Below are positions 1 through 64,000 of a stretch of DNA of 64,000 bases, piece after piece; the stretch's first letter is position 1, and each line of letters starts with the position of its first letter. A program made the position numbers and the translations under genes. The notes beneath the pieces are model-generated. The model was not told the origin of the DNA and did no database searches. It saw only the letters and a program-made list of their open reading frames with translations. Source of the DNA: Deltaproteobacteria bacterium (GTDB lineage Bacteria; Desulfobacterota; Syntrophia; Syntrophales; Smithellaceae); assembly GCA_012729055.1 (NCBI GenBank), contig JAAYDW010000053.1:20159-84158 (forward strand), in the 5' to 3' direction.

Positions 1-279
1 GGCATCAAAAATATTCAGACGCACGAACCGGCGGGCGTTGTCCTGGAGTATGATCCAGAAAGCAGACAACTTCGAATCGATGTCCGTAATCTTTTGCGGG
101 CGGGCGATGACGTGGAACTCCTCCTGCCGCGGGAAGTCGCGCCGGTAGACACCGGACATTTGACCGGCGAGCAGGGGAAAGCCCTTCAGAGGGTCCATGC
201 GGGCAGCAGGATTTTTCTCCCCTTTGACCGGCCCGTCCCCCCGGGCGCCCTCTTGCGGAAAAAAATCACGCCGCAATAA
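1..279 (+). CDS. U32 family peptidase, C-terminal end (5' truncated by window)
   Basis: The reading frame is open from base 1 and stops at TAA 277-279, so only about 92 C-terminal residues are present. The track entry at 94 is an internal TTG, not the start. The residues R-N-x(3)-G-D-x-V-E-L-L-L-P, followed near the end by F-x-x-P-V-P-x-G-A-L-L-R-K, look like the small beta-barrel C-terminal domain of U32 (PrtC/YegQ/TrhP) proteins, which act in collagenase-like proteolysis or tRNA hydroxylation. The iron-binding and catalytic part lies outside the window, so the subfamily cannot be given. The gene converges on the ompA-like gene and shares a terminator with it. Confidence 0.72.
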   Translation, partial: GIKNIQTHEPAGVVLEYDPESRQLRIDVRNLLRAGDDVELLLPREVAPVDTGHLTGEQGKALQRVHAGSRIFLPFDRPVPPGALLRKKITPQ

Positions 280-280
280 A

Positions 281-315
281 AAAAGCCCCCGCAGCGCGCT
301 GCGGGGGCCTCTTTT
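281..315. terminator. Bidirectional hairpin terminator
   Basis: A perfect 11-bp inverted repeat, GCCCCCGCAGC with its complement (285-295 and 298-308), has A-runs on the left and a CTCTTTT tail on the right. It can therefore terminate both the U32 gene (+) and the OmpA-family gene (-). Confidence 0.85.
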
Positions 316-358
316 GACGTAGTGCCTTCCGGCCGGCCAAGCCGGCCGTCTTGTTTCT

Positions 359-1546
359 TTACTTCTTGATTACGAACTCGGCGACGGCTTCCACGCGACG
401 GTTCTGGGCGCGGCCCTTGGCCGTCTTGTTGGAGGCAATCGGGCTGTCCTCGCCGAACCCTCTGGCGGTGAGGCGCGATTTGTCGATGCCGTGCTTTTCC
501 ACCAGGTGTTTCACAACCGCTTCCGCGCGTTCCTGGGACAGCTTCTTGTTGTATGCCGCCGCACCCGTGGAATCCGTGTGTCCGTCGATTTCAACATTGA
601 GGTCCGGATTCTGTTTGAGCACATCGGCCAGCTCGTCGATGTCGCTGTAGAAGCCCTTCTTGATCGTGGATTTGTCGAAGTCAAACTGCACGTTCAGCGT
701 AGCCCGGCCTTTTTCAAGAATCGCGGGTCTTGCCGCCGCCCGGGGTTTGACCTCCTGGACGACCGGCGGAGGACAACCGTCATTGTCCACTTTCACACCG
801 GCGGGCGTGCCGGGGCACTTGTCTCTGTAATCGGGAACGCCGTCCTTGTCGGAATCGAGCGGACAACCGTCCTGATCGACTGCAACGCCGGCGGGCGTGC
901 CGGGGCATTTGTCCATATTGTCCGGAACACCGTCCCTATCCGAGTCTAAAACCACCGGGGCAGCAGGCGCCGGCTCAGGCGCGGGTTCTGCTTTCTTGGC
1001 GCCGCCGAACGCAATCGTAAGGCCCACCGTAGCCAGCAGGTTGTTATGCATGGAGTCAAACGGAATAATGTGGCGGACATCCGCGCGCAGGGCGAAGTTC
1101 TCCGAGAGGAAATACTTAAGACCGCCGCCGTAGCTGGCGGTGAATTTGTCCCGCCTGTCCTCCGTCGTCATCTCAAAGGCGTTGCTGTAATGTGCGCCGC
1201 CCACGCCCAAGGCCACAAACGGAACGAGAGCGCTGTCGGGAAGGATATTGAAGACGCCTTCCAGACCGTATCCCACAAATTTGATGTCCGACTCTGTGTT
1301 GTTGCTCCACATGATCGCCGTGGGGACGTAATGCGCGTAGGCTTCAACGCCGATGTACCGGGAAAAATTGTAGCCGGCGCGCAGACCGAGGGAAATCGTG
1401 CTTTTCAAATCCTCATTGCCTTCAAACTTGTACATGCCGATGGTCGGCGTGATGTTCACCGACCCCGCTTTCACCTGCGCGTATCCTGGAGCGACCAACA
1501 ACATCGTCAACAGCAGGACCGCCAATAACGAAACTCCTTTTTTCAT
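359..1546 (-). CDS. OmpA-family outer membrane protein with thrombospondin type-3 repeats
   Basis: This 395-residue protein has a signal peptide (MKKGVSLLAVLLLTMLLVAPGYAQ) and an OmpA-like eight-strand barrel region from about residue 25 to 185. A Pro/Ala hinge is followed by two calcium-binding type-3 repeats (DSDRDGVPDNMDKCPGTPAG, then a near copy). A C-terminal OmpA peptidoglycan-binding domain spans about 285-390 and contains FDFDKSTIK, DGHTDSTG and NRRVEA. It should tether the outer membrane to the cell wall, as OprF/OmpA do. The start is supported by AGGAG upstream. An imperfect inverted repeat lies in its leader or promoter. Confidence 0.93.
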   Translation of the reverse strand: MKKGVSLLAVLLLTMLLVAPGYAQVKAGSVNITPTIGMYKFEGNEDLKSTISLGLRAGYNFSRYIGVEAYAHYVPTAIMWSNNTESDIKFVGYGLEGVFNILPDSALVPFVALGVGGAHYSNAFEMTTEDRRDKFTASYGGGLKYFLSENFALRADVRHIIPFDSMHNNLLATVGLTIAFGGAKKAEPAPEPAPAAPVVLDSDRDGVPDNMDKCPGTPAGVAVDQDGCPLDSDKDGVPDYRDKCPGTPAGVKVDNDGCPPPVVQEVKPRAAARPAILEKGRATLNVQFDFDKSTIKKGFYSDIDELADVLKQNPDLNVEIDGHTDSTGAAAYNKKLSQERAEAVVKHLVEKHGIDKSRLTARGFGEDSPIASNKTAKGRAQNRRVEAVAEFVIKK

Positions 1547-1578
1547 GGCTTTCTCTCCTTTTTTGTTAAATTAAATTC

Positions 1579-1610
1579 TTAACCGGTTTTGCATGATTAA
1601 AACCCGTTAA
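1579..1610. repeat. Inverted repeat upstream of the ompA-like gene
   Basis: TTAACCGGTTTT, 8 nt, then AAAACCCGTTAA form 12-bp arms that pair at 11 of 12 positions. It lies 33-64 nt upstream of the ompA-like start codon. It could be an operator or, if transcribed, a leader hairpin of the abundant porin mRNA. I see no T-run next to it, so it is not an obvious terminator. Confidence 0.5.
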
Positions 1611-1796
1611 CTTGCTTTCTCAGCACGTCCTTATGCTTTTATGATGGTTAAATACGTGGGATTCCGTGTCCTGTCGATAACATTTATAAGCTTTTGCGCC
1701 AAAAAGTCAATACGATTTTGTTTTTTTTCGATCGGGCCGAATCGCATGCATCGTCCTTCTTTGAAAGACTCCGATAGCTTTTCCGGCATCGGGCGG

Positions 1797-3455
1797 TCAC
1801 CTGCCCCGGCGGTCCGCTTCGAAAAGCATTTGTGCAATGCAGTCGCCGATGAGCGAATAAGGCAGCAAAACCTCGTTGGCGCCGCTCTTTTTCAAGTCCT
1901 CGACATGTTCGGTCGAATCCGCAGTCGCCACGATCAAGGCGTTCGGCGCCAGCGCCCGGCAGGTTTTGACCAGCGTCAGATTGTTGGTGTTCTTAAGCAG
2001 CATGTCCGGAATCGTGGAAAGAATGATATCGGCCGCGGCGACATGAGCGTGCTCGAGCGTATCCATGCTGCTGATATCGCCGAAAATTCCCTTGACGTTG
2101 CGGGTTCCGAGTTCCTTGAGCACTTCGAGATTGAAATCGATCACGAGGATTTTCGCAAGCAGCCGGGGAGCGACAGCTTCCAGTTTTTCAATGAGCGCCC
2201 GCGCGCCGCGGTGATAGCCCAGCAGAACGATCGGATAGTGAGGCTCCCCGGCTTCGGCCGCGACCGCCGCATCCCGGGAAGGAAAGCCCAGCGCGGTCAG
2301 AACCCGGTTAAACGCCAGATAGAGCGCGTGGTTGCCTTTGATGAAATAGGAAGACAAAACGGAAGTGATCGCCATGGCGTAAATGATCAGCGACATCAGC
2401 GGCTGCTCGATATGGCCGTAGCTCACGCCGAGGGCCGCGACCACCAGCGAAAATTCGCTGATCTGCGCCAGGTTCAGACTGGCGATGAAGCTGGTGCGCC
2501 GACCGCTGCCGGACAGCGCCAGAATCGGATAAATCGTGAGAAAGCGGGACACGATGACAAAGAAGACGATCAGCGCCGCCATGATGAGCGTGGCCGCGTC
2601 GGGGAAGGGAATTTTCATGCCGATGGAAAGAAAAAAAAGCGTCAGAAAAAAATCGCGCAGCGGCAGCACCTTCGCCGTCACGTGCACCCCGTAGGGAAAC
2701 GAGGCGATCGCCGCCCCGGCGATCAGCGCGCCCATCTCCATCGACATGCCGATGAACGATCCGAGCCCGGCCATGAACGCGCACCAGGCAATGGATACGG
2801 CCACGACCATTTCCGGCGTTTTGGTGATTTGCGCAAAAACCCAGCGCAGTCCATACCGGCTGAGCGCAAAGCCCACTGCCAGCAGGAGGAAACCCTTCCC
2901 GAGCGCCAGCGCTACAAGATGCAGCTGCGGATCGAGAAAATTAGGCTGCAGCGCCAGAATCAGAATCGCCCAAAGGTCCTGAAAAATGAGAATACCGAGG
3001 CTGATCCGTCCGGGCAGCGTGTCGAGTTCGAACTTGTCGTATAAAAGCTTCACGACGATGGCCGTGCTGGAAAGCGCACAAAAGAGCGCCAGATACAAAG
3101 CGTCGATCCGGCCCCCGCCGAGCGGAAAGCCGAGCAGGGCAAAAAATCCCAGACCGATGAGCACGCACAGGACAAACTGGCCGACGCCGGCATAAACGAG
3201 CTTGCGGCCGGAGGAAAGCAGTTTGGCGGGATTGAGCTCCAGGCCGATGATGAACAGCAGGAGGATCAAACCGATCTCGGAGATGACTTCAATATTGTCG
3301 GGATGGGAAACGAGCGAAAACCCGATCTGCGGGCCGACCAGCGCCCCGGCCACCAGATAGCCGAGAATAACCGGCTGACGGCACAACTGAAAAATAAAAC
3401 CCAGCGCCGTTGCCGCCAGAACCGCGATGCCGATTTCCGGCAGAATTCCATGCAT
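1797..3455 (-). CDS. CPA2-family monovalent cation:proton antiporter with RCK domain (Kef-like)
   Basis: This 552-residue integral membrane protein has about a dozen hydrophobic segments in residues 1-385. They start with a CPA2 signature (Q-L-C-R-Q-P-V-I-L-G-Y-L-V-A-G) and include G-x(3)-F-Q-D-L-W-A-I in the ion-translocation core. A cytosolic TrkA-N/RCK domain occupies about 405-550 (PIVLLGYHRGARALIEKLE). The family exports K+ or Na+ in exchange for protons. The RCK fold here is slightly shorter than in E. coli KefB/C, and no glutathione-site residues can be assigned. It starts 42 nt after the alcohol dehydrogenase gene on the same strand, preceded by GAGGA, so the two may be co-transcribed. 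Confidence 0.88.
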   Translation of the reverse strand: MHGILPEIGIAVLAATALGFIFQLCRQPVILGYLVAGALVGPQIGFSLVSHPDNIEVISEIGLILLLFIIGLELNPAKLLSSGRKLVYAGVGQFVLCVLIGLGFFALLGFPLGGGRIDALYLALFCALSSTAIVVKLLYDKFELDTLPGRISLGILIFQDLWAILILALQPNFLDPQLHLVALALGKGFLLLAVGFALSRYGLRWVFAQITKTPEMVVAVSIAWCAFMAGLGSFIGMSMEMGALIAGAAIASFPYGVHVTAKVLPLRDFFLTLFFLSIGMKIPFPDAATLIMAALIVFFVIVSRFLTIYPILALSGSGRRTSFIASLNLAQISEFSLVVAALGVSYGHIEQPLMSLIIYAMAITSVLSSYFIKGNHALYLAFNRVLTALGFPSRDAAVAAEAGEPHYPIVLLGYHRGARALIEKLEAVAPRLLAKILVIDFNLEVLKELGTRNVKGIFGDISSMDTLEHAHVAAADIILSTIPDMLLKNTNNLTLVKTCRALAPNALIVATADSTEHVEDLKKSGANEVLLPYSLIGDCIAQMLFEADRRGR

Positions 3456-3497
3456 GGCCTACATCCTCATTTCGGAAGCAAGGGGCGTCGCCGCCCG

Positions 3498-4655
3498 CTA
3501 CAAACAGCGTTTCAAAATGTCCCGCATCATGTCCAGCGTAACATCCTGCCTTTCGCCCATATCGACCATGCCGTGGGCGGCGAGCAGTTCCGCCACCCGT
3601 TCGATGTCGACCCCGGTCAGGCCGTATCCGGCGAAGCGCGTCGGCAATCCCATCGCTTCAAAAAAGGCGCGGGTTTTTCCGATTGCTTCCGCCAGGCGTT
3701 TTGTCTCGCCGCCGGCCGATAGCCCCCAGATGCGCTCGCCGTACTGAAGCAGTTTTTCCCGCTTGCCCGGCAGGCGGACCGCCAGCATGGCGGGCACCAG
3801 GCAGGCCAGGGTTTCGGCGTGGGCCAGTCCGTACAGGACCGTCAGTTCGTAGCCCAGACGGTGCGCCGACCAGTCCTGCGGAACGCCCGCGCCGATGAGT
3901 CCGTTCAACCCGAGCGTCGCCGCCCACATGAGATTGGCCCGCACGTCGTAGTTTTGGGGCTGCACAAGCGCCTTAGGTCCCTGGTCGATGAGAACGTGGA
4001 GCAACCCCTCGGCCAGACGGTCCTGCACCTCGCCGCCCGCCGGATAGGTCAGATACTGCTCCAGAACATGCGCAAACGTATCGACCACGCCGTTGCCGAT
4101 CTGGGCGCAAGGCAGCGTGTAGGTCTTGGTCGGATCGAGGGCGGCAAAACGCGGATGCAGCAGGGGATTCATGACGCCCTTCTTGATGCGATACGCCTTG
4201 CGTGAAAGAATCGCCCGGCTGTTCATTTCCGAACCGCTCGCCGGCAGCGTCACCACGGCGCCGACCGGGAGCGTCTGCCGGATGGCGGCCCCCGCCCGGT
4301 CCATGAGGAGAAACGGATCGTCCGCGAAGGGAACGGCGGCGGACATGAATTTCGCCGCGTCGATGACGGAACCGCCTCCCACCGCGACGATCCAATCAAT
4401 CTTTTTTTCCCGGGCCAGTTCCACGCCCGGGAGGATCAGATCGTAGTCCGGATTCGGAGCGATGCCGCCGAATTCCACAAGATCATACCCCCGCAGGGCG
4501 GCCAGAACGTCATCAAGCGCGCCGGATGCCCGGGCGCCGGCGCCGCCGTAAACGATCATTACCCTGGCATTCCGGGGGATTTCCCCGGCGATCAGCCGGA
4601 TGGCGTCCTTGCCGAAAAAAACTTTTGTCGGATTGTGAAACGTAAAATTGAGCAT
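3498..4655 (-). CDS. Iron-containing alcohol dehydrogenase (YqhD/butanol dehydrogenase-like)
   Basis: This group III alcohol dehydrogenase of about 385 residues would reduce aldehydes with NAD(P)H in the cytoplasm. The start MLNFTFHNPTKVFFGK is chosen because GGAGGCGACGAA precedes ATG at 4655; the 4694 start in the track has no such site. Visible features are GGGSVIDAAK (nucleotide binding), PASGSEMNS, and the metal ligands D and H in GNGVVDTFAHVLEQ. Two further His occur in W-S-A-H-R-L-G-Y-E-L and G-L-A-H-A-E-T-L. The opening sequence and the DxxxH spacing are closest to YqhD/BdhA. Its substrate is unknown. Confidence 0.9.
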   Translation of the reverse strand: MLNFTFHNPTKVFFGKDAIRLIAGEIPRNARVMIVYGGAGARASGALDDVLAALRGYDLVEFGGIAPNPDYDLILPGVELAREKKIDWIVAVGGGSVIDAAKFMSAAVPFADDPFLLMDRAGAAIRQTLPVGAVVTLPASGSEMNSRAILSRKAYRIKKGVMNPLLHPRFAALDPTKTYTLPCAQIGNGVVDTFAHVLEQYLTYPAGGEVQDRLAEGLLHVLIDQGPKALVQPQNYDVRANLMWAATLGLNGLIGAGVPQDWSAHRLGYELTVLYGLAHAETLACLVPAMLAVRLPGKREKLLQYGERIWGLSAGGETKRLAEAIGKTRAFFEAMGLPTRFAGYGLTGVDIERVAELLAAHGMVDMGERQDVTLDMMRDILKRCL

Positions 4656-4806
4656 TTCGTCGCCTCCGGCGATGCGCGTCCTCCGGCCAAACAAGCCGGC
4701 AGGCCGTGTGTTTCATCCTAAGGAAAAACGCCCCGGCCTGTCAATGAAAAACTGCCGCCGGCCGGCGCGGCGTCACTGCTCCGCCGCGCCTTTTTACCCT
4801 TTGATA

Positions 4807-4835
4807 TTGACCCTGTCCCCCTTTCGTGTTAGGGA
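4807..4835 (+). promoter_or_regulatory. Candidate sigma-70 promoter of glyQS
   Basis: TTGACC (4807-4812), a 17-nt spacer and TAGGGA (4830-4835). The -35 element is good and the -10 weak. The start codon is about 68 nt downstream of the predicted transcription start. Confidence 0.45.
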
Positions 4836-4909
4836 ACCGCATGTCATTTTAAAGATGCGGATCGACAGGTCAAACCTGGCTTCTCATCGGTTAAAAAAAG
4901 GAGGACGTT

Positions 4910-5782
4910 GTGACTTTTCAGGAATTATTGATTGCGCTGGAACGATACTGGCATACCCAGGGCTGCGTCATTCAGCAGCCTTACGATATGGAAGTCGGCG
5001 CGGGAACCTTTCACCCGGCCACCTGCCTGCGCGCGCTGGGCCCCGAACCGTGGAACGTGGCCTACGTGCAGCCGTCCCGCCGCCCGACCGACGGCCGCTA
5101 CGGTGAAAACCCCAACCGCCTGCAGCACTATTACCAGTACCAGGTGATCATGAAACCGTCGCCCATGAACATTCAGGAACTTTATCTCAACTCGCTTCGA
5201 AGCTTCGGCATCGATCCGCTGGAGCACGACATCCGGTTCGTGGAGGACGACTGGGAATCCCCCACGCTGGGCGCCTGGGGACTGGGCTGGGAAGTCTGGC
5301 TCGACGGCATGGAGATTTCGCAGTTCACCTATTTCCAGCAGGTAGGCGGATTCGACTGCAATCCGGTCTGCGCCGAGCTGACCTACGGCACGGAGCGCAT
5401 CGCCATGTACATCCAGGGCGTCAACAATGTTTACGACCTGCAGTGGACCGACACGGTCAGGTACGGAGACGTCCACCACCGGGGCGAAGTGGAATTTTCC
5501 ACCTACAACTTCGAAGTGGCCGACATTCCCATGCTGCGCAAGCTCTTTGACATGTACGAAGAAGAAGCGCTGCGCATCGCCGAAAAGAACCTGCCGCTGC
5601 CGGCCTACGACTACTGCCTGAAGTGCTCGCACACGTTTAACCTGCTGAACGCCCGCGGCGCCATCAGCGTCGCCGAACGCACCAGCTACATCGGACGCGT
5701 CCGCAATCTGGCGCGCGTGAGCGCGGAACTTTACATGAAACAACGGGAAGAACTGGGATACCCCCTGCTGAAGACCGCGTAA
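4910..5782 (+). CDS. glyQ: Glycyl-tRNA synthetase alpha subunit
   Basis: The 290-residue catalytic alpha chain of the alpha2-beta2 bacterial glycyl-tRNA synthetase charges tRNA-Gly with glycine. It opens with [20 protein letters not shown] and contains [16 protein letters not shown] and the class II motif-2-like [17 protein letters not shown], all diagnostic. The start is GTG at 4910, preceded by the strong site AAAGGAGGACGTT. It is followed 18 nt later by glyS, as expected for the two-subunit enzyme. Confidence 0.98.
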
Positions 5783-5800
5783 GCCTATACGGGAGAACCT

Positions 5801-7873
5801 ATGAGGAACGAACTGCTTTTTGAAATCGGAACGGAAGAAATCCCCGCCGGATTCTTATCCAGGGCGGTGGTCGATATGGAAGACATCATCCGCAAGTCGC
5901 TTACGGAAAAGCGCATCGCCTTCGACGGCGTCCGCTGCCTGGCCACGCCGCGCCGCCTGGTGCTCGCCATCGCCGATGTGGCGCCCCGCCAGGAAGACCA
6001 GACGATAGAAAAGCTGGGTCCGGCCAGGAAGGCCGCGTTCGACGAAAACGGCCGGCCGACCAAGGCGGCCATCGGCTTTGCCCGCGGGCAGGGGCTCGAC
6101 GTCTCCCGGCTCGAAACCATCACCACGGAAAAGGGCGAATATGTCGGCGCGCGCAAAACCGTGACCGGCCGGCCCACGGCGGAATTGCTGCCGGATATTC
6201 TCCGGAGCTTTCTGCTGGCGATTCCCTTCCGCAAATCCATGCGCTGGGGCGCGCACGAGCTGCGCTTCGCGCGTCCGATTCACTGGCTCGTGGCGCTTTA
6301 CGCCGGCCGGATCGTCCCGCTGAAAATCGAGGACATTGAAAGCGGCGACGCCTCCTGCGGCCACCGCTTCATGAGCCCCGGCGCTTTTCCCGTGACGGGT
6401 TTCGAGGACTATCTCAAGAAGACCAGGGAAAATTTCGTCATCGTCGATCCGGCGGAAAGGAAAACCCTGATCCTGGAGGAAGCCCGGCAGGCGGCGGCCG
6501 ACGTCGGCGGCCGGCTGTTTTACACGGACGATCTGCTGGAAACCGTCAGTTTCATCGTAGAATATCCGTTCATTCTCCGCGGCCGCTTCGACGAAAGCTA
6601 CCTGCAGATTCCCAAGGAAGTGCTGACCACCACCATGATCTCTCATCAGAAGTACTTTCCTGTGGTCAACGACGAAGGAAAGCTCCTGCCCTATTTCATT
6701 GCGGTGAGCAACACGCGCCCCCGCGATCCGGCCGTGGTGGCGGGCGGCAACGAGCGGGTCCTCAACGCGCGCCTTGCGGACGCCTCCTTCTTCTTCGAGG
6801 AAGATAAAAAAGTTCCGCTGGAAGACCGGGTCGAATCGCTCAAGAAAGTGGTGTTCCACACGCTCCTGGGCACCTCCCACAAGAAAGTCATGCGTTTCCG
6901 GAAACTGGCGGTTAAAATCGCCGCCAAAGTCAAGCCATCCGTCAAAAAGAACGTGGACCGCGCGGCGCTTCTGGCCAAGGCGGATCTGGAATCGCTGATG
7001 GTGGGAGAATTTTCGGAGCTGCAGGGCGTCATGGGACGCGAATACGCGCTTCTGGCCGGCGAAAAGCCGGAAATCGCCCAGGCCATTTACGAGCACTACC
7101 TGCCCATCGTGGCCGGCGGCGATCTGCCGCGGTCGGACGAAGGCGCAATCGTCGGCCTCGCCGACAAAGTGGATACCATCGTCGGTTTTTTCGCCGTCGG
7201 CATGCCGCCGTCCGGCACGGCCGATCCCTACGCGCTGCGCCGGCAGGCGCTGGGCGTCATCAACATCATTCTGGAGAAGCGCTACGCGCTGTCCCTGACG
7301 TTCCTGATAGACGAATGCCTGGCCGCGCTCAAGGATGTGTTGAGAAAACCGGCCGAAGACGTCAAAAAGGATGTGCTGGACTTTTTCCGGGGCCGGCTGC
7401 AAAACCAGCTCATCGCCCAGGGCTTCGCCTATGACACGGTGGACGCCGTTCTGGCCGCCGACATCGACGATCTCGTGACGGTCGGCGAAAAAGTCCGCGC
7501 GCTTCAGGACTTCCGCCAAAATCCGGAATTCGAACCTCTCTCCGTCGCCTTCAAACGGGTGGACAATATTTTAAAGGATTTCCGCAACGGCCAAATCGAC
7601 GTCAACCTGCTCTCCCAGGACGCGGAAATTAAATTATTCGCCTCCCTGGACACAATGAAAACCCGCGTGGAGAAATCCCTCGCCGAGAAGGACTTCCCCG
7701 CCGCGCTCAATCGTCTTTCCGCTCTGCGTCCCGCCGTGGATGCTTTTTTCGACTCCGTCATGGTCATGGATAAAGATGAACAGGTCCGGTTCAACCGGCT
7801 GTCCCTGCTTTACGAAATATCGGGGCTTTTCCACAAAATCGCCGATTTCTCCAGGATCGTCACCGCCGGCTGA
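5801..7873 (+). CDS. glyS: Glycyl-tRNA synthetase beta subunit
   Basis: This 690-residue beta subunit recognises tRNA-Gly and partners GlyQ. The N-terminal MRNELLFEIGTEEIPAGFLSRA is the family hallmark. Further typical blocks are RWGAHELRFARPIHWLVALY, PKEVLTTTMISHQKYFP and VGLADKVDTIVGFFA (HD-like region). The length is normal for the family. GGGAGA lies upstream of the ATG and the gene directly follows glyQ, so one transcript is expected. Confidence 0.98.
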   Translation: MRNELLFEIGTEEIPAGFLSRAVVDMEDIIRKSLTEKRIAFDGVRCLATPRRLVLAIADVAPRQEDQTIEKLGPARKAAFDENGRPTKAAIGFARGQGLDVSRLETITTEKGEYVGARKTVTGRPTAELLPDILRSFLLAIPFRKSMRWGAHELRFARPIHWLVALYAGRIVPLKIEDIESGDASCGHRFMSPGAFPVTGFEDYLKKTRENFVIVDPAERKTLILEEARQAAADVGGRLFYTDDLLETVSFIVEYPFILRGRFDESYLQIPKEVLTTTMISHQKYFPVVNDEGKLLPYFIAVSNTRPRDPAVVAGGNERVLNARLADASFFFEEDKKVPLEDRVESLKKVVFHTLLGTSHKKVMRFRKLAVKIAAKVKPSVKKNVDRAALLAKADLESLMVGEFSELQGVMGREYALLAGEKPEIAQAIYEHYLPIVAGGDLPRSDEGAIVGLADKVDTIVGFFAVGMPPSGTADPYALRRQALGVINIILEKRYALSLTFLIDECLAALKDVLRKPAEDVKKDVLDFFRGRLQNQLIAQGFAYDTVDAVLAADIDDLVTVGEKVRALQDFRQNPEFEPLSVAFKRVDNILKDFRNGQIDVNLLSQDAEIKLFASLDTMKTRVEKSLAEKDFPAALNRLSALRPAVDAFFDSVMVMDKDEQVRFNRLSLLYEISGLFHKIADFSRIVTAG

Positions 7874-7937
7874 AACAGCGCGGATTTACCGGAAAAGCTG
7901 TTCGGTTTTGCGTTCGGACTTCCGGAAATCAGTTTGA

Positions 7938-7966
7938 TTGACATTCACAGGAGCGCTTGTTAGTAT
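7938..7966 (+). promoter_or_regulatory. Sigma-70 promoter of the PilB/GspE-like ATPase gene
   Basis: A perfect -35 TTGACA (7938-7943), a 17-nt spacer and -10 TAGTAT (7961-7966). It lies between glyS and the ATPase gene, giving a leader of about 35 nt. Confidence 0.75.
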
Positions 7967-8008
7967 AAAATCGGTCCGACGGTCAAGGAGGACCAAAGAG
8001 GTAGCCTG

Positions 8009-10306
8009 ATGAGTTTCCAGTTTCAGCCGGATTCAACAGCCAGCGTCGATGAACGACTGCGGATCCGCAAGGGTTTGCAGGAGATCACCAACCGGATTCA
8101 CGCCGCGCAGAACATTCCGCAAATCCTCATTGATTTCAAGGAAGATTTCCTGGACCTGTTCAACGCCGACATGATCACCATTTATGTCGTCGACAAGCTG
8201 CGCAATGAAATTTATTCGCTCATGCTGGCCGGCTCGCAACTCAAGGAAATCCGCGTTCCCATCAGCAATCAAAGCATCGCCGGCTACGTCGCCAACACCT
8301 ACAATATCGTCAATATCGCCGACGCCTACAATCAGTCGGAGCTCAAGGCCATCGACTTCGAGCTCACCTTTGATTCCAGCTGGGACAAAAAATCCGGCTT
8401 CCGCTCAAAACAGGTGCTGGCCGCGCCCATATTTCATGAAGAGCAGCTTCTGGGCGTTATTCAGATCCTCAACAAAAGAAACGGACAGACCAAATTTTCG
8501 GAAGACGACGTCGGTCTGGCGATGGAAATCGCGGAAGTGCTCGGCGTGGCCTTTTACAACCAGCGCCGCTTCGCCAGGCGCCGCCGGACGCGGTTTGATT
8601 TCCTCATCACCCGGGGCCTGATCAAGGAAGAGGAAATGGACGCCGCCTGGGCGGAAGCGCGCGAACAGAAGGAATCCATCGAGCGTTTCCTCATGCGCAA
8701 GCACAGGATCTCGAAGGACGACATCGGGCATTCTTTTGAGGAATTCTACCGCTGCCGTTTTGTCGACTACAACGACAAGGCGGTGATTCCCGGCGATCTC
8801 ATCAAAAATCTGAAAAAGGATTACCTGGCCCGCGAATCATGGGTTCCTCTGGGAACCGTGGACGGCTTTGTGCAGGTCATCATGGACGATCCCAACAACA
8901 TTCTGAAACGGGACGCCATCGAAAACCTGCTCAAAACCAAAAAGGTGAAATACGACGTCGCGCTGCCCGAGGACATCCTGAAATACATCAACCTGTTTTT
9001 CCGTTCCGCGGACGGCGAGCATTCGTTCACGGAGCTTCTGGGCAAACTCGACAACGAAGATATCGGATATGACGATGAGGACGGCGCCGACATCGTCACG
9101 GAATCCGACAGCGTGATCATGCAGCTCGTCAACAAGATCATCAACGACGCCTATGCGCGCCGGGCCTCCGACATTCATGTCGAACCGAACGTCGGCAAGA
9201 AAAACGTGGAAATCCGTTTCCGCGTCGACGGAGACTGCGCCCTTTACCAGACGGTCCCTTACAGTTACCGGGCCGCGCTGATTTCCCGTATCAAGATCAT
9301 GTCCAACCTGGACATCACCGTCAAAAGGCTGCCGCAGGACGGCAAAATCAAATTCCGCCGCAACACCGGAGACGAACTGGAACTGCGCGTCGCGTCCATC
9401 CCCACCCAGGGCGGCGTGGAAGACGTCGTCATGCGCCTTCTGGCCAAAGGCGAAACCATGCCGCTCGAAGAAATGGGGCTTCTGAAGCGCAACTACACCG
9501 AACTGCTCAATATGATCACCAAGCCCTACGGAATGATTCTGGTGGTCGGTCCGACCGGCTCCGGCAAAACGACGACGCTGCACGCCGCGCTTCGCCACAT
9601 CAACCGGCCCGACCGGAAAATCTGGACGGCCGAAGACCCGGTGGAAATCACCCAGTACGGGTTGCGCCAGGTTCAGGTGCAGCCGAAAATCGGGTTTGAC
9701 TTTGCGGCGGCCATGCGGTCGTTTCTGCGCGCCGACCCGGACATTATCATGGTCGGTGAAATGCGCGATTTTGAAACCGCGAAAATCGGCGTGGAAGCGT
9801 CGCTCACCGGCCATCTGGTCTTCAGTACGCTGCACACCAACAGCGCGCCGGAAACCATCGTCCGGCTTCTGGACATGGGCATCGATCCGCTGAACTTCGC
9901 CGACGCCCTTCTGGGGATTCTCGCCCAGCGTCTGGTGCGGACGCTTTGCCCCAACTGCAAGGAACCCTATCATCCCACCCGGGAAGAATACGACGAAATC
10001 GCGCAAAGCTACGGCGAGGAAGAATTTGCCAAGCTCAACATTCCCTACGGCAACAGCTTCCGCCTTTTCCGCGCCAAGGGATGCGATCTGTGCGACAAGA
10101 CCGGGTACAAGGGCCGAATGGGCATTCACGAACTGGTCGTGGCCACCGACGGCATCAAAAGGCTGATCCAGAAGCATGAAGCCGTGGAAGCCCTGCGCAA
10201 CAAGGCCATGTCCGAAGGCATGACCACGCTTCTGCAGGACGGCATTCTGAAATCGCTCCGGGGGCTCACGGATTTCATGCAGGTCCGCCGGGTCTGCATC
10301 AAATAG
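8009..10306 (+). CDS. GspE/PulE/PilB-type secretion ATPase with N-terminal GAF domain
   Basis: This 765-residue hexameric ATPase powers type IV pilus or type II secretion pseudopilus assembly at the inner membrane. A GAF domain occupies about residues 20-190 and a MshEN/GSPII_E N-terminal domain about 195-340. The T2SSE ATPase core follows: Walker A GPTGSGKTTTLHA, LRADPDIIMVGEMRD (Walker B region) and THLVFSTLHTNSA-like His box (GHLVFSTLHTNSA). A zinc tetracysteine CPNC...CDLC ends the core. The GAF fusion is less common than plain PilB and suggests control by a small ligand. It is monocistronic here; partner pilin genes appear only about 52 kb downstream. Confidence 0.93.
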   Translation: MSFQFQPDSTASVDERLRIRKGLQEITNRIHAAQNIPQILIDFKEDFLDLFNADMITIYVVDKLRNEIYSLMLAGSQLKEIRVPISNQSIAGYVANTYNIVNIADAYNQSELKAIDFELTFDSSWDKKSGFRSKQVLAAPIFHEEQLLGVIQILNKRNGQTKFSEDDVGLAMEIAEVLGVAFYNQRRFARRRRTRFDFLITRGLIKEEEMDAAWAEAREQKESIERFLMRKHRISKDDIGHSFEEFYRCRFVDYNDKAVIPGDLIKNLKKDYLARESWVPLGTVDGFVQVIMDDPNNILKRDAIENLLKTKKVKYDVALPEDILKYINLFFRSADGEHSFTELLGKLDNEDIGYDDEDGADIVTESDSVIMQLVNKIINDAYARRASDIHVEPNVGKKNVEIRFRVDGDCALYQTVPYSYRAALISRIKIMSNLDITVKRLPQDGKIKFRRNTGDELELRVASIPTQGGVEDVVMRLLAKGETMPLEEMGLLKRNYTELLNMITKPYGMILVVGPTGSGKTTTLHAALRHINRPDRKIWTAEDPVEITQYGLRQVQVQPKIGFDFAAAMRSFLRADPDIIMVGEMRDFETAKIGVEASLTGHLVFSTLHTNSAPETIVRLLDMGIDPLNFADALLGILAQRLVRTLCPNCKEPYHPTREEYDEIAQSYGEEEFAKLNIPYGNSFRLFRAKGCDLCDKTGYKGRMGIHELVVATDGIKRLIQKHEAVEALRNKAMSEGMTTLLQDGILKSLRGLTDFMQVRRVCIK

Positions 10307-10342
10307 CCGGACAGGCGAAACATGGGTTTCGCCCCGCGCCAA

Positions 10343-10373
10343 TAAAAAAGGCGGAGAGCCGCAGCCCTCCGCC
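10343..10373 (-). terminator. Terminator of the cupin-fprA operon
   Basis: GGCGGAG (10350-10356) pairs with CTCCGCC (10367-10373). On the minus strand the hairpin is followed by TTTTTTATT. It lies 20 nt past the fprA stop codon. Confidence 0.75.
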
Positions 10374-10394
10374 CCGCATCCGAAACCGAAATTT

Positions 10395-11588
10395 TCAGCC
10401 TTTGATTTTCGCGACAAAGTCTTTCCCGAAATCCCGCGCCCGGGACAGCTCTTCCTCGCCCGGCTGCCACAGGGTCTTGAGGCCCTCGTCCACAACCGCA
10501 AAACCGGCCCGGTTCAAATGATCGGTAAGCAGCTTGACGCTCTCCCCGCTCCAGCCGTAGCAGCCGAAAGCCGCGGCCTTTTTGTTTTTGAACTTAAGCC
10601 CCGTAACCATTTCGATAAGCGCCGACATCGCGTTGAGAATGCCCTTGTTGATCGTGGGCGATCCCAGCAGAATGGCCTTGGACTTGAAGACTTCAGTCAC
10701 CACGTCATTGATGTCGCGGCGGGAGATATTGAAGAGCTTCACCGTCACGGCATCGTCGGCCTGCTTGATTCCCTTGGCGATGTTTTCGGCGAGCATTCTC
10801 GTGCCGTCCCACATCGTGTCGTAAATGAGCGAGATCTGATTTTCCTGATAGTCCGCCGCCCACTGCAGATATTTTTGCGCGATCTGGAGCGGATTTTGGC
10901 GCCAGATAACGCCGTGGCTGGGGCAGATGAAATTCACCGGCAGATTGAGCGCCACCACTTCATTGATCTTCTTCGTGACCAGCGGCGAAAAGGGCGTGAG
11001 GATGTTGGCGTAATATTTCGTCGCCTCCTCAAAAAGTTCGGACTGATCGACCAGGTCATTGAACATGTGCTCGCTGGCGATATGCTGGCCGAAGGCGTCG
11101 TTGGAAAACAAAATCGCGTCGCCGGTCAGATACTCCATCATGGAATCCGGCCAGTGCAGCATCATGGCTTCGACGAAAATCAGCTCCTTTTTGCCCAGAG
11201 ACAGTTTGTCGCCGGTTTTCACCACCTGGAAGTTCCAGTCCTTGTGGTAGTGGCCCTTGAGCGATTTCAGGCCGTTGGCCGTGCAGTAAACGGGCTTGTC
11301 GGGAATACGGTGCATCAGCGCCGACAGGGCCCCCGAGTGATCCATCTCGGCATGATTGGCGATCACGTAGTCGATTTTGTTCAGATCGATTTCCCTGGCC
11401 AGATTGTCCACGAACTCCTTGGCGAAAGGCGTCCACACCGTATCAATCAGCGCGGTCTTTTCGTCTCGCACCAGATACGCGTTGTACGACGAGCCGCGAT
11501 GCGTGGAGTATTCCTCGCCGTGAAACTTGCGCAGCTCCCAGTCAACCTTCCCGACCCAATCCACACCTGGCGTAATCTCGAATTTCAT
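10395..11588 (-). CDS. fprA: Flavodiiron protein (A-type flavoprotein, O2/NO reductase)
   Basis: This 397-residue cytoplasmic protein reduces O2 to water or NO to N2O in anaerobes. The N-terminal metallo-beta-lactamase domain (about 1-250) keeps all diiron ligands: H-x-E-x-D-H in NHAEMDHSG, H in LHWPDSMM, D in FSNDAFG and H in CPSHGVIW. The C-terminal flavodoxin domain (about 255-397) binds FMN through YDTMWDGTRMLA. There is no fused rubredoxin domain, so a separate electron donor is needed. AGGAGG precedes the ATG. It starts 17 nt after the cupin gene, forming one operon under a CRP/FNR-like site. Confidence 0.95.
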   Translation of the reverse strand: MKFEITPGVDWVGKVDWELRKFHGEEYSTHRGSSYNAYLVRDEKTALIDTVWTPFAKEFVDNLAREIDLNKIDYVIANHAEMDHSGALSALMHRIPDKPVYCTANGLKSLKGHYHKDWNFQVVKTGDKLSLGKKELIFVEAMMLHWPDSMMEYLTGDAILFSNDAFGQHIASEHMFNDLVDQSELFEEATKYYANILTPFSPLVTKKINEVVALNLPVNFICPSHGVIWRQNPLQIAQKYLQWAADYQENQISLIYDTMWDGTRMLAENIAKGIKQADDAVTVKLFNISRRDINDVVTEVFKSKAILLGSPTINKGILNAMSALIEMVTGLKFKNKKAAAFGCYGWSGESVKLLTDHLNRAGFAVVDEGLKTLWQPGEEELSRARDFGKDFVAKIKG

Positions 11589-11605
11589 AACGCACCTCCT
11601 GTTTT

Positions 11606-11941
11606 TTATTTTATCATAACCAGCAGCATCTTGAAACGGGTGACGGCCTTGAGCGCATGCGGCCTGTGGGCCGGCATGAGAATCATCTCCCCTTCCCTGA
11701 CCGTATGGGGCTTTCCGTCAATCGTTATTTCGGCCGTGCCGTCCAGCAGATAGACGAGCGCGTCAAAAGGGGCCGTGTGCTCGCTTAATCCCTCGTCGGC
11801 GTCGAAGGCAAAAACCGTCAGAGTTCCGGAAGGTTTCCGGATGATTTCCCGGCTGACCACGGTGTGGTCCTGATAGGAAACCAGTTCCGGCAGACGAAAC
11901 GCGCCGGTAAGATCCGCAATGTTGGCGAAATTTTCTGTCAT
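11606..11941 (-). CDS. Small cupin-domain protein
   Basis: A single-domain cupin of 111 residues. I place the start at ATG 11941 (MTENFANIADLTGAF), which has AGGAGGGACAAG upstream; the 11983 start in the track lacks a site. The metal-binding pattern is partly visible: EGLSEHTAPFDALVYLLDG holds an early His and acidic residue, and MILMPAHRPHALKA gives the second cupin motif with two His. Many such proteins are sensors or stabilisers of unknown substrate. Co-transcription with fprA suggests a role in oxygen or nitric-oxide stress. Confidence 0.82.
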   Translation of the reverse strand: MTENFANIADLTGAFRLPELVSYQDHTVVSREIIRKPSGTLTVFAFDADEGLSEHTAPFDALVYLLDGTAEITIDGKPHTVREGEMILMPAHRPHALKAVTRFKMLLVMIK

Positions 11942-11998
11942 CTTGTCCCTCCTGAATTTTTTAAAACGCTGTAACGGCGACATCGCGTTTTTTCGTTT

Positions 11999-12041
11999 TT
12001 TATACCCCGCTTAAACAATATTGTATTTGACTTAAGTCAAA
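11999..12041 (-). promoter_or_regulatory. CRP/FNR-family operator and promoter of cupin-fprA
   Basis: A perfect 16-bp palindrome TTTGACTTAAGTCAAA (12026-12041) contains TTGAC-N4-GTCAA, a CRP/FNR-superfamily type of site. On the minus strand a -10 TATAAA lies at 12004-11999, predicting transcription from 11992. The palindrome centre is then exactly at -41.5, the class II activator position. A second short palindrome, ACAATATTGT, is at 12015-12024 and could supply an alternative -10 (TACAAT). The identity of the regulator (FNR, DNR or HcpR type) is inference. Confidence 0.7.
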
Positions 12042-12126
12042 ATTTGTTATTTTACTGATACGAAAAACTTTTGGCTTCAACCGCATCGACCGTCGGTCAC
12101 GGGAGGGCTATTACAGTTTAAATTTC

Positions 12127-12155
12127 TTGAGAAAAGAGCTTAATGCTGGTATGTA
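12127..12155 (+). promoter_or_regulatory. Candidate extended -10 promoter of serC
   Basis: TTGAGA (12127-12132), a 17-nt spacer and TATGTA (12150-12155) preceded by TGG, an extended -10. The serC start codon lies about 36 nt past the predicted start of transcription. Confidence 0.5.
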
Positions 12156-12197
12156 ATCTTCCAGAATTAAGAAAATTTATTTTAAGGATGGTTACCT

Positions 12198-13325
12198 ATG
12201 TTGAACCCCAATTTTAGTTCCGGCCCCTGCAGCAAGAGGCCAGCGTGGAGCCTCGACGCGCTGAAAGGCGCGCCGGTCGGCCGCTCACACCGTTCCGCGC
12301 TGGGAAAAGAACGGATCGTCAAAGCCATGAACGACACGCGTAAAGTATTGAACATTCCGGCGGATTACCTGGTGGGCATTCTTCCGGCTTCCGATACCGG
12401 CGCTTTTGAATGCGCCATGTGGTCACTTCTGGGCCCCAAACCGGTGACCGTGCTGGTCTGGGAAAGTTTCTCCAACGGCTGGGCGACGGATGTCAACAAA
12501 CAGCTGAAGCTCAAGCCCGCGGTGACGAAAGTCGATTACGGTAAACTTCCGGACCTTTCCAAAGTGGACTGGAAAACCGACGTAGTCTTCGTCGCGAACG
12601 GCACCACCAGCGGCGTGAAGATTCCCAACTGGGACTGGATTCCGGCCGACCGCGAAGGATTGTCTCTGTGCGACGCCACCAGCTACGCGTTCGCCAACGA
12701 GATCGACTGGAGCAAGATCGACGTGCTCACCTACTCCTGGCAGAAATGTCTGGGCGGCGAAGCCGCGCACGGCATGATGATTCTGAGCCCGAAAGCCGTC
12801 GAGCGCCTCAATTCCTACGATCCGCCCTGGCCGATGCCGAAAATTTTCCGCCTCAAGAAAGACGGCAAAGTCAACAAGGCCATCTTTGAAGGAGACGTCA
12901 TCAACACGCCTTCCATGATTTGCGTGGAAGACTACCTGGACGCTCTGGACTGGGCGGGTAAGATCGGCTTGGAAGGTCTGGTCAAAAGAAGCAACGCCAA
13001 CCTGAAAGTCGTAGCCGACTGGGTCGCCAAAACCGATTGGATCGAATTTCTGGCGGAAGATCCCCTGACCCGGTCGAACACTTCCGTTTGCCTGTCCGTG
13101 ACGCATCCGAAAGTCGCAGCGATGGAGGCGGATGCCAAAAGCAAGTTCCTGAAGAGCATTGCCTCGGATCTGAGCAAGAAAAATATCGCTCATGACATCA
13201 ACTCCTACAAGGAAGCGCCGGCCGGCTACCGTTTCTGGTGCGGTCCGACCGTTGAAGAAGCTGATTTAAAAATTGCGCTGGCCGAGCTGGAAAAAGTCTT
13301 CAGCGAGAAGGTCAAGAGCCTGTAA
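12198..13325 (+). CDS. serC: Phosphoserine aminotransferase (archaeal/alphaproteobacterial-type SerC)
   Basis: This 375-residue PLP enzyme converts 3-phosphohydroxypyruvate and glutamate to phosphoserine. MLNPNFSSGPCSKRPAWSLD and the block PASDTGAFECAMWSLLG are typical of the Methanosarcina-type SerC rather than the E. coli type. The PLP lysine is in TYSWQKCLGGEAAHGMM. It is followed 24 nt later by serA, so both belong to one serine-synthesis operon that continues into purA. Confidence 0.94.
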   Translation: MLNPNFSSGPCSKRPAWSLDALKGAPVGRSHRSALGKERIVKAMNDTRKVLNIPADYLVGILPASDTGAFECAMWSLLGPKPVTVLVWESFSNGWATDVNKQLKLKPAVTKVDYGKLPDLSKVDWKTDVVFVANGTTSGVKIPNWDWIPADREGLSLCDATSYAFANEIDWSKIDVLTYSWQKCLGGEAAHGMMILSPKAVERLNSYDPPWPMPKIFRLKKDGKVNKAIFEGDVINTPSMICVEDYLDALDWAGKIGLEGLVKRSNANLKVVADWVAKTDWIEFLAEDPLTRSNTSVCLSVTHPKVAAMEADAKSKFLKSIASDLSKKNIAHDINSYKEAPAGYRFWCGPTVEEADLKIALAELEKVFSEKVKSL

Positions 13326-13349
13326 CGGAAGAAAATCCGGGAAAACGCT

Positions 13350-16245
<2,896 letters not shown>

Positions 16246-16263
16246 AAAACGTCGAGTTTCTTC

Positions 16264-16292
16264 TTGACATCGGCAACCTGAGCTGTTAGAAG
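16264..16292 (+). promoter_or_regulatory. Promoter of tRNA-Lys
   Basis: TTGACA (16264-16269), a 17-nt spacer and TAGAAG (16287-16292). The predicted transcription start lies about 21 nt upstream of the mature tRNA. Confidence 0.7.
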
Positions 16293-16320
16293 CCGGTGTT
16301 CTCAAAACGGACGCAAACGT

Positions 16321-16395
16321 GGGCCGTTAGCTCAGCGGTAGAGCAGCGGACTTTTAATCCGTTGGCCGCGGGTTCAATCCCCGCACGGCCCACCA
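16321..16395 (+). tRNA. tRNA-Lys (anticodon TTT)
   Basis: A full cloverleaf can be drawn. The acceptor stem is GGGCCGT/ACGGCCC. The D arm is TAGCTCAGCGGTAGAGCA and the anticodon stem GCGGA/TCCGT has loop CTTTTAA. A 5-nt variable loop and the T arm GCGGG-TTCAATC-CCCGC complete the fold. The CCA end is genome-encoded (16393-16395). The anticodon TTT reads lysine codons AAA/AAG. Confidence 0.97.
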
Positions 16396-16402
16396 GGATC
16401 AA

Positions 16403-16430
16403 GGGTTTCCAACGGGAAGCCCTTTTTTAT
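16403..16430 (+). terminator. Terminator after tRNA-Lys
   Basis: GGGTTTCC (16403-16410) pairs with GGAAGCCC (16415-16422), with one G-T pair and a 4-nt loop. It is followed by TTTTTTATT. Confidence 0.85.
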
Positions 16431-16511
16431 TGCTTCCTCTTCTTCCCCGCCGCCGGGCTTTCGCGCGGACACCAGCAGCGTATAACTCCGCATATTCCGG
16501 ACAAGATTTCC

Positions 16512-16540
16512 TTGACACGCGTAAATGGCCATTCTATACT
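16512..16540 (+). promoter_or_regulatory. Strong sigma-70 promoter of the second SerA-like gene
   Basis: TTGACA (16512-16517), a 17-nt spacer and TATACT (16535-16540), close to full consensus. The predicted leader is about 140 nt long. Just before the Shine-Dalgarno site, CTTTCC and GGAAAG could form a weak hairpin. Confidence 0.8.
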
Positions 16541-16687
16541 TCGCGGCGACAAGATGGACGTTTTTCTTGGCGAAAACCGCCCGGACAACGCGTCTGCAAA
16601 AAGACGGCGTGAGAAAAAAAACAAGCGCTCGCTGTTGTACAGAGTGCTTTCCAATAAAAAAGGTATGGAAAGGAATAGGAGGATTTT

Positions 16688-17848
16688 ATGTATCGGATTG
16701 ATCTGCTGAACAAGATTTCGGAAAAAGGTCTGAACCTTTTTACCGAGAAGTATGAGTATCGCACGGATATTCCCGATCCCGACGGCATTCTGGTTCGAAG
16801 CAAGGAAATGAAAGAGATGACGCTGCCGTCCAGTCTGAAAGCCATTGCCCGCGCCGGCGCCGGCGTCAACAATATTCCCATCGACAAATGTTCGGAAAAA
16901 GGCATCGTCGTTTTCAATACGCCGGGCGCCAACGCCAACGGCGTCAAGGAATTGGTGGTCCTGGGCATGATCCTGGCGGCGCGCAACGTGGCGGAAGGCC
17001 TCTTCTGGGCCAAAGGGCTCGTGGGCGAAGGCGACAAGGTCCCCGATCTGATCGAAAAAGGCAAAGCCAAGTTTGTCGGCACGGAAATTCTCGGCAAAAC
17101 CCTGGGCGTCGTGGGACTGGGCGCCATCGGCACCATGATAGCCAACACGGCCGAAGATCTGGGCATGGAAGTGATGGGGTACGATCCGTTTTTATCCATC
17201 GAGGCGGCCTGGAAACTTTCCCGAACCATCAAGAAGGCGCCGAGCCTGGATCGGCTGCTTGCGGACTCCGACTACATCACGCTGCACGTTCCCCAGAACA
17301 AGGACACCAAGGGCTTCATCAACGCCGACAAGTTCGCGATCATGAAAAAGGGCGTTGTTCTCCTGAATTTCGCCCGCGGCGGTCTGGTGGACACCGCGGC
17401 TCTGAAGAAGGCCATTGCCGACGGTATCGTGAGCCGCTACGTGACGGACTTTCCGGATGAAGAGGTCATCAAAACGGACCGGGTCATCGCCATCCCGCAT
17501 CTGGGCGCTTCGACGGAAGAGTCGGAAGAAAACTGCGCTATCATGGCCACCATGGAACTTATGGACTTCCTGGAAAACGGAAACATCAAAAACTCGGTGA
17601 ACTTCCCCGAATGCTTCCTCGACAGATCGGATAAGCAGAGGATCACCATTTCCAACCAGAACACGCCCGGCATGATCGAAAAGATCACCAAGCTTCTGGC
17701 CGAAAATCAGCTCAATATTGCCGACATGATCAACAAGAGCAGAGGCAATCTGGCTTACAACATCATCGATGTGGAAGGCAATGTCAGCGCAGACCTGGCA
17801 AAGAAATTTCAGGCGGTTGACGGAATCATCGCCGTGAGAGTGCTGTAA
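16688..17848 (+). CDS. Second phosphoglycerate/2-hydroxyacid dehydrogenase with ACT domain
   Basis: This 386-residue D-2-hydroxyacid dehydrogenase is a diverged paralogue of the SerA at 13350. The NAD site is GVVGLGAIGTMIANTA. The catalytic Arg, Glu and His regions are LNFARGGLVD, DFPDEEVIKTD and PHLGASTEESEEN. A C-terminal ACT domain begins near residue 315 (ISNQNTPGMIEKITKLLAEN). The ASB domain of the longer enzyme is absent. Short SerA forms like this occur in anaerobes; whether it makes phosphohydroxypyruvate or acts on another 2-hydroxyacid cannot be told. AGGAGG precedes the ATG. Confidence 0.88.
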   Translation: MYRIDLLNKISEKGLNLFTEKYEYRTDIPDPDGILVRSKEMKEMTLPSSLKAIARAGAGVNNIPIDKCSEKGIVVFNTPGANANGVKELVVLGMILAARNVAEGLFWAKGLVGEGDKVPDLIEKGKAKFVGTEILGKTLGVVGLGAIGTMIANTAEDLGMEVMGYDPFLSIEAAWKLSRTIKKAPSLDRLLADSDYITLHVPQNKDTKGFINADKFAIMKKGVVLLNFARGGLVDTAALKKAIADGIVSRYVTDFPDEEVIKTDRVIAIPHLGASTEESEENCAIMATMELMDFLENGNIKNSVNFPECFLDRSDKQRITISNQNTPGMIEKITKLLAENQLNIADMINKSRGNLAYNIIDVEGNVSADLAKKFQAVDGIIAVRVL

Positions 17849-17889
17849 CCGGAAACTGTCGCGCCCGCTTCGGGAGGCGACAAGAAAAA

Positions 17890-17920
17890 AATGGGGTTCG
17901 GCTGATCGCCGAACCCCATT
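17890..17920. terminator. Bidirectional terminator between SerA-like and acyl-CoA dehydrogenase genes
   Basis: A perfect 13-bp inverted repeat (AATGGGGTTCGGC, 17890-17902, with 17908-17920) has loop TGATC. An A-run lies on the left and TTCCATTTTT on the right, serving two convergent genes. Confidence 0.9.
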
Positions 17921-17966
17921 TCCATTTTTGCGCTTTCCGGTTCATGCCGGAAAGTCCCTCACCGTT

Positions 17967-19829
17967 TTACCAGGCAAATGCCTCTTCCGTAATTTCCAGC
18001 GCGGACTTTTCGTTCATCTTGATCGCTTCGCAGCGGGCTTTCACCGTGGTCAGGATTTCATTGGCGAAAAATTTGGCGGACGCAATTCTTCCGCTGTAGA
18101 AGGCGGCATCCTTGTCGGAGCGCTGCAGGGCTTTCTGCTTGCCGGGCGAGGTCGCCCCCTGCGCTTCGTAAACGGCGGCCAGTTTTCCGGACGCGACATC
18201 TGCGGCGTCCAGAAGGAAATGGCCGACAATGACGTCCCCGAAAATTTCCAGGAATTTGCAGGCGTTCAGTATCGGCAGCAGGAAATCGCCGGACTTTCCG
18301 GCCTGGGCGAAAAACATCGTCAGCTCGAGGCAGGCGTTTAAAGCCTCTTCGAGCAGCGCGGCGGATTGGGCCAGATCCTCGTTCTTTTTGGCGCGGGCAA
18401 TGTTCTGCTGAACAAGGCCGGCCATGTTCATGACATTGGCGCCCTTGCGCTGACCGAGCTTGCGTCCGACCAGGTCGAGCGCCTGAATGCCGTTCGTGCC
18501 TTCGTAAATGGTGGCGATTTTCTCGTCGCGCAGATACTGTTCCACGGGATATTCCGAACAGTACCCGTAGCCGCCGTAAACGTCCATCGCCATGGAGCAG
18601 GACAGCAGTCCCTTGTCCGTGGTCCAGGCCTTGACGATCGGCGTGAGCAGATCCAGGAAGCCTTCCCACTTGGCCTTTTCCTCATCGGTCCTGGCGACTT
18701 TCGCCATGTCGATGCAGAACGCCGTGAAATAGCAGAGGCTGCGGGATCCTTCGACATGGGACTTGATCCAGAGCAGTTTCCGGCGCACGTCGGGATGGTT
18801 GATGATGGTCACCGGCTTGGCGTCCGGATTTTTCATCTCCCAGATCGCCGTGCCCTGCACGCGCTCCTTTGCGTACTGCACGGCATGTTCCAGGGCTGCG
18901 GAGGAAAGCACCAGGCCCTGCATGCCGGTTCCGAGACGCGCTTCGTTCATCATCATGAACATGATCTTGATGCCTTCGCGCTCGTTGCCCAGGAGTTCGC
19001 CGATGCAGTTTCCGTCTTCGCCGAAATTGAGCGTGGCCGTGGCCGATCCCTTGATGCCCATCTTGTGTTCGATGCCGCCGGTTTTAACGTCGTTGGGTTC
19101 GCCCAGGCTGCCGTCGTCGTTGACGCGGATCTTGGGAACGATGAAAATGGAAATGCCCTTGGTGCCGGGAGGATCGCCTTCAATGCGCGCCAGAACCGGG
19201 TGGACGATGTTCGGGGTCAGATCATGATCGCCCGCGGAAATAAAGCACTTGGTGCCCGTGATCAGGTACTTGCCGTCCGGCAGCTTCTTGGCGGTCGTTT
19301 TGAGCGCGCCGACGTCCGAGCCCGCGCCCGGCTCGGTGAGGCACATGGTTCCCGTCCACTCTCCGGAAAACATTTTATCCATGTATTTTCTTTTCTGCGC
19401 TTCGGTGCCGTAATGATGAATCAGCGTGGCGGCGCCGTGCGTCAGTCCCGGATACATGGAAAAAGCGTAGTTTGCTGCGCCGAAGTATTCCAGCGCGGCA
19501 AACCCGACGGCCGCCGGAACCCCCTGACCGCCCACCTCGGGCGAGTCCATGGGATTGATCCAACCGCCCTCGCAGTATTTCTTGAACGGTTCACGGAAGC
19601 ATTTGGGAACGGTGACAACACCGTCCTTGATGTGACAGCCTTCCTCATCTCCTTCCTTGCAGGCCGGCGCCAGCTCGTTGACGGCAAGTTTCTCGGCCTC
19701 ATTCAGGATCATGGTGAGATCATCCTTGGCAAAATCCTTGTAGGCTTCATATTCAAACAATTTTTCGATCCCCAGTTGCTCGAACAGAACGAACTGCTGA
19801 TCCCTCGTATTCACTAATCCGTTACTCAT
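17967..19829 (-). CDS. Long acyl-CoA dehydrogenase (about 620 aa subfamily)
   Basis: This FAD enzyme would oxidise acyl-CoA to enoyl-CoA in the cytoplasm. It belongs to the roughly 600-residue subfamily with an extra N-terminal segment (about 1-40) and a C-terminal extension (about 480-620), like mycobacterial FadE5. Visible blocks are MCLTEPGAGSDVGALKTTA (FAD/substrate loop), TGTKCFISAGDHD, and ATIYEGTNGIQALDLVGRK, in which the Glu of YEGT is the expected catalytic base. AGGAG lies upstream of the start. The 4HBD-like gene ends 48 nt upstream, so both are probably on one transcript. Chain-length specificity is unknown. Confidence 0.92.
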   Translation of the reverse strand: MSNGLVNTRDQQFVLFEQLGIEKLFEYEAYKDFAKDDLTMILNEAEKLAVNELAPACKEGDEEGCHIKDGVVTVPKCFREPFKKYCEGGWINPMDSPEVGGQGVPAAVGFAALEYFGAANYAFSMYPGLTHGAATLIHHYGTEAQKRKYMDKMFSGEWTGTMCLTEPGAGSDVGALKTTAKKLPDGKYLITGTKCFISAGDHDLTPNIVHPVLARIEGDPPGTKGISIFIVPKIRVNDDGSLGEPNDVKTGGIEHKMGIKGSATATLNFGEDGNCIGELLGNEREGIKIMFMMMNEARLGTGMQGLVLSSAALEHAVQYAKERVQGTAIWEMKNPDAKPVTIINHPDVRRKLLWIKSHVEGSRSLCYFTAFCIDMAKVARTDEEKAKWEGFLDLLTPIVKAWTTDKGLLSCSMAMDVYGGYGYCSEYPVEQYLRDEKIATIYEGTNGIQALDLVGRKLGQRKGANVMNMAGLVQQNIARAKKNEDLAQSAALLEEALNACLELTMFFAQAGKSGDFLLPILNACKFLEIFGDVIVGHFLLDAADVASGKLAAVYEAQGATSPGKQKALQRSDKDAAFYSGRIASAKFFANEILTTVKARCEAIKMNEKSALEITEEAFAW

Positions 19830-19877
19830 ATGCTGCTGCTCCTTCTCAATATTTTTTTTGCACGCCGAATGCGCCTT

Positions 19878-21419
19878 TTACTTTTTCGCCGTCGGCGCAA
19901 AGCTTTTGTAAGATTCATCGATCGGGGGCATTTGCACGCAGTCCTCGATCAGGGGAAGTTTTCCGTAAGTGGTATCGTCCTGCCATCCGTCCATGTGCGC
20001 GGCGCGCCTTGCCGCCGCCTGAAGCTTTTTCCAGTTGGCGCTGCCGTAGAGGAACATCTCCTGGGCCGCCATCGATCCTTCGCCGTGAATCGTATCGACC
20101 TGCCAGTGATTTCCGGTGCAGTCCTTGATGAGGCGCAGAATGCGCAGCCGGTCTTCGGTGGGAACGCCGTCTTTTGCCGCCAGGTACTTGTCGATAAACG
20201 GCTTGATTTCCGGATTGTCCCAATCCCGGAAAGCGGGAACCGTGGTGGTGAGTCCGCCGCCGATATCGTGCATGTGCTGACACATCGTGTGGAAGTTGCT
20301 CGCATAGGTCCACTTCGAAGCGTTGATCGCCATGCGGTTGGGCATCATGACGTCCATGCCGAATTCCGTCACCGGGTCGAGGCAGGCCTGTTTGGCCAGC
20401 ATCTGGACGGTTTCCGTGATGTAGGCCATCCAGGCGAGCTTTTTGCGCACATGCGGAACATTCTGCACGCCGTTGTAGTCGGCGATGAGACTGGCCGCGC
20501 CGGTCATCAGTTCCAGCGTTCCCGTCATCTTGCAGGTGCCGAAGAGGCGATGATAGCTGGCAAACGCATACGCCAGCACCTGGGAATACTGCCACTCGCC
20601 GCACATGAAAACGCGCTCCCAGGGAACAAACACATCGTCAAAGACAATGAGGGACTCCGAAGGCTGCAGATGATCCGAGGTCGGGTAATCGAATTCGCAT
20701 TCCTCTCCGTACAACCGGACGTTGGGCTCAACCCCCAGGAGTTTCACGCCCTTTGTGGCGACCGGTATTGCAAAGCCCAGCGCATAGTCCTTGTCCGCTT
20801 CGCCGTGCGTCCGGCAGGGAAGACACAAAAGTTCATTGGCGCAGGGGGACGCGCTGATGTGAACTTTGGCGCCCCGGACGATGATGCCGTCCTTCTGCCG
20901 GTCCACGATCCGCAGGTAAAAATCCTTGTGCTGTTTCTGCTGCGAGGGATGAAGGCTGCGGTCGCCTTTCACGTCGGTGATCGCCCCGGTCAGCGCCAGG
21001 TCGTTTTTCTGAAGGTACCGGCGGTAATTTTCGACGCGCTCCCTGTAGCCCGTGCCCATTTTCTTATCCATCACTTCCGCAGCCACGCTGAACGCGGCCA
21101 GCGCGTCCGCGCCCATGCAGTGGACCAGCACGCCGCCGCCGGTTCGCATGCCGGCCATGTAGCACTCACGCCGGCGCAGCATGTCCTGCGGCGTTTTCGG
21201 CGAGGTGAGCAGAAAATTGATGTCTTCGCCATCCGCGTTCTTCGTGACGAACAAATCCCGGTAATCGGGATGGTTCGGCAAAACATAGTCCATCGCCGCC
21301 ATGCGGACAATGGTACTCACGGTTGGGTGCGTCCGGACATCCCGAACCTTTTCACCCAGACACCAGACTTCCCGGCCGTCATTCAAGCTTTCCAGATACT
21401 GCTCAACTGTTTTGATCAT
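19878..21419 (-). CDS. 4-hydroxyphenylacetate 3-hydroxylase / 4-hydroxybutyryl-CoA dehydratase family flavoprotein
   Basis: This 513-residue protein has the HpaB/AbfD fold with an acyl-CoA-dehydrogenase-like core. It opens with MIKTVEQYLESLNDGREVW and contains DDVFVPWERVFMCGEW and AASLIADYNGVQNVPHVRKKL, typical of the family. In clostridial AbfD a [4Fe-4S] cluster is held by Cys99, Cys103, His292 and Cys299. Here I can match one N-terminal Cys (VHCMGADAL) and an H-R-L-F-G-T-C motif. The second N-terminal Cys four residues earlier is Val, and the His-Cys spacing seems one residue shorter. A true radical dehydratase function is therefore uncertain. Its neighbours point to acyl-CoA chemistry. 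Confidence 0.85.
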   Translation of the reverse strand: MIKTVEQYLESLNDGREVWCLGEKVRDVRTHPTVSTIVRMAAMDYVLPNHPDYRDLFVTKNADGEDINFLLTSPKTPQDMLRRRECYMAGMRTGGGVLVHCMGADALAAFSVAAEVMDKKMGTGYRERVENYRRYLQKNDLALTGAITDVKGDRSLHPSQQKQHKDFYLRIVDRQKDGIIVRGAKVHISASPCANELLCLPCRTHGEADKDYALGFAIPVATKGVKLLGVEPNVRLYGEECEFDYPTSDHLQPSESLIVFDDVFVPWERVFMCGEWQYSQVLAYAFASYHRLFGTCKMTGTLELMTGAASLIADYNGVQNVPHVRKKLAWMAYITETVQMLAKQACLDPVTEFGMDVMMPNRMAINASKWTYASNFHTMCQHMHDIGGGLTTTVPAFRDWDNPEIKPFIDKYLAAKDGVPTEDRLRILRLIKDCTGNHWQVDTIHGEGSMAAQEMFLYGSANWKKLQAAARRAAHMDGWQDDTTYGKLPLIEDCVQMPPIDESYKSFAPTAKK

Positions 21420-21588
21420 ACGCTTTACTCCTTATTGTTAAATATTCAGACAAAATTCGTTTTTCTTCATTTTTTTGCTGGAACGGGTTGTCGGGCGCTG
21501 TCGTTTCCGGCGCCGGAGCGCGAAACGGGCCAAAGCAACCGCCGCTGCCTCTTTGCGCCGGCCGGCCGTACAATGATTTCTCAGACGC

Positions 21589-21616
21589 CTGCGCCGGATC
21601 CGGAAACCCGGCGCAG
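21589..21616 (-). terminator. Hairpin after the acyl-CoA ligase gene
   Basis: CTGCGCCGG (21589-21597) pairs perfectly with CCGGCGCAG (21608-21616) around a 10-nt loop, just downstream of the ligase stop codon. There is no clear T-run, so it may be a weak terminator or an mRNA-stabilising stem. Confidence 0.4.
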
Positions 21617-21640
21617 ACCTTTCAAAAGAGCATCCGATCG

Positions 21641-23305
21641 TTACTTTTTGCTTTTCGCGATTTCCTCTTCGCGCAGGATCTTGCGCAGGATCTTGCCGAC
21701 AGCCGACTTCGGCAGCTCCTTGCGGAATTCGACCAGCTTCGGCACCTTGTAGGGCGCGAGCTTTTCCTTGCAGAAGGCGATGATTTCCTTGTCGGTGGCT
21801 TCGACACCCGGTTTCAGAACGATGAAGGCTTTCACCGTTTCCCCGCGGTACGTGTCGGGCACGCCCGCCGAAACCGCCTCGGCAATCTTGGGATGCTGGT
21901 ACAGGACTTCATCGACCTCGCGGGGATAAATGTTGAAGCCTCCGGCGATGATCATATCTTTCTTGCGGTCCACGATGTAGAAATAGCCGTCTTCGTCCAT
22001 CTGCGCAATGTCGCCGGTGGAAAGCCATCCGTCCTTCAACTGGTTGGCCGTTTCTTCCGGGTTCTGCCAGTACTCCTGCATGATTGTGGGACCTTTGATC
22101 AGAATTTCACCCGGTTCGCCGGGTTTGACATCATTGAGACCCGTTTCCACGTCGACCAGGCGCACGTCATTGCCGGGATACGGACAGCCGATGGATCCCG
22201 CCTTGTGGCGGAGAATCGGAATGCTGATGCCGACGGAAGCCGTTTCGCTCATGCCCCAGCCTTCATTGAAAAAGATTCCGATGTCCTTGACCCGCTGGAT
22301 CAGCTCGACGGGCATGGGGGCGCCGCCCGTGCTGAGCAGGCGGATCTTGGCGCCCAGATCGAGTTCCGCGGCTTTGGGATGGTTGACGATTGCCGTCACC
22401 ATCGTCGGCACGGTCGGGAAGTACGTGATTTCATCGACGCTGGCCAGCACGGCCATAAATTCTTCCAGTTCGAATCTCGGAAACATCACCTGCGTGGCGG
22501 CGTTGAACATTCCCCAGTTCATGGAAAACGTGTTGCCGTAAATGTGAAAATACGGAATGGCGGCGATGACGGCCCGCTGCGCGTGGGGAATATAGGTCGT
22601 GATGGAATTTCCCCAAAGCGAGCCCTGCAGGGTGCCGGCGATGAGGTTGGAATGCGTGAGCAGCGCGCCTTTCGGCAACCCCGTCGTGCCTCCCGTGAAC
22701 TGGATCAGAGCGGGGTCTTCAGACGAAACATTGACTCTCGGCATGCTTTCATCCGTGGCGCTTTCCACCAGTTCGGAAAAATGCTTCCAGCCCTCCTCCA
22801 GCTCGAGGCTTTTCGTCGTACTCACCGGGAACCCCTGGATGTAATCCGTCACCTTCGTGATGATGACGTTTTTCAGCCCCAGCTCTTTGGCCAGCGGCCG
22901 CATCACGGGCAGAACCGTGTCGAATGTGAACAGCGTCTGCAAACCGGAATTTTCCATCATGAACTTGAGCTCATCATGGGTGTAAAGGGGATTCATATTC
23001 ACGACGATCGCGCCCGCCGACAGAGCGGCGTAGTATGCGACAATATACTGGGGGCAGTTGGGGAGCGCCAGGCCCACGCGGTCGCCTTTTTTCACGCCCA
23101 TCCTGATCAGGGCGTTGGACAGCCTGAGCATCTGGGAACGGATCTGGCGAAATGTCATCGTCGATCCATAGATGTTGGTCGCGGCCTTGCGGGGAAACAT
23201 GGTGGCCGCCAGATGAACCAGGCTCTGAACGGGGATTTTCGGGAACTGAATGGTGTGCGGGACATTATAATCGTAATACTTTACCCAGGGTTTTGCTTCA
23301 AACAT
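21641..23305 (-). CDS. AMP-forming long-chain acyl-CoA ligase
   Basis: This 554-residue adenylate-forming enzyme activates a fatty or aromatic acid with ATP and CoA. Core motifs are FTGGTTGLPKGALLTHSN (P-loop), EGWGMSETASVG, STGDIAQMDEDGYFYIVDRK and the C-terminal lysine in PKSAVGKILRKILRE. It is strikingly like the ligase at 60504, including the opening PWVKYYDYNVPHTI. AAGGAGG precedes the ATG. It is the first gene of the minus-strand catabolic set and is divergent from tetR. The substrate cannot be read from the sequence. Confidence 0.94.
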   Translation of the reverse strand: MFEAKPWVKYYDYNVPHTIQFPKIPVQSLVHLAATMFPRKAATNIYGSTMTFRQIRSQMLRLSNALIRMGVKKGDRVGLALPNCPQYIVAYYAALSAGAIVVNMNPLYTHDELKFMMENSGLQTLFTFDTVLPVMRPLAKELGLKNVIITKVTDYIQGFPVSTTKSLELEEGWKHFSELVESATDESMPRVNVSSEDPALIQFTGGTTGLPKGALLTHSNLIAGTLQGSLWGNSITTYIPHAQRAVIAAIPYFHIYGNTFSMNWGMFNAATQVMFPRFELEEFMAVLASVDEITYFPTVPTMVTAIVNHPKAAELDLGAKIRLLSTGGAPMPVELIQRVKDIGIFFNEGWGMSETASVGISIPILRHKAGSIGCPYPGNDVRLVDVETGLNDVKPGEPGEILIKGPTIMQEYWQNPEETANQLKDGWLSTGDIAQMDEDGYFYIVDRKKDMIIAGGFNIYPREVDEVLYQHPKIAEAVSAGVPDTYRGETVKAFIVLKPGVEATDKEIIAFCKEKLAPYKVPKLVEFRKELPKSAVGKILRKILREEEIAKSKK

Positions 23306-23363
23306 CGGATACCTCCTTCAAAAAAATGGTCTCGAGACAAACGCTCGCGCCTCGTTATTTTTT

Positions 23364-23383
23364 TATATCGTTTGAACGCTATA
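23364..23383. promoter_or_regulatory. Imperfect palindrome upstream of the acyl-CoA ligase
   Basis: The 20-bp element follows TATA-N-CGTT-NN-AACG-N-TATA, with 8 of 10 half-site positions symmetrical. It lies about 60 nt upstream of the ligase start codon, next to a possible minus-strand -10 (TATAAA). This suggests an operator, but no regulator can be assigned. Confidence 0.4.
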
Positions 23384-23641
23384 TCCGTCCCGACTCTGCC
23401 TCCCGATCTTCTGAAAAAAAAACACGCCAGACGAAAGGATCTTCTCCGGAATTGCTCTGAAAAGAACAGGCGGGGGAATTTATGAAACCACGAAAACACT
23501 CCTGTGTCCGAAAAGCTGTTTACAAATTTTTATCCGGCGCCAACCGATTCCAGTGCCTTTCATACACGATAATTTCTTTATATTCAACAGATTTTATAAA
23601 TATATTTACTTTGTTATTGCAAATATTTACACACTTATGCT

Positions 23642-23657
23642 AAACAGACGTATGTTT
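23642..23657. promoter_or_regulatory. 16-bp palindromic operator, copy 1
   Basis: AAACAGACGTATGTTT fits the symmetrical pattern AAACRNACGTNYGTTT perfectly. It lies immediately upstream of the tetR -35 element. Two related copies occur at 27728 and 28069. Confidence 0.6.
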
Positions 23658-23671
23658 TATTTCAGAGGCCC

Positions 23672-23700
23672 TTGCTTTTACCCAAACGGTCTGGTATTGA
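23672..23700 (+). promoter_or_regulatory. Candidate promoter of tetR
   Basis: TTGCTT (23672-23677), a 17-nt spacer and TATTGA (23695-23700) preceded by TGG, an extended -10. Confidence 0.45.
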
Positions 23701-23857
23701 TGCAGCATCTATTGGAAAACTCTGCCGTTGCCCCATGCATGATCAGCCATGCGACCGGGTTATTTTTTTTACTGCCGACGGGCATCAGGCCCGGAAAAAG
23801 AAAAACACCGGATCCCTGCGGAAACACGCAAAACGTTGCCGACCGGAAAGGAGACAC

Positions 23858-24508
23858 ATGAACGATCAACACAGCATCAAGGCGCCCGGCGCCGCGCAGA
23901 CACTGCCGGAAACAGGCAATCCAGAAGCCGTCAATAAAAGGCAGTCTCAAATCGTTAAGAAAGCATCGCGCCTGTTCATCAAGAAGGGTTATGCCCAGAC
24001 CACCATGCGCGATATCTCCAAGGCGACGGGCATCAATCTGGGAAATTTGTACAACTACATCAGCAGCAAAGAAGACATCCTGTGCCTTGCCTTCGAAACG
24101 TATCACGATCCGGCCGTCGCATGGCTGGAACGCAAGGGCGTTCTTGATATCGAGGATCCGAAGGAACAGCTGCAAACCGCTCTGCATCAGATCCTGATCA
24201 TGACGCATGACGTCATGAACGACATTCTGATGATGTACCGTGAAACGCGGGTCCTGCCTCCCAAATTCCTGAAGATCGTCCTGAAAAAGGAAAGCGATCT
24301 CGTCGACTTTTTTGAAAAGATCATCACCCGGGGCATGGAAAAAAAGGTTTTTCGCGTCCGTGATCCTTTTTTTGCCGCCAATATGCTGGTCTTCCAGCTG
24401 TCTCTGTATCCCCTGAGAAGCTGGAACCTGAAACGTTACACCCGGGATGAGTTCCTGGCCCTGGCGGAGGAAACCATCCTCAAGGCCATCATTCCCGACT
24501 ACGCATAA
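23858..24508 (+). CDS. TetR/AcrR-family transcriptional regulator
   Basis: A 216-residue repressor. I choose ATG 23858, which has AAAGGAGACAC in front; the track start at 23672 would begin inside the promoter. A helix-turn-helix lies at about residues 25-75 (IVKKASRLFIKKGYAQTTMRDISKATG, then NLGNLYNYISSKEDIL), the pattern shared by TetR proteins. The C-terminal half is the ligand-binding domain, likely for an acyl-CoA given the neighbours. It is followed after 23 nt by the FadH-like gene. Candidate binding sites are the three palindromes described here. Confidence 0.93.
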   Translation: MNDQHSIKAPGAAQTLPETGNPEAVNKRQSQIVKKASRLFIKKGYAQTTMRDISKATGINLGNLYNYISSKEDILCLAFETYHDPAVAWLERKGVLDIEDPKEQLQTALHQILIMTHDVMNDILMMYRETRVLPPKFLKIVLKKESDLVDFFEKIITRGMEKKVFRVRDPFFAANMLVFQLSLYPLRSWNLKRYTRDEFLALAEETILKAIIPDYA

Positions 24509-24531
24509 AATTTCATGACAAGGAGAACATC

Positions 24532-26469
24532 ATGAGCGCCTTTAGTCACCTTCTGTCCCCTCTGACCGTCAAATCCCTGACCCTCGCCAACCGCGTCGTC
24601 ATGCCCCCCATGGGAACAAACCTGGGAAACGCCGACGGCACCGTGAGCGACGAAAATCTCGCCTATCTGAAACGCAGGGCCCAAGGACGACCCGGACTGA
24701 TCATCACAGAGATCACCGGCGTTCATCCCGACGGCATGGTGTCCCCGCATCAGCTTGCGGCCTATGACGACCGTTTTCTCCCCGGCTTGGACCGGATGGC
24801 GCGGGCCGCCCGCGACGCGGGGTGCAAGATCGCCCTGCAACTGCACCACAGCGGCCGGGAAAGCCTTTACCTGCTGGGCAAGGGAAGAGCCGTGGCGCCT
24901 TCGGCGATTCCGAGCATCGTCTTTAAGGGCGCTCCCCGGGAGATGACGAAGGCGGATATCGAAGAAGTGATTGCGGCCTTCGGCAGGGCGGCGGCAAGAG
25001 CGCGCACGGCCGGATTTGACGCGGTGGAAATTCACTGCGCGCACGGCTATCTGCTGACGCAGTTCCTATCGGCCCTTTCCAATCAGCGCACCGACGAATA
25101 CGGCGGCAACACGATCCGGGAGCGTTCGCGTTTCGTCCTCGACGTCATCCGGGAAATCCGGCGGCAGGTGGGCGCCGATTACCCCGTCTCCATCCGCATC
25201 TCAGCAGAAGAGTACATCAAGGGCGGCTACAGCGCCGACGATATGCAGGGCATCGCGCCTGATTTCGTAGAAGCCGGCGCCGATATTATCCACGCCTCGT
25301 TCGGCACGCACGGGAGCCCCGGCGGCATCACCCAGGCGCCGGCCGAGTTCGCCCCCGGGTTCAACGCCTGGCTGGCGCGGAAAATGAAGGACGTCGTGTC
25401 CGTTCCCGTCATCGCCGTCGGACGCTTCACCGATCCCGCGGCGGCGGACGAAACACTCGCCCGCGGCGACGCGGATCTTGTCGCTTTCGGCCGGCAGTTT
25501 CTGGCGGATCCCGACTTCCTGGTGAAAGCGCAGGAAGGCCGGACGGACGACATCCGCCTGTGCATCGCCTGCAACCAGGGGTGCATCGAGCGGGAAATCC
25601 TCGGCGAGGGCAACATCCGCTGCTCCATCAATCCCGAAACAGGCCAGGAAACGCTGTATCCCCGGGAAAAAACAGCCCGGCCGAAAAATGTCTGGGTCGT
25701 GGGAGCGGGCCCCGCGGGTCTTACGGCGGCCGCCGAGGCGGACCGTCTCGGACACCGCGTTACGCTTTTTGAAAAAAAGAACATCCTGGGCGGCCAGATC
25801 CGCTACGCGCAGATTCCGCCGCACAAGGAAATTTACGGCCAGTGGATCGACTGGCTGATCGGCCAGGTCCGCAAAACGGGCGTCGCCATTAAAAGCGAAA
25901 CGGAAGTGGACGAAGCACTGCTCAAAGAAGGGAAACCGGACGCTGTGATTCTGGCCACCGGCGGAGAAAAGCTGGTTCCGCCGATTCCGGGGATTGACGG
26001 CGCAAAGGTTTGCGACGCCTGGCAGATCCTCGACGGCCGGATCGCTCCCGGCGAAAATATTGTCATTATCGGCGGAGCGCTGATCGGCATGGAAACGGCC
26101 GATTTCCTGACCGAGCGGGGCAAAACCGTCACGATCCTGGAAATGCTCAAGCGCTCGCCCGTCCTCAAGATCACCTCCCACGGCTACATGCTGCACAAAC
26201 GCCTGCGGGACCGCGCCTGCAAGTTTCTCTTCGGCGCCCGCGTGACGGCGGTCGATGAGACGGGCGTCACGTTCAGCGCTGAAGGACAGACTGCCGTTAT
26301 CTCCCCTGTGGATCAGGTGGTTGTCGCCGCCGGCATGAAACCCTCAAACGCCCTGGAAGCCATTTGTACAAAACTCGGCATTGCGTTCAAAACGGTGGGC
26401 GACGCGAGCTCACCCCGCCGGATCATCGAAGCCACGGATGAAGGAGCGCGGGCCGCCTGGGAGCTGTGA
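24532..26469 (+). CDS. NADH:flavin oxidoreductase / 2,4-dienoyl-CoA reductase-like enzyme
   Basis: This 645-residue iron-sulfur flavoprotein resembles FadH. An Old-Yellow-Enzyme TIM barrel spans about residues 1-340, with HCAHGYLLTQFLSALSNQRT and DEYGG. A [4Fe-4S] loop follows (CIACNQGCI and a fourth Cys 11 residues on). FAD and NAD(P) Rossmann domains come next, with WVVGAGPAGLTAAAEADRLG and IIGGALIGMETADFL. It would reduce dienoyl-CoA or another activated C=C bond. It is co-transcribed with tetR, so the regulator probably controls it. The exact substrate is unknown; related enzymes reduce many enones. Confidence 0.9.
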   Translation: MSAFSHLLSPLTVKSLTLANRVVMPPMGTNLGNADGTVSDENLAYLKRRAQGRPGLIITEITGVHPDGMVSPHQLAAYDDRFLPGLDRMARAARDAGCKIALQLHHSGRESLYLLGKGRAVAPSAIPSIVFKGAPREMTKADIEEVIAAFGRAAARARTAGFDAVEIHCAHGYLLTQFLSALSNQRTDEYGGNTIRERSRFVLDVIREIRRQVGADYPVSIRISAEEYIKGGYSADDMQGIAPDFVEAGADIIHASFGTHGSPGGITQAPAEFAPGFNAWLARKMKDVVSVPVIAVGRFTDPAAADETLARGDADLVAFGRQFLADPDFLVKAQEGRTDDIRLCIACNQGCIEREILGEGNIRCSINPETGQETLYPREKTARPKNVWVVGAGPAGLTAAAEADRLGHRVTLFEKKNILGGQIRYAQIPPHKEIYGQWIDWLIGQVRKTGVAIKSETEVDEALLKEGKPDAVILATGGEKLVPPIPGIDGAKVCDAWQILDGRIAPGENIVIIGGALIGMETADFLTERGKTVTILEMLKRSPVLKITSHGYMLHKRLRDRACKFLFGARVTAVDETGVTFSAEGQTAVISPVDQVVVAAGMKPSNALEAICTKLGIAFKTVGDASSPRRIIEATDEGARAAWEL

Positions 26470-26490
26470 TTTCGCGAACCGCCTCATAAA

Positions 26491-26525
26491 AAAAGGGGGC
26501 GGGGAGCAACATGCTTCCCGCCCCC
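26491..26525 (-). terminator. Strong terminator of the nitronate monooxygenase-like gene
   Basis: A 14-bp stem (26495-26508 with 26512-26525, one G-T pair) has loop ACA. On the minus strand it is followed by a T-run (TTTTTTTATG). It also separates the convergent FadH-like gene. Confidence 0.88.
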
Positions 26526-26551
26526 TGCTCATTCGTCAGACAGGGACCTTT

Positions 26552-27664
26552 TTAAGCCAGCAATTTCTTTTCCACACCGCGGAGAATTTCTTCCGCCTCT
26601 TTCACGACCTTCTGAACCATGTCGTCGACTTTTGGCATGTCGCCGATGCGCTGCGCGCACTCGCCGGCGGCCATCATCGCCTTTTCCTGATTGCCGTCGT
26701 AAACCGCTTTGATCGATTCCAGTTCATAGTCGATCAGCTTCATATCAATCGAGCTGAAATCGTCGGGTGTTCCCAAAAACACGCCGGGGGATTTCTTGAG
26801 CGTGTTGACCGCATGCTCCTCGCTGCGCTTGTTTTTGATCCAGCGCGCGGGACCGACAAAACCGCGGGCCACCAGCGTTCCCCGGTCTCCGGCCGCCACG
26901 ACGCCTTCCTTCCATATCTGGTGAAAATCGCTTTCCTGGGTCGCGAGAAATCGCGTGCCCATCTGCACGCCGTCTGCGCCCAGAACCAGCGCAGCCGCCA
27001 GCGTTTTGCCGTCGCAGTAACCGCCGGCGCCGCACACCAGCGTCTTGTCGTCGGAAACCGCTTCCACCACGGCCGGCAGCAGAATCATCGAGTGTACCGG
27101 TTCCCAGGAGGTGTGGAATCCTCCCTCGTGACCGGAAGCGACGATGACATCCACACCCGCCTTCTTGCAGCGCTGCGCGCCCTTCACGGACGGAACCACG
27201 TGCATCCAGGTAAATCCCGCGCCTTTGATCTTGTCGTGCCAGGGAACGGGATCGCCCGCCGACGTAAAGATCACCTTGAAGTGTTTTTTCATGTCGGGAT
27301 TTTTCTCCCGCACTTCAATCGCCTTGCTGATAATGATATCCGCTTCCTGGGCCATTTCCGCGGACACCATCACATTGATGCCGAACACGCCGTTTTTGTC
27401 CTTCGTCAGGCGGTACGTCCGCTGCAGCACCTTTTCCATGGCGGTTTCCATATCGTCGTCCGGATTCGCCTCAGCGGTCTTGATCCAGGCGTCATACACA
27501 AACGGCTGCATGTCCCTGCCGGTCAAACCGCTTGTGGACAAGAGCCCCAGCACGCCGGCATTGGCCGCCGCAACGCCCAGGTTGTTGTTGGAAAACGGGC
27601 CCATTCCCGCCTGGATGATCGGGTATCTCGTTCCGATCAGGTCGCAAAGTCTTGATTTAATCAT
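26552..27664 (-). CDS. Nitronate monooxygenase / enoyl reductase II-like FMN protein
   Basis: This 370-residue FMN TIM-barrel protein belongs to the 2-nitropropane dioxygenase family, which includes FabK. It begins CDLIGTRYPIIQAGMGPFS. FMN-phosphate binding is suggested by VASGHEGGFHTS (with the conserved His) and CGAGGYCDGKTLAAALVLG, then GVQMGTRFLAT. The family oxidises alkyl nitronates or, in FabK-type members, reduces enoyl thioesters. The latter fits the catabolic setting better. AAGGAGG precedes the ATG. A palindromic operator overlaps its predicted transcription start. Confidence 0.85.
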   Translation of the reverse strand: MIKSRLCDLIGTRYPIIQAGMGPFSNNNLGVAAANAGVLGLLSTSGLTGRDMQPFVYDAWIKTAEANPDDDMETAMEKVLQRTYRLTKDKNGVFGINVMVSAEMAQEADIIISKAIEVREKNPDMKKHFKVIFTSAGDPVPWHDKIKGAGFTWMHVVPSVKGAQRCKKAGVDVIVASGHEGGFHTSWEPVHSMILLPAVVEAVSDDKTLVCGAGGYCDGKTLAAALVLGADGVQMGTRFLATQESDFHQIWKEGVVAAGDRGTLVARGFVGPARWIKNKRSEEHAVNTLKKSPGVFLGTPDDFSSIDMKLIDYELESIKAVYDGNQEKAMMAAGECAQRIGDMPKVDDMVQKVVKEAEEILRGVEKKLLA

Positions 27665-27727
27665 GAAACGCCTCCTTAAAGTATTTTGAATATCAAGATG
27701 CCGTTTGGCGCACCTGGCGCATTAATA

Positions 27728-27743
27728 AAACGGACGTTCATTT
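27728..27743. promoter_or_regulatory. 16-bp palindromic operator, copy 2
   Basis: AAACGGACGTTCATTT matches AAACRNACGTNYGTTT with one mismatch. It covers the predicted start of transcription (about 27740) of the nitronate monooxygenase-like gene, a typical repressor position. Confidence 0.6.
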
Positions 27744-27746
27744 TGC

Positions 27747-27775
27747 CTACTAAAATATCGTCGTTATTTTGTCAA
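27747..27775 (-). promoter_or_regulatory. Promoter of the nitronate monooxygenase-like gene
   Basis: On the minus strand, TTGACA (27775-27770), a 17-nt spacer and TAGTAG (27752-27747). The -35 is perfect and the -10 mediocre. Confidence 0.55.
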
Positions 27776-28068
27776 GAATTTTATATTGTTAAACACATAA
27801 TATATTTATTTCATAAATAATTTCATCACACATCCCTACACAGAACACTCGTTTTTTTCCGGGAAGGCAACCAAAAAGACTTTTTTGCCGCGCCCGATGC
27901 AGGAACGCAGACGAAGACAGGTTACCCGGCTAAGCCAACACAGCGGAATCGCGGAGCACCGCGGCGGCCGCCGTAAAAACGCCGCTTTTTCGCGGGACAA
28001 GACGGCATGGAGCCGATTAAATCCCGTCCGATCCGTCTTCCCGAAGCGGGGGCCGTCAAAAGGAAAGC

Positions 28069-28084
28069 AAACAAACGTCCGTTT
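28069..28084. promoter_or_regulatory. 16-bp palindromic operator, copy 3
   Basis: AAACAAACGTCCGTTT fits AAACRNACGTNYGTTT perfectly. It lies at the left edge of the AT-rich stretch upstream of the binding-protein gene. Confidence 0.6.
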
Positions 28085-28149
28085 TGTGATATTTTCATAA
28101 TTTTCTCTAAGTAAATGATATTATATATATTTATAAAGCACATCCCTCA

Positions 28150-28176
28150 TTGACATTGATGCGATATTAGTATAAA
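28150..28176 (+). promoter_or_regulatory. Candidate promoter of the binding-protein gene
   Basis: TTGACA (28150-28155) and TATAAA (28171-28176) are both good elements, but the spacer is only 15 nt. The resulting leader would be about 240 nt. Confidence 0.45.
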
Positions 28177-28313
28177 TAAGGGCCCGTTAAGCAGTACTTG
28201 AACGCCTTTTTATTTTTTGGCCGGATTTTCAAAGCAGTAGCAGGACCATCGTCCGGCCGCCCGGAGAATCAAGAACATGAAGCCGTAAACGTGAGTTTGG
28301 ATCCAGGCTCGGA

Positions 28314-28356
28314 CGACACTCCTGGAAGGCAAAACCATGCCGCGCCCGGAGTGTCG
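28314..28356 (+). other. Leader hairpin before the binding-protein gene
   Basis: CGACACTCC (28314-28322) pairs perfectly with GGAGTGTCG (28348-28356) around a 25-nt loop. It lies 67 nt upstream of the ATG. No T-run follows. It does not resemble a riboswitch class I can name. Confidence 0.4.
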
Positions 28357-28422
28357 CCGCCCTCAGGACCGAACACCGGCGTCTTGCGGGGTCATCAATT
28401 TTGTCATCAGGAGGAAAGTAAA

Positions 28423-29877
28423 ATGAAGCAGATGGGTAAGTGTTTTGCAGTAGTTTTTCTCGCACTCTTCGTATGGTCCATGGCTGTCGTGAGCCCGACC
28501 ACAGCGCTTTCGGCTAAAGCGGACAAAACCGCAAAAGCGCCGAAAGCCGCCGCGTCGTTTGACGCGGCAAAATTGGCGGATATGTCGGACTTCGATCCGG
28601 GCAATCCCGTAACGCCTACGGGCGACACGATCAAGATCGCCGTCGTCGCGGCCTTCTCCGGACCCAGCGCCTACAACGGACAGATTTACTATGCCATGGT
28701 GCAATGGGTGGCCCACGACATCAACAAGCGCGGCGGCCTTCTGGTGGACGGCAAGAAAAAACTGATTGAAGTCATCAAAGCCGATCACCAGTCCAAAGTG
28801 GATCAATGCAAAAAGGTTACGGAGCGGATGGCCCTGCAGGAAAAAGTCCATTTCTTCTGGGGAACGGACGGCAGCCACTTCATGAAAGTCATCAACGACA
28901 CCGCCCGCAAGTATAAGATCATCGCCGTCAACGCCACCTGCATGTCCGACGACCTTCAGGACGCGGTGAACTTCTCGCCCTACGCTTTCCACGCGACCTT
29001 CTCCACCGCTTCCGTCGCGCGCGGCCTGGCTTACTACTACGGCCAGATCCGCAAAAAGGAGAAAAAATTCTACATCCTCAATCAGGATTACGCCTTCGGC
29101 CGCCAGTTCGCGGAAGATTTCAAGCAGGGCCTGAAGGAATACTACCCCGAAGCACAGGTGGTGGGTGAAGATTACCACAAGCTGTTCCTCACCGACTACG
29201 CCCCCTACCTCACCAAAATCAAGGCTTCCGGCGCCGAAGTCATTTTCACGGGCGACTGGCTTCCGGATGCGGGCAACCTGCTGAAGCAGGCGCGCCAAAT
29301 GGGCATCACCCTGCCTTTCGCCAACGTCTACGTGGACGAACCCAACTATCTCAACGAAACGGGCGTCGAAGGCACCAAGGGTCTGGTGAACATCAGCGCC
29401 TACTATGACACCACCCCCTTCTTTAAAACCAAAGAACAAATTAAATTCTATACCACCTGGAAGGAACAGCAGAAAAAATGGAAGACCCTTCCTTACAGCA
29501 GCATCGCCTTCCAGCACTTCACGGCCAACGCCGCCGGCTGGGTCATGACGACCTACTGGGCGATGAGCGTTCTGGAACGGGCGCAGAGCACCGATCCGGA
29601 AAAGATCATCAAGGTCTGGGAAAATGACAGCTTCGAGTACATCAACGGCAAGGTCGTCAAAATGCGGGCCTGCGATCACAAGGCGATCATGGATCTCGGC
29701 GTCACCGAGTACGTGCCGCCTCAAGAGCAGAAAATCGCAATGAATATTCCTCCCTACTTCTGGTTTAAAAACGCCTCCTACACGGGGCCGGTTTACAAAG
29801 TTCCGGCCGCCAAGGTTCTTCCCCAAATGGATCAGAAACTGGATCGCTGCAAGGGAAAGAATAACTGGGGCGAATAA
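28423..29877 (+). CDS. ABC-type branched-chain amino-acid-like substrate-binding protein (orphan)
   Basis: A 484-residue exported protein. The start is set at MKQMGKCFAVVFLALFVWSM, which is preceded by AGGAGGAAAGTAAA; the 28198 start in the track is unsupported. A signal peptide runs to about residue 30, followed by a type 1 periplasmic binding fold (Peripla_BP_6/LivK): IKIAVVAAFSGPSAYNGQIYY, TDGSHFMKVINDTA and NQDYAFGRQFAEDFKQG. It is longer than LivK. No permease or ATPase genes are nearby, so its transporter must be encoded elsewhere. The location suggests uptake of the acid degraded by the adjacent enzymes. Confidence 0.9.
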   Translation: MKQMGKCFAVVFLALFVWSMAVVSPTTALSAKADKTAKAPKAAASFDAAKLADMSDFDPGNPVTPTGDTIKIAVVAAFSGPSAYNGQIYYAMVQWVAHDINKRGGLLVDGKKKLIEVIKADHQSKVDQCKKVTERMALQEKVHFFWGTDGSHFMKVINDTARKYKIIAVNATCMSDDLQDAVNFSPYAFHATFSTASVARGLAYYYGQIRKKEKKFYILNQDYAFGRQFAEDFKQGLKEYYPEAQVVGEDYHKLFLTDYAPYLTKIKASGAEVIFTGDWLPDAGNLLKQARQMGITLPFANVYVDEPNYLNETGVEGTKGLVNISAYYDTTPFFKTKEQIKFYTTWKEQQKKWKTLPYSSIAFQHFTANAAGWVMTTYWAMSVLERAQSTDPEKIIKVWENDSFEYINGKVVKMRACDHKAIMDLGVTEYVPPQEQKIAMNIPPYFWFKNASYTGPVYKVPAAKVLPQMDQKLDRCKGKNNWGE

Positions 29878-29904
29878 CTCCTAAAGGTTCCCCCTTATGG
29901 AACA

Positions 29905-29952
29905 ATCGCCGGAGCGATGCCATGGAACACGGCTACGCTCCGGCGATGCTTT
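29905..29952 (+). terminator. Terminator after the binding-protein gene
   Basis: ATCGCCGGAGC (29905-29915) pairs perfectly with GCTCCGGCGAT (29937-29947). The 21-nt loop can pair further through GCC/GGC, and GCTTTTA follows. Confidence 0.7.
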
Positions 29953-30160
29953 TAGCGCCCTCCAATCCCCTGCGGCTTTCGCTCTCCAGCCGCCGGCTGC
30001 ACCGCCTGAATGAAAAAGCAAAATCTGCCTGCCCCCTTCGAGGCATTTTTTACAATCGCCTTACTGTCCTTGTTGTTTTTTGCCCCCAAATCCGTTAAAT
30101 ACGGCTCAGCAAATCGGCAAACGCCGCCGTGGTCCGGTCGCTTGATGAAAGGAAAGCATC

Positions 30161-31699
30161 ATGAAGGCAAAAAACGCAAGCCCCCTCCTCGCATACCTGA
30201 AAAAACTGATCCCCATCTGTACACTTTTGTGTCTGCTCCTCATTTCGTCCTGCTCGCCCACCGATTCGGTGCGGCCGGCGCTCAAAATTTTCACGCTGGC
30301 CGTGCCCAGTGCAACGGAACTTTATTTCGGAGAAAAGAGGGATTTTTATGTGGTCGCCTATTTTGAGCAGGGCGCTCCCGTGTTGAGCAACGTCCGGATC
30401 GAGCTTTTCCGCGGCGAAATTCCGCTCGGAGCGCCGGTGCGCCTCCTCGAAAGCCGGCTGGATGAAAACGGCGTGACGCCGGATGCAGCCATTTTGCAAA
30501 ACTACGCCGAAGGCCAGGGCTGGAACCTGGACAAGGCGCCTGATCTCGTTCTCGCTCCCGGAGGATTCCGTTATCCCGGAAACAAGCTCCTGGTCACCCA
30601 GAAATATTTTGCGGGCATCATTCTGGGCGGCGCCACGAAAGATTTCGACACCGACTATGTGGATGCATCCGGCGCGGCGCTCGAAGATCTCACGGAAGGC
30701 GTCTATACGCTGCGGGTGACGGTCTTTTCGCATGGATTCATCCTGCAGGCCGAAACCCTCAAGCTGTATTTCAAACCCGTCTTCAAGCTGTTCGGCGCCT
30801 TCCAGCCCGCCAACCACGAAGGCAAGTTGAAAGCGTACGCGGCGGCAAACGGCTACCGGGTTTTCCTGGATCCCTTCGCCGGCTATTTCTTTCCCGAAGG
30901 CTACTCCGTTGGAAACTACAAAATCAACAAACGCTGGCGGCCGCAGAATTCCCTGGAAGTCGTCAATACCGTCGCTGGAACATCTTACGGCACGCCGGAA
31001 AACGCGCGGATCGGCTTCATCCTGTATAACCTGGTCGAATCCGGCACCACGTCCCGCCTGGAAATCGGCAAAGCCCTGCTGACGGGCGTCATCGACAGCC
31101 CCAACACTTTTTTCTTCCGCTATGACATCGGCGAGCCGGAAATCGTCTATGTCAACAGAGCCTCCGAGGAGAAAACCCTCGCAGGCTTGATCGTCGCCTT
31201 TGCTTCCGCCGACCGCCTCGCGTTCACGCGGGCCGAAATCCGGGCGCGCGGCACGGGCGACGGCGACAACCGCTACAGCCTCTACGACAGAACACCCAAA
31301 ACGCAGGACCTCAATCTGGCCGACGGCCTCCAGATAGCCGAAAGCGAAGAATTCAGCGTTTACGGCGTCGTCAAACCGATCGCGACATCCGTGACCGAAA
31401 CGTCTTACCTTTACTACGCGGCCGACAACCGGATCGCCCGCATCCGCTACCGCATCCGCAACGCACAGGGTGAAGAAGTCGCCGCAACCGTCCGCGAAAT
31501 CAATCTGGGAAGGATCTACCTCGCCGACGAACCGGAACGGCTGTTTTATTCGATATTCGAATTCGAGCATGAATTTGATCTTGGCGCCCTTCGCCTCGCC
31601 CCCGGAACATACACGCTCGAAACAACGGGCCTGGACGTGCCGGGCGACGAGGTGGCGGGAACGTTCGAGGCGATCACCGTACAATACGCTCTGCACTGA
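30161..31699 (+). CDS. Predicted lipoprotein of unknown function (512 aa)
   Basis: I do not recognise this family. The protein has a lipoprotein signal: charged start, hydrophobic stretch ICTLLCLLLIS and lipobox ISSC with Cys at about residue 30. It should be anchored to a membrane and face the periplasm. The remainder is rich in beta-strand-like patterns and has no long hydrophobic segment. Regions such as TYTLETTGLDVPGDEVAGTF at the end suggest Ig-like or beta-sandwich folds. AGGAAAG precedes ATG 30161. It is flanked by a terminator upstream and a thioesterase 86 nt downstream. Confidence 0.75.
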   Translation: MKAKNASPLLAYLKKLIPICTLLCLLLISSCSPTDSVRPALKIFTLAVPSATELYFGEKRDFYVVAYFEQGAPVLSNVRIELFRGEIPLGAPVRLLESRLDENGVTPDAAILQNYAEGQGWNLDKAPDLVLAPGGFRYPGNKLLVTQKYFAGIILGGATKDFDTDYVDASGAALEDLTEGVYTLRVTVFSHGFILQAETLKLYFKPVFKLFGAFQPANHEGKLKAYAAANGYRVFLDPFAGYFFPEGYSVGNYKINKRWRPQNSLEVVNTVAGTSYGTPENARIGFILYNLVESGTTSRLEIGKALLTGVIDSPNTFFFRYDIGEPEIVYVNRASEEKTLAGLIVAFASADRLAFTRAEIRARGTGDGDNRYSLYDRTPKTQDLNLADGLQIAESEEFSVYGVVKPIATSVTETSYLYYAADNRIARIRYRIRNAQGEEVAATVREINLGRIYLADEPERLFYSIFEFEHEFDLGALRLAPGTYTLETTGLDVPGDEVAGTFEAITVQYALH

Positions 31700-31785
31700 A
31701 CCGTCCGTCATGCGCCGATTGAGCCTTTTTTGGCGGCGGAGCGCAAACGACGCGAACAGACAGCAGGCAAGCGAGGAGGCAGGCA

Positions 31786-32211
31786 ATGGATGAAAAGATT
31801 CGGGCGGCCCTTTTTCAAAAAATCGCACAGGAACCCTTCAGCCGGAAATTCGGAATTTCGCTTACGGAAGTGAGGCCGGGCTTTGCCCGGGTGGAAATGA
31901 CGTTCACCGACGACATGGAGAACATGTTCGGCATGGCGCACGGCGGCGCAATTTTTTCGCTGCTGGACGCGGCTTTCGAAATCGCCTCCAACTCGCACGG
32001 CACGATGGCCGTTGCCCTCAGCATGAACGTTACGTATCTGTCCTCCCCCGCCAAGGGAGCCAGACTGACGGCGGAAGCAAAGGAAATCAATAAAACGCGC
32101 CGGACTGCGGCCTACGATCTTCGCGCCGCCGACGAAGCGGGAAAGCTTTTGGCAACCTGTCAGGCGCTCGTGTACCGGCTGGAAAAGCCGCTGCCGTTTT
32201 TAGACGATTAA
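31786..32211 (+). CDS. PaaI-type hotdog thioesterase
   Basis: This 141-residue acyl-CoA thioesterase has the hotdog fold. The catalytic block MFGMAHGGAIFSLLDAAFEIA contains the HGG motif and the downstream acidic residue expected in PaaI. SMNVTYLSSPAKGARLTAEA is the second conserved strand-turn. Such enzymes release CoA from stalled intermediates of aromatic or fatty acid degradation, which suits the neighbourhood. GAGGAGGCAGGCA precedes the ATG. It is probably an independent gene or co-transcribed with the upstream lipoprotein. Confidence 0.9.
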   Translation: MDEKIRAALFQKIAQEPFSRKFGISLTEVRPGFARVEMTFTDDMENMFGMAHGGAIFSLLDAAFEIASNSHGTMAVALSMNVTYLSSPAKGARLTAEAKEINKTRRTAAYDLRAADEAGKLLATCQALVYRLEKPLPFLDD

Positions 32212-32216
32212 CGCCG

Positions 32217-32245
32217 TTGCATCCCCCGGCTGTTTCGGCTACAAT
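32217..32245 (+). promoter_or_regulatory. Promoter of the 203-aa lipoprotein gene
   Basis: TTGCAT (32217-32222), a 17-nt spacer and TACAAT (32240-32245). The predicted leader is about 23 nt. Confidence 0.6.
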
Positions 32246-32275
32246 GCCGCACGCCGCGCTAAAGGAGATTGAAAC

Positions 32276-32887
32276 GTGAAGAAAATGCCTGTCCGGATAC
32301 TGCGCCTCTCGGTTGTTTTGCTGCTTGCCTTTGCCTTGTCGGCCTGTACGCCGTCCAACAGCACGCTTCCCCCCGACATGGCAGGCATGATCGTTCCGTT
32401 AACGCTCAGCGGGTACACTCCGCAATTCAGCGGCGCACTGCCCGCCTACAAGGGAAGGAAACTGTGCCTGTCGAACATCCGCAACGACGCGCGCAATACA
32501 ACCAACTTCTCCTATTACAGCAAAGACAACCGCGTGAAATATTCCCTTTCCAACAAGACCAACACGCCCCTTCAACTCGTCCCCAGCTTTTTCTGGTACG
32601 CCTATCAGAAAGGTTTCGCACACGCCGGCCTGACGGTCCTCGACCACTGTACGGCGGACACGCCCGAGCTGTGGATTATCTTCCAGTCCTTCAACGACGA
32701 AGAGCTCAAGCTCACCGTGACCCTGCTGGAAAACGGCGAGACGATCTTTCATAAGAATCTGACCATCGCCGTTCCGCCGGCCGCCGACTACAGCCCGGAA
32801 AAACTGCAGGCCAGAGCCTATGACATGATCGATCTGACGGTGAAAACGATTCTCAGCACCTCGGAATTTCAGGCGGGATTTCTGTAA
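32276..32887 (+). CDS. Predicted small lipoprotein of unknown function (203 aa)
   Basis: Not a family I recognise. The start is GTG 32276, with AAAGGAG eight bases upstream; the nearby ATG is too far from it. The signal sequence ends in lipobox ALSAC (Cys at about residue 26), so the protein is membrane-anchored. The mature part has mixed beta-rich character with RKLCLSNIRNDARNTTNFSY and a C-terminal amphipathic helix. It has no transmembrane segment. It converges with tyrS across a 123-bp gap in which I see only the short hairpin CAGGG-GCG-CCCTG (32993-33005). Confidence 0.75.
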   Translation: MKKMPVRILRLSVVLLLAFALSACTPSNSTLPPDMAGMIVPLTLSGYTPQFSGALPAYKGRKLCLSNIRNDARNTTNFSYYSKDNRVKYSLSNKTNTPLQLVPSFFWYAYQKGFAHAGLTVLDHCTADTPELWIIFQSFNDEELKLTVTLLENGETIFHKNLTIAVPPAADYSPEKLQARAYDMIDLTVKTILSTSEFQAGFL

Positions 32888-33010
32888 AAGAAAAGCGGCA
32901 GCAGGCGGTCCGGCATCAGCGCCGGCCGAGTGTTGCCGTAAGCCGGAAGCGACCGAAAGAGAATGAAAGACAAAAACCGATAGCTTTACTTCAGGGGCGC
33001 CCTGTCGTCT

Positions 33011-34294
33011 TCAATCTTTCAATTCCACGATCAGATATTTTTTCTTTCCCTTGCGGATGCGCAACTCCCCTTCCGTAAAATCGGCGACGGACAGTTTTTC
33101 ATCGACTGTCTTGACCTGGCGCAGACCCAGATAGATGCCGCCCTGGTCGATCAGGCGCCTGGCTTCCGACATGGACTGTGTGAGCCCCGCCCTTGCGCAA
33201 AGCGAGGCAATGAAGAACCCCGCGTCGATGTCCTTCCGGGCGACGGCAAAACGGGGAATGGCGGAGGTGTCGGCCGCCGGCGCTTCGCGCGGAATGTCGC
33301 TGGCCGGAAACAAATCGCCGTCCGCCGGCCGTGCATGAAACGCTTCCAGAGACGCGCGCCAGGCGGCGCGCGCCGCTTCGGTTCCGTGCGTCACCTTGGT
33401 GGCTTCGTACGCCAGGACGGCCTTGGCCATATTGAGCCGCGCGTCCGCCAGCGTTTTCACGACGGCGATGTCCGAAAGCGGCAGGAAGGTAAAGAGTTTC
33501 AAGAACCGCTCCACATCGGCGTCGTCGCAGTTGACCCAGTACTGGTAATATTCGTAGGGAGTCGTAAGCTTGGCGTCGAGCCAGACCGTTCCCTTTTCCG
33601 TCTTGCCCATCTTCTGGCCCAGCGACGTCGTGATGAGCGGAAACGTCAACGCGTGGGCGTCTTTGGCCTCGACCTTGCGGATGAGTTCGGTGCCGGCCAG
33701 CATGTTGCCCCACTGGTCGTTGCCGCCCATCTGCAGCGCGCAGCCGTGATGCTGAAACAGATGCAAAAAGTCGTATGCCTGGAGCAGCATGTAGTTGAAC
33801 TCGATGAAGTTGAGTCCCTTCTCCAAACGGATTTTGTAGCTTTCCGCCGCCAGCATCCGGTTGACGCTGAAATGGCGGCCGATGTCGCGGAGAAACTCGA
33901 TGTAGTTGATCGCAGTGAGCCAGTCGGCGTTGTTGAGCAGCAGGGCGCGGCCATCCGAAAAATCGATGTACTGGGAAAGCTGCTTTCCCAGGCAACCCGT
34001 GTTGTAGTCGATTTGCTCGCGGGTCAGCACCTGGCGCATTTCCGTCTTGCCGCTGGGATCGCCGATGAGGCCCGTGCCGCCGCCCACCAGCGCGATAGGC
34101 CGGTTGCCGGTCTGCTGCATGTGCGCAAGCGCCATGATGGGCACCAGGCTGCCGATGTGCAGGCTGGCGGCCGTGGGATCGAATCCGATATAGCAGGTGA
34201 CCGGCCCGCGGGCGAATTGCTCGGTGATCAGTCCCTCATCCGTGAATTGTTCGATAAACCCTCTTTCTTTCAATACGTCAAAACCGCTTTTCAT
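33011..34294 (-). CDS. tyrS: Tyrosyl-tRNA synthetase
   Basis: This 427-residue class I synthetase charges tRNA-Tyr. The HIGH-type signature is HIGSLVPIMALAHMQ and the KMSKS-type loop is KMGKTEKGTV. Tyrosine-site residues occur in YMLLQAYDFLHLFQ and QMGGNDQWGNMLAG. A C-terminal S4 domain spans about 360-427 (SEARRLIDQGGIYLGLRQV). GGAGGCGTC precedes the ATG. It is the last gene of the rny-ymdB-tyrS operon, 16 nt after ymdB. Confidence 0.97.
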   Translation of the reverse strand: MKSGFDVLKERGFIEQFTDEGLITEQFARGPVTCYIGFDPTAASLHIGSLVPIMALAHMQQTGNRPIALVGGGTGLIGDPSGKTEMRQVLTREQIDYNTGCLGKQLSQYIDFSDGRALLLNNADWLTAINYIEFLRDIGRHFSVNRMLAAESYKIRLEKGLNFIEFNYMLLQAYDFLHLFQHHGCALQMGGNDQWGNMLAGTELIRKVEAKDAHALTFPLITTSLGQKMGKTEKGTVWLDAKLTTPYEYYQYWVNCDDADVERFLKLFTFLPLSDIAVVKTLADARLNMAKAVLAYEATKVTHGTEAARAAWRASLEAFHARPADGDLFPASDIPREAPAADTSAIPRFAVARKDIDAGFFIASLCARAGLTQSMSEARRLIDQGGIYLGLRQVKTVDEKLSVADFTEGELRIRKGKKKYLIVELKD

Positions 34295-34310
34295 GACGCC
34301 TCCGCTTGAC

Positions 34311-35096
34311 TTATTCGTTCAATCTGACGCTGATCCGCTCGATGGCGCGGGCCTTTCCGCTCTCCGGATCGATGTCCAAAAGCGCGCCCTGCAGCCGGAC
34401 GTCGTGTTTGGCCACGTCGAACCGGTTGGGAATCTGCGTTAAAAATTTTTCAATAATGGTTTCTTTCCTTATTCCAATCACGGAATCAAAAGGCCCCGTC
34501 ATCCCTACGTCGCTCAGATAAGCCGTGCCGCCGGGAAGAACCTCGTCGTCCGCCGTCTGGACATGCGTGTGCGTGCCGAGCACCGCGGAGACCTGCCCGT
34601 CGAGATACCAGCCCAGCGCCTTTTTTTCGGATGTCGCCTCCGCGTGGATGTCCACAATGACGACTTTCGTCCTGGCCCGCAGAAGGGCGACTTCCTCTCT
34701 GGCCCGCACAAACGGGCAGTCGATCGGTTGCATGAAGACGCGGCCGGCCAGATTGAGCACGCCGACATAGTCGCCCCCCGGCGTGGGATACAGAACGCTG
34801 CCGCGGCCGGGAACCGCTTCCGGGTAGTTCGCAGGGCGCAGGAGCGTTTCGTAGTCGGAGATGAACTCGAGCGCTTCCTTCTTGTCCCAAACGTGGTTGC
34901 CGGAGGTGAGAATGTCGATGTGCGATGCGTAGAGTTCTTCGATGATGTCGCGCGTAACGCCGAACCCGGCGGCGGCGTTTTCGCAGTTGGCGATCACCAG
35001 GTCGATGCCGTGCCCGTTGACCAGCGCGGGCAACAGCTCCCGCACCGCCCGACGCCCCGGCTTGCCGACGATGTCGCCGATAAATAAAATTTTCAT
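34311..35096 (-). CDS. ymdB: YmdB-family metallophosphoesterase (2',3'-cyclic nucleotide phosphodiesterase)
   Basis: This 261-residue calcineurin-like enzyme is classed with B. subtilis YmdB. The start MKILFIGDIVGKPGRRAV at 35096 is chosen over the longer track ORF because the family begins there. Metal ligands are in GDIVGKPG, NCENAAAGFG, SGNHVWD, DIHAEATSEK and GTHTHVQTAD. It follows rny by about 18 nt, the same gene pair as in Firmicutes, where both affect RNA turnover. Confidence 0.93.
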   Translation of the reverse strand: MKILFIGDIVGKPGRRAVRELLPALVNGHGIDLVIANCENAAAGFGVTRDIIEELYASHIDILTSGNHVWDKKEALEFISDYETLLRPANYPEAVPGRGSVLYPTPGGDYVGVLNLAGRVFMQPIDCPFVRAREEVALLRARTKVVIVDIHAEATSEKKALGWYLDGQVSAVLGTHTHVQTADDEVLPGGTAYLSDVGMTGPFDSVIGIRKETIIEKFLTQIPNRFDVAKHDVRLQGALLDIDPESGKARAIERISVRLNE

Positions 35097-35115
35097 GCCC
35101 TCGTCCGTTTCTCGC

Positions 35116-36681
35116 CTATTTGGCAAAATTGGAAACCCGGGTTTCCCGGATGACCGTGACTTTGATCTGGCCGGGATAGGTCATCTCGTTTTCGATCTTT
35201 TTCACGATGTCGTTGCACAGCATCACGGCATCGTTGTCGGAAATTTTTTCGTTTTCCACCATGATGCGGATTTCGCGCCCGGCCTGGATGGCAAAGCACT
35301 TATCGACGCCGGTGAAGGAATGGGCGATTTTCTCCAACTCCTCCAGGCGCTGCACATAGGTTTCCAGCATTTCGCGGCGCGCGCCGGGACGGGCCGCCGA
35401 CAGGGTATCGGCCGCCTGGACCAGAACGCCCAGAAGCGTGTTGTTGCGGCCGTCGTCGTGGTGCGTGGCGATTGCCTGGACAATGCGCGGACTTTCTCCG
35501 AAGCGCTTGGCAAAGTCGGCGCCGATGGCGGCGTGCGTTCCTTCGATCTTATGGTCCACGGCCTTGCCGATGTCGTGCAGCAGACCCGCGCGTTTGGCTT
35601 CCTTGATGTTCATCTTCAGTTCAGCGGCCATGAGCCCCGTCAGATAGGCAACGTCGATGGAATGCTGCAAAACGTTTTGCGAATAGCTGGTGCGGTATTT
35701 GAGCGCGCCCAGCATGTTGATGATTTCCGGATGAATGTCGTGGACACCGCAGTCGAACGACGCCTTTTCACCCGTCTCCCGGATGATCTGCTCGACTTCC
35801 TTTTCCACTTTCTTCACGATGTCTTCGATCCGGCCGGGATGGATGCGGCCGTCCTGAATCAGGCGCTCAAGCGATATCCGCGCGATTTCGCGCCGCACCG
35901 GATCGAAACTGGAAAGCACCACCGCTTCGGGCGTATCGTCCACGATCAGGTCGATGCCGGTTGCCGCTTCAATCGCCCGGATGTTGCGGCCTTCGCGGCC
36001 GATGATGCGACCTTTCATCTCCTCGCTGGGCAGATTGACGACGGATACCGTATGCTCCGCCACGTAGTCTCCGGCGTAGCGTTGAATGGAATACGCTATG
36101 ATTTCGCGAGCCTTGCGGTCCGCGGTGAGTTTCGCCTCTTCTTCCGCCTTGCGCACCAGCGCCGCCGCATCCCGCCTGGCATCCGCCTCCATGGAGGCGA
36201 TCAGAATATTTTTCGCTTCTTCCTGCGTGACGCCGGCGATTTTTTCCAGTTTATCCTTCTGTTCCGCCACCAGGGCGTCCAGCCGCTTGTGTTTTTCCTC
36301 CAGGGCGTGTTCTTTCTGGCTTAACGTCTTTTCCCGCCCCTCAATGTTGGTTTCCTTCTGCGACAGACTGTCGACGCGCTTGTCGAGGTTTTCTTCCTTT
36401 GTCCGGATGCGCCGCTCCAGTCCCTCCAGTTCGATTTTGGTTTCCTTGGTTTCCCGGTCAAAATCCGCCTTCATTTTCAGCAGATTTTCCTTGGCCTGCA
36501 AAATGGCTTCTTTTTTTATCGTTTCGGCTTCTTTTTTCGACTCTTCGACAATCCGCGCCGCCAGACTTTCCGAGGCCTTGATTTTCTTGGCCGTTAAGAT
36601 CTGCTTCAGCACATAACCGGCTATCGCTCCCGCCAGAACCGCCACAATGATAAACAGGATATACAACCCGCCGTTGAACAT
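35116..36681 (-). CDS. rny: Ribonuclease Y
   Basis: This 521-residue membrane-anchored endoribonuclease initiates mRNA decay. Its parts in order are an N-terminal transmembrane helix ([18 protein letters not shown]), a long charged coiled coil (about 30-205), a KH domain with [20 protein letters not shown], and an HD domain with [10 protein letters not shown] and [12 protein letters not shown]. Length and layout match the family. Its presence suggests this organism uses RNase Y rather than, or beside, RNase E. It is the first gene of its operon; the promoter could not be fixed. Confidence 0.97.
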
Positions 36682-36861
36682 GGTCCCTACCTCCTCCTTC
36701 CCCGCTAAAAGCCGTCTTGGCCAAAGCCGGACGCCGTATACGGGTTTATATTTAAACCTTCCGGCACATTTCGGAACCGCGCCGAAGGATTCATGGTTGG
36801 CCTGCGTCTAAAAAAAATTATTCAGGGTTTGAACAGGGGAAGGGATGCGAGAATAAAAAAA
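36682..36861. other. Upstream region of rny
   Basis: This 180-bp stretch lies between the 6S RNA candidate and rny. It contains the rny ribosome site (GGAAGGAGGAGG on the minus strand) and AT-rich TTTAAATATAAAC, which may hold the -10. I see no gene. Confidence 0.4.
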
Positions 36862-37050
36862 CCCCCGCATATGCCGTGTCAATCACGATTTTGAACCTTT
36901 TTAACAAGTGGGCGCCCGGTATTGCTTGCTTCAGGCTTTCTGCCACCCGACCAGCGGAAAAAGGCGGACATGCTCACCACAAACAAGTATAGGCCCCAGG
37001 TTCAAAGTGTTGGCTCAAAAACAAATGACAATCACGCGCATCGCAGGGGT
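36862..37050 (-). ncRNA. ssrS: 6S RNA (ssrS) candidate
   Basis: A gene-free stretch directly downstream of zapA, where 6S RNA is found in many proteobacteria. On the minus strand the 5' end CCCCTGCGATGCGCGTG and the 3' end CACGGCATATGCGGGG form a terminal stem of about 14 pairs with small bulges, followed by TTTTTTT. The total length is about 189 nt, close to the 184 nt of E. coli 6S. TGAGCCAACACTT and GGTGAGCATG match segments I recall of E. coli 6S (UGAGCCGAUAUUU, GGUGAGCAUG) at similar spacing. An inner 9-bp helix, TTTGAACCT/AGGTTCAAA, is also present. The RNA would bind the sigma-70 holoenzyme. Confidence 0.8.
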
Positions 37051-37064
37051 AACCATTTTTTCAA

Positions 37065-37343
37065 TTAACTTGCGTTTTCAATCAATCGGATCAATCTTTC
37101 GGACCGTCTTTGCAGTTGATTACACAAGTCCTCGTTAACTCCCTTTAATTTTAAAAAATCTTCTGTAATGTTCAAAGCCGCCAGGATGGCCACATCGACT
37201 GCCCGGAGTCCGTCGTTGGTGCGGAGAATGTCTTCCATTCTCTCATTGACGTACCGGACAACGCTGGCCACTTGCTCATCGTCCGCATCACTCAAAACCG
37301 CAAGCTCTTGACCTAAAATATTGATGTCATAACGTTTTTTCAA
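37065..37343 (-). CDS. zapA: Cell division protein ZapA
   Basis: This 92-residue FtsZ-ring stabilising protein binds FtsZ and bundles its filaments. It starts with TTG (LKKRYDINILGQELAVLS, a ZapA opening). The signature VASVVRYVNERMEDILRTN is followed by DVAILAALNITEDFLKLKG and a C-terminal coiled coil. GGGGAAAAT lies before the start. It follows the zapB-like gene by 16 nt and precedes the 6S RNA candidate. Confidence 0.92.
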   Translation of the reverse strand: MKKRYDINILGQELAVLSDADDEQVASVVRYVNERMEDILRTNDGLRAVDVAILAALNITEDFLKLKGVNEDLCNQLQRRSERLIRLIENAS

Positions 37344-37359
37344 ATTTTCCCCTGGAAGC

Positions 37360-37590
37360 TTATTTGGCTACTTCTATATCTGCAAGTAAATCAAGCAGTG
37401 AATCCACCCTTGCGCGTACGCTGTCCCTTTCCTCATCCAATACCTTGAGTTTGCTTTTGTACCCTTCTATCTCCAATTCTTTATTTTTTAGCGCTTCCTC
37501 CAATACAGAAATCTGTTTTTTAAAAAAAACCTGCTCACTGACAATATGCTTAATCTTTTCTTCAAGCTCTGCAAATTTACTTATTTCCAC
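37360..37590 (-). CDS. zapB: ZapB-like small coiled-coil division protein
   Basis: A 76-residue protein that is almost entirely coiled coil (FAELEEKIKHIVSEQVFFKK, then further heptads to the end). It has the length of ZapB and sits directly before zapA. In E. coli, ZapB links ZapA at the division ring. The name rests on size, coiled coil and context, since ZapB sequences diverge strongly. The start is GTG 37590 with AAGGAAAGCC upstream. Confidence 0.78.
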   Translation of the reverse strand: MEISKFAELEEKIKHIVSEQVFFKKQISVLEEALKNKELEIEGYKSKLKVLDEERDSVRARVDSLLDLLADIEVAK

Positions 37591-37651
37591 GGCTTTCCTT
37601 CATCCTTTATAAAGAATTTAACGCCAGTGATCCTGCTTTCTCTTTGATTTC

Positions 37652-37680
37652 TTTATGCCAATTCGCCGCTCAAATGTCAA
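37652..37680 (-). promoter_or_regulatory. Promoter of zapB-zapA(-6S)
   Basis: On the minus strand, TTGACA (37680-37675, overlapping the dusB stop), a 17-nt spacer and CATAAA (37657-37652). The leader is about 55 nt. Confidence 0.65.
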
Positions 37681-38666
37681 GTCATTATTTCGGGTTGCGT
37701 TTGTTCCAGCAATCGGAAATACTCTTCTAATTCCGCAAACATCCGATCGCTGTCCGTCATTTTCCCCATCGCTTCCCGGAGGCGGCCGGAGGAGGGCAGT
37801 CCCTTGGTGTACCACAACAGATGCTTGCGAAAAGACCGGCCGGCCAATCGCGCGCCCCGGTGCCGAACCTCCAGATCCCAGTGCCTCCGGATGAGGGCGT
37901 AACGCTCGGCGAGGCGGGGCCGGTTCCCGAGAGAGGCGCCGGCAAGAAGCTCAGAAATGCCCTGAAATATCCAGGGATTGCCCAGAGCGCCCCGACCCAC
38001 CATGACCGCGTCGCACTCCGTTTGTTTGAGCATGTCCAATGCGTCGGACGGCTTCCGGATATCCCCATTGCCGACAACCGGAATGCCGACGGCTCTTTTC
38101 ACGTCCGCAATGACCGACCAGTCGGAAAAACCGGAAAATCCCTGATCGGCCGTCCGGCCGTGCACGATCACGGCCGCCGCGCCGGCATCCTCGGCGATCC
38201 GGGCCAGTTGCACGGCGTTTTGTGCCGCCCGGCTCCAGCCGGCCCGCATTTTCACGGTCACCGGCCTTTTGACCGCGCGGACCACGGCGGCAATGATCCG
38301 GCCCGCCAGAGGAAGGTCTTTCATCAGCATGGCGCCGGCGCCTGTTTTGACGACCTTACGGACCGGGCACCCCATGTTGAGATCCAGAATATCGGGATCA
38401 TGTTCCCCGACAATTCTCGCCGCCTCCGCCATGACGGCGGGGTCCGCCCCGAAAATCTGCACGCCAAGGGGCCTGTCCTCCGGGCAGGTTTTGAGATAGT
38501 CAAGCGTTTTCGCCGTTTCACGGACCAGGCCGTTGGCGCTCACCATCTCGGTGAAACACAGGCCGCAGCCGAATTCGCGGGCGACCAGGCGAAACGGCAG
38601 ATCCGTCACTCCCGCCAGCGGCGCGAGTATCGCGGTGTTTTTGCAAAGGTCGGTTATTGCGGACAC
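37677..38666 (-). CDS. dusB: tRNA-dihydrouridine synthase (DusB-like)
   Basis: This 329-residue FMN enzyme reduces uridines in tRNA D-loops. Signatures are LAPLAGVTDLPFRL, LDLNMGCPVRKVVKTGAGAM with the catalytic Cys, VHGRTADQGFSG and GNGDIRKPSDALDML. The C-terminal helical tRNA-binding part is present. It starts 3 nt after the GlmU-like gene, at the end of a four-gene minus-strand operon. Confidence 0.94.
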   Translation of the reverse strand: MSAITDLCKNTAILAPLAGVTDLPFRLVAREFGCGLCFTEMVSANGLVRETAKTLDYLKTCPEDRPLGVQIFGADPAVMAEAARIVGEHDPDILDLNMGCPVRKVVKTGAGAMLMKDLPLAGRIIAAVVRAVKRPVTVKMRAGWSRAAQNAVQLARIAEDAGAAAVIVHGRTADQGFSGFSDWSVIADVKRAVGIPVVGNGDIRKPSDALDMLKQTECDAVMVGRGALGNPWIFQGISELLAGASLGNRPRLAERYALIRRHWDLEVRHRGARLAGRSFRKHLLWYTKGLPSSGRLREAMGKMTDSDRMFAELEEYFRLLEQTQPEIMT

Positions 38667-38669
38667 AAA

Positions 38670-39425
38670 TCAACCCTGACCGCCGGCCCGCCGGCGCAGG
38701 TAATCGCCGGCTTTCTCCAGTTCTTCGAGCGTATTGATACCCATCACTTCGACATAATCCGCCGTCAGGAAGGCCTGCACCTTCCGGCCTTCTCGACGGG
38801 CGATTTCCACGATATCCGTGAGATAGTACTCCTGCTGCCGGTTGTCGTTTTTCACCTGGTTTAGCGCGGCAAACAAAAACGGCGTGTCCACGCAGTAAAT
38901 CCCCGTGTTGATTTCCCGAATTTCTTTCTCCCGGTCGGTGGCGTCGCGATGTTCGACGATTTTCAGCACCTCGCCTCGGTCGTTTTTTACGATGCGGCCG
39001 TAAGCGTGGGGGCCGGGCGGCTCGGTGGTGAGCACCGTGACCGTCGCTCCGGCGGCCAGGTGGCCGGCAACGAGCGAACGGACCGTTTCCGGTTGCAGAA
39101 GCGGAACATCGCCGCAGAGGATCACCGTCAGTCCCGGATAGTCCGCGCAGGCGGGCCGGGCCTGCATTACCGCGTGTCCCGTTCCGAGCTGCGGATCCTG
39201 CAGCGCAAATTCCAGATCGGCACCGGGAAAGGCTTCCCGGACCTTGTCCGCCTGGTGGCCGACAATCACAACGATTTTTTCCGCTCCCGCGGCGCGGGCC
39301 GTTCGGAGCACGTAATACAAAAGCGGCCGGCCTTCCAGCCGGTGCAGCACCTTGGCCAGATCCGATTGCATGCGGGTGCCCTTTCCCGCCGCCAGAACAA
39401 GCGCGCAGAACCTTGAACTTTTCAT
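38670..39425 (-). CDS. GlmU N-terminal-type nucleotidyltransferase (single domain)
   Basis: A 251-residue sugar-nucleotidyltransferase with the opening ALVLAAGKGTRMQSDLAKVLH and Q-D-P-Q-L-G-T-G-H-A-V. These are GlmU uridyltransferase signatures, including the GTGHA uridine contact. GDVPLL is the metal-binding step and EINTGIY a further substrate contact. The left-handed beta-helix acetyltransferase half of GlmU is missing: the ORF stops naturally and the next gene is dusB. It may make UDP-GlcNAc with a separate acetyltransferase, or another UDP-sugar. Confidence 0.85.
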   Translation of the reverse strand: MKSSRFCALVLAAGKGTRMQSDLAKVLHRLEGRPLLYYVLRTARAAGAEKIVVIVGHQADKVREAFPGADLEFALQDPQLGTGHAVMQARPACADYPGLTVILCGDVPLLQPETVRSLVAGHLAAGATVTVLTTEPPGPHAYGRIVKNDRGEVLKIVEHRDATDREKEIREINTGIYCVDTPFLFAALNQVKNDNRQQEYYLTDIVEIARREGRKVQAFLTADYVEVMGINTLEELEKAGDYLRRRAGGQG

Positions 39426-39433
39426 TCGTCGTT

Positions 39434-40735
39434 TTACCTCGCCGGAGAAGAGATTTGCGGCGTTTCGAATTGCGCGGGAAAGATCACCAGCACTTCACGA
39501 ACGGATTTCGCATCGGCATTTTCCACGACAAAGATCACGCCCGAGTGTTCCAGTCTTTCCCGGCGCAGGGGAATTCGGCCCGCCTGCTGCATCAGAAAGC
39601 CGCCAAGCGTCTCATAATTGCCCTCGGGCAGGTTTGTCAACAGGATTTGATTGAGATCGTCGATTTTCATCCGGCCGTTCACCAGGTAGCGGCCCGGAGC
39701 CACCCGCCGGTAGAGCTTTTCACCCGTGTTGTAGGCGTCGTCCATGCTGCCCGTGATTTCCTCCCCGATGTCTTCCAGGGTGACGATCCCGACGGCGCCG
39801 CCGTACTCATCGACGACGACGGCCATGGTTTCATGCCTTCGATGCATATCCATCAGAAGCGGGCCGGCTTTTTTCGTTTCGGGAACATAGAAGACGTCGG
39901 TGCGCATGCAGTCGTCCACCGTCGCCGCGCCCGCGTCCGTTTCTTTGCGCTTGCGTTTCCAGAGGATCTCCAGCAGGTCGAAGTAGTGCAGGATGCCGAC
40001 GATGTTGTACACCGTCTCCGAATACACCGGCACGCGCATGTATTTCTTGGCGCCGACGATGGCCGCCGCCTCGCTAAGCGTCATGGTCTGCGGCAGAGCC
40101 GTCAGCGCCGAAATCGGCACCATGATTTCCTCCGCCGTCAGTTCGGAAAAGTCGAACACGCGGCTGATCATCTCCTTTTCCGTTTCCTCGATATCGCTGC
40201 CCAGCGTTTTTTCATCGAGGATGTACTTCAATCCTTCCTTGGTGATGTAGGACGGCTGGCGGGTTTTGGCATCCTGCGAAATGTTAACGGTTCTGCGCGA
40301 CACCACGGCGACCAGATAGGCGACCGGATAGAACACAAAAGAGGAAAAGCGAATGAAGGGAGCGACGCGGATCGCCATCGCCTCCGCGTAGTGCTGAAAA
40401 ATGCTGCGGATGATGATGATCACGAACAGCGTCGGCAGCATGATATAAAAGGCGATCCGTTCGCCCTCGCGGGGTCCGAAGGATTGGATGAGGAGCCCCG
40501 TGGCCAGCGTTGAGGCGACGATAATCGCCAGATTCGTACCGATGAGCGCCGTGGAAATGAACCATTCCGGATTTTCCTTGAGCCGGACCGCCTGTTTCGC
40601 GCCGGACGAGCCTTTGCCGGCATAGTATTTGATCTTGTTGATGTCGGCGGAAAAGAGCGCCACCTCGCCCCCGGAATACAGGGCCTCCAGAACCAGGCAC
40701 AGAAGGATCACGGCCAGAATGAGATAGACGGTCAT
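39434..40735 (-). CDS. CNNM/HlyC-family membrane protein with CBS pair
   Basis: This 433-residue protein has a DUF21 (CNNM transmembrane) domain over about 1-190, beginning [29 protein letters not shown] pair follows (about 205-330, with [14 protein letters not shown]) and then a CorC_HlyC domain (about 345-425). Such proteins are linked to Mg2+/Co2+ efflux, despite the frequent name hemolysin. It overlaps the next paralogue upstream by 4 nt (ATGA), so translation is coupled. Confidence 0.9.
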
Positions 40736-42006
40736 GTCCGTTCCTCCCCGGGCGCGTCCTCGGCATCCTTTTCAATGCGGATCCGGAGAATCCGGGTTCG
40801 GCCGACGCTTTCGACGCAAAACCGATAGGGCGCAAAGACGGCGATTTCGCCGCGTTCGGGCATCTTGCCGAAGAGATGGAGGACAAATCCGCCGATCGTG
40901 TCGAACTCGTCCTGCGGAAGGACGGCGTGCAAAAGCTCGTTCACCTCTTCAATCGCCATGCCGCCCGGAACGATCACGGTCTTGTCGTCCATGATTTCAC
41001 AGCCGCTGCACGCCGGCTCATCCTCGCCGTAGGCTTCCTCAAATAGATTTTCCAGAATATCCTCCAGCGTCACCAACCCCGACACACCGCCGTATTCATC
41101 GACGACGATGGCCATTTGAATCGATTTCTCCTGAAAATCATGAAGCAGCCCGTTGATGGTTTTCGTCTCCGGAACGAAATAGGGCCGGGCCAGCAGCTTT
41201 TCGATGGAGGCGGGCGCGCCCAGGCGCAGCGCGTCGTTGAGCAGATCGCGGGCAAACAGAATGCCGATCACGTCATCGCGGTCTTCCCCGTACACCGGCA
41301 CCCGTTCGTAGCGCCCGGAGATAACGGCCGAAACGATCTCGGCGGGCGGCATGTCCGCCGGCAGACAGAACATCTCGACGCGGGGAATCATGATGTCCGT
41401 CACCGGCCGGTCGCCGGATTCAAAGATGGTCCTGATGAGTTCCCGCTGCGACTCGTCCACCACGCCGTCGCGGCTTCCGGCATCGATGAGGTGTTTGAAT
41501 TCGTCCTCCATGAGGACGTCCTGGGGCCGCGTCCGGCGCCGGCCCAGGCGCTGCAAAATGAAGCCCGGCGTTTTTTCCAGCGCCGCCACGAGAGGAAATT
41601 CCAGCCGCGAGATCAGGAGCAGAAGCGGCGAAACGGCCGCCGCGATCTGCATGGGATAGGTCACGCCGAACGTTTTGGGAATGGCTTCACCGGCAAAAAA
41701 AAGCACCAGCGAGGTGACGACAATCGATACCCACTGCCCCGGCGCGCCGAAGAGGCCGATAAACAGGGACGCCGCCAGGATGGAAATGCTGATGTTCACC
41801 GCTTCATTGCTGGTCACGACCGTGATCAGCAGACGCCGCGGATTTTCCAGAAGTTTGAGGACGGAATTGAAAAAAGGGTAGTTGTCCGATTTCATCTTGT
41901 GCAGGTGCAGATCCGACAGAGACAAAAGCGCCGCCTCCGCCGATGAAAAAAAACCGGAGAACAAAAAAAGGATCAAAAGAATGACGATATCCAAACCTAA
42001 AGCCAA
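40732..42006 (-). CDS. CNNM/HlyC-family membrane protein with CBS pair (paralogue)
   Basis: It has the same DUF21-CBS-CBS-CorC_HlyC order as its neighbour. The true protein likely begins near LALGLDIVILLILFLFSG. The track start at 42147 adds about 47 residues unlike the family and runs into the plus-strand promoter at 42131. I therefore use TTG 42006; TTG 41994 is possible and neither has a strong ribosome site. Visible parts are FSSAEAALLSLSDLHL, GEAIPKTFGV and VVDEYGGVSGLVTLEDILE. It is the first gene of the operon. The start is the weak point. Confidence 0.85.
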   Translation of the reverse strand: MALGLDIVILLILFLFSGFFSSAEAALLSLSDLHLHKMKSDNYPFFNSVLKLLENPRRLLITVVTSNEAVNISISILAASLFIGLFGAPGQWVSIVVTSLVLFFAGEAIPKTFGVTYPMQIAAAVSPLLLLISRLEFPLVAALEKTPGFILQRLGRRRTRPQDVLMEDEFKHLIDAGSRDGVVDESQRELIRTIFESGDRPVTDIMIPRVEMFCLPADMPPAEIVSAVISGRYERVPVYGEDRDDVIGILFARDLLNDALRLGAPASIEKLLARPYFVPETKTINGLLHDFQEKSIQMAIVVDEYGGVSGLVTLEDILENLFEEAYGEDEPACSGCEIMDDKTVIVPGGMAIEEVNELLHAVLPQDEFDTIGGFVLHLFGKMPERGEIAVFAPYRFCVESVGRTRILRIRIEKDAEDAPGEERT

Positions 42007-42130
42007 GGATGCTTTGCGACCTCGCTTGCCTGAGTGATGATGCAAATGTAACAGATTCCGGGAAAAAAAGATACCGCGGCTTGGATCAGCGACCGCCGGG
42101 CGGCAAATCACGGCGGCCGAGATTATTCGA

Positions 42131-42159
42131 TTGACTTCACTCCCCATCCTTTCTATACT
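42131..42159 (+). promoter_or_regulatory. Strong sigma-70 promoter of the DUF4197 gene
   Basis: TTGACT (42131-42136), a 17-nt spacer and TATACT (42154-42159). The leader is about 75 nt. Confidence 0.75.
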
Positions 42160-42242
42160 TTTTTAATAGTCGGCTGCGATAGGAACAACCATTTCCAACA
42201 CCCCGGTAAAGACCGTCCGACGACGGCCGGAAGGAGATCATC

Positions 42243-42959
42243 ATGACAAAAAAAATCTTTTGGGGAATTTTGCTGGTCCTGCTCATCGGCACGACGGGCC
42301 ACGCCTCTTTTCTGGACACCCTCAAAGACACGCTGGGCACCGTCAAGCCGTCCAAAACCGACGGCGGAAGAGTGGATCTGGGGCTCAAGGAAGCGCTCAA
42401 CATCGGCGCGAAAAACGCCGTCAAATATCTGGGTAAAAACAACGGCTACTTCGGCAACCAGGCCGTCAAGATCCTGCTGCCCGAGGAGGTCCGCCAGGTA
42501 GAATCCGTTTTGCGCGGCGTCGGCTTCGGACCCGAGCTCGATGAGTTTACTCTCAGCATGAACCGCGCCGCGGAAAAAGCCGCGCCGCTGGCGGCGGATA
42601 TCTTCGCCAACGCCATTGCGGACATGTCGTTTGACGACGCCAACCGAATTCTGCGCGGCGGCAACACCGCGGCGACGGACTATCTGAAGGGGAAAACCTA
42701 CGACACCCTGCTTGCGCTTTTCGAACCGTCCGTCCGCAAAACCATGGACCAGTACAAAGTCACCCAGCAGTACAACGCGATCGCCGGCAAGACGCAAAAC
42801 CTGCCGCTCGTCGGCAAGGCGCTGAACCTCGACGTCAACCGCTACGTTTCGGGCAAGGCGCTCGACGGACTGTTTACCATGCTGGCCCGGGAGGAAACCG
42901 ACATCCGCACCAATCCCCAGGCGCGCGTCACCTCTTTGCTCAAGGAAGTTTTCAAATAA
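42243..42959 (+). CDS. Exported DUF4197 family protein
   Basis: A 238-residue protein with a signal peptide (KKIFWGILLVLLIGTTGHA). The mature part is mostly helical and matches the DUF4197 pattern: GLKEALNIGAKNAVKYLGK, NNGYFGNQAVKILLPE and DFANAIADMSFDDANRILRGG-like text (FANAIADMSFDDANRIL). The function of the family is unknown. GAAGGAGATCATC precedes the ATG. It is followed 23 nt later by purD, so both probably share the strong promoter upstream. Confidence 0.88.
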   Translation: MTKKIFWGILLVLLIGTTGHASFLDTLKDTLGTVKPSKTDGGRVDLGLKEALNIGAKNAVKYLGKNNGYFGNQAVKILLPEEVRQVESVLRGVGFGPELDEFTLSMNRAAEKAAPLAADIFANAIADMSFDDANRILRGGNTAATDYLKGKTYDTLLALFEPSVRKTMDQYKVTQQYNAIAGKTQNLPLVGKALNLDVNRYVSGKALDGLFTMLAREETDIRTNPQARVTSLLKEVFK

Positions 42960-42982
42960 CGTTCAACAGGAGATCTCGAACC

Positions 42983-44308
42983 ATGCCCAACATTCTGCTG
43001 GTCGGCAACGGCGCGCGCGAACACGCGATGGCCGAAGCCATCGCTCGTTCAGCGCGGCATCCGCGCCTCTTTTCCTTCATGAAGGCCAACAATCCCGGCA
43101 TTGCGTCGCTGTCGGAAAAAATCCGGCTGGGCGGCTATGCCGATCTGGCGGCCATCACCGGCTTTGCCCGGGAGCAAAAAATCGATTTTGCCGTGATCGG
43201 CCCGGAAGATCCGCTCAATCACGGCGTGGTCGATGCGCTTGCGCAAATCGGCATTCCCGCCGTCGGGCCGAACCAAAGCCTGGCGCGCCTGGAAACGTCC
43301 AAGGCTTTCACCCGCCATCTGCTTGACAAATACAACATCCCCGGTAATCCGCGATTTCAGGTTTTTACGTCGCCGGAAGGGATGAAAGACTTTTTAAACG
43401 CCCTCGACGCCGTCGTCCTCAAACCGGACGGACTCACGGGCGGCAAGGGCGTCCTCGTGCAGGGCGATCACTTCGCCACGAAGGACGAAGCGCTGGCGCT
43501 GTGCGAGCAAATTCTGAAGGACAGCGGCTCGGTGATTGTAGAGGAAAAATTCGACGGCGAGGAATTTTCGCTCCAGTGCCTGTGCGACGGCAAAACCGTC
43601 GCCGGCACGCCGCTGGTGCAGGATCACAAAAGACGCTTTGACGGCGATCAGGGGCCCAACACGGGCGGCATGGGCTCCTACTCCCTGCCGGACCATTCCC
43701 TGCCGTTTCTGAAGCCTTCCGATATCGAAGAAGGCCTGGACATCACCCGCCGGGTCGCGGCGGCGCTCCTTGCGGAAACGGGAAACCCTTACAAGGGCGT
43801 CATGTACGGCGGTTTCATCGCCACGAAAAACGGCGCGCGGCTCCTGGAGTACAACGCCCGCTTCGGCGATCCGGAGGCCATGAACATTCTGCCGCTTTTG
43901 AAAACGGATTTTGTGGACGTCTGCCGGCACATCATCGACGGCACACTCGACCGGCTCGAGATCGCATTCGACGCCAAAGCCACCGTCTGCCGATACGTCG
44001 TGCCGAAAGGCTACGGCCTGCCCGCCGATCACGTCGACGCGGCGGCGAAAGCCAGGATCGAAGTGGGCGACGTGGGGGACGCCCGGCTCTACTATTCCTC
44101 CGTCGATAAAAGAGACGACGGTCTGTACCTGAGCGCCTCGCGCGCCGTCGGCATCGTCGGCATCGCCGACACGCTTGCAGCCGCCCGCCGGATCGCCGAA
44201 GCAGGCGTTCGGGCCGTCAAAGGCCCCGTCGCCTACCGCGCCGACATCGGCACGGACGCGCTCATCCAAAAGCGCATCGACCACATGAAGAAAATCAGAA
44301 ACGAATAA
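42983..44308 (+). CDS. purD: Phosphoribosylamine-glycine ligase
   Basis: This 441-residue ATP-grasp enzyme makes GAR in purine synthesis. The N-terminal domain starts NILLVGNGAREHAMAEAIAR. The ATP-grasp part has LKPDGLTGGKGVLVQGD, VEEKFDGEEFSLQCLCDG and the family signature RFGDPEAMN. Length is at the upper end of normal. CAGGAGATCTCGAACC precedes the ATG. It ends at a bidirectional terminator facing the purH-type gene. Confidence 0.97.
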   Translation: MPNILLVGNGAREHAMAEAIARSARHPRLFSFMKANNPGIASLSEKIRLGGYADLAAITGFAREQKIDFAVIGPEDPLNHGVVDALAQIGIPAVGPNQSLARLETSKAFTRHLLDKYNIPGNPRFQVFTSPEGMKDFLNALDAVVLKPDGLTGGKGVLVQGDHFATKDEALALCEQILKDSGSVIVEEKFDGEEFSLQCLCDGKTVAGTPLVQDHKRRFDGDQGPNTGGMGSYSLPDHSLPFLKPSDIEEGLDITRRVAAALLAETGNPYKGVMYGGFIATKNGARLLEYNARFGDPEAMNILPLLKTDFVDVCRHIIDGTLDRLEIAFDAKATVCRYVVPKGYGLPADHVDAAAKARIEVGDVGDARLYYSSVDKRDDGLYLSASRAVGIVGIADTLAAARRIAEAGVRAVKGPVAYRADIGTDALIQKRIDHMKKIRNE

Positions 44309-44309
44309 A

Positions 44310-44345
44310 AAAAAGAAGGGGCGACAATTGTCGCCCCTTCTTTTT
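44310..44345. terminator. Bidirectional terminator (36-bp perfect palindrome)
   Basis: An uninterrupted palindrome centred between 44327 and 44328. The stem includes GAAGGGGCGACAA and its complement, flanked by A5 and T5. It serves purD (+) and the AICAR transformylase gene (-). Confidence 0.92.
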
Positions 44346-44408
44346 GATCCTTCGTTTGCCGGTCTTTTCCCGCAAGCGCCGTCTTCGCGCGCCGCGGGCG
44401 CGATCTTC

Positions 44409-45587
44409 TCAATGATGAAACAGCCTCAGTCCGCAAAACGCCATGACGATTCCGTACTTGTTGCAGGTATCGATCACCTGCCGGTCGCGGATGGACCCGC
44501 CCGGCTCGACGATGGCGGCAACGCCGCTGCGGCGGGCGCGTTCGATGTTGTCGCCGAAGGGGAAAAACGCGTCGCTCCCCAGGCAGACGCCGGTGACTCC
44601 GGCCAGCCAGGCCTTTCGTTCCTCCGCTGAAAGCGGCTCGGGCCGGCGCGAAAAAGTTTCGGCCCACACGTCCTCGCCGATCACGTCTTCGGGCGTGTCG
44701 CCCAGATAAACGTCGATGGCGTTGTCGCGGTTGGGCTTGGATACCTCGTCGCGGAAAGCCAGATCCAGCACTTTTGGCATGTGGCGCAGCTGCCAGAGAT
44801 CGGCCTTCTGGCCGGCCAGCCGCGTGCAGTGGATGCGGCTCTGCTGGCCCGCGCCCACGCCGATGACCTGGCCGTCCTGAACGAAGCAGACGCTGTTGGA
44901 CTGCGTGTACTTGAGCGTGATGAGCGCCAGCACGAGATCGCGCTTCTGCGCGTCGGAAAGCGTTTTGTTTTCGGTCACGATGTTTTCCAGCAGGCGGGCG
45001 TCGATCTTGAGCTCGTTGCGGCCCTGCTCGAAGGTAATGCCGAACACCTGCTTGTGCTCGATTGCGGCGGGAACGTAATGCGGATCGATGGCGACGACAT
45101 TGTAGTTTCCGCCCTTCTTGGATTTCAGGATTTCCAGCGCCTGGGGCTCGTAGCCCGGGGCGATGATGCCGTCAGTGACTTCATTCTTGATGATGTTTGC
45201 CGTGGGAACGTCGCACGGATCGGATAGAGCGATCCAGTCGCCGAAGCTGCTCATGCGGTCGGCGCCGCGGGCGCGCGCGTAAGCGCAGGCCAGGTCCGAA
45301 AGCTCCAGGCCGGGCGCGACGTGGTACATGCGGCGAAGCACGTCGTCCAGGGGGAACCCCAGGGCGGCGCCGGCGGGAGAAACGTGCTTGAAGGAGGCGG
45401 CGGCCGCCTGCCCGGTGTTCTCCTTCAGCTCTTTCACCAGCTGCCAGCTGTTGAGCGCATCGAGAAAGTTGATGTAGCCGGGCTTGCCGTTTAAGACCGT
45501 CACCGGCAGGCTGCCTCCGTCCGCCATGAAGATCCGGGCCGGCTTCTGATTGGGGTTGCAGCCGTATTTCAATTGAATTTCATTCAT
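44409..45587 (-). CDS. AICAR transformylase, stand-alone (PurH C-terminal domain type)
   Basis: This 392-residue enzyme formylates AICAR with 10-formyl-THF. It corresponds only to the transformylase half of bifunctional PurH: QLKYGCNPNQKPARIF, AAAASFKHVSPAGAALG with the substrate Lys-His, and a C-terminal SDAFFPFGDNIERA with GSIRDRQVIDTC. The N-terminal MGS-like cyclohydrolase domain is absent. The adjacent PurO-type gene, 3 nt upstream, supplies that step. GGAGGGATGATCC precedes the ATG. Confidence 0.95.
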   Translation of the reverse strand: MNEIQLKYGCNPNQKPARIFMADGGSLPVTVLNGKPGYINFLDALNSWQLVKELKENTGQAAAASFKHVSPAGAALGFPLDDVLRRMYHVAPGLELSDLACAYARARGADRMSSFGDWIALSDPCDVPTANIIKNEVTDGIIAPGYEPQALEILKSKKGGNYNVVAIDPHYVPAAIEHKQVFGITFEQGRNELKIDARLLENIVTENKTLSDAQKRDLVLALITLKYTQSNSVCFVQDGQVIGVGAGQQSRIHCTRLAGQKADLWQLRHMPKVLDLAFRDEVSKPNRDNAIDVYLGDTPEDVIGEDVWAETFSRRPEPLSAEERKAWLAGVTGVCLGSDAFFPFGDNIERARRSGVAAIVEPGGSIRDRQVIDTCNKYGIVMAFCGLRLFHH

Positions 45588-45590
45588 GGA

Positions 45591-46319
45591 TCATCCCTCC
45601 ACCGTCTTATATTTATTGATGATGACATCCTCGTAGTGTTGCGTCGCCGGGTCGATCGCGCGCACGAAGAGGCTCACCTTATTGTCTTCGTTTAAGGCGC
45701 TCCACAGCTTTCCGGCGTAGTCGCCGGGATTTTCTTCATCGATTGCCACGCCGAGCGGCTCGCCTTCGAAACTGGGAATCGGATTGCCGTTGCACTTGTA
45801 CGTGCTGATAAAATGTCCCTCGCCCGCCAGCGGCTCCGGATAATCAAAGGTAAACCGCAAAACGCTGTTTTCATTTCCGCCGCAGCTTTTCAGAATGCTG
45901 ATTTTATAACCGCCCGTCGCCATATCCACCACGCCGGAAATGCGGGGCGTCCAGTTGGGTTTGTCGTCTTCAAACGTGCGCGTGGCCAGCGCCGCTTCGA
46001 AGTTGTAGCCGGGATGGCGGTTGGCGGCCAGAAAATCATAAATGGTATCGGTCTGGTCGCCGTTGGTCACAATCGTCGTCTTGGCAAACGTCAGAACGGG
46101 GTTGTAAATGATCAGATGCGGATCCGTCATTTTGGACGGGTCGGCCGCCATGGTGCGAATGCCGCCGTCGATGGGATCGAACACGCGGTTGCGGCTGTTC
46201 GTGCTGCGGCCCATGATAAAATAAGCAATCAGGGCTTTGCCTCCCGGCGTTTTGCCGATGCAGAGGCCGCGGCCGGGATAGTCGTTGCCGGCGAGATACT
46301 CGTATACGTTCAGTTTCAT
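45591..46319 (-). CDS. IMP cyclohydrolase, archaeal PurO-type
   Basis: This 242-residue protein would close FAICAR to IMP, the last step of purine synthesis. It begins with NVYEYLAGNDYPGRGLCIGK and contains AYFIMGRSTNSRNRVF, which fit the PurO family first found in methanogens. It lies 3 nt before the stand-alone AICAR transformylase gene, so the two together replace bifunctional PurH. GAGGAGAAACGGTCATC precedes the ATG. A near-consensus promoter lies upstream. Confidence 0.9.
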   Translation of the reverse strand: MKLNVYEYLAGNDYPGRGLCIGKTPGGKALIAYFIMGRSTNSRNRVFDPIDGGIRTMAADPSKMTDPHLIIYNPVLTFAKTTIVTNGDQTDTIYDFLAANRHPGYNFEAALATRTFEDDKPNWTPRISGVVDMATGGYKISILKSCGGNENSVLRFTFDYPEPLAGEGHFISTYKCNGNPIPSFEGEPLGVAIDEENPGDYAGKLWSALNEDNKVSLFVRAIDPATQHYEDVIINKYKTVEG

Positions 46320-46367
46320 GATGACCGTTTCTCCTCGGATGGATAAGATATGTTTTTTTGCGGCGCG

Positions 46368-46396
46368 AGTATATGAAGAGAATTTCCGTCTGTCAA
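46368..46396 (-). promoter_or_regulatory. Strong sigma-70 promoter of the purO-purH-type operon
   Basis: On the minus strand, TTGACA (46396-46391), a 17-nt spacer and TATACT (46373-46368). The leader is about 42 nt. I see no purine riboswitch-like fold in it. Confidence 0.8.
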
Positions 46397-46507
46397 CCGG
46401 ATTCGGGAAAAACTGTTTTTCGGCGCAGAGCCGCCCCTTTGATATACCGGCCGCGGACGGCGGCGCCTGATGGTAAACTGCGAAAGGTTCCGAAAACTTC
46501 GCACGCC

Positions 46508-47560
46508 CTAATACCGTGTGACGTGGTGCTCCGCCAGGCCGAAAAGATTCGAGAAAGTTTGCCCGACGCCCCCCGCGTCGGCAAAGCGGCCGCTGTACAG
46601 GCCGAAGGGCTGATGAAAATCGGAGCGGATGATGCCGGCCGTGTTGACCCTGCCGGCCCTCTCGCCCAGCGGTTCAAACAGCACCTCCAGGCGTCCGTCG
46701 GTGGTTTTCACCTGCCAGGGCTCCAGCACGTCGCCAAATTCGAACCGCGCCGCCTTCAAAGGCACAAGCTGCCCGTCCGTCCAGAAGCAGTTTTCGTTGG
46801 CGTCTTCATCGTCGGCAATCAGGTTGTGGCAGAGATTGAATCCCAGCAGCTTGCCCTCGGCGCTGTAGCCTGCCGCGGTCGCCCACTTCCAGAAGCTGCG
46901 ATAGGGATAGTAGGTTTTCTGCTCATCGATCAGCGCGGCGCAGTCGGTTCGCCGCAGGACAATCTCTTCCGATCCCACCCGCACCCGGCCCGCGGCGGGC
47001 ACGGCCGCCTTGTGCGTATAAAAGGGGCGCCGCGGCGTAATCGGGGACACCTGCACCAGCGGCGCAAAGACGTTGATGTCCTCAAAAATCGTAATTTCCC
47101 CTTTAACGGCGGGATGGACGGCGTCGCTCCGGATGTCAAAGAGCAGCCGGTGGCAGCCGCGGTCGAGGGCGTTTTCAAAGCGCAGACTGTATCCTCCGGC
47201 ATCGAACCGGCAGAGGTCGTCATACATATCGGCGGCGACGCGGACGGCTTTGCCGGGAAAGATCTGCCGCGCGTATTCCAGCCGCGTCTTGCCTTGCCGG
47301 TCGTAAACATAGAAAAAGGAAAGGGCCGTGAACTTGGCGTCGAAAATGACCATGCCGAAATAGTGGGAAGGCGTGATGACGCCGTAATGCTGCCATTCCT
47401 TCAGGCGGAAGTTTTTCCAGAAACGCGGCGCAGGCAACGCGTACAGCGGCGCGTCAAGAAGATTGGCCTTCGTAAACGGCGCGTCAAATGTTCCAAAATG
47501 AATGCGCCCGCCTTCTTCCACCATCCGGGCGGGCGTTTTTGTTACAGGACGCACAAGCAT
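46508..47560 (-). CDS. DUF2804 domain protein
   Basis: A 350-residue protein matching my memory of DUF2804: an early KEWQHYGVITPSHYFGM, YPYRSFWKWATAAGYS and a C-terminal GLAEHHVTRY. It is beta-rich, with no signal peptide or membrane segment. The family resembles lipocalin-type hydratases and its function is not established. The ATG at 47560 has GGAG only 2 nt away, so GTG 47554, with 8-nt spacing, may be the real start. It follows the cyclophilin gene by 28 nt. Confidence 0.85.
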   Translation of the reverse strand: MLVRPVTKTPARMVEEGGRIHFGTFDAPFTKANLLDAPLYALPAPRFWKNFRLKEWQHYGVITPSHYFGMVIFDAKFTALSFFYVYDRQGKTRLEYARQIFPGKAVRVAADMYDDLCRFDAGGYSLRFENALDRGCHRLLFDIRSDAVHPAVKGEITIFEDINVFAPLVQVSPITPRRPFYTHKAAVPAAGRVRVGSEEIVLRRTDCAALIDEQKTYYPYRSFWKWATAAGYSAEGKLLGFNLCHNLIADDEDANENCFWTDGQLVPLKAARFEFGDVLEPWQVKTTDGRLEVLFEPLGERAGRVNTAGIIRSDFHQPFGLYSGRFADAGGVGQTFSNLFGLAEHHVTRY

Positions 47561-47588
47561 TGCTCCGGTCGCCCCGATCGGCGACGCT

Positions 47589-48128
47589 CTAGGCAGGAAC
47601 CCTGGGCAGTTTCGGAAAGTTCGCGTCCAGTGCGGTATTCCACTTGTCGACGTAAGGTTTGAGGCTTTCCATCAGTTCCTTGGTTTCGCCTTCGATCGTG
47701 ACGGAGCGGATTGTATCGCCCTGCGCGACGGCATTGACGACGGCCTGATCGGCGTCGCTTTCAACTTCGCCGAAAACGGTGTGTTTGCCGTCGAGCCAGG
47801 GCGTGGCAACGTGCGTGATGAAGAACTGGCTGCCGTTGGTCGCGGGACCGGCGTTGGCCATCGACAGGATGCCCGGTTTGGCGTGGCGGAGCTCTTTGAC
47901 GAACTCATCGCCGAAGCGATAGCCGGGGCCGCCCCGCCCGTCCCCCGCAGGACAGCCGCCCTGAATCATAAAGTCTGAAATCACGCGATGAAACTTCAAA
48001 TTATTGTAGTAGCCGCGCCGGGCCAGGTTAACGAAATTTCCAACGGTTACCGGCGTCTGATCGGCAAACAGCCGCAGGCGAATGGTTCCCTTGTCCGTCT
48101 CGATCACCGCCGTCAGTTTGTTTTTCAT
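47589..48128 (-). CDS. Cyclophilin-type peptidyl-prolyl isomerase
   Basis: A cytoplasmic isomerase of about 179 residues (no signal peptide). I start it at [16 protein letters not shown] (48128), which has GGAGAAGGAGACC upstream; the track start is 6 codons earlier. Active-site segments are [28 protein letters not shown] and [11 protein letters not shown]. It has its own promoter and is co-transcribed with the DUF2804 gene. Confidence 0.95.
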
Positions 48129-48157
48129 AAAGGTCTCCTTCTCCATGGGTAGAAAAG

Positions 48158-48186
48158 ACTTTAAAGGCTAACGCCTGTCCTGTCAA
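48158..48186 (-). promoter_or_regulatory. Promoter of the cyclophilin gene
   Basis: On the minus strand, TTGACA (48186-48181), a 17-nt spacer and TAAAGT (48163-48158). The leader is about 24 nt. Confidence 0.7.
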
Positions 48187-48301
48187 GGCAAAAACCATCT
48201 TGCAAAACGAGACCCGATGGGTTAAGGGACGGAAAAATTCGTACAGCCAACAGGAGAATGTGACGGGCGAGCGTCACGTCCAACCCTGCAAGGGAGCCTG
48301 C

Positions 48302-48826
48302 ATGAAAGCCAAAAGCGCCAGGAAAGAAAACGTTGTGGTCAGCGTCGTCATGGGCAGCGACTCGGATCTGCCGGTCATGGGCGAAGCCGCGAAGATTCTC
48401 GAAGAATTCGGCATCGGCTTTGAACTCGTTCTGACCTCGGCGCACCGCGCGCCGTCGCGCACGGCCCGCTACGCCGCCGAGGCCCGCGGCCGGGGCATAA
48501 AAATCATCATCGCCGGGGCGGGCGCCGCCGCGCACCTCGCGGGCGTCATCGCCTCGCACACGCCGCTGCCGGTCATCGGCGTTCCCATTGACGCGACGTC
48601 GCTGGGCGGGCTTGACGCGCTTCTGGCCACGGTGCAGATGCCCGGCGGCATTCCCGTCGCCACCATGGCCGTCGGCAAGGCCGGCGCGAAAAACGCCGCT
48701 CTTTTCGCCGTCCGGATGCTTTCGCTGGCCGATAAAAAAATGGCGCAGAAGCTCGACGCCTACATCGGCAAAATGGCCCGGGACGTGGAAGCCAAGCAGG
48801 AAAAGCTCAAATGGCCCTTATCCTGA
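48302..48826 (+). CDS. purE: N5-carboxyaminoimidazole ribonucleotide mutase
   Basis: This 174-residue enzyme moves the carboxyl group of N5-CAIR (class I PurE) in purine synthesis. Signatures are [30 protein letters not shown] and [21 protein letters not shown]. The start is ATG 48302, preceded by AAGGGAG; the longer track ORF adds 34 residues with no ribosome site. Its 3' end overlaps tsaC by 16 nt, so translation is probably coupled. No purK lies nearby. Confidence 0.94.
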
Positions 48827-49455
48827 AACGCGCGCCGGATGGCTCTTTGGAAAACATCCTCGATCGCGCCGCTTCCCTGATCCACGCGGGCGGCGCGCTG
48901 GCTTACCCCACCGAAACCTTCTACGGCCTGGGTGTGGACGCTTTAAACGAAGCGGCCGTGGAAAGGCTCTTTGCCATCAAAGGCCGCGGCTTCAACCGTC
49001 CGGTTTCCGTCATCATCGGACACACGGATCAGCTGGCGGGCCTGGTCGGCGCCATTTCGGAAGCGGCGCAAAAACTGATGGACGCGTTCTGGCCCGGACC
49101 GCTCACGATCGTCCTGGCGGCGGCGGACGGCATCCCGGCGCGGCTCACCGCCGGCACCGGCCGGATCGGCGTCCGGCTTTCCAGTCACGAATTCGCCAGG
49201 CGCCTGGCGCTTGCGACCGGAAAGCCGATCACCGCCACCAGCGCCAATCTTTCGGGCGCCCCGGAATGCCGGGACGCGCAGGCGGTGCAGGATCAGATCG
49301 GCGATCGTATCGACGCCGTTGTCGATCTGGACGAAAAAGGCGGATCGGTCGGTTCGACGATCGTCGATGCAACCGGCCCCAGGCTCGTCATTTTGCGGCC
49401 GGGACTCGTTTTCCGCGAAGCCATCGAAAGAGAAACGGGGCTCGGCGCGGAATAA
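48811..49455 (+). CDS. tsaC: L-threonylcarbamoyladenylate synthase (TsaC/Sua5/YciO family)
   Basis: This 214-residue YrdC-fold enzyme makes threonylcarbamoyl-AMP for the t6A37 modification of tRNAs. The YrdC hallmark appears as YPTETFYGLGVDALNEAAV, IKGRGFNRPVSVIIG and TATSANLSGAPECRD. It lacks the Sua5 C-terminal domain. It overlaps purE by 16 nt. The YciO subgroup cannot be fully excluded. Confidence 0.92.
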   Translation: MALILKRAPDGSLENILDRAASLIHAGGALAYPTETFYGLGVDALNEAAVERLFAIKGRGFNRPVSVIIGHTDQLAGLVGAISEAAQKLMDAFWPGPLTIVLAAADGIPARLTAGTGRIGVRLSSHEFARRLALATGKPITATSANLSGAPECRDAQAVQDQIGDRIDAVVDLDEKGGSVGSTIVDATGPRLVILRPGLVFREAIERETGLGAE

Positions 49456-49529
49456 GCGGCAAAAGACGGTCCGCACCGGTCGGCCAAAACAAAATACCCC
49501 GCATCTTCGGGTTTGGAAGAAAGTTCCCC

Positions 49530-49558
49530 TTTTCATTTTCGGAGGGGTAAAGTAAAAT
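49530..49558 (+). promoter_or_regulatory. Candidate promoter of the 91-aa gene
   Basis: TTTTCA (49530-49535), a 17-nt spacer and TAAAAT (49553-49558). The -35 is weak. Confidence 0.4.
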
Positions 49559-49614
49559 AGAAAAAAAGCACCACAGGAAAAAGTTTTTGAACACCGACGC
49601 AACAGGAGAGCAGC

Positions 49615-49890
49615 ATGCCAGACTACTGGATTAAGATCAGCGAAAGAGAAGAAGAAGACATCCGCCGCCATCATTATCTGATCACGGCGGCAGACGAAGC
49701 CGAAGCAAAAAAATCGGCCATGCAGTTCATGGCGCGGTTTATTGACGATGACGAAAATCCGGAAAGAATCGACGACGGTTTCATGTTTTACAACAAGGCC
49801 GTGGTCGTGAAGCTCGAATCGATCAAACCGACGACGAAAGACAAATTCAAGGATTTCCTGTTGAATCTTCACACGATCAACATGACCTGA
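49615..49890 (+). CDS. Small conserved-looking protein of unknown function (91 aa)
   Basis: I do not recognise it. It is a soluble, charged protein with no signal peptide. The pattern YWIKISEREEEDIRRHHYLI, an Ala/Lys-rich helix EAEAKKSAMQFMARFIDD, then FMFYNKAVVVKLESI suggests a beta-alpha-beta fold. CAGGAGAGCAGC precedes the ATG, which together with the promoter candidate makes it a credible gene. It stands alone between tsaC and mltA. Confidence 0.7.
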   Translation: MPDYWIKISEREEEDIRRHHYLITAADEAEAKKSAMQFMARFIDDDENPERIDDGFMFYNKAVVVKLESIKPTTKDKFKDFLLNLHTINMT

Positions 49891-50002
49891 AGCCTCAGGC
49901 GGCCTTCCGCCGCAACGTCCCTGGGACCGCACGGAAACAAGCGGCCGGCGGTGTTCCCGCCGGGTGCGCCGGCGCGCCGGAAACAAAAACGGCATTTTTC
50001 TT

Positions 50003-50032
50003 TTGACAACCGCGCGCTTCTTACCTTATGCT
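50003..50032 (+). promoter_or_regulatory. Promoter of mltA-like gene, abutting the start codon
   Basis: TTGACA (50003-50008), an 18-nt spacer and TATGCT (50027-50032). The predicted transcription start (50039-50040) coincides with ATG 50040. Confidence 0.6.
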
Positions 50033-50039
50033 CGGGCTT

Positions 50040-51215
50040 ATGAAACTGCGATCCTTTCTTTTTGTCCTGCTTTTGGCGGCGGCCGTTTGCGTTGCAACCG
50101 GCTGTCAAAAGCGCAGCGCTGTCTTGCTGGAGCCGCCGGAGCTGCCCAAAGACTACACACGTCCCTTGCCGGACGGCGAGCTGGCGCTTCGGAAAATTAC
50201 CGATCCGGCCAGCATCCCCGATTACACGAAAGCCTGTTCACATCTGGACGGACTGGCCGAAGCCATCGACCACAGCCTCAACTACTTGGCCAAACCGTCG
50301 AGCAAAAGGTTTTATCCCTACGGCGATATTTCACATGAACGGGCGTCAAACACCCTCCGGGAACTAAAGAAACTCGTCGTGTCGGGTCTGCCTCCGGACG
50401 AGATGAACCGAATCCTGCGGGAAAAATTCGATACCTACATTTCCGTCGGCTGCGACGACCGGGGCACCGTGCTCTTCACCGGCTACTACACACCGGTTTT
50501 CGACGGATCGCCGATCCGGAGCGAACGGTTCCGCTATCCGCTGTACAAATCGCCGGCCGATCTGGTAAAAGATCCGGACGGAACAATACTGGGTTTAAGG
50601 ACGCCCGACGGAAAAACCGAAAGGCTGCCGAACCGGGCCGAAATCGCGAGGACCAACCCGTTTGCAGGAAACGAAATCGTCTGGCTTGCCGATCCGTTTG
50701 AGGTTTACATCGTCCACGTCCAGGGCTCGGCCCGTATCCGCCTGCCGGACGGCCGCGTCGAGACGTTCGGCTACGAAGCGCACAACGGCTGGGAGTACGA
50801 AGGCATCGTCCACAAGATGATTGCGGACGGAAAAATCCCCGCCCGGGACATCAACCTCCGGGCGATGATCGCCTACTTCAAGGCCCATCCCGAGGACGTC
50901 GACCGCTACGTGAACCAGAATCCCCGCTTCGTTTTTTTCCGGCCGGAGGCGGGCAATCCGCGGGGATCGCTCAACGAGCCGGTCACGCCCTTCCGGACGC
51001 TGGCCACCGACAAATCCATTTATCCCCGGGCCATGTTCGCCTATGCCGCGGTCGATCTGGAGGCGCCCGTGGATTTCGCCCTGGACCAGGATACGGGAGG
51101 CGCCATCCGCGCGGCGGGCCGCTGCGACGTTTACATGGGCACGGGCGACCGCGCGGGCGAACTGGCCGGCGGAACTTACCGGGAGGGGAAACTTTACTAC
51201 CTCTTCCTGAAATAA
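50040..51215 (+). CDS. mltA: MltA-type membrane-bound lytic murein transglycosylase
   Basis: This lipoprotein of about 391 residues cleaves peptidoglycan between MurNAc and GlcNAc with 1,6-anhydro ring formation. The signal MKLRSFLFVLLLAAAVCVA ends in lipobox ATGC. Catalytic-domain blocks are GYYTPVFDGSP, YIVHVQGSARIRLPDGR and the 3D-domain DQDTGGAIRAAGRCDVYMG with the catalytic Asp region. I choose ATG 50040; ATG 50028 lies inside the -10 element. No Shine-Dalgarno site is visible, suggesting a leaderless message. Confidence 0.93.
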   Translation: MKLRSFLFVLLLAAAVCVATGCQKRSAVLLEPPELPKDYTRPLPDGELALRKITDPASIPDYTKACSHLDGLAEAIDHSLNYLAKPSSKRFYPYGDISHERASNTLRELKKLVVSGLPPDEMNRILREKFDTYISVGCDDRGTVLFTGYYTPVFDGSPIRSERFRYPLYKSPADLVKDPDGTILGLRTPDGKTERLPNRAEIARTNPFAGNEIVWLADPFEVYIVHVQGSARIRLPDGRVETFGYEAHNGWEYEGIVHKMIADGKIPARDINLRAMIAYFKAHPEDVDRYVNQNPRFVFFRPEAGNPRGSLNEPVTPFRTLATDKSIYPRAMFAYAAVDLEAPVDFALDQDTGGAIRAAGRCDVYMGTGDRAGELAGGTYREGKLYYLFLK

Positions 51216-51387
51216 GTTTCGGCAACACGACGCAAAGACATTCATACAGGTGTTTCTTTTGTTTTCCCCATGCCACGAATCGGCATTTCACGGGCAGCAA
51301 AAATGACTGTTTTCGTACAAGTAATGTCCGCCACAGGGCCGGCAAAGGACCAGTGACGCGGTATTCAGACACTAAGGGAGGAAAGTC

Positions 51388-52974
51388 ATGCAAAAAAAAT
51401 CGGTATTTCTTGTCGTTTGTTTTTTATGCCTCTTTTTTGCCGCATCCGGATACGGCCGGCCGGCCGGCGACGATCTGGATCAGGGCATCAAGCAATACGC
51501 CGTCGAAAACTATGACGAAGCGATTGAACTTCTCAAAAAAGCCAGGGCCGGCCAGCCGCAGTCATCCGCCGCCGCCTATTACCTCGGCATGGCCTACAAG
51601 CAAACGACCGAATATAACGAGGCGCTTCCCCATCTCGAAGACGCCATGAAACTTGCGCCGCCGGTCAAGGAAGCCACGGCCCAGTACATCAGCGTTCTGT
51701 ACCTGCTTAACCGCCTGGATGAAGCAGAAAAACGGATCGATAAAGCCGAAAGGGAAAAGATCGATCCGGCCAACATCGCTTACTGGAAAGGAATGATTCA
51801 AATCAAGAAAAACCGGTGCGCGGACGCAATCGCCCCCCTGGAGGAAGCCAAACGGCTCGACCCGAAACTCGCGCAGTCGGCCGATTACGCCATCGGCCTT
51901 TGCCACTACAACCAAAACGAACTCGAAAAGGCCAGGGAGCGGTTCAAGGCGGCCGTCGTTTATGATCCCGCGTCCGATCTGGCGGCCAACGCCCGCCGCT
52001 ATCAGGAAGCCATCGACGAAGGCCTTTTCCCGACCCGCCCGCTGCGCGTCACGCTGGGGCTCTACGGAGGCTACGACTCCAACCTGATTTTAAAACCGCG
52101 CAACGACGTGTTTGCTCCGGGCATCGGCAGCCCCGGCAGCGCTTTTTTCAAACCGTCCCTGCGCGTGGAATTTGCCCCCCGCTTCGAAGGCCCTTGGCTC
52201 CTTTCCGCTCTGTACTCTTTCAACGCCGCCTATCATTCGTCCTTCGTTCATTCCGAGGACGCGATGTCGCACACGGTCGCGGTTTTGCCGGGGTACAGCT
52301 TCGGCCGGTTTTCGGTGAGCCTGCTGGCCGCATACACCAGCTACCTGCTCCGGACCGATCCGGATGTATTTCCGGATGAAAACGCCAATCTAAAACGATA
52401 CCTGGAATACGTGACGACCGGCGCCGTCTTTAAACTGCTGGCGACGCCCAACAACATTCTGGAAGTCTTTCTGGGCTACGACAAGAAAGAGTTTTACCAC
52501 CAGAACCTGACGGTCGCCGCCGAAAACCGCGACGCCGTCGGTCCGCGCGCCTACGTCAGCTGGACCTGGTTTTTCCTTCCCCGGGGATTTGTGTCCGCGC
52601 GCTACGATTACAATGAGGACCGCACGGACGGCGTGTACTGGGACAACAAGCTGCACCGGCTCTCCGCCAACGTGAACATCCCTGTCCTGCCCGCCGCCGT
52701 CGCGGCAAAAGCCGGCGGTCTCTTTGTGCAGGCCGCCGGAGGAGTCAGCTTTGCAAACTACACCTACGAACGAAATTTTCTCAATGACGATCTGGTGTTC
52801 ACAACGGAAAAAAGAAGAGACCGCCTCTATGACGCGTCCGTCGGTTTAAACTGGGAAGTCATCAGGAATTTGGGGCTGGTGCTGCAGTACAAGTTCATCC
52901 GCTCCGACTCCAATGTGCCGGTTTACACGTACGACGATCATATCTGGACCGCGGGCATCGAATTCAAAATATAG
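51388..52974 (+). CDS. TPR-repeat protein with C-terminal outer membrane beta-barrel
   Basis: A 528-residue exported protein with signal peptide (SVFLVVCFLCLFFAASGYG). Tetratricopeptide-like helical repeats span about residues 30-215 (YLGMAYKQTTEYNEALPHLE and three to four more). From about 225 the sequence alternates strands rich in Tyr/Phe and ends in WTAGIEFKI, typical of a beta-barrel with a terminal aromatic/hydrophobic strand. A periplasmic TPR plus barrel layout is seen in Slam-like and secretion-linked proteins; function here is unknown. GGGAGGAAAGTC precedes the ATG. The FecR-domain gene follows after 42 nt. Confidence 0.85.
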   Translation: MQKKSVFLVVCFLCLFFAASGYGRPAGDDLDQGIKQYAVENYDEAIELLKKARAGQPQSSAAAYYLGMAYKQTTEYNEALPHLEDAMKLAPPVKEATAQYISVLYLLNRLDEAEKRIDKAEREKIDPANIAYWKGMIQIKKNRCADAIAPLEEAKRLDPKLAQSADYAIGLCHYNQNELEKARERFKAAVVYDPASDLAANARRYQEAIDEGLFPTRPLRVTLGLYGGYDSNLILKPRNDVFAPGIGSPGSAFFKPSLRVEFAPRFEGPWLLSALYSFNAAYHSSFVHSEDAMSHTVAVLPGYSFGRFSVSLLAAYTSYLLRTDPDVFPDENANLKRYLEYVTTGAVFKLLATPNNILEVFLGYDKKEFYHQNLTVAAENRDAVGPRAYVSWTWFFLPRGFVSARYDYNEDRTDGVYWDNKLHRLSANVNIPVLPAAVAAKAGGLFVQAAGGVSFANYTYERNFLNDDLVFTTEKRRDRLYDASVGLNWEVIRNLGLVLQYKFIRSDSNVPVYTYDDHIWTAGIEFKI

Positions 52975-53016
52975 CAAGACGTGACACGCCTTGTCAGGAA
53001 TAAGGAGGATCTGTTC

Positions 53017-53814
53017 ATGAAAAAGTTTGCTGTAACAACCGGATGGATGATTGCCGTTCTTTTTTTCGCGACGCTGGCCTGGGCCGCGCCGGTCGGAAAA
53101 GTCACAACGGTGGTCGGTAATGTCGATCTCACGCCCGCGGGCGCAACTGAGGCCAGAGCCGTGGCCGCCGGCGACGCGGTCAACGTCGGCGATATTCTTC
53201 GCACCAAAGGCAAAGCCAAGGCGGAAATTACCTTCGCCAACGGAAACATTCTGCGGCTGGCGGAAAACACGCGGCTGAAAATCACCGATTACCTGTCCGG
53301 AAAGGATAAGAATGTGAGTGTGCTGAATCTGCTCAGGGGCAAAATCCAGAACACCGTCAAATCCGTCGGCGCGGGCGGCCGCTATGAAGTGCATACACCG
53401 ACCGCCGTCTGCGGCGTCCGGGGAACCGTTTTTTACAACACGCACGCCAACGGCGCCTCCGGCGCGTTTTTTGAAGAGGGAGACGGCTACGGATACAATC
53501 CCCGCAACCCCAAAAACATTCAAACGATCCGCAAGGGCCGCGCCATGATAATTTCCGGCGCCGACCAGGCGCCGCAGGTGCGGGACATTCTTCCGGGCGA
53601 GCTCGAGAGCCTGAAAATGGAAACCAATCCGGCTTCCGCCGTATTCCAGCGCCGCGAGATGCCCCGGGACTTGGGCGGCAGAATGACCAACACGCTCGAC
53701 AAGTACAAGCCGGCCCCAGGCGACACCAAGCCTTATATTCCGACACCCGGGGTTCATGATGAGCCGTACCATCCGCCTCACCCCGAACCGCATCCCCCCT
53801 ATCACGGAAGATAA
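53017..53814 (+). CDS. Exported FecR-domain protein
   Basis: A 265-residue protein starting MKKFAVTTGWMIAVLFFATLAWA (signal peptide), with AAGGAGGATCTGTTC upstream; the track start is 12 codons too early. The FecR beta-domain spans about 25-150 (VVGNVDLTPAG, GDAVNVGDILRTKGKAKAEI, VCGVRGTVFY). Unlike true FecR it lacks a transmembrane anchor and TonB partners. The end is Pro/His-rich (PYHPPHPEPHPPYHGR), a possible metal-binding or cell-wall tail. It is co-transcribed with the TPR-barrel gene. Confidence 0.85.
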   Translation: MKKFAVTTGWMIAVLFFATLAWAAPVGKVTTVVGNVDLTPAGATEARAVAAGDAVNVGDILRTKGKAKAEITFANGNILRLAENTRLKITDYLSGKDKNVSVLNLLRGKIQNTVKSVGAGGRYEVHTPTAVCGVRGTVFYNTHANGASGAFFEEGDGYGYNPRNPKNIQTIRKGRAMIISGADQAPQVRDILPGELESLKMETNPASAVFQRREMPRDLGGRMTNTLDKYKPAPGDTKPYIPTPGVHDEPYHPPHPEPHPPYHGR

Positions 53815-53848
53815 CAAAGGAGCACATTCTAAGAACGGGAAAATCAGA

Positions 53849-53883
53849 GAGGCGGAAAACGGTTGAGAGCCGTTTTCCGCCTC
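53849..53883. terminator. Bidirectional hairpin after the FecR gene
   Basis: A perfect 14-bp stem, GAGGCGGAAAACGG (53849-53862) with 53870-53883, and a 7-nt loop, between convergent genes. T-runs are poor. Confidence 0.7.
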
Positions 53884-53889
53884 CGGGCA

Positions 53890-54768
53890 TTAGAGGCCGC
53901 GCAGGGAATCCGGCCGGAGCCGGCCCTGGTCGCGGGACGACAAAACCTGATCCACCAGGGCGATCATTTTCTTTTTGTCTTTCTGCAGCGTGCCGGTGAC
54001 GGGCAGATAGTTCGAAGCATGCGTGCCGACGAATTTCAGATCATCCATCGTGATGTTTTCAAAAATCATTTTCATCTCGGCCAGGGTTTCAAACGGATCG
54101 AGCAGCTGAAATTCCCCTTTTTGCACCTGACGATATAAAACGGTTCCGGGCACGGGCGTGACGGTCAGGGCGGCCAGGTACCGGGGCGTCATCTCATTGA
54201 TGATCCCGGCAGTGGCCTGCGCATGGCGACGGGACGGCTCTCCCGGCCCCGCCAGCCCCAAAAGGACCATTGCCGACAAATTGATGCCGGCATCGACGAG
54301 GAGGCGGCCGGCCTTGAGCATCTCGTCGTATCCCACGCCCTTTTTGACCTTTTTCAAAAGGTCGTCATCGCCCGTCTCCACGCCGATATAGGCTTTCGTG
54401 AGGCCGGCTTCGCAAAGCGCGCCAAGCTCCTGCGGCGATTTGCCGAGCGTGCTCTGCGGCCCGACGTAGCTTCCGACGTGGCGCAGCGACGGAAACGTCG
54501 CGTAAAGCGCGCGGAGTATCTCCAAAAGCGCATCGGTTTCGATGGCGATGGCGTCGCCGTCGCAGAGAAAAACCTTCTCCACATCACGGTAATAGTTCCC
54601 CGCCAGACGGATATCCTCCAGAATTTCGGACATGGAACGCACGCGGTATTTCTTGTCTTTATACATGCCGCAGAACGTGCAGGCATTGTGGGAACAACCG
54701 ATGGTGCATTGCAGCAGATAGCTGTTGGCCTCGGAGAAAGGCCGGAAAATATTGCCTTCGTATCTCAA
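53890..54768 (-). CDS. Radical SAM protein with CX4CX2C-type cluster motif
   Basis: A 292-residue radical SAM enzyme. The N-terminal cluster segment is LLQCTIGCSHNACTFCGMY. The three Cys that align with relatives (GCSHNxCxFC) have C-x4-C-x2-C spacing instead of the classic C-x3-C-x2-C, and an extra Cys precedes them. GVETGDDDLLKKVKKG and MVLLGLAGPGE are further Elp3-like radical SAM blocks. The substrate is unknown. The start is TTG 54768 with AAAGGAAAGTTAT upstream. It is the last gene of the hpt operon. Confidence 0.88.
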   Translation of the reverse strand: MRYEGNIFRPFSEANSYLLQCTIGCSHNACTFCGMYKDKKYRVRSMSEILEDIRLAGNYYRDVEKVFLCDGDAIAIETDALLEILRALYATFPSLRHVGSYVGPQSTLGKSPQELGALCEAGLTKAYIGVETGDDDLLKKVKKGVGYDEMLKAGRLLVDAGINLSAMVLLGLAGPGEPSRRHAQATAGIINEMTPRYLAALTVTPVPGTVLYRQVQKGEFQLLDPFETLAEMKMIFENITMDDLKFVGTHASNYLPVTGTLQKDKKKMIALVDQVLSSRDQGRLRPDSLRGL

Positions 54769-54830
54769 ATAACTTTCCTTTACCCGAATCCGGACGCGGC
54801 CGCCGCAGGCGGGGTCCGGCTGTTTTCTCT

Positions 54831-55808
54831 TTAAAGCAGGCGCTCCGCGCCGGCGATCGTTACCGTCGTTTTGATGACGCCCGGCTGTTCACGGGTGAAA
54901 ACGATCATGAACGGAATCCGGCCGCCGGGAATCACCCGCTCGTTGGAATTGTCCCGGCCTTCCGGCAGGGACAGAATTTTCAGCATATCCTCTTCAGACG
55001 CATTGGTCAGCTCCTCATCCGAAAGAATATTGCCTGCAAAGCTTGTCCGTTCGTCGAGAACGACGGCATACGCGTCCAGAATCGCCGCCTTCACCTGGAT
55101 GCGGGCGACGGCAAAGTCCGCCTGATTGACGGCCACGCCCTCCACGACCCGGATATTGCCCAGAATATAATTATTCACCACCCGCTGCCGGATTTCCTGT
55201 ACTTTGACCTGGGCCAGCACCGAATGACCCTGGTAAGGCTGCGAAGCACCGAGATACTTGCGGCCGATTTCCACGTAGCGTTCCAGCTGCTGCGGAAACA
55301 CAAAAAACAGCAAGACGGCCGGAATCACGATGATGACCAGCACCGACCAGAGCACCGCCAGCCATGCTTTGCTTTTCTTCTTCTCCGGCGCGGGCGGTGG
55401 TTCCACAGCGGCCGCCGCGGCTTCCTCCGCCTCCGGGGCAATTTCCTCTCCCGGTGAAAATTCGATGTCCGTCAGGTTGAGTCCCACCCTTTCGGACGGT
55501 TCCGGCTCCGGTTCCGGCGGCAAACTTCCCCCGGCCGGCTCTTCCGGCTCGACCTTTCGGCGAAGGGAAGCTTCGTCCGGATCGCGTTCCTTGTCGGCCG
55601 CGATGCGCGCGGGGACTGCCGGTTCAAAGGACAACCGCGCGGACGTCATTCCGGCCGCCGTCTCGCCGGCAACCGGACCTGGTTTTGCCGGACTTTCCTG
55701 GAAAAAAACGTGCCGGCAGCGGCTGCAGCGCATCCACAAACCGTCGCCTTCCATTTGAGACTCATCAAAACGGAACTTGGTCCGGCATTGTTTGCATTGA
55801 ATAATCAT
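54831..55808 (-). CDS. Zinc-ribbon (MJ0042-type) and DUF3426-like membrane protein
   Basis: A 325-residue protein. A zinc finger opens it: CKQCRTKF, then MRCSRCRHVF (two CxxC knuckles). A long acidic, Pro-rich linker follows to about residue 140. One transmembrane helix (AVLWSVLVIIVIPAVLLFFVF) leads to a C-terminal DUF3426-like extracytoplasmic domain. Its role is unknown; the type is common in deltaproteobacteria and betaproteobacteria. GAGGGATAAAA precedes the ATG. It follows hpt by 20 nt. Confidence 0.85.
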   Translation of the reverse strand: MIIQCKQCRTKFRFDESQMEGDGLWMRCSRCRHVFFQESPAKPGPVAGETAAGMTSARLSFEPAVPARIAADKERDPDEASLRRKVEPEEPAGGSLPPEPEPEPSERVGLNLTDIEFSPGEEIAPEAEEAAAAAVEPPPAPEKKKSKAWLAVLWSVLVIIVIPAVLLFFVFPQQLERYVEIGRKYLGASQPYQGHSVLAQVKVQEIRQRVVNNYILGNIRVVEGVAVNQADFAVARIQVKAAILDAYAVVLDERTSFAGNILSDEELTNASEEDMLKILSLPEGRDNSNERVIPGGRIPFMIVFTREQPGVIKTTVTIAGAERLL

Positions 55809-55828
55809 TTTTATCCCTCAATTCCGGA

Positions 55829-56359
55829 TCAGACGGGATTGGGAATCACATACACATCAGGCCAATGACGGTCCTGCTCGTTGAAATCCAATCCGTAGCC
55901 GACCACGAAACCGTCCTCCATGGAAAAACCGACGTAATCCGCTTCAAAGGGAATCTTTCTTCTTCCGCGTTTGTCCAGAAAGGCGCAGACCCTGATGGAG
56001 TTCGGTTTCCGGAGTTTCAGCGTATCGACGATGTGCCGAAGCGTCAGGCCGGTGTCGACGATATCTTCGATGATCAAAATGTCGCGCCCCTGAATTTCCG
56101 CATCGACATCCTTGGTGATAACAATGGTTCCGGAGCTTTCCGACCCGGCCCCGTAGCTGGCCGCGCGGATGAAATCCGTCTGGCAGGGAATGGACATGGC
56201 GCGGGCCAGGTCCGCCATGAACATAAAAGCGCCCTTCAGGACGCCGATCAAGAGCAGATCGCTTCCGGCATAGTCGCGGGAGATTTGATCGGCCAGATCT
56301 TTCACGCGCCGGGCAATCTCGGATCGGGTATAGAGAATGACTTTCTCCGGTTGGGCCAT
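55829..56359 (-). CDS. hpt: Hypoxanthine phosphoribosyltransferase
   Basis: This purine salvage enzyme of 176 residues converts hypoxanthine (and guanine) to IMP (GMP) with PRPP. Signatures are LIGVLKGAFMFMADLAR and the PRPP loop LIIEDIVDTGLTL. The start MAQPEKVILYTRSEI at 56359 is preferred because the predicted transcription start (about 56392) lies downstream of the track start at 56407, and GAGGAA precedes it. Confidence 0.94.
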   Translation of the reverse strand: MAQPEKVILYTRSEIARRVKDLADQISRDYAGSDLLLIGVLKGAFMFMADLARAMSIPCQTDFIRAASYGAGSESSGTIVITKDVDAEIQGRDILIIEDIVDTGLTLRHIVDTLKLRKPNSIRVCAFLDKRGRRKIPFEADYVGFSMEDGFVVGYGLDFNEQDRHWPDVYVIPNPV

Positions 56360-56398
56360 GTCGGATGGTTCCTCGTTACGGTTCGAAGGTTTTGCAAT

Positions 56399-56428
56399 AT
56401 TAATCAAGTTATCCGGTGTCTGTCAATA
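56399..56428 (-). promoter_or_regulatory. Promoter of the hpt operon
   Basis: On the minus strand, TTGACA (56428-56423), an 18-nt spacer and TAATAT (56404-56399). The leader to ATG 56359 is about 33 nt. Confidence 0.7.
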
Positions 56429-56432
56429 TAAA

Positions 56433-57251
56433 TCAGGCAAGCGCGCTGCAAAGCGACGCCAGGGTTTCGATGTTATCCCAGATCATGCCCTCCGCCAGGG
56501 CGAGCTCATCCGCCGAATGAAACTCCGATGAAAGGCTCTGCAGAATGGCGTTGAGCGGCGAAATCTCCCGGCCGAACTTTTCATAGTCGATGCGGCTGAT
56601 CATGTACTGCGACCCGTCAAAGTAGTACTTGCCCAGGCGGTTTACGTCCTCCGATCGGAACGGCCAGGTCGTTTTCCAGTGGAAGTACGCCAGGGCCGTC
56701 TCCCGAATCGCCCGGTGCGCGAACATTTCCGGCGCCAGCTCGCGGCCGACCCGGTCGGCGACGAGCCGGAAGTAGGTGACGACCAGATCGATGTCCGTCA
56801 GGCACAGGCCGTAGAGATACCAGTCGTCGAGGATCGCAAGCAGAATGCGCTGCTGCGAGCGGGGAATGAAATGGTGGCTGGGGCACAAATGCCCGGCGCA
56901 GACGTCCCGCCCGTAAAAGGAAACCGTGCGCCTGTCGTCCCCGCCGTTCTGCATCGGATGCACGAGGCAGCCGACTTTTTTTTCTTCGTCGTCCAGAAAG
57001 CCCAGGTACTCGCAGCAGTAAATGACTTCGTAGCGCTTGCGGAAATCCTCGACGGCGAAGGTCTCTGCGGCGTAGCAGCCCAGGTCGTCCGGCCCCTGCA
57101 CCATGCCGCGATAGCGCTTCGTGCGGGCGCGGAGCCGCTCAGTCAGGGCTTCGCGCGAGCTGTCCACGTAATTGTACAGGCCGCAGCAGGCTCCGCAGGA
57201 CTTGCCGGGATCCGGCTGGCACAAGACCATGATTTCCGAAGACGACGACAT
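56433..57251 (-). CDS. Cysteine-rich protein of unknown function (272 aa)
   Basis: I do not recognise a named family. The N-terminal KSCGACCGLYNYVD recalls the CxxCC cluster of YkgJ-like zinc/iron-binding proteins. Further Cys occur in YCCEYLGFLDDE, GCLVHP and CAGHLCPSH, giving about ten Cys plus His in the first 150 residues, likely a metal site. The C-terminal half is helical. There is no signal peptide. The start is ATG 57251 with GGAGG eight bases upstream; the GTG at 57260 overlaps that site. Only about 4 nt separate its end from the hpt -35 element. Confidence 0.75.
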   Translation of the reverse strand: MSSSSEIMVLCQPDPGKSCGACCGLYNYVDSSREALTERLRARTKRYRGMVQGPDDLGCYAAETFAVEDFRKRYEVIYCCEYLGFLDDEEKKVGCLVHPMQNGGDDRRTVSFYGRDVCAGHLCPSHHFIPRSQQRILLAILDDWYLYGLCLTDIDLVVTYFRLVADRVGRELAPEMFAHRAIRETALAYFHWKTTWPFRSEDVNRLGKYYFDGSQYMISRIDYEKFGREISPLNAILQSLSSEFHSADELALAEGMIWDNIETLASLCSALA

Positions 57252-57346
57252 CGAGCGCACCTCCGTTTTTTTCCTCCAAAAGACCGAATAAATTCCGGCC
57301 CGGCGCGGACGCCGCCGGGCGCGCGCCTTCTATAAAAGGATTACCA

Positions 57347-57375
57347 TTGCAGGTCAAGAATAAAAATGGTATGAC
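57347..57375 (+). promoter_or_regulatory. Promoter of the 133-aa gene
   Basis: TTGCAG (57347-57352), a 17-nt spacer and TATGAC (57370-57375). The leader is about 31 nt. Confidence 0.55.
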
Positions 57376-57412
57376 CTCACGACTTTTTTAGAAAGCAGGA
57401 CATCGAAGTTTT

Positions 57413-57814
57413 ATGGAATTGATCGAAACCATCCCTCTGCAAAACGGCCTTCGGCTCACGATCCAGGACCTGTCGCGCCGCATTGCCGCGGACACGGTAA
57501 AAGTCGAAATTTCCATTCAGATGAAAGTGAAAGTCGAAGAATCCTTCTTCGCATCCTCCGACGACCACCGTCAGCTCACCGACATCTTCGGCGACGAACT
57601 CACTTACGAGCACAAACTGGAGCGGACGTTCGTTTCCGACGCCGGAAGAGACGCCGCCCGCGCCCTGCTGCTGAAAACGTTCAAGGACAATTCCCTTCAG
57701 TATCTGTCATCGCCCAACTTCGCGCGAAAAATGGCCCTCTCGCTGCTTCGGGACATCAAAGGCAATCCCTACAAGTACCGACGGGCGCCTCTGGCCGAAG
57801 AGCCGGAAGGATAA
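57413..57814 (+). CDS. Conserved-looking cytoplasmic protein of unknown function (133 aa)
   Basis: Not recognised. The sequence MELIETIPLQNGLRLTIQDL, then VKVEISIQMKVKVEESFF, alternates in a beta-sheet pattern. It is followed by a helical half, ARALLLKTFKDNSLQYLSS. It has no signal peptide or cysteines. It lies 35 nt upstream of the radical SAM-DUF2344 gene and is probably co-transcribed, hinting at a shared role in RNA metabolism. No clear ribosome site is seen within 10 nt of the ATG. Confidence 0.72.
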   Translation: MELIETIPLQNGLRLTIQDLSRRIAADTVKVEISIQMKVKVEESFFASSDDHRQLTDIFGDELTYEHKLERTFVSDAGRDAARALLLKTFKDNSLQYLSSPNFARKMALSLLRDIKGNPYKYRRAPLAEEPEG

Positions 57815-57849
57815 ACGGGGCGGCAAAAACAATCAACGGAAAGCGCACC

Positions 57850-60321
57850 ATGACAAGAGATTTTTTCGAGGAGCTCCTGGCCGGCTCTGAAAAGCCCAGC
57901 CGCTACATCGGCACAGAAGTCAACGCCGTACGCAAGGAAAACGCCGCTGTGCGCTTCGCGCTGGCGTTTCCGGACACGTATGAAGTGGGCATGTCGCATC
58001 TGGGCTTGCAGATTCTCTACGCCGTGCTCAACGCCCTTCCCGGCGTCTCCGCCGAACGGTGCTTCGCCCCCTGGCCCGACCGGGAGCGCGAGCTGCGTCT
58101 CCGCGGTCTTCCGCTGACGTCGCTGGAATCCGCAAAACCGCTTGCGGATTTTGACCTTGTCGGCTTTTCTCTGCAGTACGAACTATCCTACACCAACGTC
58201 CTCACGATGCTGGATTTGGCGGGCCTTCCGCTTCGGGCCGCCGACCGGTCGGAAGGCCATCCCCTGATCATCGCGGGCGGTCCCTGCGCCTTCAATCCCG
58301 CGCCGCTTAGCGCTTTTATCGACGCTTTCGTGATCGGCGAGGGAGAAGAAGCCGTGGAAGAAATCGCCGCGGCCGTGGCGGCGGGCAAAAGTAAAAACGC
58401 GACAAGAGACGCCCTGCTGGCCGCGCTGGCGGACATCGCGGGCGTTTATGTGCCCTCCCGGCACGGCCGAACCGTCATCCGCAAGAGAAAGCCGGTCGAT
58501 CTCAACCTCTGGCGTCATCCGGTCGCGCCGGTCGTGCCGCTCATGCAGACCGTCCACGACCGGATCGTTCTCGAAATCGCCCGGGGCTGCACGCGGGGCT
58601 GCCGGTTTTGCCAGGCCGGCATGCTCTGGCGCCCTTACCGCGAAAGAAACGCGACACTGGCAGCCGACATGGCAAGCGAGGCGCTTGGGTCTACCGGACA
58701 CGATGAGGTCTCGCTTCTGGCGCTGAGCTCCGGAGACTACAGCTGCATCGAGCCGCTCATCCAAAACCTCATGTCGAAGCACTCCGGCGAAAGGGTCGCG
58801 CTGGCGCTGCCGTCTTTGCGCGTGGAGTCCCTGAGCCGGACGCTGATCGAAGAAATCAAGCGCACACGCAAAACCAGCTTCACCCTGGCGCCGGAGGCCG
58901 GAACGGACAAGATGCGCCGGATCATCAACAAGGGCAATACGGCGCAGGATCTGCTGACTTCCGTCGACCGGATCTTTGACGCCGGATGGAAATCCATCAA
59001 GCTGTACTTCATGATCGGTCTGCCCGGGGAAGAAGAAAGCGATCTGGACGGCATTGTCGATCTGGCCTACGAGGCGCTCAGGGCGGCCCGGCGCCGCGGC
59101 CAGGTTACCGTCAGCCTTTCGACCTTCGTGCCCAAACCCCACACGCCTTTTCAATGGGAAGGGCAGCTCTCGCTCGACGAAACTTACGCCCGCCAGCAGT
59201 ACATCCGGCGGCGCATGAACAACCGCCATCTGGCCGTCAAGTGGCACGATGCGCGGATGAGCCTGCTCGAAGGCTTGTTTTCCCGCGGCGATGCAACCGC
59301 AGGCGAACTCCTGCTTGCCGCCTGGCGGAAGGGCTGCCGCTTCGACGGCTGGAGCGAAATCCTGCGCTTTGACCTCTGGCAGGACGCCCTGCAGGAGGCG
59401 GGTATTTCCGTCGAAACCTGTCTGGGCGCGCGAGGACCGGCCGAGTCCCTCCCCTGGGACAACATCGACTGCGGCGTCCGCCGGGAATTTCTGCTGGCGG
59501 AAAGGCAAAAGGCCTTCGCGGACGAAGCCACGCCGGACTGCCGCTACGCGGCCTGCCAGGACTGCGGCGTCTGCAACTTCACCGAAATACAGAATATTTT
59601 TTCAACCGGCGATTTTCCCGCGCCCCAGCCGAACGTCCAGCCGCCGGCTTCGCTTCGCCGCGAAAAAGTGTACCGTCTGCGCTTCACCAAAACCGGCCGC
59701 GCGCGCTTTCTCTCGCATCTGGAACTGGCGCTCGCCATGACGCGCGCCCTGCGCCGCAGTTCCCTTGCGCTTTGCTATTCGGCGGGCTTTCACCCGCATC
59801 CGAAAATCTCTTTTGCCACCGCCACTCCGGTGGGTATGGAAAGCCGCGAGGAATATCTGGACGTCACCGCCCTGAAACATCCGGGCGATCCCGCGGCGCT
59901 GAAAAACGAAATCAACGCCGCCCTGCCCGACGGCATGGCCGTCACGGATTTGCAAGCTCTGCCGTTTGTCGCAAGCGAGCTTTCCCGGGCGCTTTACGGT
60001 TTCGACTACGAACTGTGGCTGCCCGATCGGACGGACGAAGAGCAGGTGAAAGCCATGGCCTGCCGCATCGAAAAGTTTCTGGCCGCCGGCTCGTTTCCCA
60101 TTACCCGCCAGGCCAAGGGGAAAACCGTCAGGCGCGACATCCGGCCTTTCGTTGAGCATCTGGCGTTGCTTCCCGCGGAGAAAAAAGCGACCATGACGCT
60201 CCTGCACGCCCAGAACGGCGCTGCCCGTCCGCTCGATATTCTCGAACACGTCCTGGGCGTCGCTGCCGACGAAATGAAAAACGTACGGATTCTCAAAACC
60301 AGAACGCTGCTTGCCCGATAA
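57850..60321 (+). CDS. Fused radical SAM (TIGR03960-type) and DUF2344 protein
   Basis: This 823-residue protein has three parts. A B12-binding-like N-terminal segment covers about 1-200 (FALAFPDTYEVGMSHLGLQ). A radical SAM core follows (IARGCTRGCRFCQAGMLWRP, the C-x3-C-x2-C cluster). From about residue 605 there is a DUF2344 domain (LRFTKTGRARFLSHLELALA and CYSAGFHPHPKISFATATPV). The two modules are separate genes in many Clostridia, where they sit near rng and rplU; here neither follows. The reaction is unknown, although context elsewhere suggests tRNA/rRNA modification. Confidence 0.93.
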   Translation: MTRDFFEELLAGSEKPSRYIGTEVNAVRKENAAVRFALAFPDTYEVGMSHLGLQILYAVLNALPGVSAERCFAPWPDRERELRLRGLPLTSLESAKPLADFDLVGFSLQYELSYTNVLTMLDLAGLPLRAADRSEGHPLIIAGGPCAFNPAPLSAFIDAFVIGEGEEAVEEIAAAVAAGKSKNATRDALLAALADIAGVYVPSRHGRTVIRKRKPVDLNLWRHPVAPVVPLMQTVHDRIVLEIARGCTRGCRFCQAGMLWRPYRERNATLAADMASEALGSTGHDEVSLLALSSGDYSCIEPLIQNLMSKHSGERVALALPSLRVESLSRTLIEEIKRTRKTSFTLAPEAGTDKMRRIINKGNTAQDLLTSVDRIFDAGWKSIKLYFMIGLPGEEESDLDGIVDLAYEALRAARRRGQVTVSLSTFVPKPHTPFQWEGQLSLDETYARQQYIRRRMNNRHLAVKWHDARMSLLEGLFSRGDATAGELLLAAWRKGCRFDGWSEILRFDLWQDALQEAGISVETCLGARGPAESLPWDNIDCGVRREFLLAERQKAFADEATPDCRYAACQDCGVCNFTEIQNIFSTGDFPAPQPNVQPPASLRREKVYRLRFTKTGRARFLSHLELALAMTRALRRSSLALCYSAGFHPHPKISFATATPVGMESREEYLDVTALKHPGDPAALKNEINAALPDGMAVTDLQALPFVASELSRALYGFDYELWLPDRTDEEQVKAMACRIEKFLAAGSFPITRQAKGKTVRRDIRPFVEHLALLPAEKKATMTLLHAQNGAARPLDILEHVLGVAADEMKNVRILKTRTLLAR

Positions 60322-60379
60322 AATTTTTATCCGGAAACCGACTGCGGCTCTTTGACCGGCCACGGCTGCCGATTCCATC

Positions 60380-60406
60380 TTGACCCCTCCCCTTTTTTCC
60401 TATAGT
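60380..60406 (+). promoter_or_regulatory. Candidate promoter of the second acyl-CoA ligase gene
   Basis: TTGACC (60380-60385) and TATAGT (60401-60406) with a short 15-nt spacer. The leader would be about 90 nt. Confidence 0.45.
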
Positions 60407-60503
60407 GATAAGGACACGTCACATCCGGCCCATGGTTTCATTTTCGTTGTCGCGGCTCTTGTCAACGCATTTCCAACCGAACCGATCCTTTGGAGGGAAA
60501 AAG

Positions 60504-62174
60504 ATGGAAGAAAAACCCTGGCACCGTCACTATGATTACAATGTTCCCACTACCATCCGTTATCCGCGTCTGGCCGTTCACCACCTGATTGAACTGCCTG
60601 CCAACTCTTACCCGGACAAGACAGCGCTGCACTATTTCGGCACCGAAATCACCTTCTGGGAATTGCGCACCCAGATCCTCCGGTTCGCCAACGCCCTGGC
60701 GGCGCTCGGCATCCAAAAGGGAGACCGGGTGGGCATTCATCTGCCCAATTGTCCCCAGTATCCGATCGCCTATTACGCGGCCCTGTCGGTCGGCGCCATC
60801 GTCGTCAATCTCAATCCGCTTTACACGCCGGATGAGTTGAAACTGATGGCCAATACCTCGGGGCTTTCCACCCTCATCACGTTCGACGTGGCGCTGCCCT
60901 CGATACGCACGTTGTGCAAAAACATCCGCATTCCCCGTGTTATCGTCACGGCTGTGACGGATTACATCAAGGGATTTCCCGTAAGCTCCGCCAAAAGCCT
61001 GGATCTGGAAGAAGGATGGCTGCATTTTTCGGAACTGCTCGATAAAACCACCTCCACCCGGCGCTCCAAGGTTGAAGTCAGTCCTCAGGATCCGGCTCTG
61101 ATTCAGTTTACCGGCGGTACGACCGGCGTTCCCAAGGGCGCCGTCCTGACGCACGGCAACGTCATCGCGGCCGTTTTTTACTGCGTCCTGTGGGGAAATC
61201 CGACCATTCCCCTCACGCCGCCGGAACGGCGCAGCGTTATGGCCGTCCTCCCCTATTTTCACGTGTACGGCAATATCGTCGTGATGAACTGGGCGATGTT
61301 TTCCTGCGCAACCCAGATTCAGGTTCCGCGCTTCAATATTGACGAGATGATGGCGCTTCTGGCCAACTTCGACAAGATCACCTTCTTCCCGACGGTCCCC
61401 ACGCTGATCACCGCGCTCATCAATCATCCCAAAGCGGAAGAACTGAATCTGGCCAAAAAGATCGGCCTTTTAAATTCCGGCGCGGCGCCGATGGCCTCGG
61501 AGCTGATCGATCAGGTCCGGGATATGGGCATTTATTTCAGCGAAGGCTACGGCCTTTCGGAATCCACTTCCGTCGGCATCAGCAACCCGGTGCTGGGCAT
61601 GAAGAAAATCGGCAGCATCGGCATTCCCATCCCGGACAACGACGTCAAACTGGTGAATGTGGATGACGGTGTAACGGAAGTCCCCGACGGCCAGCCGGGT
61701 GAAATCATCATGAAGGGACCGGTCATCATGCAGGGCTACTGGAACAATCCCCAGGAGACGGCGGGCCAGCTCAAAGACGGCTGGCTCTATACCGGCGACA
61801 TCGCCGTCCGCGATGAAGACGGGTACCTGTTTATCGTCGATCGAAAGAAGGACATGATCATCGCCGGCGGCTTCAACATCTATCCCCGGGAAATCGACGA
61901 AGTCCTCTTCCAGCACCCCAAAGTCTCCGAGGCGGTGGCCCTGGGCGTCAAAGACGAATACCGGGGCGAAACCGTCAAGGCCTTCGTCGTCCTGAAAGAA
62001 GGCCAAAGCTGCACGGCGGAGGAAATCATCTCTTTCTGCAAGGAAAAGCTCGCGCCTTACAAAGTGCCGAAGCTCGTCGAATTCCGGGAATCGATTCCCA
62101 AGTCCGCCGTCGGCAAAATCCTGCGCAAGGCGCTGCGCGAGGAAGAAGAGGCCAAGGCCAAACAAAAAAAATAA
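60504..62174 (+). CDS. AMP-forming long-chain acyl-CoA ligase (paralogue)
   Basis: A 556-residue ligase starting MEEKPWHRHYDYNVPTTIRY, with GGAGGGAAAAAG upstream; the track start 33 codons earlier is inside the leader. Motifs are FTGGTTGVPKGAVLTHGN, EGYGLSESTSVG, YTGDIAVRDEDGYLFIVDRK and PKSAVGKILRKALRE. It is colinear with the ligase at 21641 over its whole length, so the two arose by duplication and may differ in acid preference. It stands alone, with a terminator directly after it. Confidence 0.94.
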   Translation: MEEKPWHRHYDYNVPTTIRYPRLAVHHLIELPANSYPDKTALHYFGTEITFWELRTQILRFANALAALGIQKGDRVGIHLPNCPQYPIAYYAALSVGAIVVNLNPLYTPDELKLMANTSGLSTLITFDVALPSIRTLCKNIRIPRVIVTAVTDYIKGFPVSSAKSLDLEEGWLHFSELLDKTTSTRRSKVEVSPQDPALIQFTGGTTGVPKGAVLTHGNVIAAVFYCVLWGNPTIPLTPPERRSVMAVLPYFHVYGNIVVMNWAMFSCATQIQVPRFNIDEMMALLANFDKITFFPTVPTLITALINHPKAEELNLAKKIGLLNSGAAPMASELIDQVRDMGIYFSEGYGLSESTSVGISNPVLGMKKIGSIGIPIPDNDVKLVNVDDGVTEVPDGQPGEIIMKGPVIMQGYWNNPQETAGQLKDGWLYTGDIAVRDEDGYLFIVDRKKDMIIAGGFNIYPREIDEVLFQHPKVSEAVALGVKDEYRGETVKAFVVLKEGQSCTAEEIISFCKEKLAPYKVPKLVEFRESIPKSAVGKILRKALREEEEAKAKQKK

Positions 62175-62220
62175 AGCGATAAAAGGATCGGACGTTTTTC
62201 CCGATCGCGTTCGCTAATGA

Positions 62221-62255
62221 AAAAGGCCCGGGGATGTTCTCCGGGCCTTTCCTTT
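62221..62255 (+). terminator. Terminator after the second acyl-CoA ligase
   Basis: GGCCCGGGGA (62225-62234) pairs with TCTCCGGGCC (62238-62247), with one G-T pair and loop TGT. It is followed by TTTCCTTTTG and preceded by AAAA. Confidence 0.85.
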
Positions 62256-62315
62256 TGTTCCGCCCGGTTTGAAGGCGGACACGGCGACCGACCCCGCCGG
62301 GCATGCAGGATTTTC

Positions 62316-62344
62316 TTGACTTCACAAAACTCCTCTTTTATAGT
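62316..62344 (+). promoter_or_regulatory. Strong sigma-70 promoter of the Cys-rich exported protein gene
   Basis: TTGACT (62316-62321), a 17-nt spacer and TATAGT (62339-62344). The leader is about 70 nt. Confidence 0.75.
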
Positions 62345-62421
62345 TGCGCCGGAAGCATGCAGGAAAGCGCATCCACGACATTTCGCCGTAAAAAATGATT
62401 ATTTCCGCAAGAGGAGGAACT

Positions 62422-62685
62422 ATGAAAAAAATCATGATCGTCGTCACGCTGCTTGCGCTTGTGTGTTTCCCGGTATGGGCCCAAAACTCTTGTGACAGTT
62501 CCTGCAACGCCAAATGCAAAGGCCAGCAGGCCACTTTCACCGCCTGCTACTCAAGCTGCAAAAGCACCTGTGTCGCCCAGAAAACGGGCAATGCCGCTCA
62601 GGACAAGGCCAACACCTGTCAGAACAAATGCTCCGGACAGGGCGCCAACTTCCAGAGCTGCTACAACAGCTGCCTGAAAAACTAA
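62422..62685 (+). CDS. Small exported protein with duplicated twin-CX3C motif (87 aa)
   Basis: This 87-residue protein has a signal peptide (MKKIMIVVTLLALVCFPVWA) and a mature part of about 67 residues with ten Cys. Two repeats share the exact spacing C-x3-C-x9-C-x3-C: CNAKCKGQQATFTACYSSC and CQNKCSGQGANFQSCYNSC. An extra CDSS half precedes repeat 1. Such spacing would give disulfide-bonded helical hairpins or metal sites in the periplasm. The start is ATG 62422 with AGAGGAGGAAC upstream. I know no bacterial family name for it. Confidence 0.8.
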   Translation: MKKIMIVVTLLALVCFPVWAQNSCDSSCNAKCKGQQATFTACYSSCKSTCVAQKTGNAAQDKANTCQNKCSGQGANFQSCYNSCLKN

Positions 62686-62801
62686 GTCGTTTTCTGTCGG
62701 AGAAAGCGGCGCTCGTCAGTAAGCCACTTCAAAAACGCAAACGAAGACAACGGTTGAAGTGGGATCGCCCGACTGAACCAAGGATTGACTGGATACAAGC
62801 G

Positions 62802-63305
62802 ATGGCCATTTTTCATCCCTTGCGCAGATTCGAACAGGGAGGCTTTACGGCGCTCGACGTGATCCTTGTCCTCGTGATCATCGGCATCGCCGCCGCCGTG
62901 GGCGTGTCGAGGAGCGTTTCCAGAACAACATTTGACCTGGCGACCGAAGCCGAAACGCTCAAGACCCATCTGCGCTATGTCCAGTACCGGTCGATGAGAG
63001 ACGCCTTGGCGCCGGGGCAGACGCTGACCTGGGGGCTGAGATTCAATGCCGGCTCCTACGATCTTCTGTACGACAATGACGCAACGTCCCGCCGTCTGCC
63101 CAACGAAGACAGCCCCTCCCATACGCTTGCCAGAGGCATCACGATGACATCCAGCCTGGCGGGCAGCGTCCTGCACTTCAACGAATGGGGAAACCCCGTC
63201 GGGACTGACGCGGTTCCCCTGACGGCGGACGTTTTAATCACCCTGACCGACGGATCGGCTTCGCAGACGGTCCGCGTCACGCAAAACACGGGATTTATTC
63301 CATGA
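62802..63305 (+). CDS. Type IV pilin-like pseudopilin (GspH/FimT-like)
   Basis: A protein of about 167 residues. The prepilin signature is GGFTALDVILVLVIIGIAAA, with the cleavage Gly before Phe and a hydrophobic helix; the usual Glu+5 is replaced by Asp. The rest has a GspH-like C-terminal beta domain. ATG 62802 has only a weak site (GGAT); the track start at 62514 overlaps the Cys-rich gene. It overlaps the next pseudopilin gene by 4 nt (ATGA), marking an operon. Confidence 0.85.
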   Translation: MAIFHPLRRFEQGGFTALDVILVLVIIGIAAAVGVSRSVSRTTFDLATEAETLKTHLRYVQYRSMRDALAPGQTLTWGLRFNAGSYDLLYDNDATSRRLPNEDSPSHTLARGITMTSSLAGSVLHFNEWGNPVGTDAVPLTADVLITLTDGSASQTVRVTQNTGFIP

Positions 63306-63724
63306 ACAGACCGACTGCTGTCCAAAACGGATTTTCGCTTATCGAAATCATCGTCGCACTGACTGTTCTGGCCGTCCTGGGAGTCCTGGTTTTCCGGTAT
63401 TTGGGAACGCCGCTGACCGGCGGCACAGACTTGTTTTCCCTGTTTGACGACTCTCTGACCCTCGAACGGATCGGCGAAAACATTACCGCCGATTACAGGC
63501 ATAATTTCTCCACCGGCAGCCTCGCCGGGTTGAAAACGAAAATCGGCGAAGAAGGCACGGCGAAAACGAATGATTACGGCAGCTATGCGGTCGTCGAAAA
63601 CAGATACATCACTTTTATCAACAACGTGGAAGACAACGCGCCGCTAAATCAACAAAATACGCTGAAAGTCACGATTAAAAACGACCGCAACAAAACGCTC
63701 ACCATGGTTTTTGTTCAGTTTTGA
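63302..63724 (+). CDS. Type IV pilin-like pseudopilin
   Basis: A 140-residue protein with an N-methylation motif, NGFSLIEIIVALTVLAVLG (Gly-1, Phe+1, Glu+5). It is followed by a mixed globular domain typical of minor pseudopilins. Translation is coupled to the gene before it (ATGA overlap). It should be processed by PilD and inserted in a pilus or pseudopilus tip. Whether the cluster is type IV pilus or type II secretion cannot be decided from this window. Confidence 0.88.
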   Translation: MNRPTAVQNGFSLIEIIVALTVLAVLGVLVFRYLGTPLTGGTDLFSLFDDSLTLERIGENITADYRHNFSTGSLAGLKTKIGEEGTAKTNDYGSYAVVENRYITFINNVEDNAPLNQQNTLKVTIKNDRNKTLTMVFVQF

Positions 63725-63735
63725 AAGGACGCCGC

Positions 63736-64000
63736 ATGACGACACGGACAAACAGAGGCTTTACGCTGATCGAAGTTCTGGTCTCGATCGTCCTCGCGGC
63801 GATTCTGGCCGTCGGCGTCGGGCTGGGCGTGGCGCGGCTTGTGGAAGGACATCTCTTTGTCAAAACAAACGCCGCCGCGCTTCAGAAGGGACAGATGGCC
63901 GCAACCCGCATCGCCCTGGAGTTGAAAAACACTGTCGCCATTTTGCCGGCCTCAAACGCAACCGGCGTTGTCTTTAATTCTTTCAAGGATAAAGTCGAAA
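63736..64000 (+). CDS. Type IV pilin-like pseudopilin, 3' truncated by window
   Basis: It is not in the ORF track because it runs off the end. From ATG 63736 (GAAAGGACGCCGC upstream) the frame is open to 64000, 88 codons. The motif RGFTLIEVLVSIVLAAILA is a canonical prepilin cleavage site with Glu+5. It starts 11 nt after the preceding pseudopilin gene, so the operon continues beyond the window. Confidence 0.88.
   Translation, partial: MTTRTNRGFTLIEVLVSIVLAAILAVGVGLGVARLVEGHLFVKTNAAALQKGQMAATRIALELKNTVAILPASNATGVVFNSFKDKVE

What the first reader, a model, noticed from the sequence alone, without database searches (positions are those of the whole stretch)
62422..62685. Exported mini-protein built from two C-x3-C-x9-C-x3-C repeats
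Ten Cys in about 67 mature residues are arranged in two copies with identical spacing, a pattern reminiscent of the twin CX3C/CX9C helical hairpins of mitochondrial intermembrane-space proteins. It has a signal peptide and a near-consensus promoter, so it may be abundant in the periplasm. The internal duplication points to a modular metal-binding or disulfide-locked fold.
Basis: partly seen in the sequence, partly recalled or inferred. Interest (0 to 1): 0.65.

Follow-up and report, generated by a model that had tools for sequence, protein, structure and literature searches.

The report
Exported cysteine-laddered double-hairpin mini-protein
A small, rare, secreted bacterial protein carries ten cysteines spaced so symmetrically that they most likely lock it into two helical hairpins, like plant defence peptides and some animal venom peptides; it is a real gene with only one known relative, and its job in the cell is not known.

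Summary
Window 62422-62685 (+) encodes 87 aa: a Sec signal peptide and about 67 mature residues with ten Cys spaced 3,3,9,3,3,15,3,9,3. It contains two CX3CX9CX3C units whose non-Cys residues also match, so it is an internal duplication.

The gene is real. One orthologue (63% identical, same genus) keeps every Cys and every spacing, changes fall mostly at third codon positions, and DNA similarity stops at the ORF. Nothing else was found in 155 class and 395 phylum genomes, or in plasmids, phages, PDB, Pfam or NCBIfam. Neighbours are not conserved.

AlphaFold2 (mature form, pLDDT 86) gives helix-turn-helix at both units. The best reading is a cystine-stapled helical-hairpin scaffold of the alpha-hairpinin (CS-alpha/alpha) kind, probably oxidised by a VKOR-DsbA-like fusion present in this genome. 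This is analogy of fold, not shown homology. The mitochondrial comparison fits small Tims (twin CX3C) better than twin CX9C. Cu(I)-thiolate binding is the main rival. The biological role is only weakly inferred: an accessory secreted binding or antagonism module.

The parts
62222..62250 (+). intrinsic terminator-like hairpin ending the upstream acyl-CoA ligase transcript
   Evidence: 13-pair stem followed by a T-rich tail
62316..62344 (+). sigma-70-like promoter, TTGACT-N17-TATAGT
   Evidence: 10/12 consensus match. The orthologue also has a 10/12 site (TTGAAA-N18-TAAAAT) ending 57 nt before its ATG. Consensus match only.
62411..62418 (+). ribosome-binding site (GAGGAGGA)
   Evidence: direct reading; the orthologue has AAGGAGGAA before its ATG
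62422..62685 (+). complete ORF of the Cys-rich exported mini-protein (87 aa)
   Evidence: orthologue at G015:C303:8929-9189, 63% identity, all Cys conserved
62422..62481 (+). Sec signal peptide, residues 1-20 (MKKIMIVVTLLALVCFPVWA|QNS)
   Evidence: direct reading: KK, hydrophobic core, V-x-A site; conserved in the orthologue. C15 is not in a lipobox (V at -1).
62491..62571 (+). unit 1: six-Cys hairpin CX3CX3CX9CX3CX3C (C24-C50); proposed rungs C24-C50, C28-C46, C32-C42
   Evidence: AF2 helices at mature 2-12 and 19-49 with a loop at 13-18. The disulfide pairing is inferred.
62617..62673 (+). unit 2: four-Cys hairpin CX3CX9CX3C (C66-C84); proposed rungs C66-C84, C70-C80
   Evidence: AF2 helix break at mature 50-53, C-terminal helix 54-66. 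The disulfide pairing is inferred.

Best explanation
It is an exported, cationic, very polar mini-protein made of two cystine-stapled alpha-helical hairpins. The first has three stacked disulfides (6C unit) and the second has two (4C unit); they arose by internal duplication. After Sec export and signal-peptide cleavage, the VKOR-DsbA-like fusion and DsbA-like proteins of this bacterium oxidise the Cys in nested order (first with last). The disulfide ladder replaces a hydrophobic core and holds the helices antiparallel. The result is a rigid, protease-resistant scaffold whose variable outer faces bind something, most likely as an accessory secreted or envelope factor such as an antagonism or binding peptide. 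Shown: the gene, its conservation, the spacing and the duplication. Predicted: the helices and the VKOR-DsbA-like fusion. Inferred: disulfide state and pairing. Weakly inferred (about 25%): the biological role.
For: Spacing is symmetric about each turn and uses all ten Cys. All Cys and spacings are kept in an orthologue that differs at 37% of all positions. AF2 of the mature form gives pLDDT 85.9 and helix-turn-helix at both units. The 6C and 4C motifs match the published alpha-hairpinin motif definitions (CX3CX3CX4-20CX3CX3C and CX3CX4-20CX3C; PMC11591084); in that family Cys pair first with last and precursors can be modular (PMC7191063). Only 6-9% of residues are VILMFW, so there is little core other than Cys; pI is about 8.7, net charge about +4 to +5. 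A diverged VKOR-DsbA-like fusion and an exported Thioredoxin_4 protein are present in the genome; a VKOR-DsbA fusion from an anaerobe complements E. coli dsb mutants (PMC12453122).
Against: No disulfide was measured. The alignment behind the AF2 models has two rows and pTM is 0.48, so helix packing is uncertain. AF2 joins helix 2 and helix 3 into one long helix, and Foldseek finds no PDB match. The VKOR part of the fusion is below the Pfam cut-off (11.7 against 27.5 bits). In about 362 kb of sampled genome, exported proteins show no excess of even Cys counts (8 even, 17 odd; crude gene and signal prediction), so disulfides are not clearly common here.
Confidence: 0.62

Rival explanations
1. 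Metal-thiolate protein: the ten Cys stay reduced in the anaerobic periplasm and line the inside of a short helical bundle that binds Cu(I) or another soft metal, as in copper storage proteins (Csp), for storage or detoxification.
For: CXXXC pairs on helices supply Cu(I) sites in Csp3, and exported Csp1/Csp2 exist (PMC5171941). Four Cys-bearing helical segments are predicted. No even-Cys excess was seen among sampled exported proteins. A VKOR-DsbA-like protein is found only below the Pfam VKOR cut-off.
Against: Exactly even, symmetric Cys spacing about each turn; no His or Met in the mature window protein; Csp four-helix bundles are larger and carry up to 18-19 Cys (size from memory); no Csp or DUF326 match at E=10; no metal-resistance gene beside either copy.
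Confidence: 0.2
2. Precursor of a ribosomal peptide whose Cys are modified by a radical-SAM enzyme (the weak TIGR04114 Cys-rich repeat match).
For: TIGR04114 matches at E=0.014 (window protein) and 0.009 (orthologue), both below the curated cut-off. A radical-SAM-like ORF (57850-60321) lies upstream, beyond the acyl-CoA ligase.
Against: The match covers only 9 residues of a CxxxC-type repeat. The peptide has a Sec signal. No radical-SAM maturase lies beside the orthologue. The upstream ORF looks like the broadly conserved radical-SAM/DUF2344 type (recognised by eye).
Confidence: 0.04
3. A component or cargo of the pseudopilin (type II secretion or type IV pilus-like) cluster that starts 117 bp downstream.
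For: Same strand, no terminator found in between; two downstream ORFs have prepilin-like N termini, and one matches Pfam N_methyl.
Against: The orthologue has no pilin gene nearby; the next gene is convergent and unrelated. Pseudopilin-like genes occur in many genus members that lack the Cys gene.
Confidence: 0.07

Closest known systems
Plant alpha-hairpinins (4C and 6C Cys-motif peptides)
   Same: Same Cys-motifs (CX3CX4-20CX3C and CX3CX3CX4-20CX3CX3C), exported, cationic, modular precursors known; helix-turn-helix predicted here
   Different: Bacterial; a 6C and a 4C unit in one short protein; no sequence homology shown; disulfides and activity untested
kappa-KTx CS-alpha/alpha venom peptides
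   Same: Two CX3C helices joined by a turn, Cys1-Cys4 and Cys2-Cys3 pairing (PMC11722136, PMC7191063)
   Different: Single short hairpin in animal venoms; only the pattern was compared, no sequences fetched; no relation implied
Mitochondrial small Tim proteins (twin CX3C) and CHCH twin-CX9C proteins
   Same: Small, Cys-paired helical hairpins acting in an envelope compartment (PMC3759932)
   Different: No Pfam match; x9 here spans the turn, so the CX9C likeness is superficial; two hairpins per chain; different export route
Bacterial copper storage proteins (Csp)
   Same: CXXXC pairs on helices; exported members exist (PMC5171941)
   Different: Csp bundles are larger with many free Cys in the core; no profile match here
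Tandem Cys-rich lipoproteins in the same phylum (L048, three paralogues)
   Same: One carries a clean CX3CX3CX9CX3CX3C unit and another carries CX3CX6CX3C units
   Different: About 250-residue lipoproteins with a CarboxypepD_reg/SpaA-like domain; likely convergent

Membership tests
alpha-hairpinin (CS-alpha/alpha) | 4C or 6C Cys motif with CX3C arms and an X4-20 turn | tested here: met
   unit 1 is 6C with X9, unit 2 is 4C with X9; definition in PMC11591084
alpha-hairpinin (CS-alpha/alpha) | two antiparallel helices joined by a loop | tested here: inconclusive
   AF2 pLDDT 85.9 with helix-loop-helix at both units, but pTM 0.48 and a two-row alignment
alpha-hairpinin (CS-alpha/alpha) | Cys1-Cys4 and Cys2-Cys3 disulfides | not testable with these tools
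   needs mass spectrometry or a structure
alpha-hairpinin (CS-alpha/alpha) | plant origin, common ancestry or shared sequence | tested here: not met
   bacterial genome; no PDB sequence match at E=10 with phmmer and no Foldseek match
mitochondrial twin CX9C / CHCH, small Tim, UCR hinge | profile match to the Pfam families | tested here: not met
   none listed at E up to 10; bc1 hinge in the PDB at E=0.9 only
Csp copper storage protein | profile match to the family | tested here: not met
   no Csp or DUF326 hit in Pfam or NCBIfam
Csp copper storage protein | Cu(I) binding by reduced Cys | not testable with these tools
   needs purified protein
TIGR04114 radical-SAM target repeat | score above the curated cut-off and a cognate maturase nearby | tested here: not met
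   15.8 and 16.4 bits against a cut-off of 20; no maturase beside the orthologue

The most novel reading that the evidence does not exclude
Bacteria independently evolved tandem alpha-hairpinin-like, disulfide-laddered secreted peptides, and this one is an antagonism or signalling peptide made by an anaerobe through a diverged VKOR-DsbA pathway.
Probability: 0.15. Interest if true: 0.65.

Novelty: new variant of a known kind. Interest (0 to 1): 0.38.

Why it matters
The CX3C-turn-CX3C hairpin is known here from plant defence peptides, venoms and mitochondrial chaperones. A bacterial tandem 6C+4C version would point to convergent use of this minimal scaffold, and would be a compact natural substrate for testing whether VKOR-DsbA-type anaerobes make disulfides at all. 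If it binds metal instead, it would be an unusually small exported Cys-rich metal binder.

Tried and rejected
Spurious ORF: rejected by the orthologue, codon-position differences 26/18/52, and similarity that ends at the ORF. Other weak search hits (L002, L004-L010, L013, L015-L017, L050): frames lack the Cys pattern, contain stops, or match only a signal peptide; L011 is another exported Cys protein of different pattern. A 6C DNA-pattern scan of 395 phylum genomes hit 49 genomes, mostly low-complexity or noncoding frames. Of the matches held as loci, only L048 and the orthologue (plus the window itself) have a clean in-frame unit without extra Cys; some unlisted or unfetched matches were not checked. 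Viral contigs, phages, plasmids, PADLOC and PHROGs: no relative. Rfam: nothing above gathering score near the gene. dS could not be computed (saturated). The whole genome was not available as a file, so Cys parity was tested on sampled stretches only. No paper describing a bacterial alpha-hairpinin-like protein was found in the held library.

Full report
What is there. Window 62422-62685 (+) reads MKKIMIVVTLLALVCFPVWA|QNSCDSSCNAKCKGQQATFTACYSSCKSTCVAQKTGNAAQDKANTCQNKCSGQGANFQSCYNSCLKN. The mature part has ten Cys with spacings 3,3,9,3,3,15,3,9,3. C24 and C50 extend the first copy to a symmetric six-Cys unit, so a 6C and a 4C unit use every mature Cys. The repeat goes beyond Cys: CxxKCxGQxAxFxxCYxSC is shared by both halves (7 non-Cys identities; 5 of 20,000 shuffles reach that, 0 of 20,000 for the orthologue).

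It is a gene. The only relative found is in another species of the same genus (G015; record title: uncultured delta proteobacterium), 63% identical, with all Cys and spacings unchanged. Differences fall 26/18/52 on codon positions 1/2/3. DNA similarity covers the ORF and stops there. Both copies have a ribosome-binding site and a 10/12 promoter-like match upstream; the promoter evidence is weak because it is a consensus match only.

It is rare and has no fixed neighbours. Two of 155 class genomes have it, and no further one was found in 395 phylum genomes (the other hit, L050, matches by its signal peptide). In close relatives the orthologous acyl-CoA ligase (81-88% identical) is followed by a DinB-type gene, or by an amidase-like gene and then DinB, not by this gene. 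In G015 the gene sits on another contig (C303, while the ligase is on C404) next to unrelated genes. At 63% identity beside 88% for the ligase, the protein evolves fast except for its Cys and turn residues. This fits an accessory secreted protein.

Fold. AF2 on the mature pair gives pLDDT 85.9 with helices at mature residues 2-12, 19-49 and 54-66; the full-length model is poorer (72.4). Helix breaks fall between the two CX3C arms of each unit. The CX3CXnCX3C hairpin with nested disulfides is the alpha-hairpinin / CS-alpha/alpha scaffold. Foldseek finds no PDB match, which is not unusual for a short helical model but leaves the packing unproven.

Can this bacterium make disulfides? Pfam DsbB and VKOR searches of the genome are negative. 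However, L086 is a membrane protein with a VKOR-like N-terminal part (CX3C, CPFC; Pfam VKOR 11.7 bits, NCBIfam VKOR E=0.0016) fused to a Thioredoxin_4 domain, and L085 is an exported Thioredoxin_4 protein. A VKOR-DsbA fusion from a Clostridium works in E. coli. Against this, sampled exported proteins show no even-Cys excess (crude and small). I therefore favour disulfides at about 0.62 and keep metal thiolates at 0.2.

Comparison. By Cys motif it works like an alpha-hairpinin, but ancestry is not shown and the plant-family criterion is not met. The mitochondrial analogy is better made with twin-CX3C small Tims than with twin CX9C. A phylum-mate carries a clean 6C unit inside unrelated lipoproteins (L048), which suggests that the spacing has been reached more than once.

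Verdict. A genuine, rare, fast-evolving exported mini-protein with a tidy Cys architecture; the fold is plausible, the function unknown. Moderately interesting.

Noticed in passing
L051 1495-2085 (G000:C4, about 60.6-61.2 kb): DsbA-like (PF01323, FrnE-like, no signal peptide) ORF with an in-frame TGA at the first position of its CXXC motif (FSDYV[TGA]PFC): a probable UxxC selenoprotein, a kind already listed for DsbA-like proteins in PMC9312934.
   Followed up: partly
L086 1405-2433 (G000:C26, about 31 kb): Diverged VKOR-DsbA-like fusion that the Pfam VKOR cut-off misses; probably the disulfide oxidase of this genome.
   Followed up: partly
L085 248-2551 (G000:C29, about 9.9 kb): Exported Thioredoxin_4 (CPPC) protein between an arsenite-permease-like (ACR3-like, by eye) gene and a Thioredoxin_3 gene.
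   Followed up: no
L048 1398-4130 (G357:C86): Three tandem lipoprotein paralogues with a CarboxypepD_reg/SpaA-like domain followed by Cys-rich CX3C hairpin-like modules; looks like a fast-diversifying surface family.
   Followed up: partly
window 62802-64000: Run of prepilin-like ORFs (pseudopilins) that continues to the end of the contig.
   Followed up: no
window 62514-63305: The first pilin-like frame is open upstream through the Cys gene in another frame (263-aa ORF from 62514); the true start is probably near 62802.
   Followed up: no
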